From positions 1-33,482 of the IMG/VR virus record IMGVR_UViG_3300036791_000905: a stretch of DNA of 33,482 nt. One strand, 5' to 3'. The notes beneath the pieces were generated by a model. It worked only from the letters and a program-made list of their open reading frames with translations, did not search any database and was not told the DNA's origin. Below are positions 1-33,482 of the stretch, in pieces. Positions within the stretch are counted from its first letter, which is position 1. Every line of letters begins with the position of its first letter. A program made the translations under genes and the position numbers. This DNA comes from a virus.

Positions 1-459
1 ATCCACCACGAATGGAACGCGACCCCGGTATTGCAGCGACCGAAGCTGGTGGTAGTCGATGCGATCGGCATCGGCGCCGGCGTCGAGGACCGCTTGCGCG
101 AGCTCGACGTGCCGACGCAGGGCGTCAACGTCGGCGAGGCACCCGCGATCGAGACCCGCTACATGCGGCTGCGCGATGAGCTATGGCAGCGCTGCGCCGA
201 CTGGGTGGCCTCCGAGGCGGTGGCGCTGCCGTATGACGAGCAGCTGCGCGACGATTTGGTCGGGCCGCGCTATAGTTACACCAGCGACGATCGGCTGAAG
301 GTCGAAAGTAAAAACCAGATGCGCAGTCGCGGCGTGCCGTCGCCGGATAGCGCCGATGCGCTCTGCCACACTTTCGTTCCAGGCGCGATCAGCGCGCTGG
401 CGTTCCAGCGGACGCGCTGGGGCCAGCCGCTGCGGCGCGCCATCAGGGGGTTCGTGTAA
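1..459 (+). CDS. Phage terminase large subunit, C-terminal nuclease part (partial)
   Basis: The reading frame is open from the first base, so the gene begins left of the window; 152 residues are visible. The segment reads like the RNase H-fold nuclease half of a terminase large subunit. A hydrophobic strand ends in an acidic residue (VVVDAIGIG, Asp at visible residue 20). Near the end, KNQMRSRGVPSPDSADALCHTF-type sequence (visible residues 104-125) matches the terminase motif 'K..M..RG..SPD.aDAl..tF', whose last Asp is a metal ligand in the family. The enzyme would cut concatemeric DNA while packaging it through the portal encoded downstream. The ATPase half must lie upstream. The stop TAA shares a base with the next start (TAATG). 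Confidence 0.88.
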   Translation: MHHEWNATPVLQRPKLVVVDAIGIGAGVEDRLRELDVPTQGVNVGEAPAIETRYMRLRDELWQRCADWVASEAVALPYDEQLRDDLVGPRYSYTSDDRLKVESKNQMRSRGVPSPDSADALCHTFVPGAISALAFQRTRWGQPLRRAIRGFV

Positions 460-662
460 TGCCGAAAATTCTCGATGAGGCGGTCAAGGCGATCCAGCAG
501 AATAACCCGAGCGTGTCGGAGAGTTCGGCCTATGCGATGGGCACCGCGGCCTTGCAGAAATCGGGCTCGCTGAAAAAAGCCAGCAACCAGCCCACCAAGC
601 AGGGCGTCAAGCGCGGCCACATGAGCCGCGCCGAACGGCAGCGGACGCCGCCGCGCAAATGA
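459..662 (+). CDS. Small conserved phage protein following terminase
   Basis: A 67-residue basic protein whose start overlaps the terminase stop (TAATG). The centre reads SESSAYAMGTAALQKSGSLK, a pattern I recognise from small proteins next to terminase or portal genes in podovirus-like prophages, followed by a Lys/Arg-rich tail (GVKRGHMSRAERQRTPPRK). It has no membrane segment or signal peptide. Its ATGA overlap with the next gene suggests translational coupling. The function is unknown; the basic tail could bind DNA or the packaging complex, but that is speculation. Confidence 0.7.
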   Translation: MPKILDEAVKAIQQNNPSVSESSAYAMGTAALQKSGSLKKASNQPTKQGVKRGHMSRAERQRTPPRK

Positions 663-1447
663 GCGACGAACCCACGAGCCAGCAGCAGCCGATGGACGAG
701 CAGCCGAACCAACTCGGGCGCGGTGGTGGCATGCCGGCGGCGATTGCGGCGCTGCCGCGCGATGCCAGCGGCAAGCCGATCCCCTGGTTCGCTGCCTGGA
801 CTGACGGGCTCGTCGATTATCGGCTCACCGCACCCGGCAAGGTCGAGCGTGCGGCGGCCGGGCGCCGTTGCTGGATCTGTGGCCGTCGCAGGCTTAGCCA
901 GGCGGCCTTTTTGATCGGTCCGACCGGCGCCGTGGCGCGCGTCAGCCCCTGGCCGCCGTCGCACCCGGACTGCGCGCTTTATGCCGTGCGGCATTGCCCC
1001 TTCCTGCGATCGGGGACCGCCCCCGGACCGGGCGCGGTCACCGGTCTGGGGCGGAAGTCGCTCGCGGCAGGGCCGCCCGAGCTCGATGCGGCGGCGCGGC
1101 TCGAGCTCGCGTTTGGCATGATCGTTCTCTGGGTGGCGCCCGAGTATGGGCGGCTGGTGCGCGGCGGCGACAACGTCTTCGGGTTCGGCGAACCCTCCCG
1201 CGTGTTGTGGTTTTATCAGGGTCGCCCGGCGACGCCTTTGGAGGCGCGGCAAGCGGTGACCGAGGCGACCGCGGAGCTGCTGCGCGCGGTCAAGCCGCAT
1301 GACTCGGCGACGGCGCGCCTGGTCGGCCTGCAGTTCAAGCGCGTGCTGCGCTGGCTGCCGCGCGAGGGTCGCGAAGAGACGCCCGGTATGGACTGGGTGG
1401 GCGAACGGGACGCCGACAATTGTCCCGATCGATCGTTGCAACAGTAA
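659..1447 (+). CDS. Hypothetical protein with Cys/His cluster, carries a GGACCG repeat
   Basis: A 262-residue protein starting in the ATGA overlap with the preceding gene. Residues 71-74 form CWIC, followed by His102, Cys105, His112 and Cys113 in SHPDCALYAVRHCPF, so a small zinc-binding fold is plausible. Directly after this cluster (residues about 118-128, SGTAPGPGAVT) the protein carries a translated copy of the GGACCGGGCGCGGTCC repeat. The C-terminal half (GMIVLWVAPEYGRLV, then a helical, basic region) looks like a compact folded domain. I do not recognise a named family. Its place between terminase and portal genes suggests a virion or packaging accessory role. The gene ends at a TAA, with a good ribosome site for the next gene right after. 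Confidence 0.65.
   Translation: MSDEPTSQQQPMDEQPNQLGRGGGMPAAIAALPRDASGKPIPWFAAWTDGLVDYRLTAPGKVERAAAGRRCWICGRRRLSQAAFLIGPTGAVARVSPWPPSHPDCALYAVRHCPFLRSGTAPGPGAVTGLGRKSLAAGPPELDAAARLELAFGMIVLWVAPEYGRLVRGGDNVFGFGEPSRVLWFYQGRPATPLEARQAVTEATAELLRAVKPHDSATARLVGLQFKRVLRWLPREGREETPGMDWVGERDADNCPDRSLQQ
1012..1044 (+). repeat. GGACCGGGCGCGGTCC element, single copy inside coding sequence
   Basis: The core GGACCGGGCGCGGTCA is at 1024-1039. It is preceded at 1012-1021 by GGGGACCGCC, which resembles the start of a copy in the opposite orientation. The arms GGACCG and CGGTC(C) can pair around a GGCG loop. It is translated here as PGPGAV, just after a Cys/His cluster. Confidence 0.75.
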
Positions 1448-1465
1448 TCGAAGGAGTAGTAACGT

Positions 1466-2086
1466 ATGGCATCAATTCCGGTCACTATCGTTGGCGTGCT
1501 CACCTACTCGAACCTGGAGGTCGGCGGCGGACCGATGCCTGGCGGCCCTACTCCAATGCCGCCAATCTACTATCCCCCCGGCTCGGGCGGCGGCGGTCAG
1601 CCGCCGGGCCTGTGGCCGCCAGGGTCGGGGATCGACATGCCAAGCCACCCGATCGCCCCAGGCGGCGGGCCGGCGCATCCTATCGTCATTCCACCTGATG
1701 CCGTTGCACCGGGCGTGCCGAGTCACCCGATTTATATTCCGGTCTATCCGGCGCATCCCATAGTAATTCCACCCGAAAGCATAGCGCCTGGGGTGCCGGC
1801 GCATCCAATTGTTCTGCCACCGCCGACACCGGGCCATCCGATCGTATTGCCGCCAGGTTCGATCGATCCCGGGCCGCCGCCGAAGCCGGAGCATCCGATC
1901 GTCCTGCCACCCACGCCACCGGGTTCGGCTACCGATACGCCGAGCCAACCGATCGCGGGCGGCTGGGTCTGGATCTATTCGCCGGTCTACGGCTGGGTGC
2001 TGATGAAGGGCGGCGTGCCGCCCGGCACACAGCCGGGGCCGCCGCCGACCGAGCCGCCGGCCGGGCGGCGGGCGTTGGCGCCGTGA
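1466..2086 (+). CDS. Pro-rich HPI-repeat phage protein
   Basis: A 206-residue, extremely Pro/Gly-rich protein. It is preceded by a clear Shine-Dalgarno (AAGGAG, 1451-1456) with normal spacing to ATG 1466. Units of the form HPI(V/Y/A)(I/L)PP occur about eight times between residues 55 and 150, spaced by short Pro/Gly linkers. The end is more ordered: GGWVWIYSPVYGWVLMKGG at about residues 168-186. I recognise this layout, HPI repeats plus a W/Y-rich 'VWIYSPVYGWVL' tail, from podovirus-like prophages of Bradyrhizobium-type bacteria, where it is unnamed. It could be an extended fibrous or decoration protein. There is no signal peptide. A strong hairpin follows the gene. Confidence 0.7.
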   Translation: MASIPVTIVGVLTYSNLEVGGGPMPGGPTPMPPIYYPPGSGGGGQPPGLWPPGSGIDMPSHPIAPGGGPAHPIVIPPDAVAPGVPSHPIYIPVYPAHPIVIPPESIAPGVPAHPIVLPPPTPGHPIVLPPGSIDPGPPPKPEHPIVLPPTPPGSATDTPSQPIAGGWVWIYSPVYGWVLMKGGVPPGTQPGPPPTEPPAGRRALAP

Positions 2087-2095
2087 GGTGAATGC

Positions 2096-2128
2096 GGGCG
2101 GCCGGCTCTCCGGCCGCCCGGGACTTTT
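2096..2128 (+). terminator. Candidate intrinsic terminator upstream of the PEP-CTERM gene
   Basis: GGGCGGCCGG (2096-2105), loop CTCT, CCGGCCGCCC (2110-2119): a perfect 10-bp stem, followed by GGGAC and four T (2125-2128). The T run is short and displaced, so termination may be partial. The hairpin separates the HPI-repeat gene from the PEP-CTERM gene and ends just before the latter's ribosome site. Confidence 0.55.
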
Positions 2129-2145
2129 GGGGAAGGAGTTGAAAC

Positions 2146-2790
2146 ATGCTGAAAATGCTTCTGTTGGCCGGGGCGGTGGCGCTGAGCGGCAGCGCCGCAC
2201 ACGCGACGCTCAGTCTGACCGTCACCGACAACGGCGCGCCGGTCTCGGGCACGACCACGCTGACGCCTGGCGGCCTCGATTTCACCAGCACGAGCGACCT
2301 GGCGTTCGCCTCGATCAGCGTCAGCGGCGTCGGCTTCCCGGCGATCCCGAGCCCTGATCTCGGCACGATCACGCTGGATGCGCATTTCGGTGGCACCGGG
2401 ACGCATGTGCTGGCCATCGACATGCTGCAAAGCGGGCTGACCGCTTTCCCCGGCGGCGTCCAGACGACGACGGACACCGTCAATCAACTGATCGGCTCGC
2501 CAGGGCCGACGACATTGACGCAATTCTTCAACGGCGTGCAGTTGAACACCCATACGACAGCGGCTGGCATCCCGGTCGACACGGCGAGCTTCACCGATAC
2601 GCTGGGACCGGTCGCCGGGGCCTTCACCGATGCGCAGAGCATCAGCGCCACGTTCGGCGGTGGGGCGCCGCAGGTGCTCGAGGCGGCGATGCAATTCCGC
2701 AGCGCCGCCGTGCCGGAGCCGGCGGCGATCGTCGTGTTGGGCGTCGGCCTGATTGGCCTCGCGGCGGTCCGTCGGCGGCGGGCCGACTAG
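2146..2790 (+). CDS. PEP-CTERM sorting domain-containing exported protein
   Basis: A 214-residue protein with a strong ribosome site (GGGGAAGGAG, 2129-2138). The N-terminus is a classic signal peptide (hydrophobic LLLAGAVAL, predicted cleavage AHA|T after residue 20). The middle is Thr/Ser/Gly-rich and beta-like. The C-terminus is a textbook PEP-CTERM tail: VPEP at 189-192, a hydrophobic helix at 193-208, then RRRR at 209-212. In bacteria such tails direct proteins to exosortase for membrane processing and surface display. The gene lies between phage head genes, behind its own hairpin, which is the layout of a cargo (moron) gene. Exosortase is not in the window, so the host would have to supply it. 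Homology to a virion protein is not evident. The sorting-signal call is secure; the role in the phage is not. Confidence 0.85.
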   Translation: MLKMLLLAGAVALSGSAAHATLSLTVTDNGAPVSGTTTLTPGGLDFTSTSDLAFASISVSGVGFPAIPSPDLGTITLDAHFGGTGTHVLAIDMLQSGLTAFPGGVQTTTDTVNQLIGSPGPTTLTQFFNGVQLNTHTTAAGIPVDTASFTDTLGPVAGAFTDAQSISATFGGGAPQVLEAAMQFRSAAVPEPAAIVVLGVGLIGLAAVRRRRAD

Positions 2791-2796
2791 CGGCGG

Positions 2797-5583
2797 ATGT
2801 CCGACGCGGCCGGCTCACCTGGCATCCCGGACCGGGCGCGGTCCCCGGACCGGGCGCGGTCCCCGGACCGGGCGCGACCACTGGGGTCCGGGGTGCTGGG
2901 CTCGCCCCGGATCGGCAGTCCGCGGGTCAAGCGGCCGCGCAGCCTGGCCGAACTCGGCACCCAGCGAACTGATGGTGGCTGGGATAATCCGAGCGCTGCC
3001 GCGCGCCCCGGACCGGGCGCGGTCCCTGATACGGTCCTCGGCACGATGGACGATCCGGCGCTCGGCGTGCCGCTCGGGCCGGGGCAGCAGCAGAGCTACG
3101 AGCAGGTCGTCATCGCCCGCCCCGCGGCGCTCAGCACCGCCGATGTCGAGCGGCTGCTGACGCTCAATTTCCGTGAGGCGCGGGTCTATGACGACCGGCT
3201 ACAGATCGCCCGCGCGGCGGCGTTTCGCCTCTACAACGGCGAGCCGATGGGCGACGAGGAGCCGGGTCGGAGCCAGATGGTGCTGACCGAGGTCAAGGAT
3301 ACCATCGGCGCGACCATGCCGACCGTCGTGCGGGTCTTCGCCGGCGCCGATCATCCGGTCGAATTCTCGCCGCGGGCCGATGGTGATGACGAAGAGGCGC
3401 TGCAGGCCACCGATTACGTGCAGCATGTCGCATTCGTGGAAAACGACGGGTTCCGGGCGCTGCACGACTCGGCGCTCGATGCGTTTCAATTGAAAGTAGG
3501 CTGGATCAAGTGGTGGTGGGACTACTCGGTCGATGTAAAGACCGAGCAGTATTTCGGCCTGCTGCAGCCGCAGGCGGCGGCCCTGCTGACCGAGCCGGGG
3601 GTCGACGCGATGCGGGTCATCCGGCGCACCGCGACGCCGGACGAGCGGGCCGGCCTGCTGGCCTCGCCGGAGGCGCAGATCCTCGGGCTGGGGCCAAATT
3701 CGCCGATGCTGGTCTGGGATCTCACGATAACGCGGCGGACGCCGCGCAATCGGCCACGCCTCGCGGCGATCCCCTCCGAACAAGTGTTGATCGATCCGGA
3801 CGCCTCGGGGCCGGCCGATGCGCGCTTCATGGCGCACTGGCGCATTGTGACCGTCAGCGACCTGGTCGCGCTGGGTTTCGATCGCGCGCAGATCGAGACC
3901 CGGATCACCCAGTTGCAGCAGCAACAAAACCGTGTCACCCGCCGGCGCGACCGTCTGGCGGCGGTGGTGCCGCGCCAGCAGAGCCATGATCCGGCGATGC
4001 GCCGGGTGCGCTACCTCGAGGCCTGGCTGCGCTTTGATGGTGACGGCGATGGCGTCGCCGAGCTGCATCGTTGCCACGCCATCGGTGATGCCGGCTTTCT
4101 GCTGCTCGGCCATGAGCCGGCTTCGCATATTCCGCTGGCGCGGATCTGCCCGTTCATGGTGCCGCACCGGGCGATCGGTGAAAGTTATGCCGACCGCATC
4201 GGCGATCTGCAGCGGGCGATGACCCGGGTGTGGCGCAACATCCTCGACTCGATGGCCGAAAGCATCCACCCGCGCACCGTCATTGAAGACGGCCAGGTAC
4301 CGATCGATGACGTGATGAACACCGAGATGGGGGCGGTGATCCGCGAGCGCAAATCGGGCGCGGTGCGCGAACTCACCAAGCCGTTCGTCGGCCCGGCGGC
4401 GCTGCCGATGCTGGATACCCTGCAGGCGATCCGCGAAAGCCGCACCGGCGTGACCCGTACCTCGCAGGGGCTGACCGCCGAGGCGCTGCAATCGACCACG
4501 GCGATGGCGGTCTCGGCGCAGATCCAGGCCTCCGCTGACCGGCTCGAATTCGTCGTGCGGGTCATGGCGGAAGGGTTCCGAGATTTGTATGGCGGCTTGC
4601 TCAAACTGCTCTGCGAGCATCAGGATCGCGCGCGGATGGTGCTGTTGCGAGGCAAATGGGTGCCGATTGATCCGCGCGCCTGGCACGCCGGCTTCAACAT
4701 CGTTGTCAAAGTCGGGATCGGCCGCGGCTCGCTCGCCGAGCGGTTGAATGTGTTCAAGGGCATCCTCGAGCAGCAGATGCAGGCGATCACCACGATGGGG
4801 CCGAACAATCCGCTCTGCGGGCTCGGCCAGGTGCGCAATACGATTGCCGATATGTGCGCCACCGCGGGGATCATGAATGTCGGGCGCTATTTCAAGCCGC
4901 TGCCAACGAATTACGTGTTTCAGCCGCCGCCGCAGCCGCCTAATCCGGATGTGCTGCTGGCCCAGGCGGAACAGCAAAAAGTTGCGCTCTCGGCGCAAAA
5001 TGACGGCCACAAAAACCAATTGCAATTGGTCGAAGCTTTGCTCGAGGACGATCGGCTACGCGACGAGGCGCGGGTCAAGGCGCTGCTGCAGGCGGGCGAT
5101 CTCAGCGGCAAATACGGAGTGAGCGTCGATCCGGTGGCGCTCGGCCGTCTCTTGGCGCGCAATCCGATGAGCCCGGCGATGCAACTCGCCTCGCAAGGCC
5201 CGGGGGCGGTGCCACCCGGGGCCGCGCCGGTGCCAGGCGCGGCTCCGGGTGTGATGCCGCCCGGACCGGGCGCGGTCCCCGGTGGGCCGGGTGCCCCTGG
5301 TGCGTCGGGGCCAGGGGGGCGGCCGGGTGCTTCACCACTCGGCGGTCCCCCTGGTGCTGGCGGGCCGCGGCCGCCCGGATCAGGCGCGGTCCCCGGACCG
5401 GGCGCGGTCCCCGGACCGGGCGCGGTCCCCGGTGGGCCGCAGCCAGCTGCCTCGCCTGGCGCGCTGGCCCCGTTCCTGCCGCCTAATCTGATCACCGCGC
5501 TGGCGCAGGCGAATCGCGGCAGCTTGGTCCCGCCGGCGCGGGCGCCTGGTGCCCCAGGGGCAATGCCGGGGATGAGCTTCTGA
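2797..5583 (+). CDS. Phage portal protein with repeat-expanded N- and C-termini
   Basis: A 928-residue protein. Residues about 115-700 resemble podovirus (P22-like) portals: GRSQMVLTEVKDTIGATMP followed by a conserved helical stretch, KVGWIKWWWD, DRIGDLQRAMTRVWRNILDS and an Arg/Thr-rich 'RTGVTRTSQGL' region. The portal would be a dodecameric ring at one capsid vertex through which terminase pumps DNA. Both ends are expanded by the GGACCG repeat. The N-terminus reads (PDRARS)x3 at residues 11-27 and PGPGAVP at 71-77; the C-terminus (about 800-900) is Pro/Gly-rich with several GPGAVP units. ATG 2797 follows the PEP-CTERM stop by 6 bases but lacks a clear ribosome site. ATG 3046 (MDDPALG) is a possible alternative that would drop the N-terminal repeats. 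Confidence 0.85.
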   Translation: MSDAAGSPGIPDRARSPDRARSPDRARPLGSGVLGSPRIGSPRVKRPRSLAELGTQRTDGGWDNPSAAARPGPGAVPDTVLGTMDDPALGVPLGPGQQQSYEQVVIARPAALSTADVERLLTLNFREARVYDDRLQIARAAAFRLYNGEPMGDEEPGRSQMVLTEVKDTIGATMPTVVRVFAGADHPVEFSPRADGDDEEALQATDYVQHVAFVENDGFRALHDSALDAFQLKVGWIKWWWDYSVDVKTEQYFGLLQPQAAALLTEPGVDAMRVIRRTATPDERAGLLASPEAQILGLGPNSPMLVWDLTITRRTPRNRPRLAAIPSEQVLIDPDASGPADARFMAHWRIVTVSDLVALGFDRAQIETRITQLQQQQNRVTRRRDRLAAVVPRQQSHDPAMRRVRYLEAWLRFDGDGDGVAELHRCHAIGDAGFLLLGHEPASHIPLARICPFMVPHRAIGESYADRIGDLQRAMTRVWRNILDSMAESIHPRTVIEDGQVPIDDVMNTEMGAVIRERKSGAVRELTKPFVGPAALPMLDTLQAIRESRTGVTRTSQGLTAEALQSTTAMAVSAQIQASADRLEFVVRVMAEGFRDLYGGLLKLLCEHQDRARMVLLRGKWVPIDPRAWHAGFNIVVKVGIGRGSLAERLNVFKGILEQQMQAITTMGPNNPLCGLGQVRNTIADMCATAGIMNVGRYFKPLPTNYVFQPPPQPPNPDVLLAQAEQQKVALSAQNDGHKNQLQLVEALLEDDRLRDEARVKALLQAGDLSGKYGVSVDPVALGRLLARNPMSPAMQLASQGPGAVPPGAAPVPGAAPGVMPPGPGAVPGGPGAPGASGPGGRPGASPLGGPPGAGGPRPPGSGAVPGPGAVPGPGAVPGGPQPAASPGALAPFLPPNLITALAQANRGSLVPPARAPGAPGAMPGMSF
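2829..2880 (+). repeat. Three tandem GGACCG elements (18-bp period)
   Basis: Cores are at 2829-2844, 2847-2862 and 2865-2880 (the last reads GGACCGGGCGCGACCA and is degenerate). The unit is GGACCGGGCGCGGTCCCC, exactly 18 bp, so tandem growth keeps frame. In the portal frame it reads PDRARS. Confidence 0.85.
3010..3025 (+). repeat. Single GGACCG element
   Basis: A perfect GGACCGGGCGCGGTCC. In the portal frame it reads PGPGAVP, a different frame from the tandem copies 130 bp upstream in the same gene. Confidence 0.85.
5263..5278 (+). repeat. Single GGACCG element in portal C-terminus
   Basis: A perfect copy of GGACCGGGCGCGGTCC, read as GPGAVP within the Pro/Gly-rich portal tail. Confidence 0.85.
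5377..5428 (+). repeat. Three tandem GGACCG elements in portal C-terminus
   Basis: A variant copy (GGATCAGGCGCGGTCC) at 5377-5392, then perfect copies at 5395-5410 and 5413-5428, all at 18-bp spacing. They read GSGAVP, GPGAVP, GPGAVP. Confidence 0.85.
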
Positions 5584-6425
5584 TGTCGGGCAGCGGCGGC
5601 GGCGGCGACCAGGGCCGCGATCTGCTAGCGCCAGTGGGGCCGGACATCGTCGGCTCGCGGCCGAGCGGTCCGGGGACCGCGCCCACGATCAATCCTGATT
5701 TCATCCAGGCGTTCCAGAATTTTCAGCTGCCGGCGGGCGCCGAATGGCAGACCGCGCCAACCATGCAGACCCTGCTCTCCGGCGCCGTGCCGAGTATCCA
5801 GTCGATCGACCCGTCGCTCTACGCCGGCGCCTACAACACCCAGAATCCGCAGCTCACCAGCTACACCGATCCGGTCAGCGGACAGACCGTGCCGGTCAAT
5901 CCCTGGACCATCGATCCGGCATCGGAAGCCAAATACGCGCCATTGATCGTCTCGCCGGCCGAGCCGGCGCCTGGCGGCACGATGGATCTCAAGGCGGGAA
6001 CCTATACCGACCCGACCAATCTCAGTGGCGGGGCTTTCGACGCCTACAATTTCAATCTGGGCAGCGGCACGGCGACGCCGACCGAGCAGTCGATGTATAA
6101 CGTGTATGAAAATATCATAAAGAACCAAATGAGCCCGGCCATGAGCCTGCTGACCGAGCTGCCGATCATGGCGTTCTCGGCGTTGGCGCCCGAGCTCGGC
6201 GGCGCTTTGCTCGGTGCGGCGGCCGGGGCCGCCGGGGCCGGGGCCGGGGCCGGCGGCTTGAGCCTTGGCAGCCTCGGTACCAACCTGTTGGGCCAGGGCA
6301 GCCTGCTGGGGCAGGGGCTGAACGCAGCGGGCCAGCTGTATCAGCAGGTCAGCCCGATTATTTCTGCCGCGAAAGATGTGCGCCAGATCGTGCAGGCGCT
6401 CAACCCGCCGCGGGCGGAAACATGA
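5583..6425 (+). CDS. Hypothetical phage protein with Gly/Ala-rich hydrophobic C-terminus
   Basis: A 280-residue protein whose start shares a base with the portal stop (TGATG). The N-terminal 150 residues are Pro/Thr/Tyr-rich with no family I recognise. Residues about 190-235 are hydrophobic and Gly/Ala-rich (ALAPELGGALLGAAAGAAGAGAGAGG), which could insert into or lie on a membrane. A reverse-orientation GGACCG element is translated as SGPGTAPT near residues 27-35. The gene lies between portal and scaffold genes and its stop overlaps the next start (ATGA). A minor virion or ejection-type protein is possible by context only. Confidence 0.6.
   Translation: MSGSGGGGDQGRDLLAPVGPDIVGSRPSGPGTAPTINPDFIQAFQNFQLPAGAEWQTAPTMQTLLSGAVPSIQSIDPSLYAGAYNTQNPQLTSYTDPVSGQTVPVNPWTIDPASEAKYAPLIVSPAEPAPGGTMDLKAGTYTDPTNLSGGAFDAYNFNLGSGTATPTEQSMYNVYENIIKNQMSPAMSLLTELPIMAFSALAPELGGALLGAAAGAAGAGAGAGGLSLGSLGTNLLGQGSLLGQGLNAAGQLYQQVSPIISAAKDVRQIVQALNPPRAET
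5668..5685 (-). repeat. Reverse-orientation GGACCG element, partial
   Basis: GGTCCGGGGACCGCGCCCA: the GGACCGCGCCC part (5674-5684) matches the complement of the repeat, but the second arm has decayed. It is the first copy in reverse orientation; all earlier copies are forward. Confidence 0.55.
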
Positions 6426-6712
6426 GTGACGCACCATGGCCGGTCACCGGCGGGCTCGAAACATTGTCGGCCGACGAGAAGGCGCGATACGCCGGGGAAT
6501 TGCTCAACAATCCAGTCTTGGGGCTGATCCTCAACGATATGGAGGCCGATGCGGTGGATACCTGGCGGCAGTCGGCGCTGCCGCTGCAGCGCGAGGAGTG
6601 CTGGCACCGGGCGGCCGTCATCAACGAGATGCGGTTCCGGCTGGCGCGTGCGGTCGAGGACTATCAGTTACGCAACGAACGCGAGCGACGTAAACAAATC
6701 AGGCAGGACTAA
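6422..6712 (+). CDS. Small helical phage protein
   Basis: A 96-residue protein starting in an ATGA overlap with the gene before it. It is rich in helix formers and charge, with Trp/Arg-containing segments (DAVDTWRQSALPLQREECWH) and a Lys/Arg-rich end (RNERERRKQIRQD). No signal, membrane segment or known motif is seen. The position before the scaffold gene suggests a head-assembly accessory. Function unknown. Confidence 0.65.
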   Translation: MSDAPWPVTGGLETLSADEKARYAGELLNNPVLGLILNDMEADAVDTWRQSALPLQREECWHRAAVINEMRFRLARAVEDYQLRNERERRKQIRQD

Positions 6713-6727
6713 CAGGAGGGCAGTCGC

Positions 6728-7201
6728 ATGAGTCTCGGTCCACGCAGCGCCCCGCCAGGGGCGTTGTCTACCCACAATCAATCCGCTCGCTCGGCGCGCG
6801 CCGACGGCGGCCATCTGCGCGAGCCGGGACGGGGCGCGGCGGATACGCCAGCATCGGCGGCCACGCGCAGTAAGGTGCTGCAGGAGGATGTCGGACGCGC
6901 CGATCGGCGCATGATGAGCGGCGTCAGCACCGCGACGCCGGCGCCGCTGCCGGCATCTTCGCCGGCGAGCAGTCCCGCCGAGCGGTCCGGCGGCAGCCGT
7001 TCGATGCGGATTGCCGAGCCGCCGGTGCGCACCGCTGACATGCAGGTGCGCACATCGAAAAGCGCTGGCCTGACCCCGGCCTTCCTGCTGCGAGGACCGT
7101 CGAAGACCCCCGGCGTGAATGCCTTCACGTTGCGGGGGCGCAGCGTCGGCCCGCCGAAGGCTGGCGGCCTGCCGGCGGCCTTCAAGGGATCGCGCCGGTA
7201 G
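6728..7201 (+). CDS. Hypothetical basic, low-complexity phage protein
   Basis: A 157-residue protein with an excellent ribosome site (AGGAGGG, 6713-6719) ahead of ATG 6728. The composition is Pro/Ala/Ser/Arg-rich and probably disordered; the end is basic (KTPGVNAFTLRGRSVGPPK). I do not recognise a family. It lies 2 bp upstream of the scaffold-like gene, so the two are probably co-translated. A virion-internal or assembly role is possible but unsupported. Confidence 0.5.
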   Translation: MSLGPRSAPPGALSTHNQSARSARADGGHLREPGRGAADTPASAATRSKVLQEDVGRADRRMMSGVSTATPAPLPASSPASSPAERSGGSRSMRIAEPPVRTADMQVRTSKSAGLTPAFLLRGPSKTPGVNAFTLRGRSVGPPKAGGLPAAFKGSRR

Positions 7202-7203
7202 CA

Positions 7204-8454
7204 ATGGCTCAGCCGCCCGCAACTCGACCGCCCGCCTTACCGGGGACCGCGCCCGGTCCCGGCCCTCCGGCAGAGCCCGCAACGCCGGGGACCGCGCCCG
7301 GTCCCGGACGTGTGCCGCGCGAAGGCCGGCGCCGAACCGGGAAGTTCGAGCGGGTCGAGGTCAAGCCGCCTGAACGTGGGCGCTCGGTTGCCGAGGGCCT
7401 CACCGAGCTGCAACGCCGGCGTGCCGCCGGCGAGCCGCCGAGAGGACGCCAGCGACAACCGGCCGAGACCTACACCGCGCCGGACGGCTCGCGCATTGCG
7501 GTGACCGCGCCCGGTCCGGGGGCGCCGCCGCCGGCCTCGCAGACCGCGCCCGGTCCGCTCGTTCTGCCGTTGCCGCCACTGCTGCCCCTGGAGGCACCGC
7601 CAGCGGCTCCGGCACCAGCGCCAGCAGCAACACCACCCGCCGCCGCGGCAGCGGTCCAGGCGCCCCCTACAGGCGAAGCAGGGCCGCGCCTGGCGGCCGG
7701 CGACCCGCAGCAGGGCGTGCCGATCGCGATCGACGGCCAGACGGTCAGCGTCCCGCTCGGCGAGCTCGTCAGCGGCTACCTGCGACAGCGCGACTACAGC
7801 CAGAAGACGCAGGCCTCCGCGCGGGAGATGCGGATCGCCCAGGAAAGCCAGGCCGCGTTCAACGCCGCGCGGGGAAACCTCGAGGCGCGGCTCAATCAGA
7901 TGCTGGCGCTCGATCCGGACGAATTCGCCCGGCCGATCGATTGGGTCGCATTGTCGAAGACGGATCCGATCGGTTATAGCCAAAAACACGCACGCTACCT
8001 GGCGCGGCAGGAAATGCTGGCCGAGCAGCAGCGGCTCGCCGAGCTGCGCCAACGCGAAGAAGCCGGGCGCAAGCAATATGCGCTGGCGACCGGACATCAG
8101 ACGCTGGCGCAGATCATTCCCGGCTGGACCGATCCGCAGACCCGCCAGCAGCTGCAGGCGCGCCTGCTCGGCCAGCTGCGGCAGCGCGGCTTTACCGAAG
8201 ACGAGATCGCCCGACGCGAGATGATCGATCCGAGAGAGGTGATCATCTTGCTCGAGTCGAGCCTGTGGGCGGCACATGCGGCGCAAGGGGCGCCGCAGCC
8301 GCAGCCGACGGCGGCGCGGACACTGCCCGGCAACGGCGTCATGGCGGACGGCCGCGGGCCCGATCTGACCGGGCTCGACGACCGCTTCGGCCGCACCCGC
8401 AAGCTCGACGACGGGCTGGCGTTGCTGCGCGCACGCCGCGCCCTCAATGGTTGA
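7204..8454 (+). CDS. Phage capsid scaffolding/assembly-like protein
   Basis: A 416-residue protein. Residues 1-160 are disordered, Pro/Ala-rich and carry four reverse-orientation GGACCG elements (PGTAPGPG twice at 13-35; TAPGPG at 101-106 and 114-118). From about residue 172 the sequence is family-like: an IAIDGQTVSVPLGELVSGYL segment, then RQRDYSQKTQ and a long charged helix. This matches the 'v.v.G....v.l.El..gYlrq.dYt.Kt' motif of phage capsid assembly scaffolds. Coiled-coil-like helices (about 195-290) and a SKTDPIGYSQKHARYLARQ segment follow. Such proteins template procapsid assembly and then leave. The major capsid gene is the next gene downstream, as expected. Confidence 0.72.
   Translation: MAQPPATRPPALPGTAPGPGPPAEPATPGTAPGPGRVPREGRRRTGKFERVEVKPPERGRSVAEGLTELQRRRAAGEPPRGRQRQPAETYTAPDGSRIAVTAPGPGAPPPASQTAPGPLVLPLPPLLPLEAPPAAPAPAPAATPPAAAAAVQAPPTGEAGPRLAAGDPQQGVPIAIDGQTVSVPLGELVSGYLRQRDYSQKTQASAREMRIAQESQAAFNAARGNLEARLNQMLALDPDEFARPIDWVALSKTDPIGYSQKHARYLARQEMLAEQQRLAELRQREEAGRKQYALATGHQTLAQIIPGWTDPQTRQQLQARLLGQLRQRGFTEDEIARREMIDPREVIILLESSLWAAHAAQGAPQPQPTAARTLPGNGVMADGRGPDLTGLDDRFGRTRKLDDGLALLRARRALNG
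7244..7304 (-). repeat. Two reverse-orientation GGACCG elements
   Basis: Perfect GGACCGCGCCCGGTCC at 7244-7259 and 7289-7304, spaced 45 bp. In the scaffold frame both read GTAPGP. Forward copies elsewhere read GPGAVP or PDRARS. Confidence 0.85.
7502..7556 (-). repeat. Two reverse-orientation GGACCG elements (one-base variants)
   Basis: TGACCGCGCCCGGTCC at 7502-7517 and AGACCGCGCCCGGTCC at 7541-7556, each with a single change in the first arm. They read TAPGP in the scaffold frame. Confidence 0.75.
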
Positions 8455-8461
8455 AACCCTC

Positions 8462-8492
8462 TTGACATCGCTCCGGCTTCCGGCGTGATAAT
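8462..8492 (+). promoter_or_regulatory. Candidate sigma70-type promoter for the capsid/tail operon
   Basis: A perfect -35 TTGACA (8462-8467) and a near-consensus -10 GATAAT (8487-8492) separated by 19 bp, or 18 bp if TGATAA is used. It begins a few bases after the scaffold stop and is the best promoter-like sequence I found in the window. It would give a leader of roughly 250 nt before the capsid start. Confidence 0.6.
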
Positions 8493-8493
8493 T

Positions 8494-8743
8494 GGGTGCT
8501 GCTCGGACTCGCGCGACTCCTTTGGCTTAACAGTCGGTTGGTAGCCCAGCGCGCGAGCACCCCGAGCGGCGCAGCAACGCGCCGACCAAGCGCCTCGGAT
8601 CGCTGATCGACTCGTCCCGGCAAGCCGGGCGAGCACCCGCTCTCAGCGAGGCCGCCCCGCAGTCGAGACGCAGCACACACCCCTTTTGGCGATAACCCGC
8701 CGCCGATCGCGCGCGCCTGGAAGGCGCGTCACGGCGGCTTACA
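8494..8743 (+). other. Structured 5' leader / gene-free stretch before major capsid gene
   Basis: About 250 bases without a convincing gene. CTCGCGCG (8508-8515) pairs with CGCGCGAG (8550-8557), and GGGTG (8494-8498) with CACCC (8558-8562), giving a long bulged stem near the predicted transcript start. Further GC-rich complementary stretches follow. It may be a stabilising or regulatory leader for the most strongly expressed gene, or a small RNA. No riboswitch class is recognised. Confidence 0.4.
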
Positions 8744-8758
8744 GTGGAGTGCTGTTCC

Positions 8759-9742
8759 GTGGCCGTAGGCGCAATGGGTCCACCGATCACCAATACGGTG
8801 CTGACACCGACGACTGGTACGAGCAATGTCCGCGAGGACCTGGCCGATATCATCTACGAAATCGATCCCTACGAAACCCCGTTGGTCAGCGCTATCGGCA
8901 GCAAAGAGGCCGATCAGCCGATGACCGAGTGGCTGCAGCAGCTGCTCATGGTTGCAGATGATAACGCACAAACCGAGGGTTTTCGTTACACGGCGCAAGC
9001 GGCGCTGGGGCCGGTCCGGCTGAATAACATCTGCCAGATCATGTTCCGCGGCGTCACCGTCACCAACACCTATCGCGTGAGCAACGCGGTCGGCGGCGAC
9101 GAGTGGGATCGGCAGTCGCTGCTCAAAGGCAAAGAACTGCGCCGCGACCTCGAATGGGTCACGACCAGAGCGACGCTCAAGACCTCGGCCGAGCCTAGGC
9201 GTATGAGTGGCTTCCAGACCTGGATCACCAACGGCTCGATGGGCGTCGGCGGCAATCTGCCGGCGACCGGCACCGGCACCGCCGCACCGGTCTCCGGTAC
9301 CGCGCGGACGCTGACGCTGGCGATCGTCGCCTCGGCGATGCAGGCCGCCTTCACCGCCGGCGGCCACCCGAGCCTGATCCTGATGTCGCCACGCCTGAAA
9401 GTCGTGTTCTCCAGCTTGGCACTGGGCGGCACCGGCAATCCGGTGGTGGCGCAGAACATGGTGGCGACGACGCAGCCGCAGCCGGTCACCATCGTCGGCG
9501 CCACTGATGTCTACATGTCCGATTTCGGCCGGCTCGACCTGGCGCCCGACGTGTTCATGCCGGACAACATTCTCGAACTCGTGGACATCGATTACGCGGA
9601 GCTGGCGCCGCTGCCAGGCCGCGACATGGTGCTCGAGGAATACGCCCACGTCGGCGACGCGCAGGACGGCGGCGTGATCTTCGAGGGCACGCTGAGGATG
9701 CTGGCGCCGAACGCGCACGCCATGGTGGGCGATCTCTCGTGA
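8759..9742 (+). CDS. Major capsid protein, SU10/DUF5309-like
   Basis: About 327 residues. The N-terminal segment TPTTGTSNVREDLADIIYEI plus DPYETPLVSAIG is the typical opening of SU10-type (DUF5309) HK97-fold capsid proteins. It continues with RYTAQAALGPVRLNNICQI and ends with a conserved LPGRDMVLEEYAHVGDAQ and EGTLRMLAPNAHAMVGDLS. The protein would form the icosahedral shell, built on the upstream scaffold. Start choice: GTG 8759 sits 8-9 nt after GGAG (8747-8750). GTG 8744 in the same frame lacks a ribosome site, and ATG 8774 (MGPPITN) is the other candidate and best fits the family start. The gene ends in an overlap with the next GTG start. It has its own promoter-like element upstream. Confidence 0.87.
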   Translation: MAVGAMGPPITNTVLTPTTGTSNVREDLADIIYEIDPYETPLVSAIGSKEADQPMTEWLQQLLMVADDNAQTEGFRYTAQAALGPVRLNNICQIMFRGVTVTNTYRVSNAVGGDEWDRQSLLKGKELRRDLEWVTTRATLKTSAEPRRMSGFQTWITNGSMGVGGNLPATGTGTAAPVSGTARTLTLAIVASAMQAAFTAGGHPSLILMSPRLKVVFSSLALGGTGNPVVAQNMVATTQPQPVTIVGATDVYMSDFGRLDLAPDVFMPDNILELVDIDYAELAPLPGRDMVLEEYAHVGDAQDGGVIFEGTLRMLAPNAHAMVGDLS

Positions 9743-10116
9743 GCGAGATCGCGTCATGGGCCAATCCGGCCGCGGGGACGAAGACCGAGGTGCTGCGCGA
9801 GGGCGGCGACCGCGGCCGGTCCGGCCGCGTGCTGATCCGCACGCGACAAGCGACCGGGCCGATCCTCGAAAGCTGTCATGAGGCGAGTCGCCTCTACGAT
9901 CCGGTGAACGAACGGAAGGTGGATGGCGGCTTTCGCTGGGTCGCGCGGCTGCCGGCGGTGGTGGTGATGCAGCTCAACTTGAGGGGCATCATGCAGGGGC
10001 AGGAGGTGATCGACGAAAAGCGCTTCCTGATGTTCCTCGACGACATCGACCATCGGCGGTTGCGCTGCGACAACGGCCGCCGGTTGCGCAATCTGCCGAA
10101 AACGGGGGTGGTGTGA
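9739..10116 (+). CDS. Hypothetical head-associated protein
   Basis: A 125-residue protein starting at a GTG that overlaps the capsid stop (GTGA). The second half (ARLPAVVVMQLNLRGIMQG, then VIDEKRFLMFLDDIDHRRL) looks like a compact alpha/beta fold; the N-terminus is charged and flexible. I recognise this type of short ORF between capsid and adaptor genes in podovirus-like prophages but know no assigned function. A capsid accessory or head-closure role is inferred from position only. Its own stop overlaps the next GTG start. Confidence 0.65.
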   Translation: MSEIASWANPAAGTKTEVLREGGDRGRSGRVLIRTRQATGPILESCHEASRLYDPVNERKVDGGFRWVARLPAVVVMQLNLRGIMQGQEVIDEKRFLMFLDDIDHRRLRCDNGRRLRNLPKTGVV

Positions 10117-10838
10117 ACCGGGCGCAACTCCGCCTCGCGATCCTCGCCTGGCTGCACCGCGGCAACTTGACCACGCCGGTGTCGTCGACCTGGGACCCGA
10201 CGCTCGCCTTCACCGCGCTCGCCGAGCAGGACATCAACGAAAAAACCCGGGCGCGCTGCATGGTGATCCGCACCTCGGAAACTATCACCGGCCAGTATTT
10301 GACCTTGCCGTGCGACTATCTGGAGATGGTCGACGCCCGGATCGGCGGCGGCGGCCCGGAGCTGCTCTACATGCCGCGCGCCGACACGGCGAGCGCGATC
10401 TACGGGCATACGACGCAGGCGCCGGGCGATCCCACTTTCTCGGGCTATGCGCCGGACTATTACCCGAGCGTCGATCCGAACTCGGTGCCGTGGAACAACG
10501 GCCAGCCGAAATATTTCTCTGTGATCGGCAGCCAGATCGAGTTCGTGCCGTTCCCCGACAGCACCGGCACGACGCCGAGCTATCCGATCGAACTCGCCTA
10601 TTATCAGCGCCAGGCGCTCGGCCCGAATGATACCGATACGACGGCGATCCTGACCAGCTATCCGGCGATCTATATCTACGGCTGTCTGATCCAGGCGGCG
10701 CCGTTCCTGCGCGACGATGCGCGGGTGCAGGTCTGGGGTGGGCTCTATCAGAACGCCTGGATGGGCGCCAACGCCGAGCACGAGCGCAGCCGCACGCAGG
10801 GCTCGCGCCTGCGCCAGCGCTACCGGCGGCTGGCATGA
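10113..10838 (+). CDS. Phage head-tail adaptor protein
   Basis: A 241-residue protein, GTG start overlapping the previous stop (GTGTGA). The N-terminus is helical (NRAQLRLAILAWLHRGN, then FTALAEQDINEKTRARCMV). Then comes YLTLPCDYLEMVDARI, a pattern typical of podovirus 'phage adaptor protein' (P22 gp4-like) sequences, and a C-terminal helical part (YPAIYIYGCLIQAAPFLRDD, then a Trp/Tyr-rich and Arg-rich end). The family plugs the portal ring and connects it to the tail. Its place after capsid and before tail genes fits. The assignment is by motif resemblance, not alignment. Confidence 0.72.
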   Translation: MNRAQLRLAILAWLHRGNLTTPVSSTWDPTLAFTALAEQDINEKTRARCMVIRTSETITGQYLTLPCDYLEMVDARIGGGGPELLYMPRADTASAIYGHTTQAPGDPTFSGYAPDYYPSVDPNSVPWNNGQPKYFSVIGSQIEFVPFPDSTGTTPSYPIELAYYQRQALGPNDTDTTAILTSYPAIYIYGCLIQAAPFLRDDARVQVWGGLYQNAWMGANAEHERSRTQGSRLRQRYRRLA

Positions 10839-10872
10839 CCGCCGGTGGCGGCGGCGCCACGGGGCGCCGTCC

Positions 10873-11295
10873 ATGAGCGCGGGTGGCACGCCCGGCGTCA
10901 TCTCGCCGTGGTTGGCGACGCATCTGCTGAATCATGGCTTTGGCGGCGGCCCGGCGATGACCCAGCCGACGGCGCTCTTTGTCGGACTGTTCACCTCGAC
11001 GCTCGGCGCCGGAACGGAAATCGCGGCCGCAGATTACGTGCGCCAGCGAGTTGCCTTCGGCGCCGCCGCGGGGACGCCGGTCGTCGTCAACAATACGGCC
11101 GATATCCAATGGGCCTCGGCGCAGTCGGCGTGGGGCAGCATCGTCGCCGGCGGCATCTTCGACGCGCTGACCGCTGGCAATTTTTTCGGCTGGGGCAACC
11201 TGCTCGATGCCACCGGGGCGGTGACCACGGTGCCGATCAATCTCGGCGATACGTTCCGTATCATCGCCGGCCAGCTCGTGGTCGGCATCACATGA
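10873..11295 (+). CDS. Phage tail/fibre-associated beta protein
   Basis: A 140-residue protein. I chose ATG 10873 because the sequence from MSAGGTPGVISPWLATHLLNH onward is protein-like, whereas the upstream part of the open frame is an Arg/Ala-rich shadow of the adaptor gene. It contains LFVGLFTSTLGAGTEIAAADYVRQ, then FGAAAGTPVVVN, SAWGSIVAGGIFDALTAGN and LGDTFRIIAGQLVVGIT. This alternation resembles a widespread small phage tail-fibre-type protein ('lyt..p...gg.ev....YaRq.v.f', ending with a 'G.L.v.l' strand). It is probably an all-beta virion protein at the tail tip. The ribosome site is weak. Confidence 0.65.
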   Translation: MSAGGTPGVISPWLATHLLNHGFGGGPAMTQPTALFVGLFTSTLGAGTEIAAADYVRQRVAFGAAAGTPVVVNNTADIQWASAQSAWGSIVAGGIFDALTAGNFFGWGNLLDATGAVTTVPINLGDTFRIIAGQLVVGIT

Positions 11296-11314
11296 GCCGG
11301 CTGGCGGCACGCGT

Positions 11315-12328
11315 ATGACCAACGTCGTCTATTTCGCTGGCGGCGAAGACACCAGCGGTACGGCGGTTGGCACCGTCTCGGTGAGCACAGTGACCACCAC
11401 CTTCCGCGCGAATTTCGCCAGGGAGAGCCTCGGTATCATTGGCGCCGTTGCCGATCCGCCAACTAATCGCTTTGTGCTGAATGGCTGGCCGGCACAAACT
11501 ACGTTCTGGTTCCATGCTGAATCTTACGTCGTCAGCACCGCAACCACGAACAACTGTCAATTGCTGGCCCTGCTCGATAGCGGCGGTGTTGCCCGACTGT
11601 GTATCCGCGGCACCGGGACCGCGGGGCAACTGCGCCTGGAGACGCGCACTGCCGCGGGAGTTTTTACGACCTTGGTCACGAGTGCCGCAGCGGTGTACTC
11701 GGCGGCGTTGCACGCTCTCGACGTATTCGTGAATTATTCCACGTCTGGTCGGGTCACGGTATATCTCGACGGCGTTTCCATCATGGACACCGGGGCTGGT
11801 GTCAATGTTACAACCGACAGCGCCACCGCATTGGCGAATGCCTATGTGTCGAATTGCGGCACTGGGAACACGGTTAACTGGTCCGAACTTCTGGTTATGG
11901 ATAGCAGCACGCTCGGCGCTGGCGTTTGGACACTGACACCGCAGGCGCCAGGCAATACTCAAAGCTGGACCCCCAACACTCTCGCCAACATCAATAAGAC
12001 CGCGATTAGCGACACCACATATGTTTCGACAACCGCGGTGAATGCGCTCAGCGAGTGGACGACGCCAATAACTCCACCAGGAGGTACTTGGCTGGTGCCG
12101 GCGATTGTGCAGGAGGCCAGGGTATCGGTCGGTGCCACTGGGCCACTGCACTTAGAGTGGCTCTGCCGCACCATCGATGGCACTGACCACGTCTCGGGTA
12201 GCGTCGCGCCGACTACCAGCTTTGCCAATTATACCGGGCTCTGGCCGACCAATCCGCACAGCGGCTCGGCATGGCTGATCGGCGACATCGCGACGGGCTT
12301 TAATCTTGGTATCGAAAGCCTGACATGA
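11315..12328 (+). CDS. Putative tail/fibre protein with lectin-like beta domain
   Basis: A 337-residue protein rich in Thr, Ser, Val and Gly, with no signal peptide. The N-terminal 200 residues have the strand pattern of a concanavalin A/LamG-like fold: QTTFWFHAESYVVST, LCIRGTGTAGQLRLETRTAAG, HALDVFVNYSTSGRVTVYLDG and WSELLVMDSSTLG. Such domains bind carbohydrates or serve as fibre heads. The C-terminal part is a further beta-rich segment ending GFNLGIESLT. Its base composition is visibly less GC-rich than its neighbours, which hints at more recent acquisition, as is common in receptor-binding genes. The stop overlaps the next start (ATGA). Confidence 0.6.
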   Translation: MTNVVYFAGGEDTSGTAVGTVSVSTVTTTFRANFARESLGIIGAVADPPTNRFVLNGWPAQTTFWFHAESYVVSTATTNNCQLLALLDSGGVARLCIRGTGTAGQLRLETRTAAGVFTTLVTSAAAVYSAALHALDVFVNYSTSGRVTVYLDGVSIMDTGAGVNVTTDSATALANAYVSNCGTGNTVNWSELLVMDSSTLGAGVWTLTPQAPGNTQSWTPNTLANINKTAISDTTYVSTTAVNALSEWTTPITPPGGTWLVPAIVQEARVSVGATGPLHLEWLCRTIDGTDHVSGSVAPTTSFANYTGLWPTNPHSGSAWLIGDIATGFNLGIESLT

Positions 12329-12753
12329 GCGAGAGCGTCTCCAAGCTGCAGGGCTATGGAGTCCTCCTGTCGCAGTCGGCGGATCTGTCGAAGCTGCAGG
12401 GCTACGCTGTGCTGGTGTCCCCGCCGACGACGGCGGCTCTGGCAAAGCTGCAAAGCTATGCGGCGCTGATCCCGATGAGCACGCCGCTCGGCAGCGCCTT
12501 CGGCAAGGGGCCGTTCGGTCGCGGGCCATACAGCGCGGTGAACAAGGTCGATGGCGCGTTTGCTTTGCGCAGCGCGAGCCGCCTCACGGTCGGCGCCGTG
12601 GCCCGCTTCGGGCGCACGATCAAGCTCGCCAGCCGCTCATCGCTGGCGGTCAGCGGTCACGTCATGTGGGCAGCGCTCGATGTGCCGCCGTGCCAGCCGT
12701 GGACGCTCGTGCAAGCCTGTGGCTGTCCCTCTTGGGTGGTGTGGCCAGAATGA
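12325..12753 (+). CDS. Hypothetical phage protein with three KLQ-Y repeats
   Basis: A 142-residue protein. The N-terminus has three near-identical units, SKLQGYGVLLS, SKLQGYAVLVS and AKLQSYAALIP (residues about 6-50), spaced 16-20 residues. A Gly/Phe/Arg-rich middle (FGKGPFGRGPYS) and basic beta-like repeats (LRSASRLTVGAVARFGRTIKLASRS) follow. The end contains two Cys and several Trp. It sits between two fibre-like genes with overlapping starts and stops on both sides, so a tail or fibre assembly role is likely. No family recognised. Confidence 0.6.
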   Translation: MSESVSKLQGYGVLLSQSADLSKLQGYAVLVSPPTTAALAKLQSYAALIPMSTPLGSAFGKGPFGRGPYSAVNKVDGAFALRSASRLTVGAVARFGRTIKLASRSSLAVSGHVMWAALDVPPCQPWTLVQACGCPSWVVWPE

Positions 12754-14435
12754 GTGAAGTGCTTCCGCGCAATGTCACGACGCTGCGGCTCGGCCTTAAT
12801 CAGCCATTGATCGGCGGCGACATCGATAACTGGGGCGGTCTGCTCAACGCCAACGCCACGACGCTCGACAATGCGCTGCTGGTCACCCAGGGCTCGACCC
12901 TCGCGCCGGCGATGGACGGCCTCGCGGCGGCGGGAAGCAGTACAAACTGGTCCCGGTCCGATCATGTGCACCCAAGCGACGCGTCGCGCGCCCCGCTCGC
13001 TTCGCCGGCGCTCACCGGTACGCCGACGGCGCCGACTGCGGCGCCGGGCAACAGCTCGACGCAAATCGCCAGCACCGCTTTTGTCGCGGCTGCCGTGGTC
13101 AGCAGCACGACCGGCGTGGCCAGCTTCAACAACCGCACCGGTGCGGTCGTATCTCAAGCGTCGGACGTGACCGGTGTCGGTGGCGCTCTGCTGGCCGGCC
13201 CGGCTTTCACCGGGGTGCCAACCGCGCCGACGGCGGCGGCCGATACCAACACGCTGCAGCTGGCGAGCACCGCCTACGTCATCGGCCAGGGCTCCACCAT
13301 CGCCCCGGCGATGGACGGCACGGTTGCGGTGGGGACCAGCACGCGCTGGGCGCACGGCGATCATGTGCATCCGACCGATACGTCGCGTGCGCCGGTCGCC
13401 AACGCGGCATTGAGCGGCGTCCCAACTTGTCCGAGCGCGTCCGCCGGTACGAATACCGGGCAGATCGCCACGACCGCGTTCGTACAAGCGGCGGTCGTGC
13501 CGGCGTTTGATAATGTCGGGCGCAACCTGATCGACAACGCGCTGTTCAATGTCCAGCAGCGCGGGACAGGGCCGTGGACAACCCAGGTCTACACGATGGA
13601 TCGGTGGGAAATCGGCGTCGTCACAGATACTGTGAGCGTTACCGCGCACGCGCTCGTTGATGCCGATCGGACTGCAGTCGGCGATGAAGCCGCCATCAAT
13701 TCCCTGCAAAATGTATTCACCGGCAATGCAGCGGCTGGCGCCTACAATGAGTTGCTGCAATTTATCGAGGGAGTGCGGCGGCTGTCGGGCAAGACCATCA
13801 CCGTGAGCTTTTGGGCTAAAGCGGCTGTTGGCACTCCCAAGCTCAGCATCAATTCATCGCAGTCTTTTGGCACCGGCGGATCGCCATCGGCCGGAGTGTC
13901 TGCACTGACTACCGGTCTGACTGTCACGCTTAGCACGACATGGGCGCGCTATTCAGTCAGCTATGCACTGCCCAGTGCCGCCGGCAAGACGCTTGGCAGC
14001 AACGGCAATGACAACACATCGGTGGAAATCGGTTTTTCGTCGGGCGCTACCAACAACGCATTTTTTGGCAATATCGGCGTGCAATCCGGCACGGTGCAGC
14101 TCTGGGGCGTGCAGGTCGAAGTCGGCAGCGTGGCGACGCCGCTGGAGAAGCTGCCGCCGCAGATGGATCTGGCAAGGTGCCAGCGGTTCTATTGCACCGG
14201 ACAAATTCTCGGCAACGGATATATGGTAGCGGGCGGGGGGATTTCCTGGCCGTTTTCATTCCCGGTCACCATGCGGGCGGTTCCGGCGATGGCCGGCGTC
14301 GATCAAGGTTCGGCGAACATAACCTCGCCCACCTTCATCCCGCGGGGAACCGGCAACGCTCAGACCGGCGGTACTGCGACCGCCACCGGGAATACCGTGT
14401 TTTTTCAGGTTTATACCGCCTCGGCGGACCTCTGA
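12750..14435 (+). CDS. Phage tail fibre protein with duplicated shaft repeats
   Basis: A 561-residue protein. I chose ATG 12750 (MSEVLPRN), which overlaps the previous stop as ATGA; the frame upstream is a shadow. Residues 20-45 (IGGDIDNWGGLLNANATTLD) are the 'W...lN.n...lD' motif of tail-fibre N-termini that dock to the tail. Residues 48-118 and 181-250 are duplicated shaft units (GST.APAMDG, then DHVHP.D.SRAP, PTAPTA and Q.A.TAFV), with a third partial copy at 146-178. Residues 257-500 (NLIDNALFNVQQRG onward) look like a jelly-roll, carbohydrate-binding tip. It would bind the host receptor. A following 86-aa membrane protein may be unrelated. Confidence 0.78.
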   Translation: MSEVLPRNVTTLRLGLNQPLIGGDIDNWGGLLNANATTLDNALLVTQGSTLAPAMDGLAAAGSSTNWSRSDHVHPSDASRAPLASPALTGTPTAPTAAPGNSSTQIASTAFVAAAVVSSTTGVASFNNRTGAVVSQASDVTGVGGALLAGPAFTGVPTAPTAAADTNTLQLASTAYVIGQGSTIAPAMDGTVAVGTSTRWAHGDHVHPTDTSRAPVANAALSGVPTCPSASAGTNTGQIATTAFVQAAVVPAFDNVGRNLIDNALFNVQQRGTGPWTTQVYTMDRWEIGVVTDTVSVTAHALVDADRTAVGDEAAINSLQNVFTGNAAAGAYNELLQFIEGVRRLSGKTITVSFWAKAAVGTPKLSINSSQSFGTGGSPSAGVSALTTGLTVTLSTTWARYSVSYALPSAAGKTLGSNGNDNTSVEIGFSSGATNNAFFGNIGVQSGTVQLWGVQVEVGSVATPLEKLPPQMDLARCQRFYCTGQILGNGYMVAGGGISWPFSFPVTMRAVPAMAGVDQGSANITSPTFIPRGTGNAQTGGTATATGNTVFFQVYTASADL

Positions 14436-14456
14436 CGATGCCTAAGCTTTCCGCTT

Positions 14457-14717
14457 ATGAGCCAGCGACCGCCCTTCGACATGCTGCGGGCCTGTTTTTG
14501 GCTGGTCGCCTTCATGGTCGGCGTCGTGATGCTGATCATAGCCGGGACGACCGGGGCCTGCATTCTCGGCATCGCGACCGGCTGGCTGCCGGTCGGCCAT
14601 TGCCTGTCGGTCGGCCTGGTGCAGTTCATCCGCGATTGGTGGACCGATATCCTGGCCACGATTCTGGCGCTGCTCGCGGTCAGTCGGCTGCCGCCGCCGC
14701 CCCCCTCAGAGAAATAA
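14457..14717 (+). CDS. Small membrane protein, possible holin
   Basis: An 86-residue protein with two hydrophobic segments: about residues 12-42 (CFWLVAFMVGVVMLIIAGTT and onward) and about 61-78 (WTDILATILALLAV), separated by a short loop with GHCLS. The C-terminus is PPPPPSEK. Size and topology suit a class II holin, but nothing beyond hydrophobicity supports it, and its place between two fibre genes is unusual for one. ATG 14457 follows the fibre stop by 21 bases with no strong ribosome site. Its stop TAA abuts the next ATG directly. Confidence 0.55.
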   Translation: MSQRPPFDMLRACFWLVAFMVGVVMLIIAGTTGACILGIATGWLPVGHCLSVGLVQFIRDWWTDILATILALLAVSRLPPPPPSEK

Positions 14718-15428
14718 ATGCCTAGACGCCCTTATCCGCCGCGGCGCAGCGGCATTCCGAACGGCGGCGCCCCGCCCGAAGTGGCGCCGCGCGCCGACGC
14801 GACAACGCCCCTCCTCGGCCTGGTGCAGCCCGAGGTCGGCGCCTCGCTCTCGACCTGGGGCAATAAGCTCAACAATAATTTCGGGATCCTCGACAACTGC
14901 TTGCCTTCCTCGGGGGGCGGGATCTCAGGATCACTCGACGTCGACGGAACGCTGTCGGTTGGCAGCCATCTCACCGTCGGCAGCGCTGGAATCGCCTACA
15001 CCAGCTATTATCCGGGGCATAACATCGCCTTCGGCTGGAGCGGCACCGTGCTGGGCTGCTGGGTCGACAACAATAACATCGGCACTGTGGCCACCCAACA
15101 GTGGGCGAGCGGCGCCTTCCTGCCGAGCCAAGGTGGTGGCACGATCAACGGCGGTCTCACCGTCAACGGCGGCCTCAATTCGACCGGCAACACCGTCGCT
15201 GCTAGTCTCCAAGTTCAGGGCAACTCGGACGCCGGCGGTCAGGGCATCTGGTACACCGGCGTCGGCCCGGGACATTATATCGCCTTCGGCTGGACCGGCA
15301 GCCAGCTGCAGGCCTTCGTCGATGGCAACTACGTCGGCATCGCCAGGACGCAAGATGTGGCCGAGTTTGAGGCGCGCATCGCCGGGCTCGAGGCACGCCT
15401 CGCCCGGCTGGAAGGCGCCGGTGCATGA
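14718..15428 (+). CDS. Tail fibre/spike-like protein with internal duplication
   Basis: A 236-residue protein. The N-terminus contains LVQPEVGASLSTWGNKLNNN followed by FGILD, the tail-docking 'W...lN.nf..lD' motif also seen in the 561-aa fibre upstream. Two copies of a beta unit follow: GIAYTSYYPGHNIAFGWSG (about residues 94-130) and GIWYTGVGPGHYIAFGWTG (about 177-213), joined by GGTINGGLTVNGG-type strands. The end (FEARIAGLEARLARLEG) is a heptad coiled coil that could trimerise. It may be a short side fibre or chaperoned tip. The stop overlaps the next gene (ATGA). Confidence 0.68.
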   Translation: MPRRPYPPRRSGIPNGGAPPEVAPRADATTPLLGLVQPEVGASLSTWGNKLNNNFGILDNCLPSSGGGISGSLDVDGTLSVGSHLTVGSAGIAYTSYYPGHNIAFGWSGTVLGCWVDNNNIGTVATQQWASGAFLPSQGGGTINGGLTVNGGLNSTGNTVAASLQVQGNSDAGGQGIWYTGVGPGHYIAFGWTGSQLQAFVDGNYVGIARTQDVAEFEARIAGLEARLARLEGAGA

Positions 15429-15646
15429 CCAAGACATTGTCCGCCGATGAGTTGCGTTCGCTGCGGGCTTATGGACGGGCGATGCCGCCGGTTCCGATCA
15501 AGGCGGAAGAGCGGATGTTCCGCCGCTTGTACGACCGCGGCCTGGCGATCGGCGCGGTGGCCTATGACGCCCGCGGCGATCCGTTCGGCGTCATCCAGCT
15601 GACCGAGCGGGGTCGCGCCGCCCTCGAGCAGGCGGGACCGGGCTGA
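15425..15646 (+). CDS. Small hypothetical protein
   Basis: A 73-residue protein translated through an ATGA overlap with the fibre gene. The pattern is two helices (SADELRSLRAYGRAMP, then EERMFRRLYDRGLAIGAV), a short strand (YDARGDPFGVIQLTERG) and a helix. This resembles a winged-helix or a small chaperone, but I cannot assign it. Its stop overlaps the gp10-like gene start (TGATG). Confidence 0.55.
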   Translation: MTKTLSADELRSLRAYGRAMPPVPIKAEERMFRRLYDRGLAIGAVAYDARGDPFGVIQLTERGRAALEQAGPG

Positions 15647-17172
15647 TGCCGGCGCTGATGCCCTTGACGATCCCGCCCGGGCACCGCCCGGCCGCCACGT
15701 CGCAGAACACCGGCGGCGCCTGGTGGGCGATGAACGGCGTGCGGTTCACCGGCGGCATCCTGCGGCCGACCGGCGGCTGGATGCAGATCCCCGACATCCA
15801 GCTGCAGCAGGGCGCGGGGCCGGATCAGGCGGTGCAGGCGATCCTCGCCTGGCGCGACAACTCGACCGAGCGGTGGATCGCCGCCGCATCCTACGGCCAG
15901 ATCCAGGTCTATGACGGCTCGACCGGCTACGATATCACGCCGGCCGGCTATGTCGCCGGAAGCTATAGCGATAGCAACCTCGGCTACGGTCTCGGCGACT
16001 ATGGTGTGGGGCTCTACGGCGAGCCGCAGCAACTGCCGCCGGGGCAGGTGTCTCTGGTGCCTGAGGACACTGTCTCGTTCGATACTTTTGGCGAAGAGCT
16101 AATTGCCATGGGTTCGGCCGACGGGCGACTGTTGCGCTGGTCGCCGTCGACCGACGGGCCACATAATCCGATGCAAGTCGTGGCCAATGCACCAGCCGGG
16201 CGGCTCGCCAAGATCACCGCCGAGCGTTACGGCGTCGTCATCGGCGCCAGCGGCGATCCGCGCCGCGTCTCCTGGTCGGATGAGGAAGACCTCGACACCT
16301 GGACGCCGACGATCACCAATCAAGCGGGCAGCCTGCAGCTGCAGAGCCAGGGCGTCGGCATCGCCGCCGGGCGCGTGCGCGAGGGGCTGTTGATCTGGGC
16401 GACCGACGATTTGCACCTGTTGCAATTCCTCGGGCCGCCGTTCGCCTATGGCCTGGTGCGGGTCGGCCAGGGCTGCCCGCCGGCCGGTCCGCGCGCGACG
16501 GTGGCGACGCTCGGGGTGACCGCCTGGATGGGGGCGAACACGTTCTGGCAGTGGCGCGGCATGCCGACGCCGCTGCCAAGCCCGGTGCAGGATTATGTGT
16601 TCAATCGTATCAACCGCAAGACAATGCAGCGCACCTGCGGTTTCCACAACGCAATATTCCCGGAAATTACTTGGTTCTATCCGTCGGAGGCCTCGTTCAT
16701 CTGCGACAGTTACGTCAGCTGGGACTATACCTCGAACGCATGGTCGACCGGCTCGCTGATCCGCACCGCCGCGGCCGAACCCGGTGCCAACGGCTACCCG
16801 ATGACCGGCGATCAGAACGGATTTCTCTACCAGCACGAATACGGCTACACCGACAACGGCAATCCGCGTTGGCCGAATATTTATGCCGAGACCGGCGATA
16901 TTCAACTCGGCGCCGGCGATCAGGGTCTGATGGTCACCGGGCTGTTGCCGGACGCAACCAATCTCGACGTACTGTCCTTCGGCTTCACCGGCCAGTGGGC
17001 GCCGGGCGATGTCGAGGAAGAGTTCGGGCCGTTTGTGCTGACCCGCACCGACGGCGTCGTCGATACGCTGTTCGAGGCGCGCAGCGTGCGCCTGCGCGTC
17101 GAACCGATCGGCGATCAGGATTGGGGTCTCGGCCGGGTGCGGCTCTGGGTTACGCCGGGGTCAGGACGATGA
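15646..17172 (+). CDS. Tail hub / packaged-DNA stabilisation (gp10-like) protein
   Basis: A 508-residue, mostly beta protein. Repeating Trp/Gly-rich blades are visible: ILAWRDNSTERWIAAASYGQ, FDTFGEELIAMGSADGRLLRW, ITAERYGVVIGASGDPRRVSW, GLLIWATDDLHLLQFLG, TAWMGANTFWQWRG and SWDYTSNAWSTGSL. This beta-propeller-like pattern and length (about 500 aa) are those of podovirus tail proteins of the P22 gp10 or 'phage stabilization protein' type, which sit below the adaptor and close the DNA channel. There is no signal peptide. Start ATG 15646 overlaps the previous stop. The assignment is by overall pattern, not by catalytic residues. Confidence 0.65.
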   Translation: MPALMPLTIPPGHRPAATSQNTGGAWWAMNGVRFTGGILRPTGGWMQIPDIQLQQGAGPDQAVQAILAWRDNSTERWIAAASYGQIQVYDGSTGYDITPAGYVAGSYSDSNLGYGLGDYGVGLYGEPQQLPPGQVSLVPEDTVSFDTFGEELIAMGSADGRLLRWSPSTDGPHNPMQVVANAPAGRLAKITAERYGVVIGASGDPRRVSWSDEEDLDTWTPTITNQAGSLQLQSQGVGIAAGRVREGLLIWATDDLHLLQFLGPPFAYGLVRVGQGCPPAGPRATVATLGVTAWMGANTFWQWRGMPTPLPSPVQDYVFNRINRKTMQRTCGFHNAIFPEITWFYPSEASFICDSYVSWDYTSNAWSTGSLIRTAAAEPGANGYPMTGDQNGFLYQHEYGYTDNGNPRWPNIYAETGDIQLGAGDQGLMVTGLLPDATNLDVLSFGFTGQWAPGDVEEEFGPFVLTRTDGVVDTLFEARSVRLRVEPIGDQDWGLGRVRLWVTPGSGR

Positions 17173-17426
17173 GTTACGCGACGCCACAGGCCCGCAAGGG
17201 GGCGCCGACGGCCTTCGTGCTGCCGCGCATCGGCGATCCGGTGACCGCAGCGCAGGTCAATCTGATGTCCAGCCTGATCGAGCAGCACGAGGCGCAGCGC
17301 CCGGCGCGCAACGCGCAGCAGATCCCGGCCTTCGCGGCGATCCGGCTGGTCGATACGGCCGGCGCAACCTGGCAACTCACGGTCGATACCGCCGGCGCGC
17401 TGCACATCAATCAGGTGCCGCGATGA
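17169..17426 (+). CDS. Small hypothetical tail-region protein
   Basis: An 85-residue protein. ATG 17169 overlaps the stop of the gp10-like gene (ATGA), and its own stop overlaps the next start in the same way. It contains a helix (AAQVNLMSSLIEQHEAQR) and a C-terminal beta hairpin (IRLVDTAGATWQLTVDTAGALHINQVP). The open frame extends far upstream, but that part is an Arg-rich shadow of the gp10-like gene. Function unknown; probably a minor virion component. Confidence 0.65.
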   Translation: MSYATPQARKGAPTAFVLPRIGDPVTAAQVNLMSSLIEQHEAQRPARNAQQIPAFAAIRLVDTAGATWQLTVDTAGALHINQVPR

Positions 17427-18493
17427 GTGGTGTACTCGCCGACCTCGGCTTGTCGTCAGGTGGAACCACCAGGGCGTCGAGTGGCATCCAGCTTCCCGAC
17501 TGGGTCAACCAGGCGGCGCTACAGAATTACCAAACCGCGATGGGGCTGTCGCAGCAGCCCTATGTCGCCTATCCCGGGCAGATGATCGCCGGCTTTCAGC
17601 CGGCGCAGACGCAGGCCTTCAATGCGGTTCAGAACCTGCCGTCGACCGCGCCAACCTTCCAGACGGCGCTCGGCAATGTTCAGAATCTGCCGCAGACGAC
17701 GCAGTCATTGCTCAATCCCTACCTCGGCAATGTCGAGGCCGATACGGTCTCGAACATCCAGCGCGCCGCGGCGCTGCAGGGCCAGCAGATCGCCGCGCAG
17801 GCGCAGCAGGGCGGCGCCTATGGCGGCACCCGCTACGGCGTCGAGCGAGGCATTCTCGACAGCGAAACCCAGCGCAACATTGGCCAAGCGGTCAACCAAA
17901 TCCAGAGCCAGGGCTGGAATACGGCGTCGCAGACCGCGCTGAACCAAGCGCAGATGATGGCCGGCCTCGCCACCAGCGGCCAGCAGGCGGCGCTGCAGGG
18001 CGCTGGCGCACAGATGCAGGTGGGCGCCACGCAACAACAACAGCAGCAGGCGCAGCTGGCGCAGCAGCTGGCGCAATGGCAGCAGCAGCAAAATTGGCCC
18101 TACCAACAATTGGCGGTCGCCCAGGGGGCGCTCGCCGGCTCGCCCTACGGTACCACGACGACGAGCTCGCAGCCCTATACCAGCAACCCGGTGACGGGCG
18201 CGGCATCCTACCTGTCGGCGCTTCCCGCGCTCGGCGGCCTGGTCAACCAGGTCGGCCAGATGACGGGCCTGTGGGGCGGCAACACGGTAACGCCGCCCGA
18301 TTACAGCCAGGCATTTACCAACCCGGGAGCCATGACGGGGTCGACAACTAGTACCACGGGCATCGATCTCAGTGCCTTGGATCCCAGCAACTGGCTCGGC
18401 AATGCCGCCTCATCCGTTGGTAGCGGCGCCACCAATTTCATCTCGGATGCGGGCAGTACAGGCGCAGGCTTCTTATCCAACAGCTGGTTCTAG
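17423..18493 (+). CDS. Putative ejection / internal virion protein, Gln/Ala-rich
   Basis: A 356-residue protein extremely rich in Gln and Ala. The middle (about residues 95-225) is long helix: ADTVSNIQRAAALQGQQIAAQ, then GGAYGGTRYGVERG and Gln runs such as QQQQQAQLAQQLAQWQQQQN. The 'N.Y....v........G.yGgtRyg' arrangement recurs in podovirus virion proteins lying just before the transglycosylase ejection protein. The C-terminus is Ser/Thr/Gly-rich with hydrophobic stretches (SYLSALPALGGLVNQVGQM). It probably travels into the host cell with the DNA. No catalytic motif seen. A ribosome site with eight G (18498-18505) follows for the next gene. Confidence 0.65.
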   Translation: MSGVLADLGLSSGGTTRASSGIQLPDWVNQAALQNYQTAMGLSQQPYVAYPGQMIAGFQPAQTQAFNAVQNLPSTAPTFQTALGNVQNLPQTTQSLLNPYLGNVEADTVSNIQRAAALQGQQIAAQAQQGGAYGGTRYGVERGILDSETQRNIGQAVNQIQSQGWNTASQTALNQAQMMAGLATSGQQAALQGAGAQMQVGATQQQQQQAQLAQQLAQWQQQQNWPYQQLAVAQGALAGSPYGTTTTSSQPYTSNPVTGAASYLSALPALGGLVNQVGQMTGLWGGNTVTPPDYSQAFTNPGAMTGSTTSTTGIDLSALDPSNWLGNAASSVGSGATNFISDAGSTGAGFLSNSWF

Positions 18494-18507
18494 AGAAGGG
18501 GGGGGAA

Positions 18508-18840
18508 ATGCCGATCGCGGCACCTTACACCGGCACCGGCGTTTCCACAGGCCAGACGCCGGCGGGCGGTAATCCTTATCAGCTCGATCCGGCGACGGCG
18601 CAGCTGCTGGAGCAGATACAGGGGGTCGGCGGGTCGCTCTCCCAGGGGGTCGGGGCCCAATCGCAGCAGGCGAACATGCAGCGCCAGGCGCCGAGCCCGG
18701 GGGTGGCATATGCCAATCCGCAGGCTGCCCAGCTGCTGCTTGCCATCATGCAGATGCGGGCGCAGGAGGCCTCGGCGCTCGGTGCGCCGTACGGCCAGGG
18801 CACGGCGCAGCAGCCGCAGCGCTATAGCTTGTTAGGGTAA
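18508..18840 (+). CDS. Small Gln/Gly-rich virion protein
   Basis: A 110-residue protein. ATG 18508 is preceded by an AAGGGGGGGGAA tract serving as ribosome site. It is rich in Gln, Gly, Pro and Ala (QLDPATAQLLEQIQGVGGSL, then AQLLLAIMQMRAQEASALG). Its composition matches the ejection proteins on either side, which suggests it is part of the same internal protein set. No motif identified. Confidence 0.6.
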   Translation: MPIAAPYTGTGVSTGQTPAGGNPYQLDPATAQLLEQIQGVGGSLSQGVGAQSQQANMQRQAPSPGVAYANPQAAQLLLAIMQMRAQEASALGAPYGQGTAQQPQRYSLLG

Positions 18841-18844
18841 GAAC

Positions 18845-21109
18845 GTGTCGGGGGCAGCATCTCTTCTGTCGGGCAATGTCGATCCGACCGGCATCATGTC
18901 GTTGCTCGCGCCGGCGATCACCTCCGGCGCGATCCGGCCGCCGCCCGGCGGGATGACGCCGCAGCAGCAGGCGGCAGCGACGCCGGCCTTCCTCGCCTTC
19001 GGGCAGGCCATGGGGCAGGCGGCGGCGCCGCGCTATGGGCCGCCCGTGGGGTTAGGTCCGGCACTCGCCAATGCCCTAGGCGCCGGCTACGGCGCCGCGA
19101 TCCAGGCCGAGCAGCTGCCGCTCTTCCAGCAGTCGGCGCAACTGTCGATGGAGCAGCGCGAGACGGCGCTGGCGCAGCAGCAGTTCGAATTCGGCCGCCA
19201 GGTCGATATGTGGAATGCAGCCCGCGGCTGGATGGGCGGCTGGGGCGCTGGGCCTGGCGGAGCCGCGCCCCCGGCAGGCGGTCCGGGGACTACCGGAACG
19301 CTCAACGCCCTCACCGCGCCGTCGGCGAGCTCGGCCGATATCGCAAAGTTGCCCGAAATCCAGGCGATCTCCGATCCTTTCATCCGACTGCGCATGATCA
19401 ACATCGCCAGCGATCAGGGCATGTCGGCACCGGCCGCGGCGCAATGGGCGCGGCAGATCCAGGTCGAGAGCGGCGGCCGGCAATATGATCCGAAGACGGG
19501 CGCGCCGATCACCAATCAAACGAGCGGCACGGTCGGTGTCGGTCAGGTGAAGCCTGCCACGTTTGCGGATATGTCGAAGCAGTACCCGGACGTTGGCACC
19601 GATATCAACGACCCGGTAAGCAACCTGCGTGCTTCGGCGCATTATTTCGTCCAGGGGCTGCACGCCGCCAATGGCGACCTGGCGGGCACCGCGGCTTACT
19701 ACACCGGCGGCCCGGGAGGGTTCACGAATTATCAGCAAGGCAACCCGGACGCGGCCACGAGCGACTATATCGCGCGCACTGGGGCGCTCGGCGCTGGCGG
19801 CGGCGGCGGCACGATGGGACCGATGGTGCAGACGCCGCTCGGCATGGTGCCGCAGGCGATCGCGCTGCAGGTGCAAGGCGCAATTGCGGCGGCAGCCGCA
19901 AAAGGGGATCCCGGCGCAGGAATCGCGGCTGCCGTCGATATCGTCACGAAATGGCGGGAAGGACAATACACGCAGAGCGGCAGCACGCAGACCGTGGCCG
20001 GCACCGGCCAGGTCTTGGCGGCGCCGGTGCAGCCCTCTACGGCGCCGATGTCGCCCGATGATCGGGCGAAATATTTCCCCAACCTACCAGCGGACGTGGG
20101 GACCTATTGGGAGGTCGACCAGACCGGCAAGCGCACGCCGATGATCTCCGGCGGCCCGCGCGGGGCGCAGATCGGCTATCAGCGCATCGATCAACAGAAC
20201 GACAACGTGATGAACTCGGCGCCGATGAAGCAGCTGCAAATCGCCGAGACGTACTCGCGTGGCGTCATCAACGGCGTCAATGCCAACAATCCCGTCGGCG
20301 ACATCGCGGCGCTTGAATCTCTGTTCAAGGTATTCGATCCGGCTGCGGCAGCGACAGAAGGCAAGTGGAACATCGCCAGCGATATTGGCGGCTACAGAGA
20401 ACGGTTCTTGACTTGGTGGAACAAGCTGCAGGCTGACCCGCAGACGCGATTGCCGCCTGAGGTGCGGGACCAGATCGTTCAGCTGATGACCAATGAAATG
20501 AAGAGCCGCGAGGGGCAGGTCGGCAATTATATCACCATGACGCGCGGCAATTACGCCGGGCCGCCTGCGGATGCGAACCGGATCGGGGTCGGCTGGCGGC
20601 CGCAATATATCACCAGCGACGACGATACCTCGGATCTGCCAGAGGGCACGGTGCCGAGCACGACCGGCTGGGTCAGCACCCCCGACGCGAGCGGCGTAAC
20701 GAAATACCGGCGCGGACCCTTGGGGCGAACGGCGCCGACAACCCCGGCGCCGACAACCGCAGTGCCACCGCAGGCGGCGGGATTGCCGATAATCGCCTCG
20801 CCCGCCGCGCAGACGCCGCAGTTGCCGACCCCGCAAGCGACGACGGGAGGGGTGACGCCGATAACCCCGGGAACCCCGGCTCTCCAGCCGCCGGCCAGGC
20901 CCCAAGCTCAGCCGCCGCAGCAGCAGCAGCCCCGGAAGCCGCCGCAAACCGATCGATTGGCGGGGGTCAATTTCGATAGCATGTCGGCGGGAGATCTCGC
21001 GAAGATCGGCGATGATATCGGGCGCAATCCCGGCAACTATTCGGACGCCGATAAGCAGAACTACATCGCCGCGGCGCGGCGATCCGCGCAACGAGCATTG
21101 CACCGATGA
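18845..21109 (+). CDS. Ejection protein with lytic transglycosylase (SLT) domain
   Basis: A 754-residue protein, GTG start 4 bases after the previous stop. Residues about 195-310 form a soluble-lytic-transglycosylase domain: catalytic Glu208 in QIQVESGG, then SGTVGVGQVKPATFADM (228-243), NDPVSNLRASAHYFVQGL, and AAYYTGGPGG (283-292). These correspond to the ES, GLMQ-type and AYN-type motifs of the family. The domain would open a local hole in peptidoglycan during DNA ejection. The flanks are Ala/Gln-rich; the C-terminal 150 residues are Pro-rich and probably disordered, ending with a short charged region. The stop overlaps the next gene (ATGA). The family is secure; the name of the phage equivalent is not. 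Confidence 0.8.
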   Translation: MSGAASLLSGNVDPTGIMSLLAPAITSGAIRPPPGGMTPQQQAAATPAFLAFGQAMGQAAAPRYGPPVGLGPALANALGAGYGAAIQAEQLPLFQQSAQLSMEQRETALAQQQFEFGRQVDMWNAARGWMGGWGAGPGGAAPPAGGPGTTGTLNALTAPSASSADIAKLPEIQAISDPFIRLRMINIASDQGMSAPAAAQWARQIQVESGGRQYDPKTGAPITNQTSGTVGVGQVKPATFADMSKQYPDVGTDINDPVSNLRASAHYFVQGLHAANGDLAGTAAYYTGGPGGFTNYQQGNPDAATSDYIARTGALGAGGGGGTMGPMVQTPLGMVPQAIALQVQGAIAAAAAKGDPGAGIAAAVDIVTKWREGQYTQSGSTQTVAGTGQVLAAPVQPSTAPMSPDDRAKYFPNLPADVGTYWEVDQTGKRTPMISGGPRGAQIGYQRIDQQNDNVMNSAPMKQLQIAETYSRGVINGVNANNPVGDIAALESLFKVFDPAAAATEGKWNIASDIGGYRERFLTWWNKLQADPQTRLPPEVRDQIVQLMTNEMKSREGQVGNYITMTRGNYAGPPADANRIGVGWRPQYITSDDDTSDLPEGTVPSTTGWVSTPDASGVTKYRRGPLGRTAPTTPAPTTAVPPQAAGLPIIASPAAQTPQLPTPQATTGGVTPITPGTPALQPPARPQAQPPQQQQPRKPPQTDRLAGVNFDSMSAGDLAKIGDDIGRNPGNYSDADKQNYIAAARRSAQRALHR

Positions 21110-23214
21110 GCGATACTGCCACGACGGCGGCTGCCCCCGACGACAGCAGCCGGCTCACGTCGTATTTCGATCCGAAGGTTTACGGCACACCGACCCAGGT
21201 CATGTCGGCCCCGCCGGTGCCAAGCGCGGACGATATCGCCGCCGCCACGCAAACGGTCAGGATGATGGCCGGCGTCCAGGATCGCGAGGCGCCGATCAAT
21301 ACGCGTATCGCGGTCGGCGCGGAGTCGAGTGATGCCGATCGGCTCGCCGCGTTGCAGAGGCTACAAACCAACGCACACATCGAGCCCGATGCCGCGCTAC
21401 TGCCGGGCAGCTCGAATATGATTTACACCGAACCGAGCACCGGCCGGCGCACACTCTATCGAGGCGGCGGCGTGTCCGGCTTTATTGGCGATGTCGCGAG
21501 CGTCGCGCCGGTGGCGACGGGCGGTCTGCTCGGCGGCACGGCCGCCGCGATAGCGGCAGCGCCATCCGTTCTCAGTCTCGGGCCTGCCGGGCCGGCGCTC
21601 GGATTCGGGCTCGGCTATACGGGCGGCGCGGAAGGCACTCGCGACATCATCGAGGCTCTTGCTGGAACCTCGGGCGTGCGCAATGTGCCGGCCTCGTTGC
21701 TCAATACCGCGACGGAAACCGGCTTCAACACGGTCATGCCCGGACTCGGTGAGGCGGTCCTTTCGCCGCTGGCGCGGGCTTGGTCGACGGTCGATCCGTT
21801 CAATCGCGTGCCGTCGATGCTGCCGGGGGATTTGCTCGGTAGTCCGACGCTGCAAGCCGGCACCAAAGCGATTTATGGAACGCCAGGAGGCGCCGTGCCG
21901 ATCAGCGCCACCTCGCACGAGGCGGCGGCGCAAACCGGAGCTTTCCGCGACCAAGTCGCTGGCGATATTACCAACGCGACGCGGGTGGCTGCCGGCCAGC
22001 CGCCGACCATGCCGACCGCGGGGCCGGACGCGCTTGGTCGTCTGGTGCAAAACGCCGCCACGCGGGCCGCCGCCAACTGGCAGACCCAGGTCGGACAGCT
22101 GACGCAGACAGCGGAGAATGCGGTCGGGGCGAATACCCCGACATCGGTCGCTCCGCTGGTGGCGGCGCGCGCTAAGCTGCAACAGGAACTCGATCAATCC
22201 GGCGAGACCGGCGCCATCCAGCCGGCGATCGACCGGCTCGACGGTATCATCGCGACGGCGAATAAGCAGGGCGGCGCACTGCCCTGGAGCGTGGTCCGCG
22301 GTATCCGAACGAACGTCAACCAGGAGATGGATAACGGGCAGGTCGGGCAGATCCCGATCACCGGCAGCAGCGAGTATGAGCAGGTAGGCGATGCGCTCTC
22401 ACAATCCTTGGGCGATGCGGCACAACAGGCGGGGCCGGGCGCCGCGGAAGCCTGGCGCCGCTACAACGCGGTCATCAGCAACTATCGACAGGCAGGCGGT
22501 GCCGGCGCCACGATCTCGATGTTCGCCAAGCCGGAAACCTCAGCCGACACAATCGCCAGCCGGTTCCTCAGTGGCTCGAAGGGCGATGCGCAGCAACTCG
22601 CATATCTGCGTAGCCAGGCGAGCGCGCAGGATTGGGACCAGATTGCGGGCAGCATGTTCTCCCGGCTCGGGATCGCAAAGCCAGGGGCGCAGGATGCGAC
22701 CGGACAGGTATTCAGCCCGCAGACCTTCCTGACCAACTGGAACAATATGAGCCAGGCCGGCCGGAACACGCTGTTCGGCGGGACACGCTACGACGCGGTG
22801 CGCGACGACATCGACTATCTGGCAAATCTGTCGCAGGCGCAGACGGCCGGCGAGGAATTCGCCAATCGCCCGGGAACCGGGCGACAGTGGGCCTCGGTGG
22901 CCGTGCTGCAAGCGCTCGGCACCGGGCTGGCCAGTCTCGCGACTGGCGATTTTCCCGGCATCCGCACGGCGGCCGGAACCGCAACGGGGCTATTGGCAGC
23001 GCCTTATGCCGGGGCCAAGCTGATGACAAGCAAGCCATTCCTGGGTTGGCTGCGCACGGCGGCGACATCGCCGCCAGGAGCGTGGAACGCCAATCTGGCG
23101 CGGCTCGGCTCGGTCGCCGCCACGGATCCTTCGGTCAAGGATATTGTCGGGCAGCTGCAGCAAATCCTGCCGTCGCAGCTGCCGCAGGGGCAACCGGCAG
23201 CGGCGCCGCAATGA
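21106..23214 (+). CDS. Putative DNA ejection / internal virion protein
   Basis: A 702-residue protein coupled to the transglycosylase gene by an ATGA overlap. Residues about 124-175 are long, Gly/Ala-rich and hydrophobic (FIGDVASVAPVATGGLLGGT, AAIAAAPSVLSLGPAGPALG), fitting a membrane-active segment. Long Ala/Gln-rich helices follow (TRAAANWQTQVGQLTQ, VAARAKLQQELDQSG), and a second Gly/Ala-rich segment (VAVLQALGTGLASLATGDF) lies near residue 610. Large helical proteins with Gly/Ala membrane segments placed last in the structural operon are typical podovirus ejection proteins that build the trans-envelope channel. No enzymatic motif. It converges with a tiny minus-strand gene 6 bases downstream. 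Confidence 0.65.
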   Translation: MSDTATTAAAPDDSSRLTSYFDPKVYGTPTQVMSAPPVPSADDIAAATQTVRMMAGVQDREAPINTRIAVGAESSDADRLAALQRLQTNAHIEPDAALLPGSSNMIYTEPSTGRRTLYRGGGVSGFIGDVASVAPVATGGLLGGTAAAIAAAPSVLSLGPAGPALGFGLGYTGGAEGTRDIIEALAGTSGVRNVPASLLNTATETGFNTVMPGLGEAVLSPLARAWSTVDPFNRVPSMLPGDLLGSPTLQAGTKAIYGTPGGAVPISATSHEAAAQTGAFRDQVAGDITNATRVAAGQPPTMPTAGPDALGRLVQNAATRAAANWQTQVGQLTQTAENAVGANTPTSVAPLVAARAKLQQELDQSGETGAIQPAIDRLDGIIATANKQGGALPWSVVRGIRTNVNQEMDNGQVGQIPITGSSEYEQVGDALSQSLGDAAQQAGPGAAEAWRRYNAVISNYRQAGGAGATISMFAKPETSADTIASRFLSGSKGDAQQLAYLRSQASAQDWDQIAGSMFSRLGIAKPGAQDATGQVFSPQTFLTNWNNMSQAGRNTLFGGTRYDAVRDDIDYLANLSQAQTAGEEFANRPGTGRQWASVAVLQALGTGLASLATGDFPGIRTAAGTATGLLAAPYAGAKLMTSKPFLGWLRTAATSPPGAWNANLARLGSVAATDPSVKDIVGQLQQILPSQLPQGQPAAAPQ

Positions 23215-23220
23215 TGGGCG

Positions 23221-23397
23221 CTATCGGAGAGCCAGCACGAGGCAAAGCAGGGCAAGCAGCCACAGGCCGACCTTGCGGGATTGGTCCGGGGTGCCGGCGA
23301 TGCGCTCGAGCAACGCATAGAGACCGATCGGCGCCGCCAGCGCAGCCATGATTGCCCAAGGCCAGAGGCCGATCATCCAGGGATGCCAGTGAATCAT
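23221..23397 (-). CDS. 58-aa membrane protein with two predicted membrane helices
   Basis: Read on the complement, ATG at 23397 gives a 58-residue protein ending at 23221. It is MIHWHPWMIGLWPWAIMAAL-type hydrophobic sequence (residues 5-28), a charged loop (ERIAGTPDQSRK) and a second helix (GLWLLALLCLVLAL) ending in Arg. AGGTGA lies 6 bases before the start and forms part of a 12-bp palindrome. Two helices with a short polar loop fit a small holin or spanin-like accessory. It converges on the ejection-protein gene and diverges from the 83-aa gene. The hydrophobic pattern in this frame, with none on the other strand, makes it likely to be real. Confidence 0.6.
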   Translation of the reverse strand: MIHWHPWMIGLWPWAIMAALAAPIGLYALLERIAGTPDQSRKVGLWLLALLCLVLALR

Positions 23398-23401
23398 TGT
23401 C

Positions 23402-23419
23402 TCACCTAGGTGAAGGAGG
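23402..23419. promoter_or_regulatory. 12-bp palindrome supplying ribosome sites on both strands
   Basis: TCACCTAGGTGA (23402-23413) is a perfect palindrome. On the minus strand AGGTGA is 6 bases from the ATG of the 58-aa membrane gene. On the plus strand it runs into AAGGAGG (23413-23419) before ATG 23427. It could also be an operator or a dimeric protein site between the divergent genes. Confidence 0.45.
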
Positions 23420-23426
23420 AAGCGGC

Positions 23427-23678
23427 ATGGCGGAAATCTCGACCAAGGCGCGGCAGAAGCTGCCGGCCGCCAAGTTCGCGTTGCCCGGCAAAGGCGAAGG
23501 CCCGGGCGGCAAGGGCGCCGGGTCGTACCCGATCGACACTGCGGCGCGCGCCCGGAATGCGCTGGCGCGCGGCGCGCAGAACGCCTCGCCGGCCGAGCAG
23601 GCGACCATCAAGCGCAAGGTCGCGGCGAAGTATCCCTCGATCGATGTCGGCGGCAACAACGGCGGAAAGAAGAAATAG
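23427..23678 (+). CDS. Small conserved phage protein (KFALPGKG type)
   Basis: An 83-residue basic protein with a perfect ribosome site (AAGGAGG, 23413-23419). The core reads KLPAAKFALPGKG, then YPIDTAARARNALARGAQN, AEQATIKRKVAAKYPSIDV and a Gly/Asn/Lys tail. I recognise this arrangement (a 'FalPg...YPi.d..HArnAlar' motif with 'i..kV..kyP.i') from small phage and plasmid proteins, function unassigned. It is encoded opposite to the surrounding minus-strand genes and ends the plus-strand structural block. Confidence 0.72.
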   Translation: MAEISTKARQKLPAAKFALPGKGEGPGGKGAGSYPIDTAARARNALARGAQNASPAEQATIKRKVAAKYPSIDVGGNNGGKKK

Positions 23679-23696
23679 GCCCGCGGCTCCGTGGCG

Positions 23697-23804
23697 ATGA
23701 GTGCTGGCGGGCTGGTGGCGTTGTCGGCGATCTTCGCGCTCGTGGCGTTCGCGGGCGCCTATGCGCTCGGCGTGGGAGGCAGGGGCGGCGGGACGAAGAA
23801 ATAG
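23697..23804 (+). CDS. 35-aa single-pass membrane microprotein
   Basis: ATG 23697 opens a 35-residue frame: a Gly-rich start, then a single membrane helix (LVALSAIFALVAFAGAYALG, residues 6-25) and a basic Gly-rich tail ending GGTKK. A GTG two codons upstream is also in frame. It follows the 83-aa gene by 18 bases and shares a Gly/Lys tail ending with it. The clean hydrophobic helix with a positive end supports translation, but no clear ribosome site is visible. It may be an antiholin-like or accessory lysis peptide. Confidence 0.45.
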   Translation: MSAGGLVALSAIFALVAFAGAYALGVGGRGGGTKK

Positions 23805-23814
23805 GCGCATCGGG

Positions 23815-23982
23815 CTAGCGCAGCTGAACGTGCTGGATCAGCACGCCAAGCTCGCCGGCAATCTGGCCGAGCTGGTAGGACATCGTCACCACCATGCCGA
23901 GCGTGGCGATGGTCAGTGCCGCGGACACCCCGACCGCCCAGGTGAGCGTGGTGAAGCGGTGGCGGATCTGCTCGTCGTCCAT
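23815..23982 (-). CDS. 55-aa single-pass membrane protein
   Basis: On the complement, ATG at 23982 gives 55 residues: a charged N-terminus (MDDEQIRHRFTTLTW), one membrane helix (AVGVSAALTIATLGMVVTMSY, about residues 16-36) and a short amphipathic helix (LGQIAGELGVLIQHVQLR). GGGGGA lies before the start inside the end of the upstream 70-aa gene; the two are 3 bases apart and surely co-translated. The charged-helix-tail layout fits a lysis accessory, but no family is recognised. Confidence 0.6.
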   Translation of the reverse strand: MDDEQIRHRFTTLTWAVGVSAALTIATLGMVVTMSYQLGQIAGELGVLIQHVQLR

Positions 23983-23985
23983 GAA

Positions 23986-24198
23986 TTATCCCCCGAACGC
24001 TTTGACCAGCAGCGCGCCGATCGCGGCGCCGGCGCCCAACAGGGCGGCGGAAGCGGTCATGCCTTGGAACAGCAGACGCCAGCCTTCGAAGGCTTTCATC
24101 TGGTGGATCTGCTCGGCGCGCAGCTCAAGATCGCGCAGCAGCAAATCCCATTTCGCCCGTTGCTCCTGTTCGGCGGTCGGCAGCGTCGTGGCGCTCAT
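23986..24198 (-). CDS. 70-aa membrane-anchored helical protein
   Basis: On the complement, a 70-residue protein. Residues 8-38 form a charged helix (EQEQRAKWDLLLRDLELRAE and onward) and residues 45-66 a Gly/Ala-rich membrane helix (QGMTASAALLGAGAAIGALL). Only Lys-Ala-Phe-Gly-Gly follows. This C-terminal-anchor shape is seen in small phage proteins next to lysis genes. It is the first gene of a pair with the 55-aa protein. It is separated from the upstream 77-aa gene by 82 bases holding a dyad. Confidence 0.65.
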   Translation of the reverse strand: MSATTLPTAEQEQRAKWDLLLRDLELRAEQIHQMKAFEGWRLLFQGMTASAALLGAGAAIGALLVKAFGG

Positions 24199-24224
24199 CG
24201 CCAGGCGGTATCCTTCGATCGTCC

Positions 24225-24280
24225 CTGGGGATTACCCCCTGGGGAAATTGCACCAGGCGCGATAACCGCGATTATCGCGC
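24225..24280 (-). promoter_or_regulatory. Dyads between 77-aa and 70-aa minus-strand genes
   Basis: GCGCGATAA (24257-24265) and TTATCGCGC (24272-24280) form a perfect 9-bp inverted repeat around six bases and end exactly at the stop of the 77-aa gene. Next to it GGGGATTACCCC (about 24226-24237) forms a second short dyad. No T run follows on the minus strand, so this is an attenuator or operator candidate rather than a clear terminator. Confidence 0.4.
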
Positions 24281-24514
24281 TCATTGCTTGCGGTGCACCT
24301 CGAAGGTCGTCTCTCGACCGGGAACCTCCGGCACGATGCGCCGCAACAGCTCCTCAGCCTCGCGGAGCGTGGCGCCGTCCTTGTCATGGATCGTAAAGCT
24401 CCAGTGTCGCTGGTCGCGGTCGAGGCCGCGGATGAAATTGACAAGGGCCGCCAGCTCGAACGGCGTGAACCGGCCGCCAATGGTGACCGTGATCGCCCGT
24501 TCGTCGTCGCTCAT
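24281..24514 (-). CDS. Small hypothetical alpha/beta protein
   Basis: A 77-residue protein, minus strand, start coupled to the upstream 172-aa gene by an ATGA overlap. The pattern is strand-helix-strand-helix-strand: ITVTIGGRFT, PFELAALVNFIRGLD, HWSFTIHDKDG, ATLREAEELLRRIV and TTFEVHRKQ. This regular alternation indicates a real, compact cytosolic fold. I do not recognise a family. It sits in the accessory block between the lysis-position genes and the integrase. Confidence 0.6.
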   Translation of the reverse strand: MSDDERAITVTIGGRFTPFELAALVNFIRGLDRDQRHWSFTIHDKDGATLREAEELLRRIVPEVPGRETTFEVHRKQ

Positions 24515-25029
24515 CGCGAATCTCCCAGGGCGTGCCGAACCGAACGCCAGGCCTCCGTGTAAGAACCCGGCGGCCCGGGAGTAAGCGGATCGGGAGTCGC
24601 GCCCATTACGACGACAAATCCGACCTCGGGATCGCCCCGTGTGTGGATGTGCGCGAGAATGTCCAAGGCTTGCATCAGAGGCATCAGGTCTGTGGTCTCG
24701 CCAGGGTCATTCATCGTGCCGATCTTCTCAGCTCCGCGATCGCGGAACCAAGTATCCAGCTTCCCGCCATTCGGCCATTCCTTAGTGGGTGGTATGTGCC
24801 GCCAGGTATTCCAGAGTGGCAGGCCACGCTCGTGCAACATGCGCGCGAGCCTCCACTGTTCGTCGTCTGCCTCGAGTATCAGGCAGCCGTCGCAAGTCTG
24901 GCTTAAATCATCGGCCAACTTGCCCCAGACGGCGCCACTCTGGGAGGAGATTTCGTGGCCGCAATCCATTAGGTGAGCGCCAATGATATTTTCGCACTGA
25001 GTGCCTCGGCCAAGGATTAGGATCCGCAT
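24511..25029 (-). CDS. Rossmann-like accessory protein overlapping integrase
   Basis: A 172-residue protein, minus strand. The N-terminus MRILILGRGTQCENIIGAHL is a strand-Gly-rich loop-helix typical of nucleotide-binding Rossmann folds. A second strand (CDGCLILEADDEQWRLARML) and a third (VGFVVVMGATPDPLTPG) follow, with a WNTWRHIPPTKEWPNGG segment between. I recognise no family; it is not evidently a methyltransferase or oxidoreductase. Its start lies 13 bases inside the end of int1, and its stop overlaps the 77-aa gene. It would thus be expressed with the integrase, in the prophage state or early on, and may be a host-fitness or defence gene. Composition is less GC-extreme than that of its neighbours. 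Confidence 0.55.
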   Translation of the reverse strand: MRILILGRGTQCENIIGAHLMDCGHEISSQSGAVWGKLADDLSQTCDGCLILEADDEQWRLARMLHERGLPLWNTWRHIPPTKEWPNGGKLDTWFRDRGAEKIGTMNDPGETTDLMPLMQALDILAHIHTRGDPEVGFVVVMGATPDPLTPGPPGSYTEAWRSVRHALGDSR

Positions 25030-26129
25030 CGTGCCGGTCCTCCCATCGCGTCCTCAAGCACGGCGATCGCCTGTGCGTCATCGCGCGGCAGCGCGTGGGC
25101 GTAGACGCCGAGCGTCGTCCTGATATCGGCGTGGCCGAGCCGCGCCTGCACGGCGCGAGGGTTGATCCCTGCGGAGATCAACGCGGTCGCGTGTGCGTGC
25201 CGGAGCCCGTGCAGCGACACGCCATCCGGCAGCGCTCGGCGGACCTGCTGCGAGACCGTGTCGGGATTGGCAAACGAGAGCCCGTCAGGGCCAGGAAACA
25301 CCGGCAGGCTATCTAGGGGCACCCCAGCGGCCAGAGCCCGTTCAGCGGCCCGGATTCGCCGCGCGCGGAGCAACTCCGCGGCGGCTGGCGGCAACGCCAC
25401 GCGGCGGGCGCCGGCGAGCGTCTTCGGTGTCTTCCTTCCCGCCAGTGGACAGAGCGAGCCGGTCACCGCGAGGGCGGCGAAGTCGGCCTCGATGTCGCGC
25501 CAGCGCAGCGCCAGGAGCTCGCCACGGCGTAGGCCCGTCGCCAGGGCCAGCGCGATCAGTTCACCGATTGTTCCCGACTCGGTGCCGACTCGGGAACTGA
25601 CATTAGAAAAAAAGAAAGCGAATCGCTCGGGGGGTAGCACATCGCGCTGCCGGGGCGGCTGGCGCAGATGGCGGATCGCGGCCAGCGGATCGGCGCCGAT
25701 GACGCCGAGTCGCAGCGCCTCGGCGGTGAGCGCCTTGGCCAGCCGGAGCGCCGACCAGATGGTGACCGGCGACAGGCCGCGCTCGAGCATGGCGCGCTGC
25801 AGGTCGAGGCCATGGCCGGCGGTGAGGCTGCCGATGCGGCGGCTGCCGAGGGCGGGCAATACGTGCAGGTCGAGCAGCTCGCGGTAGCGGGCTGCGGTCG
25901 CTGGTGCCAGGCCGGGCGTGGCGAGCGTCATCCAGCTTTCTGCCCAGGCGGCGAAGCTGGTCGCGGCCGAAGCCGGCGGGGCGCCGCGGCTGCCGAGCTC
26001 GGCTGCGAATCGGGCGCCTTCGGTGCGTGCCTCGGTCTCGGTTGCGGCGTAGCGGTAGTGGTCGTGGCCTTGGTGACGGACCCGGATTTGCCAGGCGGCG
26101 CCGCGCTGGCGGATATTGAGGGAAGCCAT
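25017..26129 (-). CDS. Tyrosine recombinase / phage integrase (int1)
   Basis: A 370-residue protein, minus strand. Residues 1-45 are an AP2-like arm-binding start (IRQRGAAWQIRVRHQGHDHY). Residues 55-150 are the SAM-like core-binding domain. Residues about 165-355 are the catalytic domain: Arg201 in ATGLRRGELLALRW, Lys233 or Lys236 in GRKTPKT, His307 and Arg310 in SLHGLRHAHATAL, His333 in RLGHADI and the nucleophile Tyr343 in TLGVYAHAL. All catalytic residues are present. It would recombine attP with a host attB. The segment at residues 172-188 is odd: seven T, then a 28-bp hairpin in coding DNA. The start is near a possible -35 TTGACA (26191-26186, complement). Confidence 0.87.
   Translation of the reverse strand: MASLNIRQRGAAWQIRVRHQGHDHYRYAATETEARTEGARFAAELGSRGAPPASAATSFAAWAESWMTLATPGLAPATAARYRELLDLHVLPALGSRRIGSLTAGHGLDLQRAMLERGLSPVTIWSALRLAKALTAEALRLGVIGADPLAAIRHLRQPPRQRDVLPPERFAFFFSNVSSRVGTESGTIGELIALALATGLRRGELLALRWRDIEADFAALAVTGSLCPLAGRKTPKTLAGARRVALPPAAAELLRARRIRAAERALAAGVPLDSLPVFPGPDGLSFANPDTVSQQVRRALPDGVSLHGLRHAHATALISAGINPRAVQARLGHADIRTTLGVYAHALPRDDAQAIAVLEDAMGGPARCGS
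25570..25613 (-). other. Hairpin plus T7 tract within int1
   Basis: GTTCCCGA (25570-25577) and TCGGGAAC (25590-25597) form an 8-bp stem with an inner CGG-TG-CCG stem. On the coding strand it is preceded, 9 bases upstream, by seven T (25613-25607) followed by CTAA. The arrangement looks like a slippage site with a downstream hairpin, but lies in an open frame. Confidence 0.4.
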
Positions 26130-26162
26130 GGGGAGTGTCGGCCTTTGTCAGCGAATCCCAGT

Positions 26163-26191
26163 CAGGTAGGGAAAGGGCCGCCGGTTGTCAA
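26163..26191 (-). promoter_or_regulatory. Weak candidate promoter for int1
   Basis: On the minus strand TTGACA (26191-26186) is followed after 17 bases by TACCTG (26168-26163), which has a poor -10. The inverted pair CTTTGTC (26143-26149) and GACAAAG (26201-26207) brackets the region and may be a protein site. The divergent plus-strand gene starts at 26209. Confidence 0.3.
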
Positions 26192-26208
26192 GGCGAAATG
26201 GACAAAGC

Positions 26209-26484
26209 ATGACTGACGCGCGCGCGGCGCGCCTGTACCGGGTGTATAGGCGCGGATCGGCCGCCGGGGGCGGCGTGGACGACGGGGGGCTCGATGATCT
26301 GCTGCACCCCGATGCCAACGAATTCATCAGCAGCAGGAAGTCGTATGCCATCCGGCAGCCGTCGTTGCGTCTTCTGCTGCGGCGCCTCAACCAGATCCGA
26401 GAGACCCAGACGCGGATCTTGCGCGTTCTCGAGATGGTCCCGCCGACCAAGAAGGGCCGGCGTCAAGGCCCGTCTCAAAACTGA
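26209..26484 (+). CDS. Small basic hypothetical protein
   Basis: A 91-residue protein, divergent from int1. I prefer ATG 26209 (MTDARAARLYRVYRRG); TTG 26185 in the same frame would add 8 residues. The centre is Gly/Asp-rich (GGGVDDGGLDDLLHPDANEF), followed by a long basic helix (LRLLLRRLNQIRETQTRILRVLEMV). It ends GPSQN, with the stop inside the first GTCTCA-n4-TGAGAC dyad. No family recognised; the ribosome site is weak. Confidence 0.5.
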   Translation: MTDARAARLYRVYRRGSAAGGGVDDGGLDDLLHPDANEFISSRKSYAIRQPSLRLLLRRLNQIRETQTRILRVLEMVPPTKKGRRQGPSQN

Positions 26485-26488
26485 GACG
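26471..26488. repeat. GTCTCA-n4-TGAGAC dyad, copy 1
   Basis: CGTCTCA (26471-26477) and TGAGACG (26482-26488) around AAAC; the stop of the 91-aa gene lies in it. A near-identical copy is at 26905-26920. Together they look like paired operators or a duplicated 3' end. Confidence 0.6.
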
Positions 26489-26606
26489 TGCGCCGCCGGG
26501 GTTGGGATCGGAGTGCGGTGCGGGGGGAAGGACGGATGAGAGTGGTGCAATGGCGGGTCGGTCAGGTGTTGGTGTGGTGGGGGGTTTGCCTGCAGGAGCC
26601 GCCGAA

Positions 26607-26753
26607 ATGGGGGTGCGATCGCTTCGGCAAGTTCCTGGTCAGGCTTGGCGCCGACTATTTCTGGTCGCCGCGGTTTCCTTGGGGGCGCTCGCGTGGCTGA
26701 TATCAGGACGGGAATGGAGCGGGTGTTCGCCCATGAACGGTGGATGCGGCTGA
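26607..26753 (+). CDS. Possible 48-aa membrane protein
   Basis: ATG 26607 has an excellent ribosome site (AGGAG, 26594-26598, 8-base spacing). The 48-residue product has a basic start (MGVRSLRQVPGQAWRR), one membrane helix (LFLVAAVSLGALAWLI) and a short Gly/Cys tail. It overlaps the 67-aa membrane gene out of frame by 40 bases. An alternative frame, ATG 26536 to 26700 (54 aa, Trp-rich), occupies the same DNA, and I cannot tell which is used. Nested overlapping membrane genes of this kind are typical of lysis cassettes. Confidence 0.4.
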   Translation: MGVRSLRQVPGQAWRRLFLVAAVSLGALAWLISGREWSGCSPMNGGCG

Positions 26754-26917
26754 TCAGCGCGGTGGGCTGGCTATGCGCCGCTCTTGGGTGGGCCGGCGTC
26801 GCTTTGCTTGCCCATTCGTGGCCAGCCGCAGGTGTTGCGGGTGCCTGCCTGATGGGGGCTCTGGCATGGGTCGAGCGACTGCCTCGGTATCCCCGCAAGG
26901 ACCCGTCTCAGTTCTGA
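26714..26917 (+). CDS. 67-aa membrane protein with two predicted helices
   Basis: ATG 26714 is preceded by AGGA (26705-26708) at short spacing. GTG 26693 in frame is an alternative that would add seven residues. The product begins MERVFAHERWMR, then has two membrane helices (LISAVGWLCAALGWAGVALL and AAGVAGACLMGALAWV) with a very short turn, and a basic tail (ERLPRYPRKDPSQF). Size and hairpin topology suit a class II holin. The final residues PSQF resemble the GPSQN end of the 91-aa gene, because both genes end inside the same 3' dyad. Confidence 0.5.
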   Translation: MERVFAHERWMRLISAVGWLCAALGWAGVALLAHSWPAAGVAGACLMGALAWVERLPRYPRKDPSQF

Positions 26918-26920
26918 GAC
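26905..26920. repeat. GTCTCA-n4-TGAGAC dyad, copy 2
   Basis: GTCTCAG (26905-26911) and CTGAGAC (26914-26920). The surrounding CCCGTCTCA...CTGAGAC is shared with the copy at 26471-26488, and each copy contains the stop codon of the gene before it. Confidence 0.6.
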
Positions 26921-27216
26921 AGTGCCGGGTAATCCAGCCTTTATCCACCGGCCGCAGGGGGTTATGATGTGCCGCCTTAATGAAAATGAGACGCCGGCAG
27001 GCCCGCCGCAAGTGCTTGATTTGCTTGATAAAAAAGGGCCGCTCCGGAGAGCGGCCCAGTCTTAGGGAGGCATGTTTTCATCCACCGGCGCAACCAGCCG
27101 TTACGGTAAACTGCGTGAGTTTTGCAGCAATCACGGTAGTTGCGCTTATCACCCGGCGTTTTCCAAAACCCTCATTCCGTATAGTATAAAAATCAAAGAT
27201 AGATGGAGATGAAATC
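26918..27216. other. Gene-free interval with control signals
   Basis: About 300 bases without a convincing gene. It holds the end of the second dyad, a TTATCCACC (26941-26949) one base from a DnaA box, a related ATCCACCGGC at about 27077, the strong minus-strand terminator at 27030-27057, and an AT-rich stretch (27159-27200) with TATAGT and TATAAA that may be the promoter of the 64-aa gene. It may mark a boundary between two modules. Confidence 0.45.
27030..27057 (-). terminator. Strong intrinsic terminator, minus strand
   Basis: On the minus strand GGGCCGCTC-TCCG-GAGCGGCCC (27057-27036) is a perfect 9-bp stem followed at once by six T (27035-27030). It would stop leftward transcription from the int2 operon (27496-29958) before it reaches the plus-strand genes at 26.2-26.9 kb. 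Confidence 0.8.
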
Positions 27217-27411
27217 GTGTCTCAAAATATGGAATTGGCGGGGTCTGCGGGCGGATGGGAAGATGTCGCCTCGGATCGCGTGGGTGATTACACCGAGCGG
27301 CTGCGGGTGCCTGGCGGCTGGCTCTACCGCGTGGTCTTCCATAGCAATCTCGGCGGCAAGGACGATCAGATCGGGGTCGCGCTCGCGTTCGTCCCCAAGC
27401 CGGGCTTCTAG
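27217..27411 (+). CDS. Small hypothetical beta protein
   Basis: A 64-residue protein, GTG start with GGAG 8 bases before it. The second half reads DYTERLRVPGGWLYRVVFHS, then DDQIGVALAFVPKPGF, a regular beta pattern like a small barrel. I recognise similar short proteins in alphaproteobacterial genomes but know no function. The AT-rich DNA upstream may be its promoter. It is convergent with the int2 operon. Confidence 0.6.
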   Translation: MSQNMELAGSAGGWEDVASDRVGDYTERLRVPGGWLYRVVFHSNLGGKDDQIGVALAFVPKPGF

Positions 27412-27495
27412 GGACCAGGGGTCTGCGGGTGGGTCGATCGTTGAAGCTGCAGCGCCGCCCGCATTCCGCCCCGCGCGGTCCGCGAATCCGTCGGG

Positions 27496-28152
27496 TCAGC
27501 TCGACGCGACCGCGCGGGGTGTCTGGCGCGGCTCGGCCGGGAACAGGTGGTCGAGATAGGGCGCCAGCGCGAAGACAATCGGCCAAACCGCGGCCAGCCC
27601 GTCACGCGAGCCAGGTCCGACCACGCCAATGATCGCCGGGCATATGCCGTCGCCGATCATCTGTTCGATCGCGTGAAACAGCCTGGCGCGCTTCGACACA
27701 ACCGAGAACAGCACGCCGATCAGCCGCCGGCAGTGCTCTTGCGATAGCTGCCGCGTCCGCTTGCCTGGCTTGCCGCCATGCTTGTCGATCGCATCTTCGA
27801 TCGCGAGCATGCATGCCGCCGGCTCGATCTCGCGGCCATCCATGTGCGCGGTCACATAGCGAATGCAGTCTTGGACTGCATCGAGCCGCGTCCCCTTGGG
27901 TGGCGGGAACATCTGCAAGGTTAGCACCTTGCGTGGGTTGGCCAGCACGATCAGCACAACACCGAGTTGAACCGCGACGGCGGATCCGGCGACGAAACCC
28001 CGCGGCGTCATTCCCGTCACCGCCGGCTTCGACAGCTCGAGTTGAGCGCCCGCCTGGTCGATCGCCGGCGCTAGGGTTTGCGCCAACGTTCCGCCGATCC
28101 GCAGCGCGATGCGATGCCGGGCGTCGGTGTCGAAAGTGTCATCGTCCGACAT
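27496..28152 (-). CDS. Hypothetical protein with hydrophobic segments, last gene of int2 operon
   Basis: A 218-residue protein, minus strand, 12 bases after int2, with a strong ribosome site (AGGGGGAGAG). Residues 52-71 (GFVAGSAVAVQLGVVLIVLA) form a probable membrane helix. The middle is helical and charged (AVQDCIRYVTAHMDGREIEP, KRTRQLSQEHCRRLIGVLFS). Residues about 186-203 (AVWPIVFALAPYLDHLF) are again hydrophobic. No family recognised. Position in the integration operon suggests a lysogeny-linked role, for example superinfection exclusion, but that is inference. Confidence 0.55.
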   Translation of the reverse strand: MSDDDTFDTDARHRIALRIGGTLAQTLAPAIDQAGAQLELSKPAVTGMTPRGFVAGSAVAVQLGVVLIVLANPRKVLTLQMFPPPKGTRLDAVQDCIRYVTAHMDGREIEPAACMLAIEDAIDKHGGKPGKRTRQLSQEHCRRLIGVLFSVVSKRARLFHAIEQMIGDGICPAIIGVVGPGSRDGLAAVWPIVFALAPYLDHLFPAEPRQTPRAVASS

Positions 28153-28164
28153 TTTTCTCTCCCC

Positions 28165-29232
28165 CTAGAACCGCCGGCTCAGCTGGCCCAGCGCCTCGGC
28201 CGCCGGCACAACGAGGATCTGCTGGTCGGCATAGCGGATATACGCCTGGAAGCTTTTTTCGCTGGTGTGTCCGGTCAGCGCCATGACGGAGCGCGTCGAC
28301 ATGCCGAGCTCGATCAGTCGCGTCGCCGCGGTCGCCCGCAGCCCGTGCATCGAGCGATCCGCCGGCAGCTGCGCTGCCTTGCGGGCATCGCCGAACCGGC
28401 GGCAGAACGTCTGCACGTCGGGCCAGCTGGTGCCGCCTTCCCGCGTCAGGATGGTCACCGCGGAGGCCTCGGCGCGCCAGGTGGCGAACCGCTCCGGCCA
28501 TGGCGCGCCGAGCGGGATGATCAACTGCTGGCGGAAGCGCTTGGTCTTCATCGGCGCGATCTTGAGCGCCCGCCCGTCCCAGTCGTGCCAGGTCAGCCGG
28601 ATCAGGTCGCCGAGCCGCGCTGCGGTCGCGAGGGCGAGCCGGATGGCGCGGGTCAGCGGCTCCGGCATGCGCTTGAGGAACGCCTCGATGTCGCGATCGG
28701 TCCACGGCATATGGCCGTGTTGTATCGGATAATTCTTGATCCCGCGGGTCGGATAGAGCTCGCCGATGCCGCGGTTTTGCCGGCCCCAGGCGTAGAGCGA
28801 GCCGAGCGCCTGCAGAAAGATGTTGGCCGCGCCGGTGCTGTGCTTGCCCCAGCGCTCGAGCCCTGATTCGGCGATCGCGGCGCGGATCAGCGCCACCCGC
28901 TCACGCGTCAATTCATTGACCTTGAGCCGCCATAGCGGCTCAAGATGGCCGCGATGCAGTGTTCGGTCATAAAGCTCCTGTGTCGCCGGCGCGAGGTTGG
29001 TCCATTCCGGGCTGGCCTGAAATTGTGCGATCAGCTTTTCCAGTGCCATCTCGCTCCCCACGGTGACGCCCCAGCGGGCGCCGGCGCGCGGCTTCCTGGT
29101 CGGCAACGGGAGCTGCAGGTCTGCTGGGGCAATCGGTTTGCCGGTAACCCGGTCATAGAAATAATCTCGGAGCGTGCCATTCTTGAGGCGGCGGGTGATA
29201 CGGCGGGGATAATCGACACGTTGGCGTCCCAT
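28165..29232 (-). CDS. Tyrosine recombinase / phage integrase (int2)
   Basis: A 355-residue protein, minus strand. I chose ATG 29232 (MGRQRVDYPRR) because GGAGG lies 8 bases before it; the frame extends further upstream without one. The catalytic domain (about 175-345) has Arg206 in ATAARLGDLIRLTW, Lys229 in APMKTKR, His296 and Arg299 in SMHGLRATAATRL, His322 in LTGHTSEKS and Tyr331 in QAYIRYA, so it appears active. It differs strongly from int1 and belongs to a different branch, the Rac-like/'RLGDLIRLTW' type common in Rhizobiales phages. It is followed by the 218-aa gene and preceded by an AlpA-like regulator. Confidence 0.87.
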   Translation of the reverse strand: MGRQRVDYPRRITRRLKNGTLRDYFYDRVTGKPIAPADLQLPLPTRKPRAGARWGVTVGSEMALEKLIAQFQASPEWTNLAPATQELYDRTLHRGHLEPLWRLKVNELTRERVALIRAAIAESGLERWGKHSTGAANIFLQALGSLYAWGRQNRGIGELYPTRGIKNYPIQHGHMPWTDRDIEAFLKRMPEPLTRAIRLALATAARLGDLIRLTWHDWDGRALKIAPMKTKRFRQQLIIPLGAPWPERFATWRAEASAVTILTREGGTSWPDVQTFCRRFGDARKAAQLPADRSMHGLRATAATRLIELGMSTRSVMALTGHTSEKSFQAYIRYADQQILVVPAAEALGQLSRRF

Positions 29233-29290
29233 CGGAGCGGCCTCCATTGCGATCGCGGATCTAGCTCCGCGAAAACGACGTAAGCCTGCC

Positions 29291-29470
29291 TTACCTGGTT
29301 GCCGGCGCAACCGCAAGCCCGGATTTCGTTTTCAAAAATCCTGCCGCCCCCTGCAGCCCTAGAGCGACCGTGGGTGGATGATGGTGGGTCCAAGCCTGAC
29401 ACTTGAGGCCGAACGAAAGGAAGGCAAAGCCGGGCGGCAGGTCGGCGGTCGTTGGTTTACTGTCGCTCAT
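29291..29470 (-). CDS. 59-aa hypothetical protein
   Basis: Minus strand; ATG at 29470 overlaps the stop of the 24-aa frame (ATGA) and has GAGG 5 bases before it. The product reads SDSKPTTADLPPGFAFLSF, GLKCQAWTHHHPPTVALGLQ and a basic end. The HHH and single Cys are notable. No membrane segment or known family. It is the third gene of the AlpA-int2 operon. Confidence 0.5.
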   Translation of the reverse strand: MSDSKPTTADLPPGFAFLSFGLKCQAWTHHHPPTVALGLQGAAGFLKTKSGLAVAPATR

Positions 29471-29541
29471 GGCTCCCTCTTGGGCCGAGGCGGCAGTGCG
29501 AGCTGCAGCTGGGGGTCCTCGATCGGTCGGTCGTTTTGCAT
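29467..29541 (-). CDS. 24-aa microprotein, translationally coupled
   Basis: Minus strand; ATG at 29541 has a near-perfect ribosome site (GGAGAGG) 5 bases upstream and sits 12 bases after the AlpA-like stop. The peptide is MQNDRPIEDPQLQLALPPRP followed by KREP. Its stop overlaps the next ATG. It may be a leader that couples translation of the 59-aa gene rather than a functional peptide. Confidence 0.35.
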   Translation of the reverse strand: MQNDRPIEDPQLQLALPPRPKREP

Positions 29542-29553
29542 CGGTCCTCTCCG

Positions 29554-29958
29554 TTATCGCCACGGTGTTTGGATGTCGTCTGGTTCCGGTTTGCGGCGGC
29601 CGAGATTGCGCAGCACCGCCTCGACCGCGGCGTCCGCCGCTGGCGCCACGGCCTTCGCCGGCGATGGTGCTTGCGTGAAGACGCCGTTGATTTGTCGGCC
29701 CGCCTCGAGGGCGGCATCGAGATCGCGGCGCCGCCAGCGCGGCGAATGACTGCCGAGTGTTAGTGTCGGCGGCGGCAGGAAGCCTTGCCGCTGCAAGCGG
29801 ATGCGATGGCTGTTGCTGATCCGCAGATAACGCAACGTGTCGCGCAGCGATAACCATTCGTGATCTAGTTCGACGCCGCAACTTGGACATATCAATTTGG
29901 TTGACGATTCCTTCTCGGAATCTTTTTCGGCGAGACACAGCGTCTCAATTTTGAACAT
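29554..29958 (-). CDS. AlpA/MerR-like helix-turn-helix regulator
   Basis: A 134-residue protein, minus strand. I chose ATG 29958 (MFKIETL), with GAGG 8 bases before it. Residues 24-27 form CPSC, a possible half zinc knuckle. Residues 35-85 (EWLSLRDTLRYLRISNSHRI, RLQRQGFLPPPTLTLGS, RWRRRDLDAALEAGRQ) match the AlpA pattern: HTH, recognition helix, 'G.fP.P..lg....W...d.daw'. AlpA-type proteins act as excisionases or integrase activators, which fits its place upstream of int2. The C-terminal 45 residues are a Pro/Ala linker and a short helix. A GTCTCAATTTTGAAC half-dyad overlaps its start (29942-29956). Confidence 0.68.
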   Translation of the reverse strand: MFKIETLCLAEKDSEKESSTKLICPSCGVELDHEWLSLRDTLRYLRISNSHRIRLQRQGFLPPPTLTLGSHSPRWRRRDLDAALEAGRQINGVFTQAPSPAKAVAPAADAAVEAVLRNLGRRKPEPDDIQTPWR

Positions 29959-30218
29959 GACCGATCCTCGTTTAAGGAACGAACGCTCCCTCCCTAAGCC
30001 TGGACGCATCTCGGGCGATGCGAAAGCCCCTCACTGTTTTGTGATGTTGCGGTTCGTCACGTCCGATTACAGCTTGTGACGCCAGCTTGTTGATCGGTCA
30101 AGCGAAGCTGGTGCAGCGAAAATCGCGCTGAATAAAACTACAACCTTTCCAGGATAGCGCGGCTTGTTGTTCACTGCCCTAATCGGGGGCACGCCCTCCG
30201 CTCAGGGAGGCCGCGCAC
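29959..30218. promoter_or_regulatory. Divergent control region with several dyads
   Basis: This separates the minus-strand AlpA-int2 operon from the plus-strand replication genes. Dyads seen: TCAC-n6-GTGA (30031-30044); CGTCAC (30055-30060) with GTGACG (30076-30081); and a larger one, CCAGCTT (30082-30088) with AAGCTGG (30105-30111), enclosing TTGA-TCGG-TCAA (30090-30101). They look like operators of a genetic switch. AT-rich AATAAAAC (30131-30138) may be part of the rightward promoter. No gene seen inside. AGGGAGG (30204-30210) serves the next gene. Confidence 0.55.
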
Positions 30219-30470
30219 ATGGCATATAATCACGTCGATGCCTTGATCACTGCGCTCGGCGGAGCGACCCGTGTCGCCGAAGAGTTCGGTCTGACAACGC
30301 AGGCAATCTCCAATTGGATCGCTGAGAATAACATTCCTAAAGCGCGACAAATTGACATGCTGCAGCTGGTGATCCGGGTCGAGGCGCTCGAGGGGCGTGT
30401 CGTGCGCTGGCGCCCCGAAGGTTGGGATCCCAACATCGAGCTGAGGTACAATACCCGCAAAGCCGCCTAG
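30219..30470 (+). CDS. Cro/YdaS-like helix-turn-helix regulator
   Basis: An 83-residue protein with a strong ribosome site (AGGGAGG). Residues 6-50 read VDALITALGGATRVAEEFGL, TTQAISNWIAENNIPKARQ and IDMLQLV: the YdaS/Cro-type fold in which 'lGG...vA...gvs..aVs.W...~iP..r' is the HTH. It is the first gene rightward from the control region, as Cro is in lambdoid phages, so it probably represses the leftward promoter and commits to the lytic path. Residues 55-83 are a short Arg-rich tail. The next gene starts 8 bases after its stop. Confidence 0.75.
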   Translation: MAYNHVDALITALGGATRVAEEFGLTTQAISNWIAENNIPKARQIDMLQLVIRVEALEGRVVRWRPEGWDPNIELRYNTRKAA

Positions 30471-30478
30471 GCCGCGTC

Positions 30479-31552
30479 ATGTCGACGCCGGACTACGGCA
30501 TGATGAAACGACTGCTCGCCATCGAGTGCGAGGCAGTCGTCGAGGCTCTGGCGGCAACCGCCAAGTGGGAAGCCGGCGAGCTGCACGCGCAATTCCCCAA
30601 TGGCCTGTCCGTGGTCATGGCGGTGCGCGGCAACAAGCGCGGCGTATGGCTCGACAAGACGAACATGTCCGGCGGCGATACGCTCGAGCTCGTGCATCGG
30701 GCGCTCGGCAAGGAAGACCATCGGGTCGCTTACGATTGGGGCAAACGCTTTCTCGGGCTGCCGGACGATGCGCGCGCCGCACTCGCCGCTCGGCGTGAGG
30801 TGGTGCAGGCGCGCCAGATCGACGAGCAACAAGCCAAGCGTGACCGCGAGGCGCGCATGCGAGACCAGATCGGTCGCTATTTGTTCGGCTCGAAACCGTT
30901 CATCCAGGCGCCGGAGATTGCCTCCTATCTCGCCGGCCGCGGGATCCCTCCGAGATTGCCGGGTGTCCCGAAGACGCTGCGCTTTGCCAGGGCCGAGTAT
31001 CATCGCGAAGATGGTCGCGAATGGTCCGCCATGGTGGCGCCGATCGTCGATCCCTTAGTGCGCCAGATCGTCGCCGTGCATCGGACGTTTCTCGGGTTGT
31101 GCGGCGCGGTTTGGCGTAAGGCGCCGGTCAAGCCGCAGAAGAAAGTCAGCGGGCCATACAAGGGCAGCGTCATCCCGTTGCTGCGCGGCGCCTCTGGCAG
31201 GCCGCTTGGTGAGGCGCCGCAGGGCGACGCGGTGCTGATCGCCGAGGGCATCGAGAATGCGCTCGCCGCAGCCTGGTTGTTGCGGCCGGGTCAGCCTGGC
31301 GGCATCGATCCGATGCCGCGGGTGTTCGCCGCGATCAGTGCGCCGAATTTGCCGAACATAAAAATCCCACCGCAATTTGCCGAGGTGATCCTGATCTGCG
31401 ATCGCGATCACGAGGCCAATCAGGCGGTGCAACGTGCCTATGACCAGGCCGAACGCCGGTGGCTGGAGACCGGGCTCGCAGTGTCGCGGCAGATGCCGCC
31501 CGTCGGGTTCAAGGATTTCGCCGCAGCCTGCGAGGCTTATCATGCCCGATGA
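30479..31552 (+). CDS. Toprim-domain primase-like protein
   Basis: A 357-residue protein. I chose ATG 30479 (MSTPDYGMMK), 8 bases after the Cro-like stop. Residues 25-95 resemble the N-terminal part of phage Toprim/primase proteins (GLSVVMAVRGNKRGVWLDKT, then SGGDTLELVHRAL). Residues 250-340 are the Toprim fold: Glu256 in AVLIAEGIENALAAAWL and the DxD motif Asp308-Asp310 in VILICDRDHEANQA. No Cys-rich zinc finger is present. It would make primers or act with the downstream ATPase in replication of the element. The stop overlaps the ATPase gene by 11 bases. Confidence 0.78.
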   Translation: MSTPDYGMMKRLLAIECEAVVEALAATAKWEAGELHAQFPNGLSVVMAVRGNKRGVWLDKTNMSGGDTLELVHRALGKEDHRVAYDWGKRFLGLPDDARAALAARREVVQARQIDEQQAKRDREARMRDQIGRYLFGSKPFIQAPEIASYLAGRGIPPRLPGVPKTLRFARAEYHREDGREWSAMVAPIVDPLVRQIVAVHRTFLGLCGAVWRKAPVKPQKKVSGPYKGSVIPLLRGASGRPLGEAPQGDAVLIAEGIENALAAAWLLRPGQPGGIDPMPRVFAAISAPNLPNIKIPPQFAEVILICDRDHEANQAVQRAYDQAERRWLETGLAVSRQMPPVGFKDFAAACEAYHAR

Positions 31553-33395
31553 CGCCAATGTCATTGCTTTACCGCCGCGGCGCCGCCGCGGTGGCCTCAA
31601 GGGGCTGCCGCCCGATCTGCCGTATACTGCGCTCGGTCTCGACGAGCATTGTCTCTACGTGCTCGATCCGAGCATGATCCTGTGCCGTATCGGCCGCCAC
31701 CAAATCAGCCGATCGTGGATCGTCGGGCTGTTCGGCGAACAGCAGGAGCTGCTGTATCGGATCTACGGTCGCATGCGGCAGACCAAGGAAGGCGAGATAC
31801 CGATCCCGCGGTCGTTTCACGCCGATCGCGCCGCCGATGATCTGCAGCGGCAATGCGCGGCCTGCGGCAAATTCGATGCGCTGGCGCAGCTGCGCGGGAT
31901 CGGTGCCTGGCGCGGCGAGAACGATGATCTGATCCTGCATCTGGGCGACCGGCTCTGGATCCCCGGACCGGGCGCGCAGAAGCGGGAAGTCATTGCCCCG
32001 CTCGGTCGCCGCGGCGCGCATATTTACCCGCGCCGCGTCGAAGCGCCGCCGCCGTTCGGCCTCGCCGTCAGCCCCGAGCCGGCCAAACTGTTGCTGGCCT
32101 GGCTTGCGGCCTGGCGTTGGCAACGGGCGATCGATCCCAAGCTGCTGCTCGGCCTGATCGGCAGCAGCTTCCTGGCCGGCGCGCTCGAGCATCGGCCGCA
32201 GCTCGACATCACCGGCGAGGCTGGCGTCGGCAAGACCGGCCTGCAGCAGTGTGTGCGCCAGCTGCTCGGTCCGCGCATGCTGTTGTCGTCCGACGCCTCG
32301 GCGGCCGGGATCCGGCAGCGTATCGGCTGTGATGCGCTGGTGGTCGGCCTCGACGAGGCCGAGTCCGCGGCCGATCCACGTCGCATCGCCGATTTGCAGC
32401 TGCTGCGGCGTGCCAGCTATGGTGACGCCGGCGATGCGATCCGTGGCGGCATCGACCATTCGCCGGCGACGTTTCCGTTGCGCAGCGTGTTTTTGGCAAG
32501 CGCTATTACTCTGGCGCCGATGGATCCGGCGATGCGCTCGCGCACCGCCGTCCTGACGCTGCTGGGACCACCCGATGTCGAAGTGAGCTACGCGCCGGCG
32601 CGCTCGGAGTGCGCCATGGGGATCGTCGGCACGCAGCTGCTGCGGCGGCTCACCGATCAATGGCGCAAGCTGATCAGCGAGACGTTGCCAGCCTGGCGGG
32701 CGCTGCTCGGCGGCCACGGTTTCGATGGCCGAAGCAGCGCCACCTATGGTACGTTGCTCGCCTGTGCGCATGCGCTGTTGAGTGATGCGGTGCCCTCTGA
32801 GCGCGACTACCAGGAGCATGCCGGGGAGCTCGAGCAGTTCGCTGCCGAGGACAGAGAGGACCGCGTGTCCTCGCATGAGCGGTTACTCACGTTCCTGTTC
32901 TTCCAGATCATCGAGTCGCTTCGCCGCAGCGGTGACCGCGAGACGCTGATGAGCAAGGTGCTGGCGGCCGGCGGCCACGGCAGGACCCCCGGCAGCTATG
33001 CCCGGCCGGAGGCGTTGGCGATCGTCGAGGCGCGCGAAAACGAGGAGGCCAAAGAGGCGCAACGCGAACTCGGGCAACTCGGCATCGCGATCGTCACCAG
33101 TGACACCGGGGCCAGGCTGTTGGCGTTTGCAGTCAACTCGCCGTGGCTGGAGACGGTGCTTAAAGATACACCGTTCGCCGCGCTGCGCGGTCGCGCTGAG
33201 GGACATGTGCGGACGCTGTTGCGCGCGCCGGGTGCCAGGCGCATGCGGGTGCGCTTCTTCGGCGGCAGTCGATCGCGCGCCGTGGCGCTGCCCCTCGCTT
33301 ATGTCTTGCGCGGCATAGTCGGTCCGGATCCGGAGCGGACAGCAGAAGCATGGGCTAATATCATGACCGGCGATCCGATCGCCGACGAAAGCTAG
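31542..33395 (+). CDS. P-loop ATPase / replicative helicase-like protein
   Basis: A 617-residue protein; ATG 31542 lies 11 bases inside the Toprim gene and starts the conserved-looking sequence (MPDDANVIALPPRRRRGG). Walker A is GEAGVGKT at 225-232 and Walker B is ALVVGLDEAES with Asp271-Glu272. A C-x2-C (CAACGK, about 105-110) lies in the N-terminal part. Residues about 330-350 (SVFLASAIT...MDPAMRSRT) resemble the sensor and Arg-finger region of phage DUF927-like or VirE-type ATPases. With Toprim it forms a primase-helicase pair. A truncated GGACCG element at 31965-31976 is translated as IPGPGAQ near residue 142, just before the ATPase domain. Confidence 0.72.
   Translation: MPDDANVIALPPRRRRGGLKGLPPDLPYTALGLDEHCLYVLDPSMILCRIGRHQISRSWIVGLFGEQQELLYRIYGRMRQTKEGEIPIPRSFHADRAADDLQRQCAACGKFDALAQLRGIGAWRGENDDLILHLGDRLWIPGPGAQKREVIAPLGRRGAHIYPRRVEAPPPFGLAVSPEPAKLLLAWLAAWRWQRAIDPKLLLGLIGSSFLAGALEHRPQLDITGEAGVGKTGLQQCVRQLLGPRMLLSSDASAAGIRQRIGCDALVVGLDEAESAADPRRIADLQLLRRASYGDAGDAIRGGIDHSPATFPLRSVFLASAITLAPMDPAMRSRTAVLTLLGPPDVEVSYAPARSECAMGIVGTQLLRRLTDQWRKLISETLPAWRALLGGHGFDGRSSATYGTLLACAHALLSDAVPSERDYQEHAGELEQFAAEDREDRVSSHERLLTFLFFQIIESLRRSGDRETLMSKVLAAGGHGRTPGSYARPEALAIVEARENEEAKEAQRELGQLGIAIVTSDTGARLLAFAVNSPWLETVLKDTPFAALRGRAEGHVRTLLRAPGARRMRVRFFGGSRSRAVALPLAYVLRGIVGPDPERTAEAWANIMTGDPIADES
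31965..31976 (+). repeat. GGACCG element, truncated, inside helicase gene
   Basis: GGACCGGGCGCG, preceded by CCCC as in other copies; the second arm is lost. It reads PGPGAQ in the protein. Confidence 0.6.
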
Positions 33396-33409
33396 ACCGG
33401 ACGCGGTCC
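33394..33409 (+). repeat. GGACCG element variant at helicase stop
   Basis: AGACCGGACGCGGTCC, followed by CCGG as in other copies. It spans the end of the ATPase/helicase gene (stop at 33393-33395) and is the only copy seen mostly outside a gene. The remaining bases to 33482 show no assignable gene. Confidence 0.55.
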
Positions 33410-33482
33410 CCGGCACGCGTCGCGTGCGATTGTTGTCGGCGTGCGGCGGTGGTGTTCGGGGCCTCCGATGGTTCGCGCGTCT

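Follow-up and report, generated by a model that had tools for sequence, protein, structure and literature searches.

What is repeated when one short palindromic sequence recurs inside the genes of unrelated proteins of a single phage, the DNA or the peptide that it encodes, and how did it spread? We examined this in a 33,482-base phage record from IMG/VR, analyzed over its whole length (the window). Genes in the late region of the window are the last part of a terminase gene, followed by those for a small Cys/His-patterned protein (659–1447), a PEP-CTERM protein, a portal and a major capsid protein, both of SU10 type, and a head scaffold. Two tyrosine integrases in the window suggest that the phage is temperate. 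A Cro-like regulator lies at 30.2 kb, and no Rfam family and no tRNA were found in the window. The portal's nearest relatives with named hosts include phages of Sinorhizobium, Ochrobactrum and Bradyrhizobium, making an alphaproteobacterial host plausible.

Number and anatomy of the repeat unit

A sequence-only reading of this DNA had placed at least 14 copies or variants of the repeat between 1 and 7.6 kb. We counted GGACCGGGCGCGGTCC across the late genes, at 1.0–7.6 kb of the window, collapsed the matches by place, and obtained 8, 11, 13 and 15 copies at 0, 1, 2 and 3 mismatches, in agreement with that figure. With both strands counted, matches with up to 3 mismatches numbered 28, compared to 2.8 +/- 1.9 in dinucleotide shuffles. 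Shuffling synonymous codons while leaving the proteins unchanged gave expected copy numbers of 0.03, 0.75, 3.4 and 9.2 at 0, 1, 2 and 3 mismatches. The excess was clear at 0 to 2 mismatches and weak at 3. The look-alike at 5197 may be a chance match in a low-complexity tail, the synonymous null averaging 9 such copies, and a 2-mismatch match at 9807 may also be chance, as could the half copy at 31963. Within the scaffold gene, the second exact copy is probably a local duplication of the first (33 nt, 88% identical, 45 bp apart). The earlier listing of copies was incomplete, as the family also includes the fragment at 5667 (inside the range), the two weak sites beyond 31 kb and copies on a second contig, L012 (Table 1).

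The repeat consists of a core, GACCGGGCGCGGTC, inside a full unit, CCCCGGACCGGGCGCGGTCCCCGG, with a size of 16–18 letters and a tandem period of exactly 18 bp, as had been read from the sequence. This period is explained by CCCCGG direct repeats that bound the full unit at both ends, and the CC junction and 18-bp period are common to the arrays of the window and of L012. Single copies contain the core only and have variable flanks, giving no sign of a fixed transposition unit.

The arms GGACCG/CGGTCC had been proposed to form a hairpin. The 6-bp hairpin of a single unit was no better than composition-matched shuffles (z -0.3 as RNA, -0.6 as DNA), and in copies with arm variants pairs were broken or left as G-T wobbles, with a compensatory change in none. 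A function for the hairpin of single units was therefore rejected. Only for the inverted dimer at 1011–1044 was the fold clearly more stable than in shuffled sequence (z -2.2 to -2.8).

Table 1. Copies of the repeat and the genes discussed, in window coordinates unless marked L012.
Position	Strand	Feature	Gene, frame or remark
1011..1044	+	inverted dimer: 2-mismatch copy (1014-1029, -) and 1-mismatch copy (1025-1040, +)	gene 659-1447
1018..1043	+	26-nt segment, reverse complement of 7499-7524	private variant GGTCA included
2797..5583	+	portal protein gene	PF23899 SU10_portal 4e-168, phrog_1216; five copy sites including weak 5197
2826..2880	+	tandem array, 2.8 units of 18 bp, close to portal gene start	frame PDRARS; third unit degenerate
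3007..3025	+	single exact copy, portal N-terminal extension	frame GPGAVP
5197..5212	+	3-mismatch look-alike, portal C-terminal Pro/Gly/Ala tail	GPGAVP frame
5260..5282	+	single exact copy, portal C-terminal tail	frame GPGAVP
5374..5432	+	tandem array, one 2-mismatch and two exact units at 18-bp spacing, portal C-terminal tail	frame GPGAVP
5667..5689	-	fragment across unit junction, reverse complement GGGCGCGGTCCCCGGACCG	near start of gene 5583-6425; encodes GPGTAP
7204..8454	+	head scaffolding protein gene	phrog_3927 2.9e-28; four copies
7241..7262	-	exact copy close to scaffold gene start	frame GTAPGP
7286..7307	-	exact copy, scaffold gene	
7499..7524	-	1-mismatch copy, GGTCA variant, scaffold gene	26-nt inverted match to 1018-1043
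7541..7556	-	1-mismatch copy, GGTCT variant, scaffold gene	flanks unlike those of other copies
31963..31978	+	left half of unit, CCCCGGACCGGGCGCG, primase/helicase-like gene	weak
33394..33409	+	2-mismatch copy, 3' end of primase/helicase-like gene	weak; same as L012 copy at 6003
L012 1336		copy, gene upstream of large terminase	frame PDRARS
L012 2017–2050		two-unit array	no clear gene there
L012 2812–2845		another array	
L012 6003		weak copy	same as window 33394

The repeated entity is DNA

Three of the six reading frames of the unit are used (forward GPGAVP, forward PDRARS and reverse GTAPGP), with copies on both strands. GPGAVP occurs in gene 659–1447 and in the portal, PDRARS at the portal start, and GTAPGP in gene 659–1447, gene 5583–6425 and the scaffold, so that the portal shows two frames, as had been reported. 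All six frames are open, as had also been claimed; the sixth reads GPRPVR and not GPRPVP. The inverted dimer encodes RSGTAPGPGAVTG, using the frames GTAPGP and GPGAVP. Codons within the copies are unusual for the phage, in which GGA accounts for 7% of Gly, CCC for 15% of Pro and TCC for 10% of Ser codons, and the codon choice of each copy had a probability of 1e-3 to 1e-4 given the codon usage of the phage itself. The segment at 1018–1043 matches the reverse complement of 7499–7524 perfectly over 26 nt, and the two genes encode different peptides there.

The three frames, the copies on both strands, the apparently intergenic copies on L012, the rare codons, the synonymous-codon null and, most clearly of all, the 26-nt match support the conclusion that DNA, and not peptide, was what was repeated, as the sequence-only reading had argued. 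Selection could in principle have acted on Pro/Gly/Ala-rich linkers, with the shared DNA a by-product of codon-level slippage. Most of the in-gene copies do encode Pro/Gly/Ala linkers, and the portal tails of relatives are also rich in these residues, though of different sequence. However, the perfect opposite-strand match with different peptides contradicts selection at the peptide level, and the PDRARS frame, the reverse-strand copies, the apparently intergenic copies on L012, the codon usage and the synonymous null likewise count against it, making this explanation very improbable.

Related phages lack the repeat

Searches with the portal and capsid yielded nine contigs from related phages (L034–L039 and L056–L058), with 58–74% protein identity in portal/capsid and about 70–73% DNA identity where aligned. 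Zero copies were detected at up to 2 mismatches in L034–L039 and at up to 3 mismatches in L056–L058, which supports a gain of the repeat in this phage lineage. In gene 659–1447, nine extra residues (RSGTAPGPG) directly follow an invariant CPFL and are missing from four related phages in the protein alignment. AlphaFold placed this insert at the edge (start) of a low-confidence loop, residues 120–148. The portal start is ~40 residues longer than in relatives, and the region of the 2826 array and the 3007 copy has no counterpart there. The C-terminal tail of the portal is shorter in relatives and the 5374 array is missing; the AlphaFold model of the portal had a mean pLDDT of 34, a quality that made it unusable. 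The scaffold segments with copies are also missing in homologues. The sequence-only reading had named the same peptides at the same places in distant homologues as a sign against it; the homologues in related phages were without copies. The empty sites are inexact at the nucleotide level because the flanks have diverged (about 72% identical). Many sites are in low-complexity tails that align loosely, and the site in gene 659–1447 also permits an ungapped DNA alignment.

This absence also bears on the possibility that a protein of the phage or host, acting in packaging, transcription or DNA organisation, binds the units, with their number under selection. The sites are located around the terminase genes and in the region for capsid assembly, and dispersed short phage repeats of presumed function exist, such as SAS/ESAS in cluster K mycobacteriophages (PMC3203893). 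However, a conserved function would predict conservation among relatives, and the copies are absent from all close relatives sharing these genes. They are also mostly inside genes and untied to gene starts, with none near the Cro-like regulator. We consider a binding-site role quite improbable.

A second contig and the distribution of copies

A 16-mer scan of IMG/VR returned 25 contigs, and besides the window only L012 contained more than one exact copy. In IMG/VR the repeat is limited to this phage, barring single chance-like matches. The two ends of the window overlap L012 over 266 nt (97.7% identity) and 143 nt (99.3%), so this contig most likely supplies the arc that the window lacks, from the same phage or a sister phage; the terminase gene of the window continues on its reverse strand. 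The resulting circle would be ~39.1 kb, a size that depends on these two short overlaps with a separate contig, maybe from another strain. Some of the L012 copies are apparently intergenic. As two separate IMG/VR records carry the repeat, an assembly artefact is an unlikely source.

The 13 clear sites fall within 10.1 kb of the ~39.1-kb circle, a clustering with a chance of ~1e-6, or 5e-4 when one site was taken per gene or region. Alternatively, the clustering may mark the places that tolerate in-frame insertions. In a sample of 108 fetched loci, each at least 4 kb long and almost all from phages (about 1 Mb in total), the window alone had a 14-mer at 5 or more sites on both strands; a dispersed both-strand repeat is not a common pattern in this sample.

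Search for a source outside the phage

A host REP-like family could have supplied the repeat, in which case a palindrome present in many copies in the host would have been moved by a RAYT or other transposase and copies captured or received by the phage. Small palindromic repeats, single or dimeric, are known in coding genes of Alphaproteobacteria (PMC3733652), the group to which the portal relatives plausibly assign the host, and the inverted dimer at 1011–1044 has an arrangement common in REP families. However, the 20-mer was absent from 84,980 species genomes barring four chance-like actinobacterial single matches. In a Micromonospora genome of 7.1 Mb, 7 places matched at ≤1 mismatch, which is the chance level for GC-rich DNA. 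Partial matches at roughly chance level were all that blastn found in plasmids and phages, and almost every record matched at just one place. The HUH (Y1) transposase, PF01797, was absent from the window, L012, L056 and L057. No consistently placed GTAG or CGTC tag accompanies the copies, the clear ones are limited to a quarter of the genome, and their head-to-tail arrays are of a kind rare in REP families (PMC3733652). No transposase was found in the phage. A host REP-like origin is the main rival explanation and is somewhat unlikely.

A proposal for multiplication within the phage

Our leading proposal, held tentatively and at somewhat less than even confidence, is multiplication within the phage by seeding through copying, tandem growth and frame-limited survival. 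First, 15–26 nt of the unit would be copied in either orientation to nearby non-homologous places; template switching by the polymerase, or microhomology-driven repair, while phage DNA is replicated would be the simplest route. The perfect inverted identity of 1018–1043 and 7499–7524, which extends to the GGTCA variant, was counted in favor of such site-to-site copying. Since no intermediate or polymorphic site was seen, dispersal by copying is a step that we infer. Second, arrays would grow by slippage or unequal recombination between the CCCCGG terminal repeats, each event adding 18 bp, as the observed array anatomy would allow. Third, the survivors would be in-frame copies in disordered or loop segments or copies between genes; copies do occupy such positions, and selection may have retained them there. 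The unit suits survival inside genes: none of its six frames contains a stop, and Pro/Gly/Ala-rich linkers result from two of the three in use.

Local template-switch copying was favoured over a host REP-like family on two grounds: all clear sites occupy one quarter of the genome, and the phage yielded no transposase. The sequence-only reading had taken the DNA element to be what spreads; mobility in the sense of transposition found no support, as the phage has no transposase that we could find, no target-site duplication was established, the empty sites are not nucleotide-exact, and no host genome carrying the repeat came to light. A minimal selfish repeat of 16–18 bp, open in six frames and transposase-free, that copies itself in either orientation into virion genes is rather unlikely. 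If this is so, few protein-coding dispersed repeats would be smaller, and this one would live in a virus.

The repeat is real, lineage-specific and DNA-level. A recent burst of identical units that are absent from relatives at ~72% DNA identity offers a small system for following site-by-site gain in population reads. The phage would further illustrate one way in which copying at the DNA level can supply proteins of capsid assembly with disordered linkers. The literature searched contained no phage case of this kind.

Comparison with known repeat systems

Coding palindromic repeats are known from a few bacteria. The sequence-only reading had drawn a parallel to Rickettsia palindromic elements (RPE), and the parallel holds in concept but not in length, as these elements are 105–146 bp with long stem-loops (PMC2229807). 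Like the Rickettsia and Wolbachia elements, the phage repeat lies in frame in genes of unrelated proteins, in loosely structured segments, and also between genes. Unlike RPE, it is 16–18 bp long, tandem at 18 bp, found in a phage, and without the CGTC tag of RPE-4 and RPE-6. Its shared segments of 15–26 bp and arrays of up to about 59 bp fall short of the length of the RPE-1 type, which also has long terminal inverted repeats. In-frame insertions missing in homologues, a feature of the RPE-1 type, were found in gene 659–1447, the portal and the scaffold, though not nucleotide-exact.

GTAG and CGTC REPs resemble the phage repeat in being small palindromes that are sometimes intragenic and occur singly, as dimers or clustered (PMC3733652). 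CGTC REPs, a class typical of Alphaproteobacteria that includes RPE-4 and RPE-6, have a CGTC tag and a stem of 8-9 bp whose first two positions are A/T pairs, and how they reach new sites without a dedicated transposase is an open question (PMC3733652). The phage repeat differs from both REP classes in its head-to-tail arrays and in its 6-bp stem, GGACCG, which starts with two G-C pairs and has no A/T pairs at positions 1 and 2. It also lacks the tag: neither GTAG nor its complement was present within 8 nt of 12 copies, and CGTC/GACG occurred near 1 of 12, not at the unit end. No RAYT was found in the phage, and the 20-mer was not found in the alphaproteobacterial genomes searched. MITEs combine terminal inverted repeats, a target-site duplication and a related transposase; in the phage repeat, CCCCGG direct repeats bound the unit, flanks of single copies vary, and the families searched revealed no transposase.

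SAS/ESAS share with the phage repeat many copies in one phage and practical absence from sequenced hosts and other phages (PMC3203893). SAS sit at translation starts of non-structural genes, almost always in the same orientation, and relatives share them (PMC3203893), whereas the phage repeat is inside structural genes, on both strands and not conserved. Its mid-gene positions, use of both strands and absence from the nine related contigs also set it apart from start-associated or operator repeats. A VNTR is a head-to-tail array at a single locus; arrays are present here, but the copies as a whole occupy about 13 scattered sites, with both strands represented. PARCEL elements are likewise coding repeats with dyad symmetry that are thought to shuffle within genomes (PMC2996958), but they constitute a conserved 25-residue protein domain (PMC2996958) and the phage repeat uses three reading frames. 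On present evidence the repeat belongs to no named family but works like coding palindromic repeats.

Genome ends and related contigs

Both window ends were matched in opposite orientation by L012, a second contig carrying the repeat (window 1-266 and 33340-33482; L012 1-266 and 5930-6072), which also completed the terminase large subunit gene. Because L012 overlaps both ends, a circular genome of ~39.1 kb would be implied. At L012 2145-2879, antisense to terminase, there is an open frame that on visual inspection resembles a degenerate terminase-like remnant. A repeat array lay immediately ahead of this frame and another close to its end. L057 (IMG/VR 3300036791_001009), which shares its metagenome record series with L012, is a related phage (capsid 69% identical) in which the repeat was absent when scanned at ≤3 mismatches.

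Other genes of the window

The phage carried two different tyrosine integrase genes ~2 kb apart. The Pro-rich protein at 1466-2086 had a repeat of its own, imperfect and centered on HPIVIPP / HPIVLPP; it is peptide-level and separate from the DNA repeat. A late-region protein carried a C-terminal PEP-CTERM motif, a bacterial sorting signal.

Integrase and PEP-CTERM genes in the window
Feature	Position	Strand	Neighbors
Late-region protein, C-terminal PEP-CTERM motif (PF07589)	2146-2790		cysteine/histidine-pattern protein gene (659-1447) on one side, portal on the other
Tyrosine integrase	25017-26129	minus	
Tyrosine integrase	28165-29316	minus
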